Shown: piece after piece, positions 1 through 64,000 of the stretch
How positions within the stretch are numbered: position 1 is the stretch's first letter
Layout: every line of letters begins with the position of its first letter
Source: Tolypeutes matacus
Lineage: Eukaryota; Chordata; Mammalia; Cingulata; Chlamyphoridae
Assembly: GCA_026826555.1 (NCBI GenBank)
Contig: JAKSZT010054307.1
Location: 504,259-568,258 of the forward strand
Reading direction: 5' to 3'
Length of the DNA stretch: 64,000 nucleotides
Position numbers and translations under genes: made by a program
The notes under the pieces: generated by a model
The model's input: the letters and a program-made list of their open reading frames with translations, nothing else
What the model was told of the DNA's origin: nothing
Database searches by the model: none

Positions 1-59
1 TTCAGAGAGTGTGGAATGATTTTCTGGAAAAAAAACAAAAACGGAAATGAAAGAAAGTT

Positions 60-125
60 GAAAGGGAGGAAGAGAGCAGTGAGGGAGGGATGGAGGGAGG
101 GAAGGAGAGAGGGAGGAGGAAAGAA
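60..125. repeat. Purine-rich low-complexity (GGGA/GGAA)n
   Basis: An almost pure purine tract made of gggagg and ggaag units, with an agga-rich edge on each side. It is a degenerate simple repeat. The open frames that cross it are low-complexity Arg/Gly/Glu frames and are not genes. Confidence 0.8.
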
Positions 126-209
126 AACGCTGATATTAATGACTATGATTTGGAAGGTACACACCCCCCGAATATCCAGCTCTCATATAATTCCAGTATT
201 AGCAATTCT

Positions 210-672
210 TTTCTTTGCTTAGATCATTTATCTCTTTACCCAAAGTATCTGCACAGCTTGCTCTCTCACTTTAGATTCCTGCTCAAATGTCCCCTTCTAG
301 GGAAATCTTCTCTGACCACATTACAGAAAGTAGCACATAACTTCATTATTCATTGTTACCTTATAGTGCTTACTTTTCTTATAGCACTTTTCTATTTAAA
401 GTATATAGGTTATGGGGGACGGAAATGGCTCAAATGGTTGGGCGTCCGTCTCCCATATGGAGGGACCCGGGTTTGATACCCGGGACCTCCCGGTAAAAAA
501 AAAAAAAAAAAAAAATAAAGTATATAGGTTATTGTTGTTTATTTAGTTTTTTTAATTGTCAGTCTCTACTAGAATGGAAGTACCATGTGGGCAGGGACTT
601 TATCTGTTGTTCATTGCTTTACTCCTATAACTATAATCGTATTTGGCACACAATAAACATTTTTGAATTACC
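210..672 (+). repeat. LINE-2 (L2) 3' end, split by a SINE
   Basis: The sequence follows the L2 3' region in order: 'ctcaaatgtccccttctagg', then a 'tcttctctgaccac' block, then 'actagaatggaag', 'gggcagggactttatctgtt' and 'ggcacacaataaacattttt' near 650-665. L2 is an ancient mammalian non-LTR retrotransposon; this piece is non-coding 3' sequence. It is interrupted at 414-515 by a younger SINE, so the two halves (210-413 and 533-672) belong to one insertion. Divergence is high, as expected for L2. Confidence 0.8.
414..515 (+). mobile_element. tRNA-derived SINE (DAS-like), monomeric
   Basis: A roughly 100-bp SINE with a tRNA-like head ('atggctcaaatggttggg' as box A region, 'gggtttgatacccgggacc' as box B region) and a poly(A) tail. 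It is flanked by a perfect 17-bp target duplication, TAAAGTATATAGGTTAT, at 397-413 and 516-532. This is L1-type target-primed insertion. The family is known from armadillo and is the main taxonomic clue for the window. The perfect duplication and intact head indicate a fairly young insertion into the L2. Confidence 0.93.
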
Positions 673-1036
673 TGTAGACTTTACTGCCTAAAATTCAACC
701 CTAGCCACCTCTACCTTCTTGGCTTTATTGGATCCAACTATGTATCTTCTAAGAGGGGTTTTCAAGCCAGGAATAGTATATATGAAAAGTAATCAATAGT
801 TAAAACTGAATGAAATCCAGAACAAAACTGTGGTCAAATCATAGTTCTATTTACAGAAGTTAATCCAACTTCTTATAGTTCCATTGTATCAGCTAAACTA
901 GATTCTAGGAAGAAATTAAGACATGGTATATTATAGAGAAACTCAATGCAGTTCAGTTTGCTCTTTTCTGAAGAAAGCTGATATCAAATCGGAGTATTTT
1001 AATGTGCTTCTGCTGTTAGTTGTTTGTTCACTATAT

Positions 1037-1164
1037 ATATATATATATTTTTTTTAATACGTTTTTTAAATAATTTTTTTTTTTAGGTACTGGGGGCCGG
1101 GGATTGAACCCAGGACCTCATATGGGGGAAGCCGGCGCACAAACACTAAGCCACATCCACTCCC
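1037..1164 (-). mobile_element. tRNA-derived SINE, antisense
   Basis: Reverse-complement copy of the same SINE: poly(T), then 'gattgaacccaggacctcat' (box B complement), then 'aagccacatccactccc' (5' head complement). A 12-bp target duplication with one mismatch (tgttcac[t/c]atat type) lies at 1025-1036 and 1165-1176. The left copy runs into an (AT)n/poly(T) tract, so the left edge is approximate. Confidence 0.85.
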
Positions 1165-1176
1165 TGTTCACCATAT

Positions 1177-2994
1177 TTTAACTGAAGAATACAATATTTA
1201 TTTAGGCTTTGGTCATACTTTCATTCTGGTTACCTCAATATATTTTGCAATTACAATATCACAAAACCCCTACATGACCAATATATGGCTAAGAATAACT
1301 TGCCACACATTTTCCAAACCCCAGAGTAGCTAGATCTCTGCTCACAAAGTGATCCCTTTCTCTGCTTTGTTAGTTGGTGAACCTCAGACTAAAATCCCTG
1401 AGTGGAATGATGAAATCAGTTTTTGGCACTGTGAGCCTGAGGAGAAGCCAGGCATCTAAATCACTGGCCAGGGAAAAAGAAGTGGCCAAAATAGTAAGCA
1501 CTTCCTCCACTAACTTTCTACTATCTTCATATCTATAATTCCTTTTTTTTCCTTTTCTGACACCCAATGGCTGATATGTTAGATTGTTAAAGATATAGGG
1601 ACATTTGTTTGGAAGCACAGGAACTTCTTCCCCTAGACTGAAAATTCTGATACTTTAGAGGAAAGGAAATTCTGAATTAAGCCACTATCTCTTCATCACT
1701 TGCAAATTTCCCCCTTTTCAATATAGCAGCACACCAAACCAAGCAAAACATACTAAGAAGTCTAAATTCCTCTTCATTTTTCCCTTGGGTAGAGTATATG
1801 TAAGTAAATTATATATTTAAGCAATTTGAGGTAAGAATCCCCAAAATTAGATGCTTAGGACGGGGAGTCTATGATTTGCCACAATAAAGAATCTCAGCTC
1901 CAATTTTAAAGTACAATAATATCAGGAGAAAACTTGAGAGCAAAAAAAATAAGTCCTGAAATAAAGCAGAATAAAGGAGCTATCAATCAATTAACAATCA
2001 TCAGAGAAGGCTTCCTGGAAAATGCTACTACTTAGATAAAATAAGTAAAATAGAGGATGAAAATGCAGAGATAAAGGCAGAGGTAGGAAAGCTTGAATTG
2101 TCTATCAGAGAGAGGTCAAAGAATAGCAGCTTGGATAAATTGGAAACTTCACTCATTCAGAGTTTCCATGTGCTGTGCTGTGAAGAGGAGTTCATAGTGC
2201 TAATTCTAGCCATGGGCAGTAGGACAGAATTGATTTATAGCATCCCTGATGTTTACATTGAGAGCTGGTCCAGGATTCACTCCCTTCTCCTGCCCCAGTG
2301 CTGTGCCTCAACTTTATTTTCCATTCAAAGTAGAGAAGACAATGCTTAGAGTCAAGGATGCTCTTTCTGCCACCAGAATTGCCCAGGGCCTATGGTATTA
2401 GTTTAGGACAAAAGTAAAAGAAGATAAAACTGAGACACATACTACAGAATACAGAAAAGAAGGTCTTGGAGGAAGATCATTCAAGTTGGAAAGGAAAGAA
2501 TGCCACCTTGGAATTTAACTGAATTCCCACTTGGTGCTTGCACCCTACTTTCCCCTTTGCCCTCAACCTTTCCTACTCCATCCTTACCCAGATATTTGGT
2601 TTACTACTCTACCTTCCACCCTGACTTTTGCACATTGTCACAGCATTTTTTTTTTTTTTACTTCTAAATCTATTCTCATTCCTAACCACCATAATATTCT
2701 ACTCCTGCTTTTTTTTAAATTAAAATTTCATTTCTAGAAATAATCACTTGTTCTATCCCAAGAGTTCATTAACTTCTTTATGCCTAAATTTCTTAGACCC
2801 TATGCTGGATTCTCCCCTATACACAACCCCCTAACCAGAACCATAAGTAGTGGTGATATTAATAGATTTAACAAGTTTGTGGCACAAGCACTATATGGCA
2901 CAGCTGCCTGATTAGAACTGGTTTCTGCTAAATGACCACTACAATACAAGACAATTACCTCAATGCCCTTATCTCCAACTGCTCTCCTGCTCAC
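1177..2994. other. No recognised gene or repeat
   Basis: AT-rich unique sequence. Short frames of 60-83 codons occur on both strands, but none shows a known domain, codon bias or splice-site arrangement. A poly(T) run near 2648-2660 is the only obvious simple-sequence feature. Confidence 0.6.
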
Positions 2995-3305
2995 TTGACT
3001 GTAGCCACACTGGCCTCCTTACAGCTCCTCAAACCTTCCAGGAATACTCTTATTTCAAGGACATTTATATTTGTTGTCCTTTTTACCTGGAAGATCTTTT
3101 GCCAGATTTATATGGTTTGCACTTATCACCATCTATCAACTATACATTCTATGTAATTTATTTATTGTTTATTTTTGTCTCCACCAACTGTCATGTAAGT
3201 TCCATAAAGGAAGGATCTTTGCATATTTTATTTCCTGATGTTTTCCCAGCACCTAGAAGGGTGCCTGGCACAGAAGCACAATGAACATTTTGGAAAAAAT
3301 TAGTT
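2995..3305 (+). repeat. LINE-2 3' end
   Basis: Recognisable L2 blocks in order: 'ccacactggcctccttacag' near 3007, 'gcacttatcaccatct' near 3119, 'catgtaagttccataaagga' near 3193, and 'agcacctagaagggtgcctgg' like sequence near 3249. The usual closing 'aataaatgtttgttga' is mutated to 'caatgaacattttgg'. It is internally deleted relative to a complete 3' end. Confidence 0.75.
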
Positions 3306-3334
3306 AATCAATTTAATCAACATAAAAATGCTCT

Positions 3335-3455
3335 AATATAGATAATGTTATTATCCCCATTTTACAAACCAAGAAATTGTGAATCAGAGAAACTATGTAA
3401 CTTGGTCAAGCATATATAGACAATCAATTGTTTGGTTGTAAAGGTCATGCTCATT
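3335..3455 (-). repeat. MIR SINE fragment, antisense
   Basis: Contains 'ttatccccattttacaaa' followed by a degraded 'gaaattgtgaatcagagaaac' and 'gtaacttggtcaag', the standard reverse-orientation core of MIR, an ancient tRNA-derived SINE. Confidence 0.7.
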
Positions 3456-4225
3456 CTGCCTTTAACAAGAAAAGGGTTTCAGGGTTGCATGAGGTCCTGC
3501 ACAGATGCAGATGTATGGCTTTTGTGCCCTCTCAAATTTGCTTCTGGCTAAAGGAATATATTTTCCATAGTGGATCTAAATGTCTCTCACTTCTGACCCA
3601 TATGTTTATGTTTGGATCTTGAATTTTAGAGGATATTTGAAGAATTATAAAAAGAAATGGCAGTGTGGAATAGGAAGGGTTAAAGCTCAGGGACATTGAT
3701 TACCTATAATCCATAGGCACTGATTAACAATTGAAGGTGAAAGAGGGAGAGTAAACAATTATCTTAATTTCTAGTTTGGAAATTTAGACAGGTAGTAAAT
3801 GAAAATAAAGAAGGTGGAACACACTATAGAGGAAGAGGTATTCATCGGAGAAGTTTTGATATATTGTATTTGAGATGCCTTCTGGGCTTTGGGGCAGGGA
3901 GCAACCAGTTGGTTCCTAGCCCAACTCTTAAGCCCTCTTATTCTGATTACCTGACTTGTTTCTCTGGTTTCCTATTTTCCTGTATTCCTAATCTGTTGTC
4001 ATCAGCCCTGACTTAGCATCACGATTTGATCCCACCACTAATATAACTCAAGTGGGCTTAAGATTTTCAGGAATGTAGGCTAGAGGGAGGAACATGGTAA
4101 GATAAGCATGACGGCTGTTTTCTTCTGGAGGGAAGAGGCATTTCAGTGCACCACATCAAAAAAGGCATGGTTAAAAGGAATCTGGTTTCAGATATATCTG
4201 TAACATACAATCCAATGTGGCAGGA
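3456..4225. other. No recognised gene or repeat
   Basis: Mixed-composition sequence without a long frame, CpG cluster or repeat that I can name. Confidence 0.55.
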
Positions 4226-4229
4226 GAAG

Positions 4230-4345
4230 GCGATCATTTTTTTGTTGTTTTTGTTGTTTGTTTTTTAGTTCCTGGGGGCCGGGGACTGAGCCTGGGACCT
4301 CATACGTAGGAAGCTGGCACTCAACCACTGAGGCACATCAGCTTC
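4230..4345 (-). mobile_element. tRNA-derived SINE, antisense (cluster member 1)
   Basis: A T/G-rich tail (4236-4266), then 'gggactgagcctgggacctc' as box B complement and 'aggcacatcagcttccc' as head complement. It lies 35 bp from the next antisense unit and together they may be a head-to-tail dimer or two separate insertions. Confidence 0.85.
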
Positions 4346-4379
4346 CCTGAGTTGGTTTTTTCATTTGTTTTGCTTGTTG

Positions 4380-4476
4380 TTTGTTTATTTTGATTTTAGG
4401 AGGCACTGGGGACCGAACCCAGGATCTGCCACGTGGGAAGGAGATGCTCAATTGCTTGAGCCACATCCGCTCCCTA
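4380..4476 (-). mobile_element. tRNA-derived SINE, antisense (cluster member 2)
   Basis: 'ggaccgaacccaggatctgc' (box B complement) and 'gagccacatccgctcccta' (head complement) preceded by a T-rich tail. Same family and strand as its neighbours. Confidence 0.87.
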
Positions 4477-4482
4477 CATAGG

Positions 4483-4562
4483 GTTTTGATGAAGATTAAT
4501 GAGATAATTTATTCAAGGGGCCTAGCAAAGTACCTGGGAAACCACCAGTGGTCAATGCATAG
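4483..4562 (+). repeat. MIR 3' fragment
   Basis: The order 'gatgaagattaatgagata', 'ggggcctagcaaagtacctgg', 'ggtcaatgcatag' matches the 3' half of MIR in sense orientation. It separates SINE 2 from SINE 3, so it is the host DNA they landed in. Confidence 0.6.
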
Positions 4563-4565
4563 TAA

Positions 4566-4664
4566 TTATTTTATTTTTTTAAAGAAGGTACAGGGGATTG
4601 AATCCAGGGCATTGTACATGGGAAGGGAAGCAGGTGCTCAATGGTTTCAGCCACATCGTCTCCC
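4566..4664 (-). mobile_element. tRNA-derived SINE, antisense (cluster member 3)
   Basis: 'gattgaatccagggcattg' (box B complement) and 'agccacatcgtctcccc' (head complement). It is more diverged than members 1 and 2. Sequence immediately after it resembles the sequence after member 1 (see finding). Confidence 0.85.
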
Positions 4665-4689
4665 CTGAGTGTTGGTTGTTTTCATTTGT

Positions 4690-5280
4690 TAGAAGTTGAT
4701 AATTTAAACCAAGATTCTAAGCAGGAGATAAAACTCAGTGTCAGATGGAATGTGGGTTTCACTTAGAGCCATCTAACCTTTCATACAAGTATCTTACTCA
4801 GCAGCTGGTATATGAAAATCCACCTTGTTGGACAAGGGAATCAGAGTCAAAGACTTTACCAAGCAAGGTAAGATTCAAGGAATTTCATTCTCAGGGGGAT
4901 GAAATGTAGAGCAGGATGACAGAGGCAGGCACTCAGTTGTTCAGACCAAGTCAGGCTAGCTAGGTAGAGGGGTTAAGAAGGGTGGAGAAAATGTCAGCAC
5001 AGTTGGCATGCTTGTTACTGGATCAATGACAGCAGGACGAATTCTGGACATGTGAGCTGGCTTGTGGTTACTCCATGTGAAGTCTATGATTGGCTTAAAT
5101 ATTTGGCAGCCAGCCAGCTAGCTGGCAATACCTTGCCCGGGTGGGAAATGTTTTCTTGGAGGTTGTATATGTGTTAAATCAGTGTCCAAAGCATGGTGGT
5201 GTCACTTCCATAGCTAGGATTCACAGGTCCAGGAATCAAGGGATGGAAGTGAGAGTGGTGCCACTCACTATTACCCCTAA
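4690..5280. other. No recognised gene or repeat
   Basis: No nameable repeat. A direct 'agccagctagctgg' palindrome-like patch near 5108-5125 is the only local structure noticed. Confidence 0.5.
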
Positions 5281-5284
5281 TGAT

Positions 5285-5510
5285 TCACTAGCAAATTTTT
5301 TTGCCATTTTAACCATTTTAAGTGTGCAATTCAGTGGCATTAATTACCTGTACCAAGTTGTTCTATCATCACCAGCTACCATTACTGCAACTTTTTCATC
5401 ACCCCAAACAGAAACTCTTTACCTTTTTAAACAACAGCTCCTCATTCTCCCTCCCTCAAGCCCATGGTAACTTCTAATCTTCTTTCTTGCCTTTGTAAAT
5501 TTGCACTAGC
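5285..5510 (-). repeat. Old LINE-1 3' UTR fragment, antisense
   Basis: Contains 'taagtgtgcaattcagtggc', 'ttcatcaccccaaacagaaa' and 'ctctttacc', a common motif series of the antisense 3' UTR of older mammalian L1M elements. Non-coding. Confidence 0.75.
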
Positions 5511-6325
5511 AAAATTTTGCTTCCTATCCCCATGACCTTATTCTCTGCTGGTCTAGAGGACTGTTCCAAAAGGAAGAGTGCTTCTATCATGAGACACAAC
5601 AGTGATTCGATTATACTGGAAGTTAAGACTGTCAACCAGCCACTTGGTCTCCTCATGGCTCTGAATCAACAGGCAAGGAAGTGAGTCCGGGCACTTGCTA
5701 GAGTGATTGATCCTGATTACCAAGGGGAAACTGGGTGACTGCTACACAGTGGAAGCGAGGTAGCGTTTGTCTGGAATACAGGAGATCCCTAGAAAGTTCT
5801 TAGGACTACCATGACCTGAGATTATAGTCAGTGGAAAACGACAACCACCCAGCCTGAAAGCCAGGCAACTAATGACTCAGAGTTCAGGAATGAAGGTTTT
5901 GGTCTCACCACCAGGCAAAGAACCATGACCAGCTGAGGTGCTTGCTGAGGGTAAAGGGAATATGGAATGGGTAGTGAAAGAAGGCAGTGATAAAAATCAG
6001 CAACAGCCATGTGGCCAGTTACAGAAATGAGGACTGTAATGGTTATGAGTAGTTCTTTCTTCATTTTGTTATGAGTATCTTTGTGCATTTGTATATATAG
6101 CAAAAATGTTTGTTTTCCTCCCTCCCTCATCTCTTTATCATATGACATAAGTTGTATCAACTTTACATCACAGTATTTAAGTTATGGGATATCACGAAGA
6201 CAAGTGAACATCAACCAAGGCTTGCAGTCTCTTCTGAGGAAAGGGCTAGAGCATTTCATCTGTACAAATATCATGTTAGGCAGAAATGTGACTGGAGGAC
6301 ATGCCAAATCTCACTTCTGGTACAA
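5511..6325. other. No recognised gene or repeat
   Basis: Overlapping frames of 85-110 codons occur on both strands (5828-6160 minus, 6081-6436 plus) but lack known domains, so I treat them as chance. Confidence 0.5.
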
Positions 6326-6334
6326 AAATCTTTA

Positions 6335-6415
6335 TTAGTCAGGGTGCTCCATGGAAAGAGAACCAACAGGATATACGTGTGTACATGTATAAAGAGATTT
6401 ATTTTAAGACATTGT
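6335..6415 (-). repeat. LTR-like end, antisense (MaLR/ERVL type?)
   Basis: 'attagtcagggtgctccatg', 'aagagaaccaacaggata' and 'aaagagatttattttaaga' resemble the antisense end of an old mammalian LTR family that I cannot name with certainty. A related motif is at 22428-22480. Confidence 0.4.
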
Positions 6416-6439
6416 ATTGATGAAACAAAAAGATAATAC

Positions 6440-6725
6440 TAATAAAAGTGAAGAATAAGCAAATGGACAGAAAATAGTGTTTTGATTTTTTTAACATGAT
6501 AGGAAAACTTTAAAGTCAATAGAGTGGTTGAGGATAAAATTGAGGAGCTCTCTGGGAAAGTATACCTGGAAGATAATGAGATGGAAAAACAGAGAGAAAA
6601 GATAAGAAATTTAGACGCTATGTGAGGATGTCTAATAATAAACTATCAGGTGTTCAGGAAAGAGTAAACCAAGAAAATGGAGGAAAGGATCATCAAAGAA
6701 ATAATATTTAGTTAGATGAATAAGT
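6440..6725 (+). repeat. HAL1/L1M ORF1-like fragment
   Basis: A-rich sequence with 'gaaaaacagagagaaaagat', 'aaaccaagaaaatggagga' and 'atcatcaaagaaataatat', in the order seen in ORF1 of old L1/HAL1 elements. Stops are frequent; it is a relic. Confidence 0.55.
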
Positions 6726-6744
6726 GAAACAACATACACAAGAG

Positions 6745-6880
6745 CACATCTTTTTTTTTTTCTTCTTATGAGAAAAATTGGGGGTTTCCAGAACAATTAT
6801 GCATAAAATAGAGTATTCTCATATACCACCCTATCACCGACACCTTGCATTGGTGTGGAGCATCTGTTACAATTGATGAT
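6745..6880 (-). repeat. Xenarthran-type LINE-1 3' end, antisense fragment
   Basis: Poly(T) at 6751-6761, then 'cattggtgtggagcatctgt' and 'tacaattgatgatagca', matching antisense copies at 28350-28390. It is 5'-truncated. Confidence 0.65.
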
Positions 6881-7023
6881 AGCATATTTTTATTTTTTAT
6901 TTTATTATTTTTTTTATTGTGGGTAAAAATCAAATTTTTCACAATACAAACCAATATTTGTAAAATGGTATATAAATATATATGCATATATGTGCATTTG
7001 CTTACATAAATGTTATTATATAT

Positions 7024-7500
7024 ATATATATATTTTTTTTTTTTAAAGATGCTTAGATTACATAAATGTTACACAAAAATTATAGGGATTCCCATGTTCC
7101 CCACCTCCCATACCCCCCACAACCTCCCACATAAACATCCTTCATTAGTGTGGCACATCACCTGCAATGGATATACACATCCTGGGGCTTTGCCACTAAG
7201 CATGGACCATAGTTCACATTGTAGACCACACTCTCTCCCACACAGTTCTGCATGTTATATGCTGGTGTAAAATGGCCTATATCTGTCATTGTAATGTCAT
7301 TCAGGATAATTCCCAAGTCCCAAAAAAGCCCCTGTATTACAACTGCTTTTCCCCTCCCTGCCCCAAAAGTGTCTAGTGGCCACTGGCTCCACCTCACTGT
7401 TATAATTTCTTCCATTGCTTGAATCACTATATTTTTATAAATGTGCTATTGATTAAAGTCCATGAGTTAACTTAGGGTTTCCTGCTTGTAGTGTAGTTCT
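7024..7500 (-). repeat. Xenarthran LINE-1 3' UTR, antisense, 5'-truncated
   Basis: Poly(T) at 7030-7044, then 'agattacataaatgttacac', 'gggattcccatgttcccc' and 'gtgtggcacatcacctgcaa', the reverse complement of the 3' ends at 24040-24190 and 41250-41440. 'gtggccactggctccacctc' pairs with the 41094 and 63915 blocks. It is distinct from the next L1, whose own poly(T) starts at 7508. Confidence 0.8.
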
Positions 7501-7780
7501 ATGGATTTTTTTTTTTTTTAAGTTTTTTCATTATGTTACCATATATACAATCTAAAATTTCCCCTTTTAAATCACGTTCAGATATATATTTCAGTACGGT
7601 TAACTGCATTCAAAATGTTGTCCCACCATCACCACCATCCAATCCCTAAACATTTCCATAATTCCAAATAAAAACTCTATACATTTTAAGCCTTAACTTC
7701 CTATTCCCTGTCCCCACCCTACCCCTTGGTAACCTACATTTCAGATTCCAGATTCTATGAGCTTGTTTATTCCAATTGTT

Positions 7781-10700
7781 TCAAATCAGTGAGATCACAC
7801 AATATTTATCTTTTTGTGTCTGGCTTATTTCACTCAACATGATGTCTTCAAGTTTCATCCAATTTGTCGCATAAATCAGGACTTCATTCCTTTTTATGGC
7901 TGAATAATATTCCACTGTGTGTGTGTGTGTGTGTGTGTATACATAAATACATTTTATGTATCCATTCATCAGTTGATAGACACTTGGGTTAATTCCATCT
8001 TTTGGAAATTTTGAATAATGCTGCTAGAACATCATTGTGAAAATTTCTGTTTGAGTCCCTGCTTTCAATTCTTTTGGGTATATACCTAGCAGTGAGATTG
8101 TCAGGTCATACAGTAGTTCTATATTTAGCTTTTTGAGAAATGGCTAAACTGACTTCTATAGTGGCTTCATATTTTACATTGCCACCAGCAATGAATGAGT
8201 GTTCATATTTCTCTGCAGTCTCTCCAACACATGATATTTTCCTTTTTTAAAAATAGTATCCATTCTAATGGGTGTGCAATGGTATGTCATTGTGGTTTTG
8301 ATTTGCATTTCTCTGATGGCTAATAATTTTGAGAATCTTTTCATGTGCTTTCTGGCCATTTGTATATCTTCTTTGGAGAGATGTCTATTTAAATCTTTTA
8401 CCCATTTTTTTAGTTGGGTTGTTTGTCTTTTTGATGTTAAGTTGAAGGATTTCTTTATATGTTCTGGATATTAAATCTTTATCAATATGTTATTTCCAAA
8501 GATGTTTCTCCCATTGTGTAGGCTGTCATTTTACTTTCATGATAAAGTCCTTTGAGGCACAAAAGTTTTAAATTTAATGAGGTTCCATTTATTTATTTAT
8601 TTTTTCTTTTTTTGATTGTGCTAAGTCTAAGAAACCATTACCTAACACAAGGTCCTGAATATGCTTCTCTACATTTTCTTCCAGGAATTTTGATAGTTCT
8701 TCCTCTTATATTTAGGTCTTTGATCCATTTTGAGTTGATTTTTGTATATGGTGTGAGGTAGAGGTCATTCTTTTCTATTGCAAGTGAAGATCCAGTTTTC
8801 CCTGCACCATTTGTTGAAGAGATTGTTCTTTCCTGATTAAGTGGTCTTTGACATCTTGTCAAAAAATCAGTTGGCCATAAATGTGAATGCTGATTTCTGA
8901 GCTCTCGATTTGATTCCATTCATCTATATGTCTGTCCTTGTGCCAGTACCATGCTCTTTTGATTACTGTGGCTTTGTAATATGTTTTAAGATTAGGAAGC
9001 ATGGGTCCTCCAACTTTGTTTTTCTTTTTCAAGATGGCTTAAGCTATTTTGGGCTCCTTACCTTTCCATATAAATTTGATGATTGGTTTCTCCATTTATG
9101 CAATGAAGGTTGTCGAAATTTTGATTGGGATTGCATTGAATCTATAAATTGCTTTGTGTAGTACTGACATCTTAATATCTAGTCTTCCAGTCCATGAACA
9201 TGGAATGTCCTTCCATTTATTTAGGTCTTCTTTGATTTCTTTTAGCAATGTTTTGTAGTTTTCTGTGAACAAGCCCTTTGCATACTTGGTTTGATTTATT
9301 CTTAGATATTTGATTATTTTAGTTGCTACTGTGAATGGAATTCTTTTCTTGATTTCTTCTTCTGATTACTTAGTGCTTGTGTATAGAAACATTACTGACT
9401 TTGGGGTGTTGATCTTGTAACCCACCACTTTGCTGAATTCATTTATTAGGTCTAGGAGCTTCGTTGTGGATTATTTTCAGGATTTTCCATATATAGGAGC
9501 ATATCATCTGCAAATAGGGAAAGTTTTACTTTTTCTTTTCCAACTTGGATGACTTTTATTTCTTTTTCTTGCTTAATTGCTCTGGCAAGAACTTCCAGTA
9601 CAATTTTGAATAACAGTGGTGAAGTGGGTATCCTTGTCTTGTTCCTGATCATAGAAGGAAAGCTTTAAATCTTTCACCATTAAGTAGGATGTTAGCTGTG
9701 GGCTTTTCATATAGGCCCTTTATCATTTGAGGAAGTTTCTTTCAACTCCTAGTTTTCTAAGTGCTTTTTATCAAGAAGGAATGGTGGATTTTGAGAAATG
9801 CATTTTCTGTATAAAGTGAAATGTTTTTTCCTTCATTCTTTTAATGTGATGTATTACATTATGTGATTTTCTTAAAAACTAACCTTGCACATCAGGGATA
9901 AATTCCACTTGATCATGGTATATAATTCCTTTAATATGCTGTTTGATTCAGTTTGCTAGTATTTCATTGAGGCTTTTTTCATTTATATTCAAAGAGGTAT
10001 TGGCCTGTAGTTTCTTTTCTTGTAGTATCTTTATCTGCCTTTGGTATGAGGGTGATATTGGCCTCATAGAATAAATTAGGGAGTGTTCCCTTCTCTTCAA
10101 TTTTTTTGGAAGAGATTGAGGAAAAATGGATTTAAGTCTTCTTGGAATGTTTGGTAGAATTCCCCTGTGAAACCATCTGGTCCTGGGATATCCCTTGTTG
10201 TGAGGTTTTTTATTACTGTTTCAGTACAGTTGTTCATTGTGTCATCTTATAATCCTTTTTATTTCAGTGGAGCAGGTAGTAATGTTTCCCTTTTCATTTC
10301 TGATTTTTATTATATGTAGCCCCTCTCTTTTTTTCTTTGTCAGTCTAGCTAATTGTTTCAAATTGTACTGATCTTTCCAAAGAACCAATTTTTGACTGTG
10401 TTGAGTCTCTCTATTGTTTCTGTTTGTTTTCTATTTCATTTATCTTCACTCTACTCCTTGTTATTTCCTTCTTTCTAGTTGCTTTGGATTTAGTTTGCTC
10501 TTCTTTTTCTAGTTCTTCCAGTTTTGAGGTCAGGTCATTGACTTGAAATTTTTCTTCTTTTTTAATGCAAGTATTTAAAATTTCCCTCTCAGCATTGCCT
10601 TTGCTGTATCTCACAAGTTTGAATATGTTGTATTTTCATTTTCATTCACCTCAATATATTTTCTAATTTTTCTTCTGATTTCCTCTTTAACCCATTGGTT

Positions 10701-11450
10701 GTTTAAGAGTATGTTGTTTAGTTTCCACATGTTTATGAATTTTCCATTTCCCCCTCTCTTATTGATTTCTAGTTTTATTCCATTGGGGTTTGAGAATATG
10801 TATTGTACGATTTCAAAAATTTTGAATTTATTGAGATGGGTTTTGTGACCCAACATATGATCCATCTTAGAGAATGAACCATGTACACTTGAGAAGAATG
10901 TATACACTTTTTTTTTGTGGGGGTAATATGTTCAATATATGTCTGTTAGTTCTAGTTGGTTTAGAGTATTATTCAAGTCTTATACTTCCTTATTGATCTG
11001 CAGATGTTCTATCCATTATTGAGAATGGTGTAATAAAGTCTCCTACTATTAATGGAGACCCTTCAATTTTTCCCAACAAATTTGTCAGTATTTGCTTCAT
11101 ATATTTTGGGGCTCTGCTGTTAGGTGCATACATATTTATAATTGTTACATTTTCCTGTTTGTTGTCCCCTTTATCAGTAATGAATAACCATATTTGTTCC
11201 TCATAAATATTTTTTACTTAATGTCTATTTTATCTGGTATTAGTATAAACACCCCAGCTCTCTTTTGGTTACTACTTGCATGGTATATATTTTTTTATCC
11301 TTTTTACTCTCAACCTACTTGTATCTTTGAATTTATAGTGAGTCTCTTGCAAACAGCACACAGTTGCATCATGCCTTTTATCCTTTCTGCCAATCTCTGC
11401 CTTTTGACTGGTGAGTTTAATCCATTTACATTTAATGCCAAGTCGTTACT
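7781..11450 (-). pseudogene. LINE-1 ORF2 (endonuclease/reverse transcriptase), broken
   Basis: ORF2 encodes the L1 endonuclease and reverse transcriptase used for target-primed insertion. On the minus strand the C-terminus is readable as '...MLSEISQTQKDKYCVISLI' with its stop at 7781. The RT active-site block is in frame at 9452-9652 ('[17 protein letters not shown]'), keeping the FADD catalytic motif. An endonuclease block is readable at 10611-10907 ('FSSVHGSFSKMDHMLGHKT'), and the N-terminal 'LNVNGLN'-like codons lie near 11420-11445. Frameshifts and stops separate these islands, so no complete protein exists. The start is assigned by homology, not by a usable ATG. Confidence 0.85.
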
Positions 11451-11999
11451 GATAATACAGGACTTTCTTCTGCTATTTTGCTATTTAGCCTTTGTAAGTC
11501 TTATATCTTTTTTGACCCTCATTTGCATTAATGACTCCCTATATATATTTATTTGTGTGTGTGTGTGTGTGTGTGTTGTACCATTTTGAGTGCCTTCTCA
11601 TTTCTGTCTGGATATATTTTCCATCTATTTTATTTGTGGTTACCATTGGGTTAATATTTAACATCCTAAATATAAAACAACCATGTTAGGTTTGCTACCA
11701 ACTTAATTTCAATAGCAAGCACATATACTTTTCCTATACTCCTCTGCCCCCTTACCATTTTTTGTATGTGTTATCACTTAAATCTTTGTACATTTTATGC
11801 CAACAAACATAGATTTATCATTACTTTCATGCACTTTCATTTTAGCACCTGTAGGAAGTAAGAAGTGGAGTTACATACCAAACAATACATTACAAAAATA
11901 CTGGCATTAATTATTATTCAAATAGTTACCTTTCCCACTGGTCTTTTTTTCTTTATGCTGCTTTGGACCTCTACCTAGTGTCCTTTGCTTTCAGTCTGA

Positions 12000-12900
12000 A
12001 GAATTCCCTTTAGCATTGCTTGGAGGGCAAATTTAGTGGTGATGAACTCCCTCAGCTTTGGTTTATTGGAGAATGTCTTAATCTTTCCTTCATTTTTGAA
12101 AGAAAATGTCATGGAAAACAAATTCTTCACTGGCAGTTGTTTTCTTTCAGCACTTTAAGTATTTCAACCCACTGCCTTCTTGTATCCATGGTTTCTGATA
12201 AGAAATCAGCATTCAATCTAATTGGGACTACCATATATTGGCATGCTTGATGGTCTCACAGAGGTGTCTTAGGATATTTACTTTTAATATTTCCTTCTTT
12301 CTATCTCCTCCTCAGCCTGACTCTTTTTTTTTTTTTTTTTTTTTTAAGATTTTATTTTTATTTATTCATTTATCCCCCCCTTGCTGCTTGTGCTCGCTGG
12401 GTCAGCTAACCACGCCATGAGGGCGGGCTTGCCTTCACCAGGAGGCCCCGGTAACCGAACCCAGGGCCTCCCATATGGTAAACAGGAGCCCTACTGATTG
12501 AGCCACAGCCGCTTCCCTCAGCCTGACTCTATTCAATGTCTTGTCTTCAATGTCACTGGTTCTTTCTTCAACCAGCTCCAGTCTGCTCTTGAAACCCTCC
12601 TGGGCATTTTTCAATTCAGTTATTATGGTCTTCAACTCCAGTAGTTCTGCCTGGTTCCTTTGTAAAATTTCTATCACTTTACTAAAACTATATTATTCCT
12701 TGTTCCTTACTTTACTGATATACTTTAGTCCTTTCTCTATATTTTCCTTCAACTCCTTGAGCATTTCTAACATCATTTTTAAAAGGCTTTGACGTGTTCA
12801 CATTCTCTCTTCTTTGTTGGTGTTTTATGGAATTTCATCCTCTTCCTTTGATGGGTCATCATTTCCTGTTTCTTTGTTTTCTACTCTTTTGCTGCACACT
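12000..12900 (-). pseudogene. LINE-1 ORF1 remnant with coiled coil
   Basis: Minus-strand frame 12435-12677 gives a heptad-rich stretch ('LELKTIITELKNAQEGFKSR', then 'LELVEERTSDIED'), the coiled coil typical of the L1 ORF1 RNA-binding protein. The part nearer ORF2 (12000-12250) matches the block also seen in plus orientation at 30610-30780 and 32690-32910. The frame is cut by the SINE at 12325-12515 and by several stops. Confidence 0.75.
12325..12515 (-). mobile_element. tRNA-derived SINE nested in LINE-1 ORF1, antisense
   Basis: Poly(T) first, then 'ctcgctgggtcagctaacca', 'gtaaccgaacccagggcctc' (box B complement) and 'gagccacagccgcttcc' (head complement). Flanked by a perfect 15-bp duplication, CCTCAGCCTGACTCT, at 12310-12324 and 12516-12530. 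It inserted after the L1 did. It is longer than the 100-bp monomers and has an extra C-rich block between tail and box B, so it may be a different subfamily. Confidence 0.93.
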
Positions 12901-13526
12901 GTACATTTTAATATTTTAAAATATTAACTCGAGGATTTATTCCCTGAGACATCTGTTTCTTGGTTTTGTAACCAGCTGGTGATTAGACAGAGATTTTCCT
13001 GAGCTTCAGCCCTCCTATCAAGAAGGTCTGCCCAAGGCAAATGAAGTGTGCAGGGTTTTCTCTATCTTTCTGGGTTTCTGTCTTGTCCTGGGCTTTTGGT
13101 TGTTAGTTGTTTTGGAGTTCCCCTGTCTTTACAAGAGTTTGGTTGTCTCCTCTGTTTCCAGGAAACAGTCTTCTCTCTTCCAGGTGTATGAAGCCACAAG
13201 ACCTTTTTTTTCCAGACTGTCCACCTCTATAGTTTTTTGCCATACTTTTGGTGTCTCAAGCTGTTTTTGCCTGGAGGGAAAATTCTGGGAGGAGGGCACA
13301 ATGGAGAGTATTTTCCCAGGCCAGTCTTTCCCAGCCAAACATGCAGGGACTCGTGAAAGGGGTGCAGACTGGTTACAAAGTGCTCTGGGAAGGGGATCAG
13401 GAAGGGGTCCCAGAGCTTCTCTGATGGTTCCCCAAAGCTGAGCTTTCCTAGCTTACCCAGTGAATGTAGTCTTTCAGCTAACTCCTCCACAACCCTGAGG
13501 AAATGCAGCATCTTTAAGTCTCCACC

Positions 13527-13605
13527 GTCACTGCCCCTGTCCAGGGTGGGTTGAAGCAATGTCTATCACTGCCCTTGTCTGTAGTGGGTTGAAACAATAG
13601 CTGCC
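13527..13605 (-). repeat. Two ~38-bp tandem units in LINE-1 5' UTR
   Basis: 'cactgcccctgtccagggtg' at 13529 and 'cactgcccttgtctgtagtg' at 13567 start two similar units, each followed by 'ggttgaa[g/a]caat', with a 38-bp period. They lie in the 5' UTR of the minus-strand L1. Confidence 0.7.
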
Positions 13606-14024
13606 CTCAGCACCAGGCCCTCAGGGATCTCAATCTGCTAAGCAAAAACCGTGATCAGTGATCAGCCATGCCCACCCCTGTTCTTGGGGAAGAGGACCTT
13701 TATGCTCCTTTTTGTCATAAACACCTAGCCTGGGACTTGGCACCACAGTGGCCTGCCATGAGAGTGGGGGATGGGCACTAGTAGCTGCCTCACAAAGAGA
13801 ATAATTTACTATTATTTGCCATAATTTATCAGCCTTTTACTTCTGCTCTTCTCTGGATACTATACAATGTTCTTCTGGCTTCTGAAGTTTCAAAATAGTT
13901 GTTTCAGACAGTTCCTGCCTGTTTAATAGTTGTTTGAGTGGAAGGACTGAGTCCTGGAGCTCTCTACTTTGCCATCCTCCCACAATCCTCTGTTGGCACA
14001 TCATTTTTACATCACAAAACATCA

Positions 14025-14185
14025 AAGAGAAAAGATCCTATAAACTTCCAGAGGAAAAAATACATCACATCCAAGGATTAATAACAAGAATGGCACTGGC
14101 CTTCTTGACAGCAGCCCTGGAAACTAGAGGAGAGTGGTACAGTTCCTTTAAAATTTGAAGGAAAAGAATTTTCTACAGCCACCTG
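14025..14185 (+). repeat. Old LINE-1/HAL1 fragment
   Basis: The order 'aacttccagaggaaaaaata', 'catcacatccaaggattaat', 'gcagccctggaaactagag' and 'gaaggaaaagaattttctac' follows a conserved L1M/HAL1 segment in sense orientation. Confidence 0.6.
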
Positions 14186-15285
14186 GTAATTGATTTCTGG
14201 TAAGTGTAAGGAATGAACAAAATTTTTCAAGTAATCCCCAGAACACTGGTCACGAGAAGTCCCTGAACTTTGACTTGCCTAGGAAGCAACTTGTCCAGCT
14301 CCATCCTTGAAGCAGAAGGGTGGAGAATTCCAAGAGGATGAAAAACTCAAGGAGGGATATTTTAAAAGGAAATGGTGTGTGTGTGTGTATGGGTATGTTG
14401 CAAAGTGGTAGGTGATTACTAATAAAGTGTATGAATTTATTTTGAGAGAGATTTTGTAATTCTGGAAGTTTACAAAGAATTAGTGATAAGCACATAAAAA
14501 ATCAAACAAACCATTAAAGAATTGTCATTGACTTCAGAAAAAAAGTAATGCAGAAGGATGGAAATGTAATCAAAATATACTACATAGCTTAACTGTGAGT
14601 TATATTTACATAGTTATAATAATATAAAACATCAAACATTGACTTAACCAAAAATTGTGAAATGACTGTATTGGGAGAAGGAGAGAAGGAAATCACCTGT
14701 GTTTGTAAGATTTGGGGCAGCAGTATTTAAAAAGTAAACTTTCATCTTCTATTTCTGAAAACCAATAGAAAATGGAGTGGCTTAAATTGAAAAAACTAAG
14801 AATATAAGCATATTATTAGAAAAGGCTAAAAGTGGTTGCTTCTGACAAGTGAGATTTGGAAACAGAGTGGCATGGGGCAGGGGGCTACTCTTTTTATTGT
14901 CATATTTGTAATACTATTTGAATTTTAATCTCTATATTAATTTGATGGCACTAAAGGTTAAATGTGAAACATAAGGGACTCTCCTAGATGCTAACTAAAG
15001 TATTTTCCTACACGTCCATCCTAAGGAGCTATATTCTTTCCTATTAATTCCAAAAGTGATTGACCACAAAATATAATAGTATTTCCAAAGTTGAATTAAT
15101 TACTTCCAGCAAAGAGAACTTGGGGATAATTTATTAGGGAGAAAAAAGGGCTGGACTTGTAACAAAGTATCAGATTTTAACAAGTGGGAACACAAAAAGT
15201 GGAATTCCAGGCAAAGGGAATGAAATAGTCAATACTTCCTGGATATGGGAAAAACCTAGGCATTCTCTAGGACTCTTGGTTGTCC
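14186..15285. other. No recognised gene; short (GT)n at 14374-14388
   Basis: Unique AT-rich sequence apart from the microsatellite. No frame above about 80 codons and no repeat that I can name. Confidence 0.5.
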
Positions 15286-15289
15286 CTAG

Positions 15290-15485
15290 CACAGACAACT
15301 AACCTTTATCACTCTGCTACAAGGCGCTAGATCCTTTCCACCAATTCTTACCTAAGGCCACAACAACCCTCCATGGCAAACATCAGAACACCATCTCATG
15401 AGGAAGGGAACTAAGATTTAGAGAGGTTGTCACTTGCTCAGAGATACCCAAATAGTAAGTGGTGGGCACTTCGCTGCCCCACCCA
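15290..15485 (-). repeat. MIR, antisense, degraded
   Basis: 'aacctttatcactctgctac' leads to 'cttacctaaggccacaacaa', 'agatttagagaggttgtcac', 'ttgctcagagatacccaaat' and 'agtaagtggtgggcac', the MIR order in reverse orientation. Confidence 0.6.
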
Positions 15486-15489
15486 CCTG

Positions 15490-17890
15490 TAGTTCTCTCT
15501 TACCACATCCTTTCTGGCACAAACCCACAGTAAAGCTTTCTACCAGAGAGAAAGCAACATTTTTAAAAAGGTTTTGTTCAAGATTCTTAGTTGTAGACAA
15601 CAATCTACTCTGGCTATTTGAAGGAGAAAAGAGCGTTATCAAAGAATTTTTTTTTGTTTTTAAAGAATATTAACCCCTCAGAGATATCATTGGGAAGGTG
15701 GAAAGAACAGAGTCAAGTCTAAGCTCACAAAAAAATTAAAAACAAAACGTCACACTTCCCCCCTCCCCTCTCACACACAAACAAACCAAGCAGCAGAACT
15801 TTTCTCAATGAATAAATTCACTACTTCTGCAATCAACACAAGATGTCAGGACCTGATTTCACTGCAGTTGCTAAATGTTATTTCAGTTTCAGGAATTCTA
15901 CCTTGCTCAGTTCCCTAAAACCTGGACACTCCTGAAGCCAGCTATATCAGCAAAATGGAAGCTCTATGCAAAGACGGGTCCTCAAGGTAATATCTTTCAC
16001 TTGGAAGATCACTTAGAAGCAAGGACTGGGGAAGCCTGGGCCAAATGTATCCATCTCGGCTGCAAGAGAAACTGAGCATTTGAATTCTGGCTTCTGAGTT
16101 GAGGAGGTAGGAATTGTTACATGTGAATTTTCCGACATAGAAAGCATATTTAAAAGATGCCACCGGGCAGCCACAAATATGAAATGGGTCCATTATAAAC
16201 CTATTCAAAAGAAATAAGGAGTCAAGGAACACTCCCAGCTGTTTGGCTCAAGGAAGGAGGTAAATGGTGGTATCCTACAAAGAAAGGGAGGGCTGGGGGA
16301 AGAGTAGGTCAGTGCAGGTGATAAGGAGAATGTGAGGTTAGTGTTAGAAGTGTTGGGTTTGAGGTGCCTGTGAGATATGTAAACGGAGGTATTTAATTGA
16401 ATATTTGAGTCTGGGAGCATAGATGAAAGATCAGAATTCTAGAAAATGCCTGGATGGCATCAGAATATAGATGCATTTGGGTCTGTAGGAGAGGAACAGA
16501 TTGTCCACGGAGAGAACACTGAGTGAGAAGAGAAGGTCCATGGAGCCAGGGGGAGATCAGACCAGAGTAGCTGGGTAGAAGAGGAAGAGTCAGCCCTTTA
16601 TTGTTAATGGAACCACAACCTAAGTTCCAAACCTCATGGTCTTCTCCAATCCTCCCTCTTCCTTGACCCCTGCATCTATTCAGTGTCATCATATTGATAA
16701 TATTGGTGACAAGCTAAATCAGGGGTGATGGTGGTCAAGTGAGGTTGTGATAAATTAGAAATTATCAATATACCTGAAACTAAGTGAGCCTTTAAATATT
16801 AATATGAAGCTTGGCTGAAGGAACTGTCCTTGTGTTAAACTGCATCAGTGTGCCTGAAAATAAGAACAAGAGGGATCAAAATCATGTTTTTTAGTATTTA
16901 CAGCTCAACATTTATATTAATCATTTACTAATGAATTTTTAATGATAATAATCCATCATACCATTTGTGTATTATAAAAAGCAACCCTAGGCTTTTCCTT
17001 CCTCTGGTGAGTATATTTTTGAATTTACTAGTGACAAGTAGCATAGCTGGGTGAGCTTTTCTGCAGTGCCAAAGTGGTCCTCTGATCTCTAGGGTTTTCT
17101 GCATAATTAGAAATTTTACACTTTACTCTTGTGTCTTTTCTATTTCCCATTTACCAAAGTGGATGAGAGAAAATTACAAAATGGTGAAAAGAGTTAATGC
17201 AGCTGGTGATAAGTTGGGAAGATGGTCTTAAGTAGGACACTAGGTAGGTAGGAAGAGAGGGGAGAAAGAATAGAAAAGACATAGGATTATTTTGACATTA
17301 TCAGACTTAGTTGAGGTTTGGGGTAATTGAATTGGCTCTGACAAATAGGATGATTGTTGTGAGTACAAGACATCACAGTTGTGTCTCTGATACCTGGTTT
17401 CTACAAATTCTTGAACATGTGCCCAAGGTGTTTTTCCAGTAAAGGAACATGCCTTGAAACTATCAGATGAAGGTGTGCCAGGAACTAGCAACCTCATGAG
17501 TCAGGTGGGCCTGACATTCATTGGCTCATAATGTCAAGGACATGACCTGAAGCTTCAGCCTGGTTTTCTAAATACCAAAAAATATGCATCTTTGGAGAGC
17601 TGATGTTCCTCCACTCAGCCCCAACTTCAATAAAACTGTAATGTCCAAATTTTAGTTGCAGCTTCTTCTCCCTATGTACTGATGGCCCAGAAAAGCTGTT
17701 TGGATGTTTATCTCCATTCTCACACTTGACTTTGGATCACTGGCCAACCCACTACATCTATATTCCAGCTTTGTCCTTTTTTTCCCAAAGAAAACACAAC
17801 ATCCTTCTGAAGCAGGCTAGTAAAGTAGGGAATCAATAGATGGATCTGGAACCTGGCAAAAAGTCCATGTGGATATCCATACCCCTAAGA
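15490..17890. other. No recognised gene or repeat
   Basis: About 2.4 kb without a nameable repeat. Frames of 66-99 codons occur at 15875-16075 plus and 15942-16692 minus. They have no recognisable domain and overlap on opposite strands, which argues against coding. Confidence 0.5.
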
Positions 17891-17905
17891 TGGTTGCTGA
17901 AAGAC

Positions 17906-18366
17906 TGTCACAGGATTCTCCCATTCAGAATGAGATTTCCTCTGGAAGGCAGGAGAAGCCCCATATATTCTCCAGGGGTCTTATCATTGTGCCCCCTGGG
18001 GGATTGATGGGTGGGGTAAAAAATCAAAACAGCAAACAGCTGGAACTCCTCCCATGCCATTAGCAAAGGGGCAGAATAATTAATGGTTTAAAAAGCAAAC
18101 GCAAAGACCTTTTGCTCTCTTGCCTTTTGACCCGTTCTTGCCTTCTGTGCCCTGCTCTCGCCATGTCCCGCCCCCCCCCCCCACTCCCGCATGGATTAAC
18201 ATGCAAGTAAAACCTGGGCATTTATAATCTATAACGGAAAATTGTAGTCTGTAAATTGGTCCTCTTTATCACTCTTCAGCCCCTTCCTTTCTACCTGGGA
18301 CCTATGATCTGTTATTTTCTCCCATTTCTCTTCCCTCCCTCCCTTAAAAAATTGTCAGCCTAATCA
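17906..18366 (+). mobile_element. Probable solo LTR (family unknown)
   Basis: I infer an LTR because its downstream half matches a poly(A)-tailed retrocopy at 35016-35323, and because the parts are in LTR order. There is a U3-like segment from 'tgtcacagg' (17906), a TATA-like 'tttaaaaag' (about 18087-18095), an R-like region with 'gcaagtaaaacctgggcatt', and a degraded polyadenylation signal ('cttaaaaaatt' near 18343, where the retrocopy has AATAAA). The possible end is 'taatca' at 18366. A poly(C) run at about 18170-18181 is local noise. I found no target duplication, so ends are tentative. No internal retroviral genes are adjacent. Confidence 0.55.
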
Positions 18367-18514
18367 ATATGGTGTGCTTTTGAAATTCATTTCTTGCAGT
18401 TTAGCCAAGGACCTAGATGAAATCTGGCTACACTTCTTTAAAAAGTCTTGTGAAGATTGAGACGGGCAGGGTTTGCATAGCAGATTCTGGCCTAAGTGGC
18501 CTGAGCCACCTCTG

Positions 18515-18712
18515 AGGTGCTTACAAGCACTATTTCAATTTAATGTTCCTAACAATTTTGCAAAGTAAGTTCTATTATTATTCCCTATTTATATAGGAGG
18601 AAATAGAAGCTTAGATGTTATGTGAATAGACCAAGATCATACAACTAATGACCAGCAGAAAAGAGAGTTTGAATTTCAGCAGCTTGGTGGCAGAGCACAC
18701 ACTCTTAAAAAT
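18515..18712 (-). repeat. MIR, antisense
   Basis: 'aagttctattattattccct', 'gaggaaatagaagcttagat' and 'ccaagatcatacaactaatg' follow the MIR core in reverse orientation, ending with 'gcagagcacac'. Confidence 0.75.
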
Positions 18713-19205
18713 GACACAACACTGCCCCCTCGTGACAAAATGAAGTTCACCTCTACAACTAGCAGGATAAAAATGAATGTGCATCAGTAAACAGAGGCAC
18801 AGGAGGCAGATACGAGCCTTGCTTAGAGAAGTCCCTATTTGAATTGTTTGCCCAACCCCACAATAACTAGGCTTCCCCGTTAAATCTCTCTACCTAGCTC
18901 TTCCGTAAGAAGTTCTTTTCCTAGCTTCTTTCTTTTACTTCATGAAGGCTGAATTTCTCCTATGGTTCCTGAAAGAAAGACAAAACAAAACACAAGACCA
19001 TGCAGCTTAGTTCTTCAAATTCTGTACCAGCCCAAACAATAATGGCCACTCGGGGACTTTTCCCCTGAGCCCAGAATCACAACACTATGTATATATTGTT
19101 TCCCACTCTGAATTTATTCTTCTAGGTTTTCTATATCTCACTGTTCTTTCATCTCTGCCCTACCTATTGGCTTTTAGTCTGATAAGCATTCACCCTGACT
19201 CACTG
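18713..19205. other. No recognised gene or repeat
   Basis: Nothing I can name. 'cactgccccctcgtgac' near 18720 is a CTCF-like 'CCCTC' context but is too short to call. Confidence 0.45.
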
Positions 19206-19209
19206 GACT

Positions 19210-19592
19210 GGAGGTTGAAGGGCACCACTCAGTCTCCCTGACCCCCACAGTCGAAGCACTCAATCCCCCAGCTGCAGGGAGTGCTGGCCGCTGACAGAGG
19301 AGCTCATCTCCTAGACTCCCCTTATGCTGAAGGGTGCTGCCTCACCCACCGTCACACCCCTCCGTGGAGGCAGTCCACAGTCCACAGATGGGGAGGCGCG
19401 AAGGCCCACCCTTCTTGCACCCATTAGTCCAGTACCCAGCTTTCGAAGCTCCCGTTACAACTGCATTGCAATTCCATTTCTCCCTCTGCCCAGCCCTGCT
19501 TCCCTCAGCTCCTTTAGAGGTGTTGCTCCCGAGAACAGCTCCTAACAAACCTCCCAGAGAGTCTGTTTTCTTGGGGAACTGACCTAGGAGAA
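19210..19592 (+). repeat. Old LTR-like repeat, 3' half
   Basis: The order 'cacccttcttgcacccatta', 'tccagtacccagctttcgaa', 'attccatttctccctctgcc' and 'agagtctgttttcttgggga' matches a common ancient mammalian interspersed repeat that resembles an LTR end. I cannot give its name. It explains the GC-rich frames of 73-85 codons here. Confidence 0.5.
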
Positions 19593-19619
19593 TACACATC
19601 TCTTAACTTCCGCCATATT

Positions 19620-21060
19620 TACAAATACCGTCACTTAAAAAATAAAGTGCAGGAATGCAAAGTAGAGATATGTACCAGAAAATTACATGAATGCAAAGTA
19701 CAGAACATGTGGAAGGGAAACTAATATATGAATCAGGAGTCCATGAATCAGCCCTCCTCATACTGGTAGAAGTGTGTGATAATTACACATTTTATCATTG
19801 TCATCATATCACATAAATACTTGGCCCTTCAGTTGTTTTCATCTCTAAATAAAGGGATTTAATTAGATGAGTTCTATGACCACTACAGACAGCCCAAAAC
19901 TTTACCTCAAATCCTCATAGTGGACACTCTTATCGTCTTTCCTACAGGGTTGTTTGAAGGTTTTGTTTGTTTTTTCCTCAAGCTGGTCACTCAGGCTTCT
20001 GATACAGTGATTGGAGACACAGCTCCTTCAGTTTTGCCCGCGTCGAATGCGTGCACAGCATGGTTCAACTGTAGGAAACCACTGGGACAATAACATTCTG
20101 ATTCCTCTTTAAGGAAAAATATCTTTTAAGTTGATGCTAAAAACTTCTACTAGGAAAAACTCTCTTAAACCACATTAGCATTAAATGTTTTAGTCTCAAA
20201 GATTCCAACTCAAATTGCTTCACTGCTTTTCAGCACCATCACACCTCGTGGGATCCCTGAGGACCTTCCTGCCCTTTTGGTCTCTTCTTAGAATGGAAAT
20301 ATCAGAATAAAGATGTGGACCATGATGGGGAAGACGAATCATTGTTAAATGAGAATTTTCAGTCTCAGTTAAACCTCCAGAAAGTGGCTTGTGTAGTCCT
20401 AAGAAAATGTTAATTAAGTTATTTTATCTTTATTATTATTAATTTCCATTATAATTAATTATTACAGATGGAAAGAGAATGGTGAGATAAAGGTTAAAGT
20501 TCCTATATTCAGCTGTTCTTTGTCTCACCCGTGTGGAGGACAGAAAAACTTACATTCAGTCAGATTAATACTCTGTGTGGCTTCATACCCACTCAAAAAA
20601 AGCTGGTAGAAGAGTCAGTCAACAATAACACAGTTGTCAAGAAGTGCCTTGATGGGCTCAGACTTTCTGCCCTTTTGCTTCTTGCCCTTTGTTGAAGGGT
20701 AGGAGGAACTCCCAGGACTACTGAACATTCACAAGTTACAGGACTATCCTATAAGCCTGGGAGGGGACAGTGTGTTACTAATGACAATGAATACAATTAT
20801 GTACTTAAAGAGTGTAATAATTATGTGAATCCTCATTAGCTCAGTATTCAGAGCAAATGTAGGATAGCAGACTCAAAACAAGCAGCTCAAGTTCTGCTCC
20901 TCTTAGTGTCCTTTAATTGAAGAGTAATTCAGGAGGTGCAATGGAGGTGCTAACAAATGGCCCGAATGTGTATAGATACATGTATGCATATATATATATA
21001 TATATACAGTCATCAAAATCCCAATAATTCAAAAGCAAAAGAGGTGGCTCTGTCCCTCTT
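19620..21060. other. No recognised gene; AT-rich patches
   Basis: Unique sequence with an AT-rich, partly palindromic stretch at 20405-20465 (ttaatta repeats) and an (AT)n tract at about 20990-21005. Confidence 0.5.
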
Positions 21061-21095
21061 CTTTCAAAAGGTCCTCTTTAGGAGGCAGACCTTTT

Positions 21096-21117
21096 TCTTT
21101 TTTTTTTTATTTTTATT
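21096..21117 (-). mobile_element. Tail-only retrotransposon insertion
   Basis: A 22-bp, almost pure T tract lies between two perfect 19-bp copies of TTTAGGAGGCAGACCTTTT at 21077-21095 and 21118-21136. The right copy ends in TTTT followed by AAA, the classic L1 endonuclease TTTT/AA nick for an antisense insertion. I infer an insertion in which only the poly(A) tail was copied. Confidence 0.75.
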
Positions 21118-21364
21118 TTTAGGAGGCAGACCTTTTAAATGACGTAACCCATTTTAAAAAGTTCTGGAGTGAAGGGGGTTTTCAGAAACATAGAACAGAA
21201 ACTGAATGATGTCCCCTGGAGTCATGCAAGGTAGCAGGGCTGGAGAAAGCAAACAGGCTGATTTGTTCAAGGACATGAACACTAAAAAAAATAACCCTAT
21301 TTGTAGTGTTCAAATTATGGAAGGAAAGGAGTAAACCTGGATCAGTGATTTTATAGTTAAAGAT

Positions 21365-21490
21365 TCTTGAAAAAACATTACAAATAATTATAACCTAGCA
21401 ATTCTACTTCTTGGTATTTACCTTAGGAAATAAAGCTATGGACTCAGATTTTAAATGGCTATTCAGCTAACACAACTTTTTACTGTAAAA
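21365..21490 (+). repeat. Old LINE-1 fragment
   Basis: 'cctagcaattctacttcttg' followed by 'gtatttaccttaggaaataa' matches the L1 ORF2 3' segment in sense orientation; strongly diverged. Confidence 0.5.
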
Positions 21491-21904
21491 TATGAAAATA
21501 TCTGATCATGCAAAACTGAGAGACTAGCCACCAAAATGGTATTGAAGAAGGATATGAGACAGGAAATAGTTTAGGATGTTGCATTATCTGAAAACAGTAA
21601 GCTACTAAATAATATGTTTCTTAACTGTCATAAATATATATACAGTAGGAGTTTGTGATAGAAGCTAACAGTTTTAGTGCTAATTACGCATAAATTAAGC
21701 CCCACAAAACATATTGGAGACTGGCTTCTGTTCTCTGCTTAGCCCCACATTGTCAGACTGGGGCAGGCTAAGACTCTCATCTTCTAGGAAGGGGAGAATA
21801 TTTTGAAGAGTGAGGATGGATAGGGAAACACAGACCCACCTCAGGAAGCTGAGAGGGAGCGAATAAATCCTTATGTCCCCAGTATTCGCCCGTCCCAACT
21901 ACAA

Positions 21905-22045
21905 CTCTAGGGATGGGAGCAATTTTTATTCCCATTTTCAGATTGAGACACAGAGAGGATTACTTGCCCAAGATATAAGTAGAGAAGTCAAAATTTGATC
22001 CCAGGTAATTTGTCTCTCGAGCTTGAAATCTTAACCATATACAAA
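21905..22045 (-). repeat. MIR, antisense
   Basis: 'ttattcccattttcagattg', 'agacacagagaggattactt', 'gcccaagatataagtagaga' and 'aaatttgatcccagg' give the MIR reverse core. Confidence 0.75.
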
Positions 22046-22094
22046 TCTACTCTAGCATAAATAAAATAATGAAGGACATTAACACACACACCAC

Positions 22095-22400
22095 ACTTAC
22101 CTTATGTTAAAACACAACTGGCAAATAAACATATGAAAAACCTTTATCAGTGATCAATTAGGAAAATAATTTAAACCACAGTGAGATGCCATTTAACAAC
22201 CACTAGAGAAGCAAATATTAATACATGACAAATATTGGTGAAAATGTGGATAACTGGGAAATATTATTCACTGCTGATAGAAGTATAAAGAAGTACAGAC
22301 AGCTTGGAACATAATTTGGCATAATCTATTAATTTTGAAGATTCACATATCCCATATCACAGAAGTCCTAGTCCTAGAGAAACTTTCTAGCATCTCTGTT
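22095..22400 (+). repeat. Old LINE-1 ORF2 3' fragment
   Basis: 'aaccacagtgagatgccatt', 'aatattggtgaaaatgtgga' and 'ttcactgctgatagaagtat' are the sense 3' portion of ORF2, with several stops. Confidence 0.65.
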
Positions 22401-22427
22401 TGAGAAAGGGAGGAGGGGGAAGTAACT

Positions 22428-22480
22428 GTATTAGAATTCTCCAGAGAAACAGCACCTATAGGAGACATATATATCAGTAT
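22428..22480 (-). repeat. LTR-like end, antisense fragment
   Basis: 'tattagaattctccagagaa' and 'acagcacctataggaga' share the motif seen at 6335. Too short to name. Confidence 0.35.
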
Positions 22481-23100
22481 TTTGATCTTTTAGCTTTGTT
22501 TAATTTATTTCCAGCCAGTTATTCCTGTTCTAGATAGCTTATGTAGCAAAAAAAAGGTAAAAACAACCCGGGTATACAAATAAAAAAAGTATATATTCTT
22601 TCATTTAGATCATTTGTTTTTGTTTTGGTTGTTATTAATAAAGCAGTATAACTTACTACTGAGAAATTAGAAAATGTGGCCAAAGAGAAGTAGGAAAAAA
22701 ATCACGTATAATCCTACTATCCAGAGATAACAATTATTAATTAACACTTTTGTCAAAATCCTTTCAGATCATTTTCATTAATGTCTCTAAGGTAATATAA
22801 AAATGATACTTTTGTTATACATGTTTTATAATCTATCTTAATTTAGTTAAACTAAACCAAAGGGCAAAAAACTTTTGAAACTGCTCCCTCTTTCTTTTCT
22901 TCTGTATATTAAGGGATTTAGAAAATAATTCAATCTTTTCCCCAAGCCATTAAAAGAGTAGAGCTTGAATGGAGAAAAGCTTTTGTTAAGAGTGTCAATT
23001 TTAATCAGTTGGTAGTGGCTGCCTGAGCTCTGTTTTGAGACACTTAGTGAGAATGCATCTGAGCTGTGAATTATCAGTCCACACCCAGGGCTCAGAAGAG
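22481..23100. other. No recognised gene or repeat
   Basis: AT-rich unique sequence; frames are short and repeat-free. Confidence 0.5.
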
Positions 23101-23114
23101 GGAGGCACAGTGAA

Positions 23115-23706
23115 AGCACTCATGCCTTCTAGCTGCCATCACAGCCTACATGGCCTCTTTGTTGTGTGTTAGCTCCCCTCTATTATCTCTATTTCCCTAG
23201 CTAAGTGGTCTAGAACACCCTCTTCTACATTCTGTATCTTCCTTTATTGTAACCACTGGAAGTTGGATAGACCCCAGCAAATCCTGTTCTTAAAGCTGGT
23301 CCACTCCTGTGGGTGAACCTACTGAGTAGGTTACTTCTGTTAAGGGCCTTTTGATTGGATACTTCAATAAGGGGTAACCAGGGGTGGGTCTTAACCATCT
23401 TACTGGGGTTCTTTAGAAATGAGATGAATTCACGGGACAGAGAAAAAGCAGAGGAAGCCAGGAGCTGAAGCAATGAAACCTGGAAGTAAAGGAAGAGACC
23501 AGCAGATGCCACCAAGGGCCTTGTCATACAACAGGGGAGTCTAGGAGTCAGCAGACGGTCCTCGGGGAGAAAGCATCACCTGATGATGCCTTGATATGGA
23601 CATTTTTATGGCCTCAGAACTGTACGCTTGCAAGCAAATAATCCTCACTGTAAAAGCCAATCCATTTCTGGTCTACTGCATTTCAGCAGCCTAGCAAACT
23701 AAAATA
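23115..23706 (+). mobile_element. LTR (ERVL/MaLR-like, possibly xenarthran subfamily)
   Basis: The 3' part reads 'gaagcaatgaaacctggaag', 'gatgccaccaagggccttgt', 'gatgatgccttgatatggac', 'aagccaatccatttctggt' and 'cagcctagcaaactaaaa'. This is the order of an LTR with a polyadenylation-signal-like A-rich stretch (here 'aagcaaataatcc' near 23632) and a short U5. The 5' end is truncated or too diverged to place. No retroviral coding sequence is adjacent. Only the region after about 23380 is well supported. Confidence 0.55.
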
Positions 23707-23934
23707 CTTATCTTCCTCCTTTCTGGCCTCTGTTGATAGGTACCTAGTTTGCTCTATTTCATATAGAAAGTTTATGTAATAGAGATGTTTACGGTACCAG
23801 ATTTGCCTTGAAGTAGAGAAATTACCCTTAATATCATAATGGATGCCCAGAAATCTATAATGGCTAGGAGCATTTAAAATTTTAATAACTTAATTAGCAA
23901 TGTTATACATTGTATACGATCAAGATTTCCTAAA

Positions 23935-24197
23935 AAGCATTGAAATGACAGATATGAGCCATTGCATGTCTTTCCATAACCTGTAGAACTGTGCAGGAGA
24001 GAGTGTAAACTACAATGTGAACTATAATCCATACTTAGTGGCAATGCTCTAAAATGTTTTCATCAATTGTAAGGAATGTGCCACACTAAAGAAGGATGTT
24101 GTTAATGGGGGGAAATGTTGGAGGTGTGGGAAGCAGGGCATATGGGAATCCCCTATATTTTTGTATAACATTTATGTCACCTAAATACTTTTAAATA

Positions 24198-24228
<31 letters not shown>

Positions 24229-24245
24229 TAAACAATTAAAAAAAA
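23935..24245 (+). repeat. Xenarthran LINE-1 3' end, 5'-truncated
   Basis: 'gaaatgacagatatgagcca', 'actataatccatacttagtg', 'gccacactaaagaaggatgt' and 'gggaatcccctatatttttg' are shared with the 3' UTRs at 39400-39590 and 41190-41440. It ends in (AT)n and poly(A). Confidence 0.85.
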
Positions 24246-24293
24246 AAAGGAGGTAGGAACATTGAAAAGGAAAACATCAAAGCTTCCACTTGT

Positions 24294-24748
24294 GGGAAAT
24301 GGATGTGGCTCAAGCTATTGGGCTCCCATCTACCATATGGGAGGTCCAGGGTTCAATTCCTGGGGCCTGCTGGTGAAAGGCAAGCTGGCCCGAGCAGATA
24401 GCTGGCCTGAGCAGAGAGCTGGCCCATGCAGAATGCTGGCCCGCGCAGGAGTGCTGGCCCACATGGAGAGCTGGCACACCAAGATGATGCAACAAAAAGA
24501 GACACAGAGGAGAGACAATAAGAGACGCAGCAGACCAGGGAGCGGAGGTGGCACAAGAGATTGAGCACCTCTCTCCTACTCCGGAAGGTCTCAGGATTTG
24601 TTCCCGTTGCCGCCTAAAGAGAAGACAAGCAGGCACAGAAGAACACAAAGAGAGTAGGCAGGGAGTGCAAAAAACAATGGGGGGTGTGGCGGTGGGGGGG
24701 ACGGGAGGGGATAAATAAATAAATAAATAAACAAATCTTTAAAAATAA
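24294..24748 (+). mobile_element. Dimeric tRNA-derived SINE
   Basis: Two tRNA-like units in one insertion. Unit 1 starts at 24298 ('atggatgtggctcaagctat', then 'ggttcaattcctgg'). Unit 2 starts near 24541 ('agcggaggtggcacaagaga', then 'ggatttgttcccg'). Between them lie repeated 'gctggcc[c/t]...gcaga' motifs and a 'gagacacagaggagagacaa' linker. The 3' end is (AAAT)n. Flanked by a 15-bp duplication with one mismatch, AAAG[C/T]TTCCACTTGT, at 24279-24293 and 24749-24763. The same architecture is present at 34091 and 37634. Confidence 0.9.
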
Positions 24749-24765
24749 AAAGTTTCCACTTGTAC

Positions 24766-25155
24766 TTTATATTGCTGACTGTAGAAATTTTATTTTGATG
24801 TAGGGCTATTATGGTGATAGAAGGAGGAATAAGTTGGGAAGAAATTGCAGAGAGTATGGAATTGAGTCAGGGTTTCATATATTAAATCTCAACATAACTT
24901 GAGACATCACATTATTTTACTTGTCCATTTTTATAATATCTCCTCTGTTACCATAAACCAAATTATCATTAGTCTTGGTAGAGTATGGCTGGGCTCAGGG
25001 TATACTTGGCTACCAAAGGGAAGGGTGCTGAATTTGTATACAACATAAAATTTCTTTCAAAACTAATGCATAATTTTGATTCTATCCATCCCCAAGGTTT
25101 ATGTACCTTGAAAAAAAATCTCCTTTAATTTAGTTGCCCAAGCTTTCTCATTTTT
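24766..25155. other. No recognised gene or repeat
   Basis: Nothing that I can name between the SINE and the following MIR. Confidence 0.5.
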
Positions 25156-25159
25156 GCTT

Positions 25160-25402
25160 CAAGAGAAGCAACTTGGTATAAAGGAAAGAGCAGGGACTTT
25201 AAAGTTTTACACATCTTCAAACCCTGGTTCGTTGACTAGCTATTTGGTGTTGGCACAGTTCTTAGCCTCTGGGCTTTGTCTGTAAAGTGGAAGTAGAATG
25301 CCCCCAGGCAGGAATTGTGAAGAAAAGTACAATAATGTGCACCCATCGCCTAGCACAATGGGTAGCTCATGGTAGGAGCTTAGTGAGTGCTGGCTGTGCC
25401 AT
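25160..25402 (+). repeat. MIR, near full length
   Basis: Sense MIR order: 'gtataaaggaaagagcaggg', 'aaccctggttcgttgact', 'cttagcctctgggctttgtc' and 'gcctagcacaatgggtagct', ending in 'ttagtgagtgctggctg'. Confidence 0.8.
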
Positions 25403-25404
25403 GT

Positions 25405-26175
25405 GTATCATGGGAATAATGACCTAAGATTTAATAAATAAATTGCCATTTATTTTCACTTCAAAATTTTGATGGATCTTAATGCTATCTGCCATGGTCT
25501 CCTCATTCCAGCTTCAAGAGATATTTTTAAATGATCTTTTCTTATGGCAGTCTCTCTAAATTTTCTCCATTTCTGTGGCCTACTAGTTCTTCCATAAGGA
25601 ATGCTCACAGCCAGAACAACAAGCAGTACGCTCAGGCAGACGCACCGTGGCCACAACTGCCTCTCACTAAAGCAAGACAGCTGAACCAACCAAGAGGAAG
25701 GACGCTTATAGCTCTTCATAGATGTGAACTGTGAGAGCGGAGTTCTAATCTGAGCTGTTCCACGGTAGCTCTAGAGGTGACGTCCATCTCTTGGTGTGGG
25801 GGGGTGCTATTCAGGGGCTTAATTGGCTTCTGGTAGCAAACATAAGGCATAAGGCATCCTTGAATCTCTTTCCTGCTTATGGCCTGGGTGATTTCTCTGA
25901 AGCACTGGGTTGCTCTGGGATTGAGGCAATTTCAAGACACAGAAAATCTGGGATTACAAGAAAGAAAATAAAGTCAGGAGAAGTATGAAGCTACAGGCCT
26001 CTCTTTCTCCCTAGGGGAAAATGGATTCTTGAACTGCAGCATACAGAGGTGCCATTTCTACCAGCTCCTGCTGAGGTTTGTGACTTCTCCCTAAATCTTA
26101 GGCAAGCCACTAAAACTATAACTGTAATCCCTGAAATGTGACATTCCTTAATGCCCAGACTCTCAGAAAGCTACT
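25405..26175. other. No recognised gene or repeat
   Basis: Unique sequence. An 87-codon minus frame at 25456-25719 has a short hydrophobic stretch ('LSVLLVVLAVSIPYG') but no homolog that I recognise, no upstream promoter motif and no splice context. Confidence 0.45.
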
Positions 26176-26179
26176 CCCA

Positions 26180-26290
26180 CTTAGGATGAAGCTCTTTTAT
26201 AGTTTATAAAGCCCTTTCACATACATATTTTATTTGACTTTAATACCTCAATAATTATTTATGAGGTAAGTAATACTTCCCAGAGGCTTC
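26180..26290 (-). repeat. MIR fragment, antisense
   Basis: 'aaagccctttcacatacata', 'ttttatttgactttaatacc' and 'ttatgaggtaagtaatactt' follow the MIR reverse order up to the core. Confidence 0.6.
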
Positions 26291-26408
26291 TGATTCCAAG
26301 ATAAATTGTTTTTCACTGGACCAGAGCTATATCATCTGACTCCTTCTTCGTTCCAGCTTCCTCTCCTCCCAGATTGCCTAGAATACACCATCATTAGGAA
26401 ATTCTCAC

Positions 26409-26438
26409 CAGACACACACACGCACACGCACACACACA
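26409..26438. repeat. (CA)n microsatellite with CG interruptions
   Basis: Alternating CA units with two CG interruptions; a simple repeat. Confidence 0.85.
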
Positions 26439-26504
26439 ATTTTACAGCCACAGTTTAGAGTTATGGTAAATATAGAGAGACAGTACAAGTGATTATACAA
26501 GAGG

Positions 26505-26738
26505 CAGTCTAAGTGAGAAAGGGCTTTGGAACCAGAATGTCTGCGTTTGAATCCTTGTTTCCTCACTTAGCTGAGCAACCTTGCGCAAGTCACTTATTCT
26601 TTCTACGCTTCAATTTCCTCACCTGTAAAATGAAGAATATCATAAAGCTGCTGTGAGGATCAAATAACTTAATGCATGGAAAACACTTAGATTAGTGCCT
26701 GTTATACGGCACAAACTTTTTATAAGTGTTAGCGCTCA
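26505..26738 (+). repeat. MIR, near full length
   Basis: 'ttggaaccagaatgtctgcg', 'tgagcaaccttgcgcaagtc', 'aatttcctcacctgtaaaat' and 'gctgtgaggatcaaataact' are sense MIR blocks. Confidence 0.85.
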
Positions 26739-26739
26739 T

Positions 26740-27178
26740 TACTAAATTGGAAAATCAATTTTCCAACTCTAGAATTCACAGGCACTGAAACCACTCATCC
26801 ACAAAGGAGAAATAAAGAGATGCCCACTCCACTCTGAGGGAATGTTTCTTTCCCAGAAGGGATCTCCTTCATTTTTCTCATTTTGTGGGTTTTTAAGCAG
26901 TTTATGAAAATACATTTTTAAAATCTCTTTGGTGTAGTTCAGAGCTGAGGCAGAATAAACTATTTCTATCATGAATTCAGCTACCTTAAGGCTATCAACT
27001 ATTACTAGCTCACACTTGAAGAACTTTCATACATCCAAAAACAATAATTTAAGTCTCCTAACTCATCACTGCAGATATCTAAGCCTTTCTGAAACAGAAT
27101 TTCCTCATATTTAAACTCTATTTCACAGCACAGGTGTCAACCTCTAAGAGACATGCAATCTACAGGTTATACATCCAG
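26740..27178. other. No recognised gene or repeat
   Basis: No nameable element. Confidence 0.5.
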
Positions 27179-27179
27179 C

Positions 27180-27293
27180 TTTCTTTTTTATTGGATACCT
27201 ATTATATTCCAGACACTGTACTGACTCAGAGAAACACAACAGAAAACTAGACAGACACAGTCCTTTAACTTTATAGAGCTTAAAATCTAGAGT
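27180..27293 (-). repeat. LINE-2 3' end, antisense
   Basis: 'ggatacctattatattccag', 'acactgtactgactcag' and 'tatagagcttaaaatctag' are the diverged antisense L2 3' end. Confidence 0.65.
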
Positions 27294-27295
27294 TG

Positions 27296-27505
27296 TGCCA
27301 TTCAATATAGTAGCCACTAGCCATATGTGGCTTTTTAAACTTAAATTAATTACAATTAAATTAAGTTAAATATATATTTCCTCAGTCACACTAGCCACAT
27401 TTTGAGTGCTCAGTAGCCATATGTGGCTAGTGGTTACCACATTAGACAGCAGAGATAGAGAAGATTTCCAGCACTGTGGGAAGTTCTACGGGGCAGTGTT
27501 AATGT
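27296..27505. mobile_element. Non-autonomous hAT-type element (MER3-like)
   Basis: Contains 'agccactagccatatgtggc' at one end and its near reverse complement 'gccatatgtggctagtggtt' at the other, with an AT-rich centre. This is the arrangement of MER3-type hAT MITEs. It ends in 'aagttctacggggcagtg'. Name from memory. Confidence 0.6.
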
Positions 27506-27644
27506 AGAGAAAGATAAAGGCAAATAAACCAGCAATAAGAATACATTATAAAAAAATTCCATAAGGTACCAAGCAAAGAATCCCTTAACTCAGACTTAAC
27601 AGGACACAGGGATTAAGGGAAACTTCTTGGAGATAGGGACATCT

Positions 27645-27790
27645 AAACTGAGAGTTGTTTATTCAATAAACAAGTGCCAGGTGGTGGTCAAGGTGCTGGG
27701 GATACAGGAGAAAATAATACAAACAAAATATCTTCCTTCATAGAGTCTCAGTGGAGGGAGATGGTCAATAAACAAACACCTGGATGAGAT
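27645..27790 (-). repeat. LINE-2 3' end, antisense
   Basis: 'tgccaggtggtggtcaaggt', 'gctggggatacaggagaaaa' and 'ttccttcatagagtctcagt' give the antisense L2 order. Confidence 0.75.
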
Positions 27791-28245
27791 GATTGTTGCT
27801 GGGTCTCCACTTGGCTTCCAGAACTACCTTGCCCAGGCTGAAGTGCATTCTAGCTGTCGTGGGCTGTTGCATCTGCGTGAAATCGGGGGAGTGTACCTCG
27901 CCTTGATGATCTCACGTATACTCATAAATTTTACAAATTTCAGGCTTATTTTCCTAGTCTATTGTGTCAGAAAGGGTTCACAGCAATCACTAGCTTAGAG
28001 TTCATCTGAAGCTGTCAGTCAGAGCAGCAAGGACTTCTCTAGGTCATTCTGGCAAGTCAGCCATCTCACCTCACCAAGGGAGGGATTAGAGCTAAAGAAG
28101 AGAAGAGAAGAAACTAAGATTTTCTTAGTCCTCAATTCATTACTTTGTGATTCTGGACCTGAAATAAATGAGTGAGGTGACTCAAATAATTATTCCCTAG
28201 ATGTTTAAGCTTACCACTAGTTGGAATGCACCAGAAGATAAACTC
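27791..28245. other. No recognised gene or repeat
   Basis: Unique sequence. A short 7SL-like patch near 27830 was considered and rejected. Confidence 0.5.
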
Positions 28246-28249
28246 ACCC

Positions 28250-28545
28250 TTTTTTTTTTTTTTTTTTTAATTTTGAAAGAAGCTTTAGATTACATAAATG
28301 TTACATAGAAAATATAGGGGGATTCCCTATATACCGCCCCCCCATCAACATTTTTCATTAGTGTAGTACATTTGTTACAATTGATGAACACGTATTGAAG
28401 CAATGCTGCTAACCATGAGCTATAGTTTACATTATAGTTTATACTTTGCACCACACAAGTTCATACGTTTTGACGAAATGCATAATGGCCGGTATCCGTC
28501 ATTGCAATGTAACGCAGGACAATTCCAATGTCCCAAAAAAATGCC
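28250..28545 (-). repeat. Xenarthran LINE-1 3' end, antisense
   Basis: Poly(T) at 28251-28269, then 'agattacataaatgttacat', 'tgtagtacatttgttacaat' and 'acaattccaatgtcccaaaa'. Antisense counterpart of 24040-24240. Confidence 0.82.
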
Positions 28546-29066
28546 TCATGTTAAACATCTTCTTCCCTCTCCCTCCCCTCAGTACCTCTGATGGCCGCTG
28601 CCTTTATATCATGATAAACTGACTTCTAAACCTTCCCCCTTTCAGATGCCTCTCAGGTTTCTTCTTTCAGTTCCCTTCAATATCCTCTTGGCTTCAGAGG
28701 AGCAGGAACTTCCTCCCCTGAAGACCAAATCTCAAAGGGGAAAGGAAATCCTAGGTGTAGCGTTCTCCTTTTGATTTCTTAATAATCATCTCTCTCTCTC
28801 AAATGAACCCACACTAACAAAAGAAGGATGTTAAGAAGGTTTCAATTATAATTGGAGGCACTATTTCTTAACTTGATCAAGCAAATGGTGTTTAGCATAA
28901 GCGCTATTCTAGAGAGCGCCCCCTGGCGCTGGGGGTTCGTCCTGGCGTTCGCTGCTCACACCCACCTCGCCAGCCCTCAACCCGCTGGAACAAGAGAAGG
29001 CAGGGGGACGGCAGCGCAGCCGCGGTGCAGTAAAGGAGGGCTTCGGCTTGGGTTACGTCTATGAGG

Positions 29067-29100
<34 letters not shown>
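28546..29100. other. GC-rich patch and A28 tract, unidentified
   Basis: From 28915 to 29045 the sequence is GC-rich with several CpGs, and a run of 28 A's lies at 29072-29099. An A tract after a GC-rich block could be a retrocopy tail, but I found no polyadenylation signal or target duplication. Confidence 0.4.
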
Positions 29101-29103
<3 letters not shown>

Positions 29104-29109
29104 CACTTA

Positions 29110-29242
29110 AAGGGGGTTCCCTTTGGGGTGATGGCAACCGTGGTAGTTGCGCGGCGTTGTGGCTGCACTAAATGCCACTGAATCGTGCACTTGAAAACGT
29201 GGGTTTTATGTGATGTGGATTTTACCACAGTTGAAAAATAAA
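29110..29242 (+). repeat. Old LINE-1 3' UTR end
   Basis: 'tgccactgaatcgtgcactt', 'gaaaacgtgggttttatgtg' and 'attttaccacagttgaaaaa' are the characteristic 3' end of older L1M elements in sense orientation. Confidence 0.75.
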
Positions 29243-30605
29243 CAACGCACTACCTATGGACTCTAGACACAGGCAATGGTCTTGGCCAGCAAAAGGGGGC
29301 AACTCTGGGAACTGGGACTGCCGAAGGTTGATGCATCACCTCGGCAAGTACGTGTGGCCGAGGAGGAGATCAAAACAGGGCCCTCAAGTGAGCAGACTAT
29401 GGTACTACAAACCACGACGCGGCTCCGAGTCAGAATGCCCCTAACCAACACACCGCCTTCCTGGGATAGGACAGCACGACCTTCTTGCTTCTAATAGAAC
29501 TCAGGCAACGACTGCACTCCATTTACTTCACCTGAGCTTGAGTTTGCCTTTAGCCGCCATGGAAGCATTCGGCGTCCCCACCAGCGAGCTCCTGAGGTTT
29601 CGTTCAAACTGGGTTGTAACTCAATGAGCTCCGAAAGTACTGAGTCTTCTGCTGGTTAGGCGCCTGGGAGAGCCTAGAGCAGCCCTGTGCAGGCTTGCAG
29701 AGGCCGGACTGCAAATCGCTCTTGGTACAGGGTGGTATCAGAAAGAGGTTAACCCCCAAGAAGTCGTCAGCCTGGCTACGACAGCGCCCCCAGAATTTCA
29801 GGCCTCACTCGTCTGGGAGCTGGGACCACTGAGGACTGGACAAATCATCCCAACCCCAACCCATGCCTCCTGATGGCATCTGCCAGCCCCCTAGGAGAGA
29901 CAGGCTGCTGTGCATCCTGACAGCCCTTTGACACATCTGTAGGACTCCCCGAAAGGCCTCTGGCCAGCTGCCCAGCCCGAACGTGCACTCGGTCAGCCAC
30001 GCCAGCTGTGCCTCCACCTGGCAGTCCCTGCTGCCGCCCCTCACCACCCCTTTCCCAGCCTCGCCTCACCTTTCCCAGATACCTGTCCTTTCCAAAACCC
30101 TACTTCCCCCTGTGGCCTCTCAAATGACACTCCCACAGACACACACCAATCTCTCCCATAGTCAGGGAGAAGCAACTCTACAGAGGGACAGCAGAATGTG
30201 CCAGAAGCATGTGTCTCTGTGGCCAGGCCTGCTCCTATCCCCTCTACCTCCACCAGTTCATTGGGGGATGGGTTAGGAGATTGTTTTTTATATATAAAAG
30301 TTCTGTTAAAAAAATTACACAGGAGACCAACAGCAGTGTGAGGAAACATCTGAAGATACCACTTAATGGATGCTGACATCCCGGCCTCATGCCAGGCAGG
30401 ACATGTTGGGCACCAACCCTTGGCGACAGGTGCCAGGGAATGTCCCTCAGGGTCCTCTGAGGGCCGAAGGCACCAGCTCCTGCATGGGCAGACTTGCCAC
30501 AGCCTGGCCACAGGGCCCCTGTGGGAGGCTGGTACCGCTGCCAGGCTCCCCATTGCTCCTGGGCCCTGGTAATGTCAGCCCTAAGAGTGGGAGGGGCCCA
30601 CCTAC
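29243..30605. other. GC-richer unique block, no gene demonstrated
   Basis: About 1.4 kb with higher GC and more CpG than the surroundings. Overlapping open frames occur on both strands (for example 30041-30553 minus, 170 codons; 29983-30276 plus, 97 codons). The minus frame has no domain that I recognise, is Ser/Pro/Gly/Cys-rich, and overlaps frames in all phases, as expected from composition alone. No repeat family is recognised. Confidence 0.5.
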
Positions 30606-30609
30606 TGAC

Positions 30610-30798
30610 CAGCTCAAAAAGGGTTGAGTTCTCATCTGAAACCATGGAGGCAAGAAGGCAGTGGTAGCACATAGTTAAGGTGCTAAAAGAAAAAAAAAAA
30701 CTTCCAACCAAGAATTCTCCATCCAGCAAAGCTGGCGTTCAAAAATGAGAGAGAGTTCAAAATATTCACAGATAAACAGAAATTAAGAGAGTTTGTTA
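30610..30798 (+). repeat. LINE-1 ORF1-end fragment
   Basis: 'tctgaaaccatggaggcaag', 'ccaagaattctccatccagc' and 'acagataaacagaaattaag' match 32695-32850 inside the next L1. It is an older truncated copy into which, or next to which, the full-length L1 inserted. Confidence 0.7.
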
Positions 30799-31091
30799 GG
30801 GGACTTCTGGGATGATGGTGGACTAGAAAGACATGGGACTCTCTTCCAGAAAAATAGCTACAGATCAGACTGAAACAGCCTAGAAAAAGATCTTCTAGGG
30901 TTTAGGACACCAGGCAAAGGCTGGACACCTCCCAGAGGAGAGAAGGACAAAAGAGGGAAATTGTGATGACATAACTGTGAGTTGCAACCATGGCTGCCAC
31001 TGCCGGCACCATCCCCCCACACTAAAGACACCAGAATTCTTAGGCCTCTGGGCCTGTTGCTACAGACAAAGGGGGCTCCAGGGATCTACCA

Positions 31092-31491
31092 CCCCAGGAA
31101 AGGGGAGAGAGAGGGACACAGCCTAAGGTTGACTCAGCTTCTGACCCACAAATTTGGTCTGCTGTGTCCTATCAGTCCTTCTAGGCCGGATAGGACCACA
31201 TAGTGGTTTGCCCTGGAAGTCGGCAAAGAATTGGAGAAATCCAACCCTTGCAGTTTCCCTCTTTTCTTGCTGGGACTGATTGTTGAGAATGCCCCAGGAA
31301 AGGGGAGAGAGAGGGACACAGCCTAAGGCTGACTCAGCTTTTGACACACAAATTTGGTCTGTTGTGTCCCAGGAGCCCTCCCAGGCTGGGTGGGGCCACA
31401 CCACTGTTTGCCTTGGGAGCAGGCAAGGGGCTAAAGATATATGACTTTCCTAATCTCCTTCTCTACTAACCAGGACTGATTGTTGAGGACT
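31092..31491 (+). repeat. Two tandem 200-bp units in LINE-1 5' UTR
   Basis: 'ccccaggaaaggggagagag' starts unit A at 31092 and unit B at 31292, exactly 200 bp apart. The unit ends 'ggactgattgttgag' occur at 31273 and 31473, also 200 bp apart. The first 110 bp of each unit are closely similar; the rest is diverged. Tandem 5' UTR units are the promoter design of mouse L1, so a promoter role is a reasonable inference. Confidence 0.85.
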
Positions 31492-32039
31492 CAGAGGAGA
31501 GTGGAAATATTTCCTAGCCAGGAGAAGGGAGGGGCCTACCAGAGAAGGCTGAAGATCTGTCTCAGAGAAAGTTTGAATTACAAGGCTCCTAGCCTCCAAA
31601 CAGGAAGCTCTATCACATTGATCTCCTCTGTGTTGCAGCAAATACACTCTGACCAGGTATTGAACTGACAGCTACCAAGGAGTGCCATCTGCGGGCAGAC
31701 CAAGGAAGTACACATGAGAAAATTAAAAATAATTAGGAGAGGCTTTTTCTGGCCTCTATAGCCTCCCTGCCCAAGGCCCTAGGAAGCAAGTCTACAACCA
31801 ATTACTGGGTCCAGTGCCCAGTTTTGAGCAACCAGCAGGGACAATCCTAATAATCCAGGTAGAGCCAAGAATCAAAGAGCAGTGGTAACATATAACCTCC
31901 TGCCACTAAATCCCTACAAAAGAGAAAGAAACTGAACATCTGAGTAAACTACCTTCTAATCAGATGCCTATACATCAGCAAAAAATTACAAGCCATACTA
32001 AGAAAATAGAAGGTATGGCCTAAGAAAAGGAATATATCA

Positions 32040-32950
32040 AAGCCCCAGAAGAGATGCAGAATTTGAGAACTAATCAGCGAGATGCACACAAATTTCCAAA
32101 ATCAAATTAATGAGTTGAAAGACAATATGGTTAAAGAGATAAATGACATCAAGAAAACTTTGAGTGAGCGCAAAGAAGAATCTGAAATCCAGAACAGAAA
32201 AGTAACAGAGCTCATGGGAATGAAAGATACAATAGGTGAGATAAAAAACACACTAGAGGCATATAACAGCAGACTCTAAATGATAAAAGAAAGAATAAGT
32301 GACACCAAAGACAGAACAGCTAAAATTGAAGAAAGAAAAGAACAGAGAGAGAAAAGAATGGAAAAAATTGAGCAGGGGCTCAGAGAGTTGAATGACAACA
32401 TGAAATGCAACAACATATGTTTCATGGGAGTTCCAGAAGGAGAAGAGAAGGGAAAAGGGCAGAAAGAGTATTTGAGGAAATAATAACTGAAAATTTCCCA
32501 ACACTTACAAAAGAAACGAACTTACATGTCCAAGAAGCACATCATACCCCAATCAGAATAAACCCAAACAGACCTACTCCAAGACACATACTGTCAGAAT
32601 GTCAAATATCAAAGATAAAGAGAAAATTCTCAGAACAACAAGGAAGAAGAAAACCATCACATACTAGGGATGTCCAGTAAGACTTTATGCAGATTTCTCT
32701 TCAGAAACCATGGAGGCGAGAAGACAGTGGTATGATACAATTAGGATACTGAAAGAGAAAAACTGCCAGCTGAGAATTCTTTATCCAGCAAAATTGTCCT
32801 TTAAATATGAAGGTGAGTATAAAATATATACAAATAAACAGAAACTAAGAGAGTTTGCAGAAAAGAAACCACCTTTGCAGGAAATATTAAAGGAAGCTTT
32901 AGTACCTGAAAGAAAAAAACAGGAGAAAGAAGGCTGGAGGAGAGTATAGA
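32040..32950 (+). pseudogene. LINE-1 ORF1 remnant
   Basis: ORF1 encodes the RNA-binding chaperone of the L1 particle. The frame 32082-32279 gives a Lys/Glu-rich coiled coil ('INELKDNMVKEINDIKKTLS'). 32280-32483 continues it ('IEERKEQREKRMEKIEQGL') into 'NICFMGVPEGEEKGKG', a recognisable RRM-domain block of ORF1. 32405-32680 and 32710-32949 carry C-terminal pieces ('GEYKIYTNKQKLREFAEKK'). At least three frameshifts or stops separate them, so no intact ORF1 protein is made. Length without breaks is close to the usual 300-340 residues. Confidence 0.8.
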
Positions 32951-33874
32951 AGAAGAATAGCAGAAAGGATAACCAAAAGAGTAAAAAGACAGACAAAAAT
33001 ATGATATAACATATGAAAACCAAAGAATAAAACGGTAGAAGTAAATAGTGCATTTACAGCAGTTTCATTGAATGTGAATGGATTAAAAAACACAGGCTGA
33101 CAGAATAGATAAAAAAACATGAGCCATCCATATGCTGCTTACAAGAAACTCACCTTAGACATAGGAATAGAAAATGGCTGAAAGTGAAAAGCTGGAAAAA
33201 GATACTCCACGTGAATAGTAACCAAAAAAAGAGCAGGGGTAGCTATACTACCAGACAAAACAGACTTTAAATGCAAAAAAATTAGAAGAGATACAGAAGG
33301 CTATTACATATTAATAAAAGGGACAATACACCAGGAAAATATAACAGTCATAAATATCTACGCACCTAACCAGGATGCCCCAAAATACATAAGACAAACT
33401 CTGGCAAAACTGAAGGGAGAAATAGACATTTCTACAATAATTGTTGGAGACTTCAACACCCACTCACATCATTAGATAGAACAACTAGACAGAAGATCAA
33501 CAAGGAAACAGAGAACTTGAACAATATGATAAACAAGTTAGACCTAACAGACATATACAGAACAATGCATCCAAACTCAGCAGATTATATATTCTTCTCA
33601 AGTGCCCATGGATCTTTCTCCAGGATAGACCACATGTTAGGGCCCAATGCAGCTCTCAATATATATAAAAAGATTGAAAGCACAAAGCACCTTCTCAGAT
33701 CATAATGGAATGAAACTGGAAGTCAATTATAGACAGGAAAAAAGTAAATTCACAAATTGTGGAGGCTGAACAACACATTCCTAAATAATCAGTGGGTCAA
33801 AGAAGAAATTGCAAGTGAAATCAATAAAAATTTTGAGAAATGAAAATGAGAACACAACTTATCAAAACTTATGG

Positions 33875-34848
33875 TTGTAAATATTTTTGCTGTCCTGATT
33901 TTGTGATAATCAGGGTAGGCTAAACATTCGCTATATTAGAAACCATGCATGTGCCCCAGACCTAGTTTTTCTCCCTAGGTCTGGTTTTTAGAATGCTGGT
34001 GATAAACTAAGTCTGATTTATTATATGACCATTCTGTATGGGAAATGACTGTAATTCTAGGCATCTTTGGTCAACCTTAAGAGATATAACAGGGAGACAG
34101 ATGTGGCTCAAATGGTTGGGCATACGATTCCCATATGGAGGGATGTGGGTTCAATCCCCTGCATAAACTCCAGGTAAAAATTTTAAAAAGGAAAATATAG
34201 AAGGTGCATCGACTGCCAGTCCCTGTGTGCAGGTGTACCACCAGGCCCCGCGAACAGGTGAGCCCCCCAGGCTCCATGCGCATGTGTGCTGCCAGGGCAC
34301 GTGAGCCATGCAGCAAGAGGATTGATGTAACAGGAGAGTGACACAAGGGAGAGACAAGACAATATGTGCCAAAAAAACAGGAACTAAGGTGGCACAGGCG
34401 GTGGGATGCCTCTCTCCCACATCGAAGGTTCCGAGGATCAAATCCCAGTGAAGAAAGGAGGAGAAGGATGAGAAGGGAGGGCAGGAAACAGACACAGACC
34501 AGTGAAAGGACACAGAAACAGCAAAAACACGGGGGTGGGGGTGGGGTGGGGTAAAATGGATAAAATTAGTAAATAAATAAATAAATAAATAAATAAATCC
34601 TTCAAAAAAAGTATAGGGGGGTAAGATATGGACTATAGTTACTAGTAATACTTTGACGATGCCCTTTCATAATTTGTTTACAGATGTTTCACAACAATGC
34701 AAAGTATCTGTGGTGGGGTGATGTGTGGGAGCCCTGTATGATGTTATGCATGTTTGTTCTGTAAGTTCACAATGTTTACTGAACACTTATTGTTTATGTA
34801 TGTTCATGTATGAATGATGTACTTCAATAAATTGTTGGGAAAAAAGCA
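33875..34848 (+). mobile_element. Unidentified element inserted in L1 ORF2 (with a nested SINE)
   Basis: L1 ORF2 homology stops after 33874 and resumes at 34849, with TATGG at both borders (33870-33874 and 34849-34853), a candidate 5-bp target duplication. Without the SINE at 34091-34620 the element is about 440 bp. It carries a 10-bp perfect hairpin (33956-33965/33975-33984), ends with 'caataaattgttgggaaaaa' and so has a polyadenylation signal near its 3' end. A 5-bp duplication would fit an LTR; the A-rich end would fit a retrocopy or LINE 3' end. Family unknown. Confidence 0.6.
34091..34620 (+). mobile_element. Dimeric tRNA-derived SINE, nested
   Basis: Unit 1 near 34094 ('cagatgtggctcaaatggtt', 'gggttcaatcccctg') and unit 2 near 34385 ('aaggtggcacaggcggtggg', 'ggatcaaatcccag'), linked by 'gagagacaagacaatatgtg' and ending in (AAAT)n. 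It sits inside the element at 33875-34848. A weak duplication (taagatat-like) is at 34078 and 34621; edges are approximate. Confidence 0.85.
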
Positions 34849-35015
34849 TATGGAATGCAGTGAAGGCAGTTTTGAGAGGGAAATTATATAAGCCTTAAAT
34901 GCATTTATTAAGAAAGAAGAAAAAGTTAAACTCAAAGATTTAACTGAACTACTAGAGAAACTAGAAAAAGAACAGCAAACCAATACCAAAGCAAGCAGAA
35001 GTAAAGAAATAATAA

Positions 35016-35277
35016 GGTTCCTCTGCTCCTGCTCCCTGCGGCTCCCGACCTGCTTGGGGCCCTCGTGGCTTTTGTACCCTGCTCTTGCCATGTGCCCCCT
35101 GCACGGACCAACACGCAAGTAAAACCTGGGCATTTATAATCTATAATGGGAAAATGTAGTCTATAAATCAGCCCTCTCTATCACTCTTCAGCCCCCTACC
35201 CTCTACTGGGGACCCATGGTCTGTTATTTTCTCCCATTTCTTTTCTCTCCCTACCTTAATAAATTGCTGGCCTCACT

Positions 35278-35323
<46 letters not shown>
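35016..35323 (+). mobile_element. Poly(A)-tailed retrocopy of an LTR-derived RNA
   Basis: About 262 bp followed by a pure A tract (35279-35326), with AATAAA at 35258-35263, 15 bp upstream of the tail. Flanked by a 13-bp duplication AAAGAAATAATAA at 35003-35015 and 35324-35336 (the A-run blurs the right edge). The body matches the R-like part of the LTR at about 18110-18366 ('gcaagtaaaacctgggcatt', 'tatcactcttcagccc', 'tctgttattttctcccattt'). The inference is that an LTR transcript was copied by L1 machinery. The long pure tail suggests this is one of the youngest insertions here. Confidence 0.8.
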
Positions 35324-35328
<5 letters not shown>

Positions 35329-35717
35329 AATAATAAAGATTTAAGTAGAAATAAAGGAAATTGAGGACACAAAAAACAATAGAAAAAAATCAACAAAACC
35401 AAAAGCTTGTTCTTTGAGAATATCAATAAAATCGACAAACCCCTAGCTAGACTAATAAAGAAAAAAAGAGAGAAGATGCAAATAAATACAATCAGAAATG
35501 AAAGGGGAGAAGTTAAAACTGACCCCACAGAAATAAAAGGAATCATAAGAGGATATTACGAGAAACTGTATGCCAACAAACTAGACAACCTAGATGAAAT
35601 AGACAAATTCCTAGAAATGCACAACCAACCTACACTGATACTACAAGAAATACAAGAACTTAACAAACCAATCACATTTTAAAAGATTGAATCGGTCATC
35701 AAAAAATCTCCCAGCCA

Positions 35718-35822
35718 GGGGGCGGATGTGGCTCAAATGGTTGGGCGTCCGTCTGCCATATGGAGGGACCTGGGTTCGATCCCCGGGACCTCCTGGTAAA
35801 ATTAAAAAAATTAAATTAAATT
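35718..35822 (+). mobile_element. tRNA-derived SINE, monomeric, nested in L1 ORF2
   Basis: 'gcggatgtggctcaaatggt' and 'ggttcgatccccgggacc' mark boxes A and B; short A/T-rich tail (TTAAA units). Perfect 16-bp duplication AAAAATCTCCCAGCCA at 35702-35717 and 35823-35838. The consensus-like box B suggests youth. Confidence 0.95.
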
Positions 35823-37633
35823 AAAAATCTCCCAGCCAAAAAAAGACCGGGACTAGGTGGCTTCACAGGTGAATTCTACCTAGCATTTAAAAAAGAATTA
35901 ACAACATCCTGTTTAAATTCTTTCAAAAAAAATTGAAGAGGAGGGAAAATTACCCAACACATTCCAAAGCCAGATAAAAATACTACAATAAAAGAAAATT
36001 ATAGACCAAACACTCTAATGAATGTAGATACAAAAATTCTCAACAAAATACTTGCAAAACGAATTGAACACCATATCAAAATACTTATACATCATGACCA
36101 AGTGGGATTTATTCCTGGTATGCAAGGCTGGTTCAACATAAGAAAATCAATCAATGTAATATATACCACATTAACAAACTGAAGGGAAAAAACAGATGAT
36201 CATCTCAACTGATGCAGAAAAGGCACTAGACAAAATTCAGCATCCTTTTTTTTTTTTTTTTATAAAAAGACTTCAAAAGATAGGAATAGAAGGAAAATTC
36301 CTCAATATAATAAAAGGGATATATGAAAAACCCACAGCCAACATCATACTCAATGGGGAAAGGTTGAAAGCTTTCCCTATAAGATCGGGAACAAGACAAG
36401 GATGCCCACTGTCACCATTGTTATTCAATATTGTACTAGAAGTTCTAGCCAGGACAATTAGACAAGAAAAAAAAAAAAAAATTAAAGGCACCCAAACAGG
36501 AAAAGAGGAAGTAAAACTCTCACTGTTTGTGGATGACATGATCCTGTACTTAGAAAAATCTGAAGAACCCACAACAAAGCTACTTGACCTAATAACTGAG
36601 TTCAGCAAAGTGGCAGGATACAAAGTCAAGACACAAAAGTCAGTAATGTTTTTGTACACTAGTACTGAACAATCTGAGGAGGAAATTAGGGGGAAAATTC
36701 CAGTTTCAATAACAACAAAAAGATTCAAATATCTAGGAGTTAATTTAGCCAAAGATGTACAGGATCTATATGCAGAAAACTACAAAACAAAGCTAAAAGA
36801 AAATTAAAAAGACCTAAACAAATGGAAAGACATTCTGTATTCATGAATTGGAAGAATAAATATTGTGAAGATATCAATCTTACCCAAACCAATCTATAGA
36901 TTCAATGCAATACCAATCAAAATCCCAACAGCTTACTTTACACAATTAGAAAAGGCAATTAAGAAATTCATTTGGAAGGGAAAGTGTATCTGAATGACCA
37001 AAAGCATTCTAAAAAAGGAGAGCGACATGAGAGGAATTTCACTGCCTGACACTGAAACATATTACAAAGCTACAGTGGTCAAAACAGCATGGTACTGCAT
37101 AAAGATAGACACATCAATCAGTGGAACAGAATTGAGAATCCAGAAGTAAACCCTCACCTATACAGTGAACTGGTTTTTGACAAACCTACCAAGTTAATGT
37201 TAATGGGATAAAACAATCTTTTCAACAAATGGGGCTGGGACAACTGGATATCTATAACCAAAAGAATGAAGGAGGACCCCTATCTCAAGAATCAATTCAA
37301 AATGGATCAAAGACCTAAATATAGAAGCCAGGACCATAAAACTACTAGAAGAAAATGTAGGGAAACATCTTCACGACCTTAGTAGGTGGTGGTTTCTTGG
37401 ACCTTACACCCAAAGCAAGTGCAACAAAAGAAAAAATAGATAAATGGGACCTCCTTAAAATTAAACACTTTTGCACCTCAGAGGACTTTGTCAAAAGGGT
37501 GAAAAGGCAGCCAACTCAATGGGAGAAAATATTTGGAAATCACATATCCAATAATGGTTAAATATCCACAATATATAAAGAGATGTTACAACTCAACAAT
37601 AAAAAGACAAATGACCCAATTGAAAAATGGGCA

Positions 37634-38025
37634 GGGGCAGATGTGGCTCAAGTGGTTGGGTGTCCATCTGCCATATGGAGGGCCCTGGGTTCACTCCCGA
37701 GGACCTCCTGGTAAAATAAGGTATGCAGGTGAGCCAGGCCCCATTGAGCCACACAACCAAGATGATGATGCAGCAAGGGAGAGACACAGGAGAGAGCCAA
37801 GACAAGACATGCTGGAAACCAGGAACTGCCGTGGCGCAGGTGGCAGAGTGCCTCTCTCCCCCATCGGAAGTCTGTAGAATCCAATCCCCGTGAAGACTGG
37901 AGGAGAAGGATGCAAAGAGAATGTAGGAAACAGGCACAGAGAATCACCCAGCAAACACACAGAAAGCAAGTGAGGGGGTGGAGGGGAGGGAAAAAATTAA
38001 GTAAATAAATAAATCTTAAATTTAA
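37634..38025 (+). mobile_element. Dimeric tRNA-derived SINE, nested in L1 ORF2
   Basis: Unit 1 starts 'gcagatgtggctcaagtggt' (37637), with 'gggttcactcccgaggacc'. The linker contains 'gagagacacaggagagagcc' and unit 2 starts near 37830 ('cgtggcgcaggtggcagagt', 'agaatccaatccccg'). (AAAT)n tail. Perfect 11-bp duplication AAAAATGGGCA at 37623-37633 and 38026-38036. Confidence 0.93.
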
Positions 38026-38656
38026 AAAAATGGGCAAAAGACTTGAATAGACATTTGTCCAAAGAAGAAATACAAATGGCAAAAACAAAACAAAACAAAA
38101 CAAAAAAACCATGAAGAAATGCTCAACAGCACTAATGATTAGGGAAATGTAAATCAAAACTACAATGAGATATGATTTCACATCTATCAGAATGGCCACT
38201 ATTAAAAAGACATAGATCTACAAGTGTTGGAGAGGATGTGGATAGTTAGGGACACTTATTCACTGTTGGTGGGAATGCAGAATGGTACAGCCACTTTGGA
38301 GAACTGTTTGGCAGTTCCTAAAGGATTTGAATACAGACTTGCCACATGACCCTGCAATACCACTACTGGGTATATACCCAGAAGAACTGAGAGCAGTGAC
38401 ATGAACAGACATATGCACACTGATGTTCATAGCAGCATTATTCATGATTGCCAAAAGTTGGAAACAACCCAGGTGTCCAAAAAGCAATGAATGGGTAAAC
38501 AAACCGTGGTGTATTCACACAATGGAATATTATGCAGCTGTAAGAAGGAATGCAGTATTAACACATGAGATAACATGGATAAACCTTGAAGACCTTATGT
38601 TGAGTGAAGCAAGCCAGGCACTGAAGGACAAATATTACATGACCTCACTGATATGA

Positions 38657-39615
38657 ATTAAGCAAATTTAGCAGACTCAGAGCTAGTCTGGAAGACAGAT
38701 TTATAGGAGACAGAAAGGGATTTAGGGGGTTGTGAGCCAATGCCCATATGGGCAAAATCTATGATAAGGTGTGTGTAGTTGTGCAATGGATGGGCATGAC
38801 AGTAATGCAGTGATGCTATTATGTTGGGTGGTGCTAGCCTGTGAGATGGGTAGGGTAAAGGGGTATTGCACTGTCCATGGAACTGGGAGGAGGGTCGGGG
38901 GAGGGAGCTTGCCTGTATGTGGTTGAAACTACAACATTGGGAATGTTTTCTTGGCAAATACAGCAGGGGAGGGTTACTGGTTTAGGGTGCTAGATGTCGG
39001 GGGCATACGGGACAGGGTTTACCTGGGACAGGCTTCCAGGGAGTATGTGAGTATTCATCTTGCCATAGTGTGTTGTATCAGTGGGTGGAGACCCACACAG
39101 TGAGCAGGAAGGTGTTGGACTCCCATCCTGGGGAGTCCTGCTATGTTTTCAAATAGAGAGGTCGGAGTCTCTCAAGAGCATAGGCAGTGCCTAATAGAGG
39201 ACAGGCTAGTATGTCAAGTAACTATGAATCTTGTCCTTCAAGGGGTACAGCCTGGTGGTTGCCATGGGTCCTGAAGGCAGGGAGAGGAAGGATAGAATAG
39301 ATGGAAAATAGGGCATTTTTGTGGTGTTGGAATTGTTCTACATGACTTTGAAATGATGGATACAGGCCATGTGAAATTTTGTCAAAATTTATAAAAGTGT
39401 ATGGTCCAAAATGTAAACAATAATGTAAATCACTGACTATGGTTGTAGCAATGCTTCAATATTTATACATCAATTGTAAGAAATGCACCACCCACATGTA
39501 AAATGTAATTAATAGGGGAAAGGGGAATAAGGGAGGATGTTGGGTATATGGGAATCCCCTATATTCTGTGTGTGACTTTTCTGTAACTTAAAGCTTCTTT
39601 AAAGATAAAATGAAA
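38657..39615 (+). repeat. LINE-1 3' UTR
   Basis: Non-coding 3' UTR of the plus-strand L1. It includes G-rich patches near 38887-38906 and 'catcctggggagtcctgct', a block also present in the longer 3' UTR at 40028. It ends with the shared 3' terminal motif and an A-rich tail. Confidence 0.85.
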
Positions 39616-39699
39616 AAAATAAGACACTGGGGGAATAAATCGAAGAAAATGTTACTGTACATACAAGACAACAGATCTTACAGTGATGAAAGACATAAT

Positions 39700-41460
39700 G
39701 CCAAAAATTTATTTATTTATTTTTTATTGTTTCAAATTCTTTTTAAATTTTTGTATTTTATTTGTCATTTTTAAAACTATCATTATTTCATTTTCTTCTT
39801 ATTATTTCATTTTCTTATTTTTTTCATTTATGAAGAAGTTTTGGATCACAGAAGGGTTACAGCTGTGGCCAGGGAGGATCATTGGTGTGAAGTGTCAGTG
39901 ATGGGGGATGCATGGGAGGAGGTTCACCTGGGGCATACATATAAGGCATATGAAAGAGTTCAAGTGTTCATAGGACATTGTCATGGTGAGTGGAGATCCA
40001 CACAATAACTGAAATAATATCCAGTTCCCATCCTGGGGAGCTCTGCCACATTCTCTAATGGGACAACAAGAATCCCCTGAGTACAGGGGCAGTGACTAGT
40101 GAAGGAGGATGGACCATTGATGGGCTCTTGATATTGATGACTGTACTTATGAACCTTTTCTTTTGAAATTTAAACTTAGCCTAGTATTATAGGTTGATTA
40201 AGAGTTACCTCCTGAGAGCCTCCTTGTTGCTCAAATGTGGTCTCTCTCTAAGCCAAACTCAGCATATAAATGCATTACCATTCCCACCCCTGCCCCCCAG
40301 CATGGGACATGACCACAGGGATGAGCCTCCCTGGCACCGAGGGATTACTACCAAACACCAACTAGCAATACAACTGGAAAAAGACCTTGACCAAAAGGAA
40401 GAAAGGGTAAAGACATATGAATTTATATGGCTAGGGGACTTCAAAGTGAGTTGGGAGGTCAACCCAAAGGTTACGCTTATGCACTTCTCAGCAGGATCTC
40501 ATTGACTGCCACAGTAAATATTGCCTCAAATAGTGGGGCTACTGGGGGCTCTGGAGACATCCAGACACTACAGGGAGGGAAGACAGCTCAGGAGTTTGGC
40601 ACCCTGCCAGTGAGCCCTACTTTGGAGTTATGCTTCCCAGTGTGACAGAGTTGGACTCAGTTGTGGTTTCCCTACACATGGCTCTTCTGCCCCTTCTATT
40701 TGAATCAATACTTAGCACTCGAGTTGATAGGTTTATGTTCAAGAGACTTAAATCTTTGGGCCTTCTATGTGCTAGTCGGGTCCTGAATCTCAACAGAGTT
40801 GCAACACCTACTCTCCAGTTCATTGGCCTCACCCAGGACAACTAACAAGGAAATGATGATGGACAATGTCCATCCCAAGAAACAGAGAGTCTGCAACTGC
40901 AAGCAAGACAATCCCATCCATCTGCCTTACAGGATCTAAGGCCCCTCTCAATTAGAGGCGGAGTGGGCATCACCATCCCAGAATCCTCAGGATTGGGGAA
41001 TGAACGATGGACTAAAGTTGACTTACGGTTATTCTACTATAGATTTATTGTTATTCTAGCAATTGAAGAATTTTTATCATTGATGTGGAGGCAGTGGCCA
41101 CCGGAGGTTTTGAGGGGAGGGAGAGGGGGAAAATAGTGTAATATGGGGGCATTTTTGGGACATTGGAATTGTTTTGAATGACACTGCAATGACAGATACG
41201 GGCCATTCTATGTCTTGTCATAACCTATAAAATTGTGTGGGAGAGAGTTTAAACTGCAATGTAAACTATAATCCACACTTACTGGCAATGCTCCAATATG
41301 TGTTCATCAATTTTAACAAAGACACCACACTAATGAAGGACGTTGTTAATGTGGGAAAGTGTGGGAGGGGTAGGGAGCGGAGCATGTGGGAATCCCCTGC
41401 ATTTTTTATGTGACATTTATGTAATCTAAGTATCTCTAAAAAATTTAAAATAAAAAAAAG
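39700..41460 (+). repeat. Long LINE-1 3' UTR of a related subfamily
   Basis: About 1.76 kb with no ORF2 attached. It starts in an AT-rich stretch (39705-39835), contains 'catcctggggagctctgcca' (40033), an extra 1-kb middle block not seen in the preceding L1, and ends with 'gggaatcccctgcatttttt' and poly(A) near 41448. The block 'cccctctcaattagaggcgg' (40942) recurs at the right edge of the window. The middle contains a 103-codon frame (40194-40505) without a recognised domain. It is probably a 5'-truncated insertion. Confidence 0.8.
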
Positions 41461-41461
41461 A

Positions 41462-42640
41462 AATGGGTGACACCCCCATCCTGGAGACACGCCCTGCTCA
41501 CTGGCTCAGAAAGGGGTGACTCATTCTGGACCACAGCAGCTCAGGGGATTCCCATGCAGACTCCTTCCTGTCAGAAAAAAAGCAAACCTGGAGCAGCCTC
41601 AGCAAACCCTGGAAGGGAAGGCCTGGCCCCCACCCCACTGAGTAGACCCAGAAGCACCCTGGGGTGACCCCTGAGCAGACCTGGGAGTGGAGCCAGGCCT
41701 CTCGGCTGCCACTCCAAGGAACCCCATAGGAGACCAATTCACCCTTCCACTCCCCACAGCTCTGGGAGTTCAGCCTGGGTCAGAGCACCCGCGTGCGGTT
41801 CCCATGTTCCCCAGGCTCCGGGGTGCCCCCTAAGCAGCAGCAGTCCTGGGCCTCAGCTTCCCCACCTGAGGGTGCCAGAGTCCCAAGGACAGAGGAGCTC
41901 CTTGGGGGCTGTCCTAAGGACCAGGGCAGAGGCTGCGGTGGACACAGCTGCCTGCAGCTAGGCTGGGCAGATATACCATCAGCTAGTGGAGCACTGGGAA
42001 GTTCCAGGGGGACCCACCCTGCTACTCTCTCTGCTCGAAGGCTCCTGGCAGCAAGCGGCTTGGCCTCCTGCCCAGTCTCTTCTGCTTTGCTTCCTTTCCA
42101 TCTAGCTGTGCCCCGTGGGGCCCCACAGAGTCCTGGGTACACCTTTAGAATCCTGGTGCCCCCTCAGCTTCCGGCAGCCGTGGCAGTCCCCTCGAAGGCC
42201 CATCCCCACACCCTTTGCTCCCTCAGTCCTGGGGAACAAGGGGGAGCAGCTCGCAGAAGGGCCAAGGGTAGGAAGGCAGGCCTGGCTGCAACCCAGCTCC
42301 TGGAGCCCCGGGGGCTCAGGCACTCAAGATATAAGACCTTCCCAGCACGTCCACACGTCCAGCTGCTCACCCAAGGAGGCCCACCTCTTTCCTTTTTTCA
42401 GACCCCTGTCCATGCGCAGCAGCTTCTGAAAGAAGCTGGTTTCACTCTCACCGTAGTCAGCTGATGGAGTCGTTCCATAAAGGCCATCCATTGGCCAGAG
42501 ATTCCCTGCACGGCGCCAGCCCAGAGGGGCTTTATGGCGGGCAAGGACACAGCCCACCCCTGGGGCCAGGGAGGTGTGGTCCCCAGCTGCAGACAGGGAC
42601 ATTCTTTCCAGCTACTCAGGGCCCACTTTCCCAGGGTGTC
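41462..42640. other. GC-rich island with 223-codon open frame; gene unproven
   Basis: About 1.2 kb, clearly richer in G and C than the flanks, with no repeat that I recognise. The plus strand has the longest open frame of the window (41793-42464), Pro/Ala/Gly/Ser-rich and without a known domain. Just inside its end, a polypyrimidine tract plus AG (42383-42402) resembles a 3' splice site. On the minus strand, 42324-42602 encodes 92 codons including 'SADYGESETSFFQKLLRMDR', which reads like ordinary protein but has no homolog that I recall. Opposed frames on both strands are typical of GC-rich DNA, so either may be chance. A TATA-like 'gatataagac' lies at about 42327. Confidence 0.4.
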
Positions 42641-43072
42641 TCAGCAGGGCTGCTGGAACAAGGTACCCCAGACTAGCTTCAACCCTAGGATTTTATGGTC
42701 TTAGGGTTCTGGAGGCTGAAAGTCTGAAATCCAGGGACATGTTCCTTCTTAAAGGGAAGATTCCATCTCATGTTTCTGCCCTGGCTTCTGGGGATTGGCT
42801 GGCAACCCATGGCACTCCTTGGCTGTGATGTCACCAATCTCTGCCTCTGTCACACATCACACATCTCTCTCTACCTCCAGTGACAAATCTCCTCTACTTA
42901 TAAGGATCCAGTTATATAGGATTTGGGTCCACCTTAATCCAGTTTGGCCTCATCTTAACTCATCACATCTTCAAAGACCCTATTGCCAAATAAGGTCACA
43001 TTCATGGGACCGGGGGCAAAGGACTAGAATATGTCTTTTTTGGGGACACAGTTTAATTCATAACACAGGTGC
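42640..43072 (-). repeat. MLT1-type (ERVL-MaLR) LTR, antisense
   Basis: 'tggaacaaggtaccccagac', 'ggttctggaggctgaaagtc', 'cttggctgtgatgtcaccaa', 'cctcatcttaactcatcaca' and 'accctattgccaaataaggt' give the reverse-orientation order of an MLT1 LTR, closing with 'gggacacagtttaattcata'. Ancient, pre-xenarthran. Confidence 0.8.
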
Positions 43073-43079
43073 ACCTGGC

Positions 43080-43730
43080 ACTTGCTTCAGAGACCCTAAT
43101 TAAAGGAGACACGGGCCAGGGCAGGGGCCCGTGGTCAGAGGCGTGTGCTCTGGAGGACAGAAGACCAGCAGGATAGGTAATTTGGGTGCCTCATCCCTCC
43201 TGGCTGCATCACAGAACCACTGCGAAGATGAGGGAAGACCCCCCTCTGACGGCTGCCAGGCAGTAGTGCCCTAGTCGGGGGCTCTCCGTGAGCACCATGG
43301 AGTGGCATGGAGGTGGGTGGTGCAGCCAGGCTGCATTCTGGGCAACCATGGGTGGGAAGGAAGAATGGGTTTTCATGTCTGTAGTTCCTATAAAGAAACT
43401 CTGGAACGAAAAAAAACTCAAACTATTCTAGCTAATATTTTCCCCAGGACTGGATAATATACAGCCCCCCCTCTTCCTGAACTTCCTATCTATTAGACAG
43501 AGCTAATAGGGAAAAACCTACATCTTCCTTTTGCTTTATAATGTTTTCCACCTTTCCCAGAGTTGATATGTAGGGTCTGTGTAATTTGGGGTATTTGAAA
43601 TATTAATGATGAACATGAGAATGAAGTGCCAAGGTTAAGAAAAGCTCACAAGGAGATGATGGAAAGAGACTACTCAGAAATAAGGGCAACTGGGCAGAGT
43701 CATAGCAATATGTCATAGTGGTTCTGGGCT
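43080..43730. other. No recognised gene or repeat
   Basis: Unique sequence without a supported frame. Confidence 0.5.
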
Positions 43731-43734
43731 CTAG

Positions 43735-43865
43735 AGCTGCCTTGTCTAAAACAACAGCCAAAAGCCACACGTGGCCACTGAGCCCTTGAAATGTGTGAGT
43801 AAGGAACTGAACTTTAAATTGTACTTAATTTTAATTTAAACACCAATACTCAATTCAATTAGAAA
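43735..43865. mobile_element. hAT MITE fragment (MER3-like)
   Basis: 'agccacacgtggccactgag', 'cccttgaaatgtgtgagtaa' and 'ggaactgaactttaaattgt' match the same family as 27296-27505; one end is missing. Confidence 0.6.
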
Positions 43866-44570
43866 AAATTTAAATATGATTGGGATAACTTGAGTATGTG
43901 AATTTACCACTCAACTGTAAATTTTATGAAATCTAAATACAGATTAAGTATTTTTGATTAAAATTTGGTATGCAAATTGAGATGTGCTATAAGTATGAAA
44001 TACATACCTGATTTTGAAGACTTAGTCCAAAAAGTGTTAAATATCTTAATAAATTTTATATGGATTACATGTGTATTCATATTGATTGCATAATAATTAT
44101 GATTTCTGTTGATGACATGATAACATTTTGTATATACTGGGCTAAATAAAATATATTAATAAAATAGGCTTCATGTGTTTCTCATTTTTTTCAAGATAAC
44201 ACAAGTGTTGTGTGAGGGATTGATTGAGCCTTGTAAACCACAAAGTACTGTGCCAAGTTTAATATCTTTTATGATTTTAGTACCGTTACTGCAGGATTAG
44301 CCTTCCTCTTAGATAAAGCAGATAGTTGGGATTATTCTGTGAGATTATTTCCAGGAATCTCAAAGACTTACCTGAATTCCAACTCTCCCCTAAACTGGTC
44401 TTTGAGAAAATGGCCAAATCATATGCTGTAAAAATTTCCAGTACTCCTTTAGAAAATAAGAATGCAAACAATACCCAGTTCACTGTCTACTATGAACATC
44501 TGGGCTCTTTATAGTTAGCCAGTCACCTGACGAGTCTTTGAGAAAAGTGTCCACAGATCAGTTTTCATTA
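43866..44570. other. AT-rich, no recognised gene
   Basis: AT-rich sequence. Two opposed frames of 62-65 codons at 44286-44514 are mirror frames of one another and are not supported as coding. Confidence 0.5.
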
Positions 44571-44574
44571 ATTT

Positions 44575-44775
44575 ATTCACTCATTCATTCAACAAATATA
44601 TATTGAGTGCCTACTACGTGTGAGGCACTTCTGCTATATTAGGGAAAAAACCCCCACAAGATCCTAGCTCTCTAGGAGCTCACATTCTGCTGGGATAGAG
44701 GTACAATAAACATGATTCATAAGTAATGATATCGTATGTTACTGAAATCAGAAATACTGCACAAAAGGGGATCAT
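44575..44775 (-). repeat. LINE-2 3' end, antisense
   Basis: 'tcattcattcaacaaatata', 'attgagtgcctactacgtgt', 'gaggcacttctgctata' and 'aggagctcacattctgctgg' are the antisense L2 3' terminus, well preserved. Confidence 0.88.
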
Positions 44776-44814
44776 CCCTAGCCATGTGCCAAGCTAAGGA
44801 TGAAGGATGGTCAG

Positions 44815-44980
44815 CAGCCAGCCTCAGAACACCAGTTTTCAGAAGAAAGCATTGCCTTGATGACACCTTGATTTGGACTTTCTTTTAGCTTCAAATCCAT
44901 GAGCTAATAAATTTCCATTGTCTAACTTGACCTATTTCATGGTATTTGCTTGAGCAGCTCAGGAAACTAAGGCATAATAT
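44815..44980 (+). repeat. MaLR-type LTR 3' part (MLT1-like)
   Basis: 'ttgatgacaccttgatttgg', 'gagctaataaatttccattg' (polyadenylation signal) and 'gagcagctcaggaaactaag' follow the MLT1 3' end in sense orientation. Confidence 0.65.
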
Positions 44981-44999
44981 GAAAAAAAAAAAAAAAAAG

Positions 45000-45785
45000 A
45001 ATGTAAAATATCTCCTTAATAATTTTTTTATATTGATTAAAAAACAAGGTAAGAAGACAATTGATACCTTCCCCAATTCCATTCCCTCCATCCATAGTGG
45101 AGAAATGGGATCTGCACCAAGCAGAAGGTTGGTTTTTGCATGTATACTGGGGTTTTATTGTCTAACGTTATCTGTTCATATCCTCCTTTTTTCTATATAC
45201 AATGAGAAATTACAAAGCGTCAGGGAAAATTGAGGATGGGGTAGGGAATGTTCGATTCTGGCAAAGTTTCATTCCATTTGCCATCCAAAGAATCATATGT
45301 CCTTACTATCTTCATATGTCCTCACTATAATGCACTCTAGGTTTGGGGGAGAGGCAGGTAGAACACTAGTAACAATCCTACTGGTGATTGTGATTTTCTT
45401 GTAATCCAGTGTTTAAGCATCTGCAATAAACATTCAGTAGGATAAGGCTTGTCTCAGTAAGGCAGAACCACACTAGACAAACACAAAATCAGAGAGGCCA
45501 GCTGGGGTTGGGCACATATTTTGCTTTTTGTTCTCAGACTAAAGACAATGACTCTCCTAATAGCAAAGTGGACAGAGAGCGAGGCCAAGGGCAGGCCACA
45601 ACTTCTCCTTTGGAAAGTTCTGGGTGTTACAGAGTTCTCCTTCTTCAAGGAAGTTAAAAGAACCTTGCATAAGGCCTAATAAAATACACTACAGAATGGA
45701 GCTAAAGAGAACTTTTACTCACAAATAGACAAAAAAAAGCTACATCTGGAAATGATTTACTTGTATTTTAAGAAAAGGATTTGCC
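45000..45785. other. No recognised gene or repeat
   Basis: Unique AT-rich sequence. Confidence 0.5.
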
Positions 45786-45789
45786 CCCA

Positions 45790-47038
45790 CAGAATTCATG
45801 ACAAAGGACTAATGAAACAATGACACAAATGGACAAAAAACACATGGTGGGAGGTGTGGGAGGTGGGCAACATGGGAATCCCAGTGGGTTCCGTGTAATA
45901 TTTTGGGTAATCTAAGCACCTCTTAAAGTATATGTATATATATATATAAATAACATTTTTGTAAGCAAATACAAAAAAAAAAAAAAAAAAGATTTGAAAA
46001 AAAAAAAAAAAACACATGAAAAGATGCTTAACATAACATCATTAACCATTAAGGAAATGCAAATCAAATCCACAATCCACAAAGAGATACCATTTCACAT
46101 ACACTAGAATGGCTACTACTAAAAAAAAAAAAAAATGGAAAATTGCAAGTGTTAGAGAAGATGTGGAGACGTAAGAACACTCATTCTTTGTTGGTGGGAA
46201 TATAAAATGGTGCAGCCACCGTGGAAGACAGTTAGGCAGTTCCTCAGAATAAGTATAGAATTACCATAGGATCCAGCAAATCCCACTTCTAGATATACAC
46301 AAAGAAGAACTGAAAGAAGGTACTCAAACAGATAGTTGCACACCAATGTACACAGTGGCATTATTCACAATTTCTAAAAGATGGACGCAGCCCAAGTGTC
46401 CATCAACTGGTGAATGAATAAACGAAATGTGGAATATACATGCATTGGAATATTATTCAGGTGTAAAAAGTAATGAAGTTCTGAGACATGCAGGAACCTG
46501 GATGAACCTTGAAGTCATGTTGAGTGATATAAGTCATAAACAAAAGGGTAAATATTGTATGATCTCACTGATATGAAATAATTAGAATACACAAATCATA
46601 GAGTCAGAATCTAGAATATAGTTTACCAGGGCCTGGGATGGGGATAGTAAATAGAGAGTTAATGCTTAAATTATACAGACTCTCTATTTGGGATGGTGGA
46701 AGAGTTTTGGTAATAGATGGTGTGATGATAGCACCACATTGTGAATGTAATTAACAGGACTGAATTATATATTTGAATGTGGCTAAAAGGGAAAATTTTA
46801 GATTGTATATATGTTACTAGAATAAAAATTAAATAAAAAAAAAATAGGACTGTACAACACAGTGAACCTTAATGTAAACCATGGAACTACAGGTAATAGT
46901 ACAATTATAACATTCTTTCATCAATTATGACAGATGTACCACACTACTGCAAAGTGCTAATAATACGGTAGTATATAGAAGTTTTGTATTTTCTGCATAT
47001 TTTTCTGTAAACATATAACTTCTTTAATAAAAAAAATT
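45790..47038 (+). repeat. LINE-1 ORF2 3' end and 3' UTR, 5'-truncated
   Basis: From 46019 the order 'aaaagatgcttaacataaca', 'ttgttggtgggaatataaaa', 'tatgatctcactgatatgaa' and 'aatggtgcagccacc'-type blocks gives the ORF2 end. The 3' UTR runs to 'acttctttaataaaaaaaat' near 47037. It is interrupted at 45847-46006 by a small L1 tail. Confidence 0.85.
45847..46006 (+). mobile_element. 160-bp LINE-1 3' end nested in LINE-1
   Basis: Carries 'gtgggaggtgtgggaggtgg', 'catgggaatcccagtgggtt' and a long A-rich tail. Flanked by a perfect 12-bp duplication AAAAAACACATG at 45835-45846 and 46007-46018. A severely 5'-truncated L1 insertion. Confidence 0.9.
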
Positions 47039-47039
47039 A

Positions 47040-47665
47040 AATCCAGCTTCTATGCTATTTATAGATCACACACCTAAAGCATGAAAAAAACTGAAAGATT
47101 GTGAAGGAAAGAATGGGAAGAGATACATCAGGCAAATACTAACCAAAAAAAACCAACAACAGGCAGTATAGCTATATTAACATCAGTCAAAGAAGACTTC
47201 AGGCATCATTAAGGGTATACTTTCTATACAATGATTAAAGATGAAATCCACCAAAACAATATAACAATTCTAAACTTGTATGCACCTAAAGGCTCAACAG
47301 ATATAAACAATAATTGATAAACCTCCAGAAATAAGTTGACAAAAACACCATTATAATGGTATAGATTACAGCACAATTTTTTCAGTAAATTATATTTCAA
47401 GCAGAAAAAAAAAAATTAGCAAAAATATAGAAGAGCTGACTAGCACAATTAACTTTGATCTGATGGGCACAATTAACAACATTGATCTGATGGAACATTT
47501 AGAAATATTTATTATATATTTAACAGGGCTATGAAAGATGTCTTGACACATTTCAAAGAATAGTTTAATATGAAACTAATTGGTTTCCTTTCCCCAACTC
47601 CAGGAATTTGACCATGACTATGGGAAAATTGGGGTCCAATCTTAAATGGATTGAAATAAATTTTC
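47040..47665 (+). repeat. Old LINE-1 ORF2 endonuclease region
   Basis: 'gggaagagatacatcaggca', 'ggcagtatagctatattaac', 'ttgtatgcacctaaaggctc' and 'cacatttcaaagaatag' are the endonuclease-coding part of an old L1 in sense orientation, with many stops. A local direct repeat of 'gcacaattaac...gatctgatgg' lies at 47444-47500. Confidence 0.7.
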
Positions 47666-48735
47666 TGACATCTAAGAGACTAGAGGAAATAGAAACTAAA
47701 CTGTGTAATAGAAAAATTTTATGAATCTACACTTCTTGCATATCTGAGTTTCTGGAATGAGCATTTATATGCTAAGTATTTTTTATAGTTTAAGAACACT
47801 GTATAATATCGTTTTGTGCTCTGATGTTTTTAACCTAATATCATATAATAGGCCTTTTGACATGCCATTGTTCTTGTCTTTTTCCCAGGAATCACTCCCC
47901 AGATCCTAAGTTTTTCCCTCCTCCATAAGCCAGAAATCAAAAGCCCTCTTCTAAATATAAATTCATGTTGATAAGACGCCTGCAGGCCAACACACCCAGA
48001 AAACCAGAATTCCTTTTAGGCTCAGTCTGAGTCAAACGCTTGAACAATTTATTCTCATACCTACTGCAGCCAAATGCAGTTCCTTTTATTAAGGTCCTGA
48101 GACTTTATGCTGAAATAAAAGTTGACTTCTATTCCTTCAGTCAACTGAAGGTTTAGAATCAGACTACCTACAGTTTTTTTCTTTTTTGGAAAATAGCAAA
48201 TACTACCATTTTTTCCCCCTTACACAGAAACCTGTAACTACTATTTCCTCCTGATTTTTCAAATTAGCAATGGCTTCCCCTGAGCTTTTTCTAGAAAAGT
48301 TCCCACAGGCCTTACCTTACTGGAATCTCTTCCACAACAGCTTAGTCTTGAACTCAGAGCTTCAAGGGTGACTATTAGGGTAGAAGGATAGATCAGCTAG
48401 AACTCTTCATTAATTAATGGTGAGACACGATAGGAAGAGATTTTGAAAGACAACAAGGAAACAGTGGCACCGTCCAGGATCACTCGGAAAGTCCACCAGC
48501 CCTTGCCATTTAACAGTGTGTTGAGCCCTGGGAAGAGAGGTTCCAACTATTATAGGACTTTAAGTCTCCTCCCATCACAGTTCTTAACTTTCTGTTTCTT
48601 TTTCCAGACAAGTCTGACCAGCTTTCCCTCCTATTAACTTAAAAATTCAGCCCAAGATATTTTAAGTGAGGGGAAAATGAAAGCAAATAGCTGCTTCTCC
48701 ATTTTGTTTCCCAAATTTCAAGGGCATTTACAACC
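47666..48735. other. No recognised gene or repeat
   Basis: Unique sequence; no long frame. Confidence 0.5.
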
Positions 48736-48737
48736 TA

Positions 48738-48928
48738 GAGTGGTGGTTCATAGTGTGACCCTGGGGCCAGCAGCACCAGTAGCACCTATAAACTTGTCAG
48801 AAATGCATATTCTTGGGTCTCACCCCAGACCTACTGAATCAGAAACTCTGAGGGTGACAACAGCAAACTGTGGTTTTAAAAAGTGCTCTAGGGTGATTCT
48901 GAAGCACAGTGAAGTTTGAGAACCACTG
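48738..48928 (+). mobile_element. MER5A-type hAT-Charlie MITE, near full length
   Basis: 'gtggttcatagtgtgaccct', 'agaaatgcatattcttgggt', 'cacccca'/'gacctactgaatcagaaact' and 'agtttgagaaccactg' are MER5A from terminal repeat to terminal repeat. Non-autonomous relic of an ancient hAT transposon. Confidence 0.9.
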
Positions 48929-49309
48929 CTTAGAACATTCCTGTCTGCCTTCCATGTGGGCCAGTAGACTCCTGTAGCCTTGGGTGATGCTCAGGTTGTA
49001 ATTATGATTACAAAATAAATGAGTGAACTAGTAAATCCTGCCAGATAAACAGGGCAGGGGAAGTAGCTGGAGAAGATATTGGTGATCAAATTAGCATTAC
49101 ATTGTGGCCCTTGGAGCAGGGCATTGGTAGGTCTCAGATAAAGTCTAGATAATCTAATCCAAGGTAGGAAGCAGATAAAGAAATGCCTTCTAGGACTATC
49201 ACCTACCCCAAGTGTTTGCCCTACATATGATATGTTCTGCATGTCAGCCCAGATATAAGGTACAAGAAGCTGGCAGGCCACATTAGGAATCTTACATGAT
49301 ATTAAATTC

Positions 49310-49388
49310 TTTCATTCATCTATGCATTCATTCAAAAGATAATTGTTGAGCACCTATGTGCTCAGCTTTGTCTGCTGGAAATTTTAAG
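49310..49388 (-). repeat. LINE-2 3' end fragment, antisense
   Basis: 'tgcattcattcaaaagataa' and 'ttgttgagcacctatgtgct' are the antisense L2 terminus. Confidence 0.65.
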
Positions 49389-49389
49389 T

Positions 49390-50306
49390 AGTGAAACTGC
49401 TATAGCAGACTTCCTTAGCTCTCCAGTCCTTCAGGAACTGCTTGGAGAGTAGTTATGTGTCTTTTCCAGACAGTGCTAAGCAAGGTATTTCTTGCCATTG
49501 CCTTGGATTGCGTTCTATCAACTCTAATGAACACAACAGGGCTGAAAAGTTTGATTAGGCCCCTGGACTTTGAGGACTAGTCCTTGAATTGTAATATTAC
49601 TTTGGATCGTGACGTTTGGGCTGGCCTAACATGCACATGGTATGGAATGCAAATCCTGTAAAAAAAAAAAAAAAAAAAAAAGAGCTCACCATATCTCATA
49701 GGAACTGAGCTTTTCTTGGCCACTGTAGTGATCATACTTCAGGGTTAGGAATGCCAGCCCCTTCAAGTCAGAGTGTCTATGAAGATTTGAAAATAAGCAG
49801 CTATCATTCCCATGCTGAGCAAATGACACTGGCTAGACCAGCTATCTCAACAAGTAAGCTTAAGGGTAAGGGTCTCCCATAAGGTATTTTCTTGAAACAG
49901 ATTGGATCGCATTATATAGTAATATCTATCTCTAGGAATTAGGAAGGATATGATGTGCTGGAATAGGCTAAGATTTGAGCAAGAGATTTCCTGAAAAAAT
50001 TTGATGCTACAGCCAAGTTTCAGACAATGTCTAACTTTCTTAAGTGAATCTGTCAATAGACAGTGAGGTGGGAAATGGGGCATGATCTTCCCAATATAGT
50101 GACTTCAAAACACAAAATTGATTATATTCCTTTTAGTCTTGGGGGCTTATTGAATTCAGAGGCTACCTTATCTTGTAAATTGAAGACACCCTGTTTGGAG
50201 AACATACCATCCAAAAATTGGTCCTCTGGGCTCTCACACATATATACTTCAGGATTTGTGCTGAATTACTACTGCAATAGTTGTCCCAGCCCCAAACAGA
50301 ACAAGG
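49390..50306. other. No recognised gene; A22 tract at 49660-49681
   Basis: The text 'aatgaacacaacagggctga' near 49527 faintly recalls degraded retroviral pol, but I cannot support it. The A tract could be a retrocopy tail; no duplication was found. Confidence 0.4.
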
Positions 50307-50311
50307 ACTAC

Positions 50312-50939
50312 TGTGCCAGTTTGATATTATTTATGAATTCCAAAAAAGGTAATTGATTATGATTGTAAACTGGTCTGTTTTTCTGGGTGTGATACCTTTT
50401 GATTGTATTAGATTCAGCTGAGATGTCTGATTAAATTATTTTAAAATTAAGGCTTTGATTCAACCATGTCATTAGAGCGTGACTCAGCATGAGTCCCAGC
50501 CCCCATGGGCTGATAAAACAAACTCTCACATGGAAATAGACACATAGAGAAGATACACATAGGATCCTGCAGCCCTGGGAAGAGAGATGAGGCTGATAGT
50601 CTACAGCTGACCTTGTGAAGAGACCAGAGCAGTTGACTCTGAAAAGAAACAAGCCCAGGGAGAGAGATGAGCCTTATGCCAGCCTATAGTTGAGATCAGA
50701 AGAAGCTGGGACCACAGAGCCTTAAGAGGAAGAACGAACCCTCACAGTTGTTGCCCGCCATCTTGTATTAAAATGTGGCAACAGACTTTGGGTGAGAAAG
50801 TACCTCTTATGGTACCTTGGGTTGGACTCTTGAGGGCTCTATAACTGTAAGCTTCTACCCACAAATAAATACCCTTTATTAAAAAAAACCAACAGATTTC
50901 TAGTACTTTGCATCAGCACCACTTTGGCTGACTAATATA
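50312..50939 (+). mobile_element. Solo LTR, 628 bp, with 5-bp duplication
   Basis: Starts 'tgtgccagtttgatattatt' and ends 'tggctgactaatata', a TG...TA pair (canonical TG...CA with one change). A perfect 5-bp target duplication ACTAC lies at 50307-50311 and 50940-50944. A polyadenylation signal (AATAAA near 50864) lies about 75 bp from the end, giving a short U5. It resembles the xenarthran ERVL/MaLR-like LTR family also seen at 23.1-23.7 kb in its last 150 bp. No internal region remains, so it arose by LTR-LTR recombination. Confidence 0.85.
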
Positions 50940-50944
50940 ACTAC

Positions 50945-51845
50945 ATTAAGTGAGGTTCAGTATGATGTGTTTTTGATGGGTCCTCTGGATAGCACTATCA
51001 GCCTACAGGAATATGAAGAATCATATTCACTAACTGTTGAGATACCAAAATTGTATCCTGGAAAAAATGCCTTAGTTAATGGAGAGTTTCCCTAACGTAT
51101 CTGGAAGGCTTTACCTACTCACACCATCTTCCCATTTTTGACTGGTTGCTTTTCCCCAACAAGGGTGAACTTATAATTACTCCAGCCTGGTAGCTTTATA
51201 AAGTTCAGTGATGAATGAGAATGGTAATGGGCACATATTGTCACAAGAATATCAGAATTTGAATTTCTACCCTTCTTCTTCGTGAGAAGCACAAAGATCC
51301 CAACAGGACAATTTCAAGCACACAACTTTTATTAAAACTGAAAATTATTATCCATATAATCCCGGGAAAGTTGTTCTTTTGATTCCAAGCTTGCACATAG
51401 TAAAAGACAGTCACATTCCAATGTGAGGATAACTCTACAATCCTGTTCTGAGAAGATCTTTTTCTTGATTGACCATATAATTTAACAGCCAGATGCAGGT
51501 GAAACAAGTTGGGAGACTGCCTGTGTGGACAGTAGGCAGTGTTGGTGAGAGTATAAGTAGGTGAAGCTCAGGACCATAGCCAGAAAGTCTCGAGTGCAAT
51601 AGGAAGCCATATGGTAGATAAAAGACAGCAACATTGATTCTCTGGGATCATCTAAGCAGAGTATTAAGGGATGATTCCCTGGTGTGTGTGCATGGGCCCA
51701 GTAATGTCTGAGGCTGCTGAATGGGTCAGACATATGTGTCTACATGGATCTATAGCTATGAATCAGTATCCAAAACCCATGGTTTCAGGAAGGAGGGATG
51801 GGTGGGCCCAAACCTGACCATTTATATCATTACTTCCCAGGGCAG
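50945..51845. other. No recognised gene or repeat
   Basis: Minus frames of 83-88 codons at 51241-51733 have no recognised domain. A short 'tatgtgtctacatggatcta' patch is unremarkable. Confidence 0.45.
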
Positions 51846-51849
51846 AGAA

Positions 51850-52148
51850 TTTTTTTTTTTTTCACTTTATTTTGTACATTTAATAATTGAAAATATAAAC
51901 AATTAAAAACTATAAAGTAAACACAGAAGAATAAATATATACAGTTCTCAATGTACTGGATACATATAAAATTTTTTTTTTGAATCAAACAATATGTTAA
52001 ACAATATATTTGGTTCATAGTAATGCATTCATACAGTGTTTGTCCTTTTGTGTCTGGCTTGCTTCGCTCAACATACTGTCCTCCAGGTTCACCCATGTTG
52101 TCACATGCTTTATGACTTCATTTCTTCTTACAGCTATGTACTTAGGAT
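51850..52148 (-). repeat. LINE-1 3' end, antisense, 5'-truncated
   Basis: Poly(T) at 51851-51862, AT-rich 3' UTR, then 'tccttttgtgtctggcttgc', 'cgctcaacatactgtcctcc' and 'ttatgacttcatttcttctt', the antisense ORF2 C-terminus. Confidence 0.82.
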
Positions 52149-52149
52149 A

Positions 52150-52845
52150 TGATTTATGTGCAGAGGCACAGACTTCAGGACTGAGACTGCCATTCAGCCA
52201 GTGTCAAAGGAAAATTCTTTCTTCACTCCTTAGTAACTTCCATTAACTCCTTCTTCCTTTCCTCTGGAATAACCCATGCTAGGGGCCCAGGTAAGCTGTC
52301 TGGAAGGCATGACCTTGAGGATTATTGTGAATACAGGCTAATGGGACAAAGATGATCTTTGCCAACTTCCATCTTAGCCTGTTTGAACTACGTGGTTCCT
52401 GAGACTATTTCTTCAAACTTTCCTGAGGGTGTGGGGAAATATTTTATGTCAAATCTTAGAAGAACAGACATAAATCAATGTCATACCAGATTCTGGTCAT
52501 TCTCTTCCAGTGGGCCTGGAGAGTGGCAGTGCTCACTGAGTCTAACTGGGAAAGTGGCTTCATAAAGTCCATAATAAGAGAAGCAAGAATTCTGCATGGT
52601 CTGCCTATTTTACCCAGCTGCTTATGTGGTGGGGTAACGTACTACTGAAGAAGTATGTTAGGCAGGACAACAGAAACACCACTTTTAAATGCTAAAACAG
52701 CAGTGTCTAGATCTTCATTGAGATTCAAAGCTGAATTAAGAATCATAGCCTTTCCAAATATTTCCAAAATAAGAGCAGTCAATGCCCAGAGTCAGTGACT
52801 AGAATTATAGAAGTTGGGTCTGCAAGCACAAGAAAATCAACTCTA
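52150..52845. other. No recognised gene or repeat
   Basis: Unique sequence to the left of the inverted repeat. Confidence 0.45.
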
Positions 52846-52848
52846 CTC

Positions 52849-53628
52849 TTCTGAAATGACTCTCACTAAAGTCACTAAAAGCTACATGATAACCAAATCC
52901 CATTTTTTATAAACTTCTATATTGACTCCAAAGGCGACCAGGAAGATAAAGAGTTCTTTGTTAGATAAAACCACTGTGATGTAGGATTCTCCCCTCTCGG
53001 AAAGGCGGTTGTCCATTATGACTGGCCCTGTCTGAAGTGTGGTGCTCTGGGAACCTGAATATGATCTAGGTGAAATACCAGTGAACCTCAGGATATTTTG
53101 CATGAAACCAAGGTAAAGTCTCAGAGACAGTATAATGAGAGGAACTCGAATCAAAGCTAAGAAAACATTTCCAAACAAATGGTCGGTATGAAGGACTACC
53201 TTGAGGAGTAGTAGACGGCAATGACACGGGAACAGGGGAAACGGGGGAAAACTCATGAGCACAAAAGAGTTTAAAGTGGAGAGGAAGATTGAGCCTGGAG
53301 GAAGAGAGCAGCCTGTCTTAACAGAATCCCTGTGGCCTTGGTGATGGTAGGAATGGATTCGATCAAGTATCCAGTTCTGCTTGGAAAAGACTTGTACACT
53401 TTGGGTTTTCTATAGTCACCTGGCATTAGATGTTCTTCCAAAACTGTGGGAAGGTCCCCTAGATGTTACTGGAAAGAATTCTAAGAAGGAAAAGGTACTG
53501 AACATTAAAAAAAAAAAAAAAAAAAAAAAAAAGATACATAAAGGGAAACATAGCTAAGTATAAAAAATAGAAAATTGGATTTGGTTATCATATAGCTTTT
53601 AGTGACTTTAGTGAGAGTCATTTCAGAA
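52849..53628. repeat. Inverted repeat, 52-bp arms, with internal A tract
   Basis: Left arm 52849-52900 and right arm 53577-53628 are reverse complements with one mismatch in 52. Between them lie about 600 bp of unidentified sequence, a 26-bp A tract (about 53507-53532) and 44 bp of AT-rich sequence. Not the layout of a known transposon that I can name. Confidence 0.85.
52882..53262 (-). other. 126-codon minus-strand open frame, unidentified
   Basis: The frame has hydrophobic N-terminal segments ('HLFGNVFLALIRVPLIILSL') and a tail 'LSNKELFIFLVAFGVNIEVY'. I recognise no family. It runs into the left arm of the inverted repeat. No splice, promoter or polyadenylation context supports expression, and the neighbouring DNA has no exon. 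It could be a retrocopy fragment or chance. Confidence 0.25.
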
Positions 53629-53629
53629 A

Positions 53630-54305
53630 TGAATGAGAGTAATGAATAGGAGGTCAGAAAGTGCAATAGCTTGTATAGACTAGTTTACAGAAATTTAGCA
53701 CTCCAGGGAAGGAGGCAGATGGGTCAGTGCACCTTGAGAGGCTTGGAGGTGCAGAAAAGAAGTTGTTTTTAAAATGGAAGTAACAGATGTGTCTATGTGT
53801 ATATTTTAGGTTGAAGGCCAAGAGTCAAAAGAAATTATGCCAAGAGTGAGTGTAAAGAGATGATCAGGACCCTGAAGGCATCAGGAAAGGTTGTGCTCTG
53901 GAGCAAAGTGAAATAAAACTCAGGGAGAAGAAAAGCAACTCCTCCTACGAGGCAGAAGAGGTGGGAATATAAGAAAAATAAGAACACACCAAGTTCACCT
54001 ATATGCATTTTGTATAGATATAATTTTTTTCTAAAACTGTGAAGTGCCAAGCTATCCAATAAGATATGGTTTCTCCAGATGGGATCTAAAGTGTGATTAT
54101 TCATCTCCTTCCCTAAATCAATGGATGGTTCTTTGTACATGGGGAAAAACATGAAGGATGCAAAAGGTCAAGAGCAACCTTTCAGGCTCAGAACCCCTGT
54201 TATAAAATGGCTCAGAAGGAAGAAAAAGGGAAAAAAAATCAAGGCCATGTTTATATTTTTAGACTTCTGGATCAAGAGGACATTTTGAGCACACAGTTGA
54301 ATTTC
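53630..54305. other. No recognised gene or repeat
   Basis: Unique sequence with a 105-codon minus frame (53835-54152) without a recognised domain. Confidence 0.45.
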
Positions 54306-55104
54306 GCCCCACCCTTCAAATGTCTTGTTTTATTTAGTTTCCAACTTTTTTATCATGAAAATTTAAAATATAAATTTGAAAAGAATAAGATGACCACCTA
54401 TATACCCAGGTTTAAGGTATGTTAATATTATGCCTTAATTATAAATATTATATGCATGTGTTTGTGTGTCTCTATAAATTTATTGCTGAACTATCTGAAA
54501 GTGGGTTAGATATAATGATATTTAGCCATTAAACACTTAAGCATTCATCTCCTAAAATAAGGAAAATCTACGTAATCTGAAGACTGTATCTCTAGGAAAA
54601 TTAGAAAAAAATAACCTTTTATCATTCAATATCCATATTCAATTTTCCCAAACCATAAAACTAATGTCTTTCATAGTTTTTTTTCAAACCAGAATCCAAT
54701 TGTTATGTACTGCATTCAGTTGTTTTATATCTTTTGTCAATCTTAAACTAGAAGAGTCCCACACACATACTGTTTTTTCTTTCCATAACATAGACAATTA
54801 AAAAGACTTGAACAATCACCTTATAACATTCCCATATTCCTCATTTGTTTCATTGTTTCCCATATCATTATTTAATATATTCTTATGTCTCCTGAATTTC
54901 TTATATACTAGAAGTGAGAACTAAACTCTTAATTAAGTTCTTCTGACACATTTTAGGAAAGGGTATTTCAAAAGCATTGCTGTCATTTCATGTGGCATTA
55001 CATCAGGAGATACACAATGTCAAGTTCTCCATTTTAGTGAGACAATTTGATGATCACAGATCTCTGTTTTAAAGGTACATTTTCCCCATTGCAAATAGCA
55101 AATA

Positions 55105-57499
55105 CAGGCATACCTCATTATATTGTGCTTGGTGTTATTGTGCTTTGCAGATATTGCATTTTGTACAATTTGAGGGTTTGTGGCAACGCTGCGTCAGACA
55201 AGTCTATTGGCACCATTTTCCCAACAGCATGTGCTCATTTTGTGTCTCTGTGTCACATTTTGGTAATTCTCACAATATTTCAGACTTTCAACACTATGAT
55301 ATCTGTTATGGTGATCTGTGATCAGTGATCTTTGATGTATTACTACTGTAATTGATTTGGGGCACCACACACTACGCCCATATAAGAGAGTGAACTTCAT
55401 CTATACATGTGTGTGTCCCAATTGCTCTGCCAACCAGCTGTTTTCTTGTCTCTCTCCCTCTCCTCAGGCTTCCCTATTCCCTGAAACTTAAATGATATTG
55501 AAATTAGGCCAATTAATACCTTACAATGACCTCTAAGGGTTCAAGTGAAAGGAAGAGTCCCATGTCTATCACTTCATATAAAAAGCTAGAAATCATTAAG
55601 CATAGTGAGAAGGCATATGGAAAGCTGAGCTAGGCTGAAAGTAAGCCTCTTGCATCAAATAGTTAGCCAAGTTGTGATGCAAAGGCAAAGTTCTTAAAGG
55701 AAATTAAAAGTGCTACTCCAGTGAACACATGGATGATTAGAAAGCAAAACAGCCTTATTGCTCGTATGGAGAAAATTTAGTGGTCTGGATAGAAGATTAA
55801 ACCAGCCACAACATTCCCTTGAGCCAAAGCCTTAAGGTCCTAACTCTCTTCAATTCTATGATGGCTGAGAGAGGTGAGGAAGCTGCAGAAGAAAAGTTTA
55901 AAGCTAGCAGAGGTTGGTTCATGAGGTTTAAGGAAAGAAGCAGACTCCATAACATAAAAGTTCAAGGCAAAACAGCAAGTGCTGATATACAAGCTGCAGC
56001 AAGTTATCCAGAAGATTTAGCTAAAATAATTGATGAAGGTGGCTACACTAAACAACAGATTTTCAGTGTGGAAAAAACAGCCTTCTACTGGAGGAAGATG
56101 CCATCTAGCACTGGCATAGCTAGAAAGTAGATGTCAATGCCTGGCTTCAAAGCTTCAAAGGACAGGCTGATTCTCTTGATAGGGGCTAATGCAGCTGATG
56201 ACTTTAAGTTGAAGCCAATGCTCATTTACCATTCCAAAAATCCTAGGACCCTTAAGAATTATGCTAAAACTTCTCTGCCTGCTCTCTATAAATGGAAAGA
56301 CAAAGCCTGGATGACAGCACATATGTTTACAATATGGTTTACTGAATATTTTAAGCCCACTGTTGAGACCTACTGCTGAGAAAAAAGGATTCTTTTCAAA
56401 ATGTTACTGCTCATTGACAATGCACCTGGTCACTCAAGAGCTCTGATGCAGATGTATAATGAGGTTAATGTTTTCATGCCTGCTAACACAACATCCATTC
56501 AGCAACCAATGGATCAAGGAAAAATGTGATTTTCAGTGGATCAAGGAGTAATTTGATTTTCAAGTCTTATTATTGAAGAAATATATTTTGTAAGACTACA
56601 GCTGTCATAGATAGTGAATCCTCTGATGGACATGGGCAAAGTAAATTGAAAACCTTCTGGAAAGGATGCACCATTCCAGATACCATTAAGAAGATTCATG
56701 ATTCATGGGAGGAAGTCAAAGTATCAACATTAACAGGAGTTTGGTTTGAGAGAATTTACTTCCAACCCTCATGAATGACTCTGAGGGGTTCAAGACTTCA
56801 GTGGAGGAAGTAACTGCAGATGTGGTGGAAACAGCAAGAGAATTAGAATTAGAAGTGGAGGCTGAAGCTGTGACTGAATTGCTGCAATCTCACGATAAAA
56901 CTTGAATGGATGAGGAGTTGCTTCTTATGGATGAGCAAAGACGGAATAAACTCCTGATGAAGATGTTATGAATATTGTTGAAATGATAGAGTAGTTAGAA
57001 TATTACATAAACTTAGTTTATAAAGCAGTGGCAGGGTTTGAGAAAATTAACTCCAATTTTGAAAGAAGTTCTGTGGCTAAAATGTTATCAAACAGTATCG
57101 TATGCTATAGAGAAATCTTTCATGAAAGGAAGACTCAATCGATGGAGCAAAGTTCATTGTTGTCTTATTTTAAGAAACTAACACAGCTACCCCAACCGTC
57201 AGCAACCACCACCCTGATCAACAACGAGGCAAGATCCTCCACTAGCAAAAGGTTATGACTCGCTGAAGGCTCAGAAGATGGTTAGCATAGTTTAGCAACA
57301 AAGTGTTTTTAAATAATGTTGGAAATTGTTATTTTAGACATAATGCTATTGCACACTTATTAGATAATAGTATAGTGTAAACATAACTTTTATATACACT
57401 GAAAAAAACAAAAAAATTTGTGTGACTTGCTTTATTGCGGTATTTACTTTATTATGGCGGTCTGGAACCCAAACCCCCAATATCTCCAAGGTAGGCCTG
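55105..57499 (+). mobile_element. Tigger1 DNA transposon (pogo/Tc1-mariner), near full length
   Basis: Terminal 'caggcatacctc' at 55105 and its inverted partner 'aaggtaggcctg' ending at 57499 give 2395 bp, close to the usual length of about 2.4 kb. A TA precedes the left end (55103-55104); the right-hand TA has mutated to GA. Subterminal 'tattgtgctt' repeats near 55120-55145 are typical. It carries a broken pogo-like transposase (next entry) and inserted into an older antisense L1. Tigger1 was active in early placental mammals, so both are ancient. Confidence 0.95.
55535..57258 (+). pseudogene. Tigger1 transposase (CENP-B-like), broken
   Basis: The transposase binds the terminal repeats and cuts and pastes the element. 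Three open pieces remain. 55819-56130 has a CENP-B-type DNA-binding segment ('[20 protein letters not shown]'), and its '[13 protein letters not shown]' block has E where the catalytic D of 'VDETAFYW' is expected. 56131-56379 has '[20 protein letters not shown]'. 57028-57258 is the C-terminal tail ending '[11 protein letters not shown]'. '[12 protein letters not shown]', which holds the second catalytic Asp, is at 56403-56438 in a separate frame. Stops (for example after 56379) and frameshifts separate the pieces. Homology extends upstream to about 55535. Inactive. Confidence 0.88.
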
Positions 57500-57689
57500 G
57501 ATTTCAGGGTGGCAAAATGGTGATTTCTAATGGTATCATTTCTTATACACTTATTAACGGGTAATCTTCTGCAATCCTCAGAATAGTTCCACCTCTAAAA
57601 GCAATATGACTAGTCCTTGGGTCTAGTTAGCAATACTCTTTATTATTCTCCCTTCTGAGTACAGAATGGGAATATTACACAGCTTTAAT

Positions 57690-58385
57690 TTCAGTAACAA
57701 ACAATCCAAAATCTTGCTGACTTATGACAGTAGACATTTTGTACTCAGGTCTGCGATTTAACTGTGGCTCAGTTGTGGATCAGCTCCAGGTTCCAGATCA
57801 GGACCACATGCTTCTGAGACCGACGTTCTGAAGGAAAGAGCAACAGCTACTGAGAACCTGCTCTTCTTCTGCCAGGCTGTCTGAATGCAAAAAAAGAGTG
57901 AAAGCGTGAGGTGCCTCTTACAGCCTCTGCTTGGGGCCAGCACACTATCAAGTCCACCCACATTGTGTTGGCCAAAGCAAGTCCCAAATTCAGTGGAAAG
58001 AGGAAATGTACTCTATCCCTGGGGAATGGGAAGGCAGAAAATTATTTCCTACAAATAGTATACTATCTGCCACAGTGGGAATGAACTTTTTCATGCCCCC
58101 TAAAATGAGCATGACCATGTAACTTGCTTGGGCCAATGAAATACAAGCAGGCATCTGGTGTGTTTTCCAGCACTTTCCTTTCCACCGCCCCAGTGACCAG
58201 CGTCATTCTAAATGATAGAATCTCTATCACTTTGCCTCCTTAAGTGAGGATGATGTGGATCAAAACACCTGCCAACCCAAGATAGACATGTAGTAAAAGT
58301 AGAAATAAATTCTCTAGTTTTAAGCCAATAAGATTTTGAGGTTGTTTGTTACTGCAATGTAAAACTGCCATCCTGACTGATACAA
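57690..58385. repeat. Old LTR-like repeat (MaLR-type?)
   Basis: 'ggccaaagcaagtcccaaat' (57970), 'ttgcttgggccaatgaaata', 'aagtagaaataaattctcta' (polyadenylation signal), and 'gttgtttgttactgcaatgt'/'atcctgactgatacaa' near 58345-58384 are parts of common ancient mammalian LTR-like repeats. I cannot name them. The first and last parts may be different elements. Confidence 0.45.
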
Positions 58386-60070
58386 AAAGGGGAAAGCTTA
58401 ATTACTTCCTTTTAATTACCAATTATCAGAGTAAGGAATCAGTGCACTAGTACTCTCCATTGTGAAAAATAAGCTATTTTCCTTTTTTCACTTTTTCAAT
58501 TCTCATTATGATATGATCAATGGCAGACATTATTCTTTTTGATGCTCATATTGTCCCTAATGTGGCCACTGGGGGTCCCTTCAGGTTAGATCCTTCTGAC
58601 AAGATGCCCGTCAATTAGTCTTTGACACTCCCTTGCTAAAAGTACAAGAAGACAGCTTAAGCTCATTTTGAATTTTCTCTGCCTCAAACCTAGAATTTAT
58701 CCACTTCTCCAAGGAGTTCTGGTTCCTTTGAATGAGGATGGTATTTAGAAATTAAGATCTTAATACCAGAGGTGTTCATTGCTTACTGGAGCATAATGGT
58801 TTCTAGGCTTTCACTGAACAGAGTGCTTTCTTGCACCTTCTCTGTCTCTATTTGTCCGTCTGTCCGTCCGTCTGTCCCTCTTTCTGTCTCTCTGACACTC
58901 TCTCTATATAAACATATATACACATTTATAATAGACTTTTAGACTAAATGTAAATAAATTACAGCTAGACCACATAGATTATACTGATTCTACTATATAT
59001 AGTACATGATATATATAAATTATATATACAAACACACTTTTATATATGTGTTTGTATATGTTCATTTATATGAAATCTCATGCTCATGTTAAAATTTCCA
59101 GCACAGATTTTTCATTGTAGGGTTTTTCCCCTTTTAACTAAAAATCTTGGTTACTTATTTGCTTCGTTCTACAATATAAATAAAAAAATTTCAAAATGAC
59201 AATATCAACAATATAACTACTTTTTGAAGTTTAAGACTTCCTTGACTTCTTTTTGTCATTACAAAGTATGTCACCAAAAGATATAGGGCCCTGTGTGCAA
59301 AAGACTCCTGAAATAATTCTTTTTACCTTGTATTTATCTTATCTATTCGATATGAAATTTAATTTGCTACCGTTTTTACTTAGAGACACAAAATATTTTG
59401 CAATTAAGACAGCTAAATCCAATACAAAGTAAAGTTATCCCATTTTGTTGTCTACATTTCTCTGCTATATACCCCCCAAACCCAGTTTCCTTCTGGAGAA
59501 CCTTCTGTTGAACAACCTGTTAGGGCCAATATAATGGGTCCTAGGCAGCTTGCTCTGCCACCTCTCCCCACTTTTGTGATCACCTATGCTATTCTCACAG
59601 ATATGTTTTGTTGTTTTTTTTTCTTCTTAAACTAAAATGTCTTTCCTGCCCCAGATCTGGCTGTGAAGAACTTTAGGTACTTAGAATCCCTACACCAATA
59701 AAATACAAAATAAATAAAATAAACCCTCGTCTTTATAGCTCTTGAACCAGATCTGGAAGATTGGGTTATCATGTAAAAAACTACCACTGAGGTGAGGACC
59801 TGATTGCAGGGATGACAGAGAGACTCTGGGGAGAGAAGGTAAGGGAATAGGATACAGCTCAAGATAAAAGGCTGGGAGCCTGGTGTGGCTATCATAAAGG
59901 AAGTGCTGATCGTGGCATTCAATGCTGTGAATATGGTCTGGGGAAGCCTCAAGGAACCTGAGTCAGGGCCATATATGTCTTAGAAGGTCAATTGTGTTCC
60001 AGTTCAACACAAGTTCAAACAAGAGGAAATGCACTAACCCCACTACAGAAATAACAATAGCAACAAGTAA
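58386..60070. other. No gene; tetranucleotide repeat and AT-rich tracts
   Basis: A (TCCG/TCTG) tetranucleotide tract lies at about 58853-58877, followed by TCTC-rich and (TA)n-rich sequence to 59060. The rest is unique. Confidence 0.55.
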
Positions 60071-60077
60071 TTCTTAA

Positions 60078-60268
60078 ATAGCAGTTACTGTTCTAATGAT
60101 TTACTTCTATTAGCAATTTAATTTCTCCCCACTCCCTGCCAGACAACTCTGTGGTAGGCCCTATGTTTATTCCCATATTACCAATAAGGAAATTGAGACC
60201 GAGAGAGGTTTGTAACTTACCCAAAGTCATAGAGACAGATAGTCGCAGAGTCAGGATTCAAACCCAGA
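60078..60268 (-). repeat. MIR, antisense
   Basis: 'cagttactgttctaatgatt', 'tttattcccatattaccaat', 'gaaattgagaccgagagagg' and 'gagtcaggattcaaacccag' form the MIR core in reverse orientation. Confidence 0.85.
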
Positions 60269-60269
60269 G

Positions 60270-61110
60270 AGGATCATCCAGAATCCAGCATATCATAGGA
60301 AGACTCTTCCTCCAAAAGTCAGGTATTTGACTATGAAAGTTAAAGAATTATTCAAGACAAGTGAGATTCTTAATTGCCTGTATAAAATGGTGATAGAAAC
60401 TATTGAGGGAGCCCTCAAACCAAGTTTTCAGTTCCAGTTAAATGTAATCCTTAAGGGACCGGTGGGTAAATTTTTGGTTTAGACTCTGATCTTGGCACCT
60501 AGTCTAACCTGATTCAAATAACACACTGTGACAAGTGTTTTAAGTGTAAACTTGATGTGATCATTTTATGAGTGTACCTGTAAGCATAATCTATATAAGT
60601 GGGAAAATTATGAGATCCCAGAGACCCGTTTGGTGAGATTTTATAAGTATCTGTTTTTGTTTGTTTGTTTTCTAGGTTTTTACTTATTTACTTTGCATGT
60701 GTAACTTTATCCACCATGACACCTGGGTTCCCAGTTTTCCCTCATACTCTAGTATCTAAACCTGGACTCCAAACTCACATCTTGGTAGAAACAATTCTCT
60801 GAGCTTCCTATGTCGATGTTATATGCCAGTTAATGATCCCAGGGTGCTCTACTGATAAATTCTGCATTTCAAGGGCACTCTCCCAACTGGAAAGGAAAAA
60901 GGAAAAAGAAACAGAAATTCAATGGATGTAAAGTGGTGAGAAACCACTCTTCTTCTCAGCACTCAATTTAAAATCATGTCGAGAATTCTGGCCTTTACTG
61001 TTTATACGTTTTTCATCTCCAGCAAAGAGTTTAAGCCAAGTGCCTACAAAGAGCTGTTGCTAACTCCCACCCAGCTCCTGGGCTACTACAATGCAGGCAA
61101 GTCAAGCAGC
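60270..61110. other. No recognised gene or repeat
   Basis: Unique sequence. Confidence 0.5.
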
Positions 61111-61114
61111 TAAA

Positions 61115-61168
61115 AAAATGGATGGATGAGGAAGTGGATGGATGAGGAGATGGATGGATGGATGAAAG
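61115..61168. repeat. (GGAT)n microsatellite, interrupted
   Basis: GGATGGAT units with 'gaggaagt' and 'gaggaga' interruptions. Confidence 0.85.
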
Positions 61169-61279
61169 AAGTAATCATTACTCTTCCACTCTCTGCTCTT
61201 GGTTGATTTCATCACTTATCTGCCTGCAGCAGATCCCAATTTGCAGAGAACAGAATCGTCTAAGGAAAAGGTTTACTAA

Positions 61280-61690
61280 TATCAGTGAATGTATTAGTTC
61301 AAGCGACACTAGCTACTGCCAACAGAAAACTCAAAAATCCCAGTGGCTTAACACTGAAAAAATGAATTTTTGCTCACATTCCAATCTGATATGTGTGTTC
61401 CTGGCTGGGCAGCTCTCTTCTAGCAGGGATTCAGAGGTCCAGTTTCCTTGCATCACTATGGCTGTGCCATAGTCAAGAGTTGGTTTCCAGCATAATCACT
61501 GGCATCCATACCCAGCAAGCAGACAAGAAAAAAGGTAGTGGAAAAAGGAACATTTCTCTTTTTAACTACCTCTGCCTGTCAGGACACACATCACGTGCCA
61601 CTTGTGAGAAATAATGGCTCAGGCCTATCTAGACAGAAGGGAGTCTGGAAGATGTGGTCCCTGGAAGGAAGGCATGAACTTCCGGTGGAA
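61280..61690 (-). repeat. Old interspersed repeat, LTR-like, antisense
   Basis: 'cagaaaactcaaaaatccca', 'gtggcttaacactgaaa' and 'tggctgggcagctctcttct' resemble a common ancient repeat in reverse orientation. Name unknown; it explains the plus frames of 73-104 codons here. Confidence 0.45.
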
Positions 61691-61699
61691 AGTTAGCTG

Positions 61700-62305
61700 T
61701 TTGTGCCACAACAGCTCCAAGGGACTTAGTTGGGATCCTGTCTAGAGAGCCACTTGTTTAGGAAAATAAGGCACTGGCAAGGAATTTAAAGGAAAAAAAG
61801 ATTACAGGCAGCTATCACTCAAAAACCTTTCACCAGGGTAGATAAAATCAGCCAAAGCTCAAATTGTAAAGTCATTTCAATAGGCTTCTCCTCTCTTCCT
61901 AAGGCCCTGCTCCTCCTTAGTGTTCTGACAGGCATTCGGTGCTGTCATGCTGACCCCTGGCTTCTTGGACCTCTCTATTTAGTGACAATTCTCTTCTATT
62001 CTCTCAGGGTACTGCTAGGTGGCTAGAGGTAATCGAAAGCTAAGATGTCCACAGATGAATCAAGCCCCATCTTCAATAACATTTGCATAATAACATGTTC
62101 CTTATTTCCTTAATCTAAGGACTGTAGAAACTTTGGAAAATGATTTTAGCATTTTATCATAAGCCAGTTTAGGAGAAATTTGCCAGACAGCTAATCCTTT
62201 GCAAACTCCTCAAATCATAGTATATAAGTAGCTGCTTTCTACATATGAATAAAATCAACCAACTAATAAAATACTAAAACTATTAAGATCTCTGAGATTA
62301 TTTTA
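61700..62305. other. No recognised gene or repeat
   Basis: Unique sequence. Confidence 0.5.
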
Positions 62306-62309
62306 GTTC

Positions 62310-62482
62310 TTTAAAGCTTACAAAGTCCTTTAATATGTATTTATAAATTGAAACAACATTATGAAATAGGAAAAACATATTCTCCATTTTACTGATGAGG
62401 AGACTGAGACTCAGATAAGCTAAATGACCTCCTGAAGTCACAAAGCTAGTAAGGGGTAGACTCAAGACTAAAGCCAAGATAC
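62310..62482 (-). repeat. MIR, antisense
   Basis: 'acaaagtcctttaatatgta', 'ctccattttactgatgagga', 'gactgagactcagataagct' and 'gtcacaaagctagtaagggg' are the reverse MIR order. Confidence 0.85.
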
Positions 62483-62484
62483 TT

Positions 62485-63420
62485 TGAATCCTAAAATTCA
62501 GTGCTTTTTCATTATTCTAAGAAAAATGAGCCATTGTCCAATGTTTCCAGGGTATTTAGAAGTTTCTGTCTTTTAAATTGTCTCCGAGCAAAAAGTAGCC
62601 GTTTTCCTGTTTTCAGACCTGGTCTCATATTTGAGGTTCATTTCCTTCTTTTCTCTCTGACATCTATTATCTCTCAGTCCATATTTTGATATGCCTCTTC
62701 CTTCACCTTAAATATTTTCTGATGGTTGATTATCTGGGGGGAGAGAGGAGGTTATTTTAATTAAAGGTATATTCCTGAATTTTACTACATTTACTTCTCA
62801 ATCCACAGAAGCTTCCCATAACCATTGCTTTCCTTCCACCCACTCTGCCAATCTGCACCCCAGGGCAGTATTTCACTCTTTTAGCCTCCTCCATTTTTCC
62901 TTTTTTTCCCTCTCTCTCCCCCTGCCTCCCTTCTTTACTATCATGAAAGCTGATGGAACAAGCACTAAACCACGGCTGGTAGGAAAGCAAGTGAAGGTCT
63001 ATTACCTGCCACATATCAAGTTATCAACCACAGATGGAAGTGAATTCCTTCTCAAATTCCAATGTAAATCTGGTCTGCTATTGAGGTGGGCTGGTGTGTA
63101 TTTATAACTAAATTATCCTTCGGAGAAAACCTACCTCACTGAGTCCATTTTCCTAGGTTCCCTACTTTGTTCAAGATAGCCTGTTCAGTCCTCATCTCAC
63201 AACCCTTCTCTTTCCCACAACCCTAATTCCTTTAAACATTTTCTCATATTTTCTTACCTTCTTTTCCGTGGCTCATTTTTTTTCTCCAGGATATCTTTCT
63301 TAATTATTAATGCTTGAGGTTGAAGGTTCTGCTCATTCCTTCCTCTCAAAACATACAATATTAAGTTTCTTGAAGTTTTTCTCTAATATTTTGTTGCTCT
63401 GAAATTGAGGTTGAACTTAA
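62485..63420. other. No recognised gene or repeat
   Basis: Pyrimidine-rich patch at 62880-62935; otherwise unique sequence. Confidence 0.5.
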
Positions 63421-63424
63421 GAGA

Positions 63425-63622
63425 ATTGAAGTTGGCAAATTATGGGCCAAATCCAGCTTGCGGCCTGTTTCTGCAAGGATCCTAAGGATCATTTTTACAT
63501 GTTAAAGGGCTGTAAACCAAAACAAAGAATAATGCTCCACCGACACTCTATGGTCCCAAAGCCTAACATATTTATCATCCAGACCTTTGCAGAAAAAGAC
63601 TGCCAACTTCTGTTTTAGACAA
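63425..63622. mobile_element. Non-autonomous hAT-type element, name uncertain
   Basis: 'ggcaaattatgggccaaatc', 'cagcttgcggcctgtttctg', 'ccaaagcctaacatatttat' and 'tgcagaaaaagactgccaac' match a common mammalian hAT MITE with 'ggcaaactatggcc' and 'gcagaaaaagtttgcc' ends. Confidence 0.65.
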
Positions 63623-63744
63623 TTGAAAAGTTCTGGTCCCCAGTCAATTGCCATCCTTAACCTTTATAATTCATTGAAGTTCTCTTCCCAGTTTAATAAA
63701 GTAGAAGACACAGAATTACAGGTCAATCAGTTGCAATCCATCTT

Positions 63745-64000
63745 CCCCATGGGATATAAGCCCCCTCTCAATTAGAGGTGGAGGGGATGTCACTATCCCA
63801 GATTCCTCGGGATTGGGGGAACAGCTATGGACTAGAGTGGACTTACTGTTATTCTACTATAGACATATTGAAATTCTAGCAATGGAAGAAATTCCAACAT
63901 TGATGTGGAGCCAGTGGCCACTGGAGCCTCTGGGGGTAGGGAGAGGGAAAAACAGTTGTAATACGGGGGCTTTTTCAGGACTTGGGAATCATCCTGCATG
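63745..64000 (+). repeat. Xenarthran LINE-1 3' UTR, runs off the window
   Basis: 'ccccctctcaattagaggtg', 'actgttattctactatagac' and 'tgatgtggagccagtggcca' match 40940-41105. It is cut by the window edge, so its 3' end is not visible. Confidence 0.85.

Follow-up and report, generated by a model that had tools for sequence, protein, structure and literature searches.

A young, poly(A)-tailed retrocopy of a probably LTR-confined RNA in Tolypeutes matacus and its relatives in the same genome

The window that we analysed, a stretch of 64,000 nucleotides from Tolypeutes matacus, carries at 35016-35323 a real, young retrocopy of an RNA confined to one LTR, and this insert is a member of a recurrent class. 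Judging from its anatomy and from its closest relative in the genome, it very probably arose when LINE-1 (L1) recently copied a short Pol II transcript made from a solo ERV LTR. An earlier note on this DNA had suggested that an RNA both starting and ending within one LTR was retrocopied in the manner of L1, and this core idea holds, with tailed and duplicated relatives elsewhere in the genome sharing a start.

The insert and its related LTRs

The polyadenylation signal located 15 bp before a long pure A tail and the 13-bp target duplication, both described in the earlier note, are confirmed (Table 1). A shared stretch of at least 12 bases was met by chance in 2 of ~20,000 random pairs of places within the window. 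The insertion site lies in an L1 for which an empty counterpart is present, namely the minus-strand L1 at 10225-10609, to which the joined flanks of the insert align through one copy of the duplication; the interrupted L1 is older than the insert. The A tail, the duplication and a near-identical parent devoid of a tail (LTR L009, described below) make the insert an L1-type retrocopy, and this anatomy points to L1 proteins as the copying enzyme. U5, the internal region and U3 are all missing from the insert and are present only in other copies. The identity of a Pol III SINE was considered for it and rejected, as no A or B box was found by a simple exact pattern, and no special RNA structure was indicated (z -1.33).

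Table 1. Features of the insert, of its host L1 and of the related LTR in the window
Feature	Position	Strand	Remark
Left target-site duplication AAAGAAATAATAA	35003-35015	+	In host L1; confirmed against the empty site
Extra 5' G	35016	+	T in the near-identical LTR L009 (alignment)
LTR R-region body	35017-35278	+	From 15 nt inside the usual R start to the poly(A) site
AATAAA polyadenylation signal	35258-35263	+	15 nt ahead of the tail
Uninterrupted A48 tail	35279-35326	+	Last 3 A also belong to the right duplication
Right target-site duplication AAAGAAATAATAA	35324-35336	+	Exact 13-bp match to the left copy
Host L1 around the insert	34855-35570	+	Self-comparison; matches the minus-strand L1 at 10225-10609
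Related solo LTR, 625 bp, TG...CA, CTTC/CTTC flanks	17808-18432	+	Limits set by 29 other matching LTR loci
TATA-like TTTAAAA of this LTR	18087-18093	+	Spacing to the R start in relatives
Decayed polyadenylation signal, AAAAAA versus AATAAA in the insert	18346-18351	+	
U5 of this LTR (~66 nt beyond the poly(A) site)	18367-18432	+	Absent from the insert

The earlier note had matched the insert body to an LTR-like element at about 18 kb of the window. That this element is an LTR is borne out by its TG...CA ends and exact CTTC duplications; the limits originally given to it (17906-18366) are too short at both ends, with no duplication there, and our own early guess of 17906-18407 was wrong as well. 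The limits in Table 1 are the commonest begin and end points of matches to 29 other genomic loci; within them the first letters are TGAAGCAG and the last GGCTACA. An exact 4-bp duplication was found at 9 of the 18 LTR loci with both ends aligned (11 of the 29 were dropped due to incomplete end alignment) and, among 39 matches of the insert query, at 10 of the 15 in which the LTR could be recognised at both ends. Exact patterns had no match in contig collections of microbes and viruses, nor did similarity searches of phage and plasmid records return anything.

The match of the insert body to this LTR stands for 18136-18354 (79% in 219 alignment columns; E about 1e-50 within the window) and fails for the first 47 nt of the insert, whose similarity to the LTR is not significant (1530 of 2000 shuffles reached as good a score; 217 of 300 in an anchored test). 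Data from within the window thus cannot tie the 5' start to the LTR, and we rejected the placing of the start site by within-window homology alone. The 18-kb LTR was likewise rejected as the source of the insert, given its 79% identity versus 99.6% for L009, a full U3-R-U5 LTR with one difference in 262 nt; the 18-kb LTR is therefore a relative, not the source. Accordingly, of the origin first proposed, the confinement of the RNA to one LTR is retained, while the likely source becomes L009.

Similar source candidates were found for some other copies consisting of R only. L046 differs from LTR L078 at 3 positions in 311 (99.0%), L099 is nearest to LTR L105 (95.6%, with a few substitutions and 9 gap positions) and L010 is near L009 (97%); for the other R-only copies, identity to the best LTR in the loci compared did not exceed about 93%. 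The flanks of L078 (ATAG/ATAG) and L105 (GTAT/GTAT) are exact, and those of L009 (GACC/CACC) differ at one of four bases. Being flanked by 4-bp duplications, all three LTRs look solo.

As to the neighbourhood of the insert, a block at 33873-34850 also interrupts the host L1. It ends with AATAAA and a short A-run, and a SNORA72-like sequence (33875-34007, 130.7 bits) starts at the break in the L1; the block may be a snoRNA-led chimeric insertion of L1 type into which SINEs were inserted later. Copies of a tRNA-derived-SINE-like repeat occur at 35718-35810, 37634-37719, 34090-34189, 415-507 and 24301-24378, several of them nested in the same L1, and one copy was called tRNA-Gly by ARAGORN.

Related copies in the genome and their shared 5' start

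We queried the genome (3.63 Gb) with the insert and with the R regions of two other copies, L046 and L037, scoring in each case the best 40 candidates (of 1911, 1890 and 2778, respectively). All distinct scored matches of the three R queries, the window included, form a sample of 91 loci, which, consisting of best-scored matches, is biased towards copies resembling the queries. The loci were classed by motif, BLAST and flank reading, partly by eye (L021, L078-L129). The count proposed in the earlier note, when run in the window's genome, gave 67 U3-R-U5 LTRs among these 91 best-scored loci, versus 9 tailed R-only copies beginning at the R start (L010, L018, L029, L037, L046, L080, L094, L099 and L129). 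When the 67 were checked with loose motifs, 66 passed, and L045 had a U3 match. Two of the 91 have a 5' end inside R (the window insert, at +15, and L036), eleven are tailed and contain some U3 (L012, L013, L015, L016, L020, L025, L033, L035, L041, L117 and L122; the class of L016, whose U3 is interrupted, is unsure), and two are R-U5 copies without U3 (L115 and L124).

An exact pattern for the tailed end, AATAAATTGCTGGCCTCACTC followed by seven A, occurs at 10 places in the genome, while its reversed control gave 0. Six of these are R-only copies from the R start (L029, L132 and L134-L137); the remaining four are the window insert, L133 (the last ~40 nt only), and L015 and L122, both with U3. 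Nine of the 91 R-query loci and five of the six new exact-pattern loci thus give 14 R-only copies that begin at the R start. In 10 of them (L010, L029, L037, L046, L094, L099, L132 and L134-L136) the target duplication exceeds all 39 control flanks, whereas those of L080, L129 and L137 were equalled by 5, 1 and 3 of the 39 control flanks, respectively, and a clear duplication, scored in the same way, is absent from L018. It is therefore not the case that all copies carry U3 or lack tails and duplications, the outcome named in the earlier note as contrary to its idea.

What, then, defines the common start? In LTR relatives, a TTTAAAA-like box lies upstream of the start motif CCCCTTCTGCTCC. We scanned 63 loci for the spacing between the two, pooling full LTRs and tailed U3 copies, and in the 42 loci with both recognised the distance from the first T of the box to CCCCTTCTGCTCC was 29 nt in 36 cases, 28 nt in four and 27 nt in two. 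A spacing of 27-29 nt is normal for a TATA box. The 5' ends of the R-only copies are within ~2 bases of the CCCCTTCTGCTCC start point, and 9 of the 14 tailed copies whose 5' end could be placed inside the LTR begin within the same 5-nt interval (P between about 4e-14 and 4e-16, calculated post hoc and assuming uniform starts). These 14 belong to a set of 22 tailed copies; the others are L015 and L016, whose 5' ends were ambiguous, L122, whose 5' end lay outside the retrieved sequence, and five that extend past the LTR on its upstream side. L115, the R-U5 copy, starts at the same site as the R-only copies. L117 counts against a single start, as its 5' end, accompanied by a duplication, lies ~29 nt upstream of the R start, at the TATA box.

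The proposal of a start just downstream of the TATA-like box is hence supported by the other R-only copies and does not apply to the window insert, which begins 15 nt inside R and may be slightly 5'-truncated. An extra 5' G can arise when the cap is copied, and this is offered for the G at the beginning of the insert. Its 3' end conforms to expectation: the body ends at the polyadenylation site of the LTR, as had been claimed. The point of poly(A) addition varies among copies (after CCTCA, CACTC or CACCTGA, on comparing L010, L046 and L099 with the window insert), and cleavage is thus heterogeneous.

We propose the following course of events. The U3 of an LTR would supply the TATA-like box, and transcription would begin at CCCCTTCTGCTCC, ~29-30 nt downstream of it; the transcript would span R (~260-310 nt), with cleavage and polyadenylation after an AATAAA that is also located within R. 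With the start site and the AATAAA both in R, a solo LTR alone would make a complete capped and polyadenylated RNA, upon which L1 proteins would act in trans by target-primed reverse transcription. Transcription from the LTR, L1 as the enzyme and solo LTRs, not proviral 5' LTRs, as the templates are all elements that we infer from sequence.

The box itself is also the apparent site of A-rich insertions in LTRs L085, L093 and L121, and perhaps in L016 and L113. TTTAAAA may be a target of the L1 endonuclease, and insertions there would break the promoter.

Longer RNAs, proviral LTRs and a possible lineage

Longer ERV RNAs seem to have been copied too, as the 11 tailed copies with U3 among the 91 loci indicate. 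The notion of a transcript within one LTR as the copied RNA therefore fits the R-only copies and does not cover these. Five of them (L012, L020, L025, L035 and L041) have in common a sequence upstream of U3, which we take to be ERV internal sequence. L115 runs from R+1 through U5 into a sequence resembling, by eye, that after LTR L069 (about GGAGATTATTGGTRAGTG); this sequence is probably an ERV leader, and L115 itself resembles the beginning (5' end) of a longer ERV copy that was processed.

With such long copies present, and with the window insert and L036 beginning inside R as 5' truncation would have it, one might regard the R-only copies as L1 retrocopies, truncated at the 5' end, of long ERV RNAs ending in U3-R-poly(A), in the manner of HERV-W. 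Truncation should spread the 5' ends, but they are grouped at a single point whose spacing from the TATA box is the expected one, and six of the ten exact tailed-end matches begin at the inferred cap site, so that we consider this explanation very improbable. Another possibility concerns the template: the RNA could come from proviral 5' LTRs if it was polyadenylated prematurely, within R. Every 5' LTR would be expected to carry the start and signal in question, and longer ERV RNA was retrocopied as well, as seen in the five upstream-running copies and L115. On the other hand, the LTRs closest to R-only copies, L078, L105 and L009 (three pairs only), look solo, and a proviral origin seems to us rather unlikely. 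Solo LTRs are thus kept here as the presumed templates.

The earlier note had also raised the idea of a new SINE-like family born from an LTR. In a tree of 103 R cores, of whose 99 inner branches 81 are poorly supported and in which L129 and L132-L137 do not figure, the R-only or R-internal label, carried by ten rows, requires ten changes (shuffled mean 9.7), of which at least four follow from the starred branches by themselves. The scatter of these first ten copies speaks for several LTRs having been copied repeatedly and independently and does not bear out the suggested family; the idea is kept possible by two clusters that were found later. L132, L136 and L137, located at different places, are 97-98% alike, with the nearest LTR among the loci compared at about 90%, and four of their five diagnostic words occur in none of the other loci compared. 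L134 and L135 are 95% alike, and their nearest LTR among the loci compared is at 88-89%.

These clusters would be expected if some R-only copies acted as sources and propagated without an LTR. A single active, unsampled LTR would yield the same clusters, however, so both the repeated copying of one LTR and a genuine R-only lineage would account for them. Moreover, the fifth word of the triplet recurs in L036, L049, L051, L121 and L123, and two words of the pair are shared with L020 and L024, and with L027; on the tree, the R-only rows that it includes lie scattered; three R-only or R-internal copies pair with a full LTR; and a SINE reading is at odds with the insert, which has neither a Pol III A/B box pattern nor U3. 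A SINE-like family is possible, and propagation from R-only sources is, on balance, distinctly unlikely. Repeated copying from LTRs is the reading that we prefer.

Relation to known systems and significance

Processed pseudogenes of mRNAs derive from capped, polyadenylated Pol II RNA, have a tail and a duplication and in many cases reach back to the cap site at full length. The copies described here differ from them in that the parent is the LTR of a transposable element present in many copies.

A close parallel is HERV-W, for which the cited passages describe ERV RNA copied by L1 from the start to the end of R, with poly(A) and duplications of 5-15 bp (PMC5016936; PMC5537654). The processed pseudogenes of HERV-W are alike in origin and in both ends. 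Both ends of this type are found in our 14 R-only copies, the window insert being 15 nt short at 5'. As far as these sources describe them, HERV-W copies have the structure R-U5...U3-R, derived from proviral RNA, with an R of about 70 nt (LTR17 256-326), whereas many copies here consist of R alone, which is ~260-310 nt long, and their source-like LTRs appear to be solo; those of our copies that end in U3-R-A resemble HERV-W. HERV-W is named as the sole HERV group so mobilised (PMC5537654).

The SINE-R of SVA is also similar, being the 3' part, of retroviral origin, of a non-autonomous and L1-mobilised element with a poly(A) end (PMC7353768). SVA is a composite of hexamers, an Alu-like part, a VNTR and a HERV-K part, with hierarchical subfamilies (PMC7353768), while an R-only copy comprises a single R region and nothing else. 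Searches of the open-licence literature for LTR-only retrocopies or LTR-derived SINEs brought up papers on HERV-W and SVA, and among the matches listed no title or abstract opening dealt with R-only copies. The proposed mechanism would combine known parts (ERV RNA copied by L1, a solo LTR promoter and a polyadenylation signal within R) in a way that we did not find described among those matches.

A bolder combination, namely solo LTRs as self-contained genes for a short, capped and polyadenylated RNA copied repeatedly by L1, together with L132, L136 and L137 as an R-only, SINE-like subfamily amplified apart from LTRs, would amount to an LTR turned Pol II SINE; we regard it as doubtful. If the start site and the poly(A) signal are both contained in a long R, any solo LTR can serve as a minute gene that is complete in itself. 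Copying by L1 then preserves, as fossils, the identity of the LTRs with germ-line transcription and the exact start of their RNA, and it offers an observable path from a retroviral LTR to a SINE-like element outside HERV-W.
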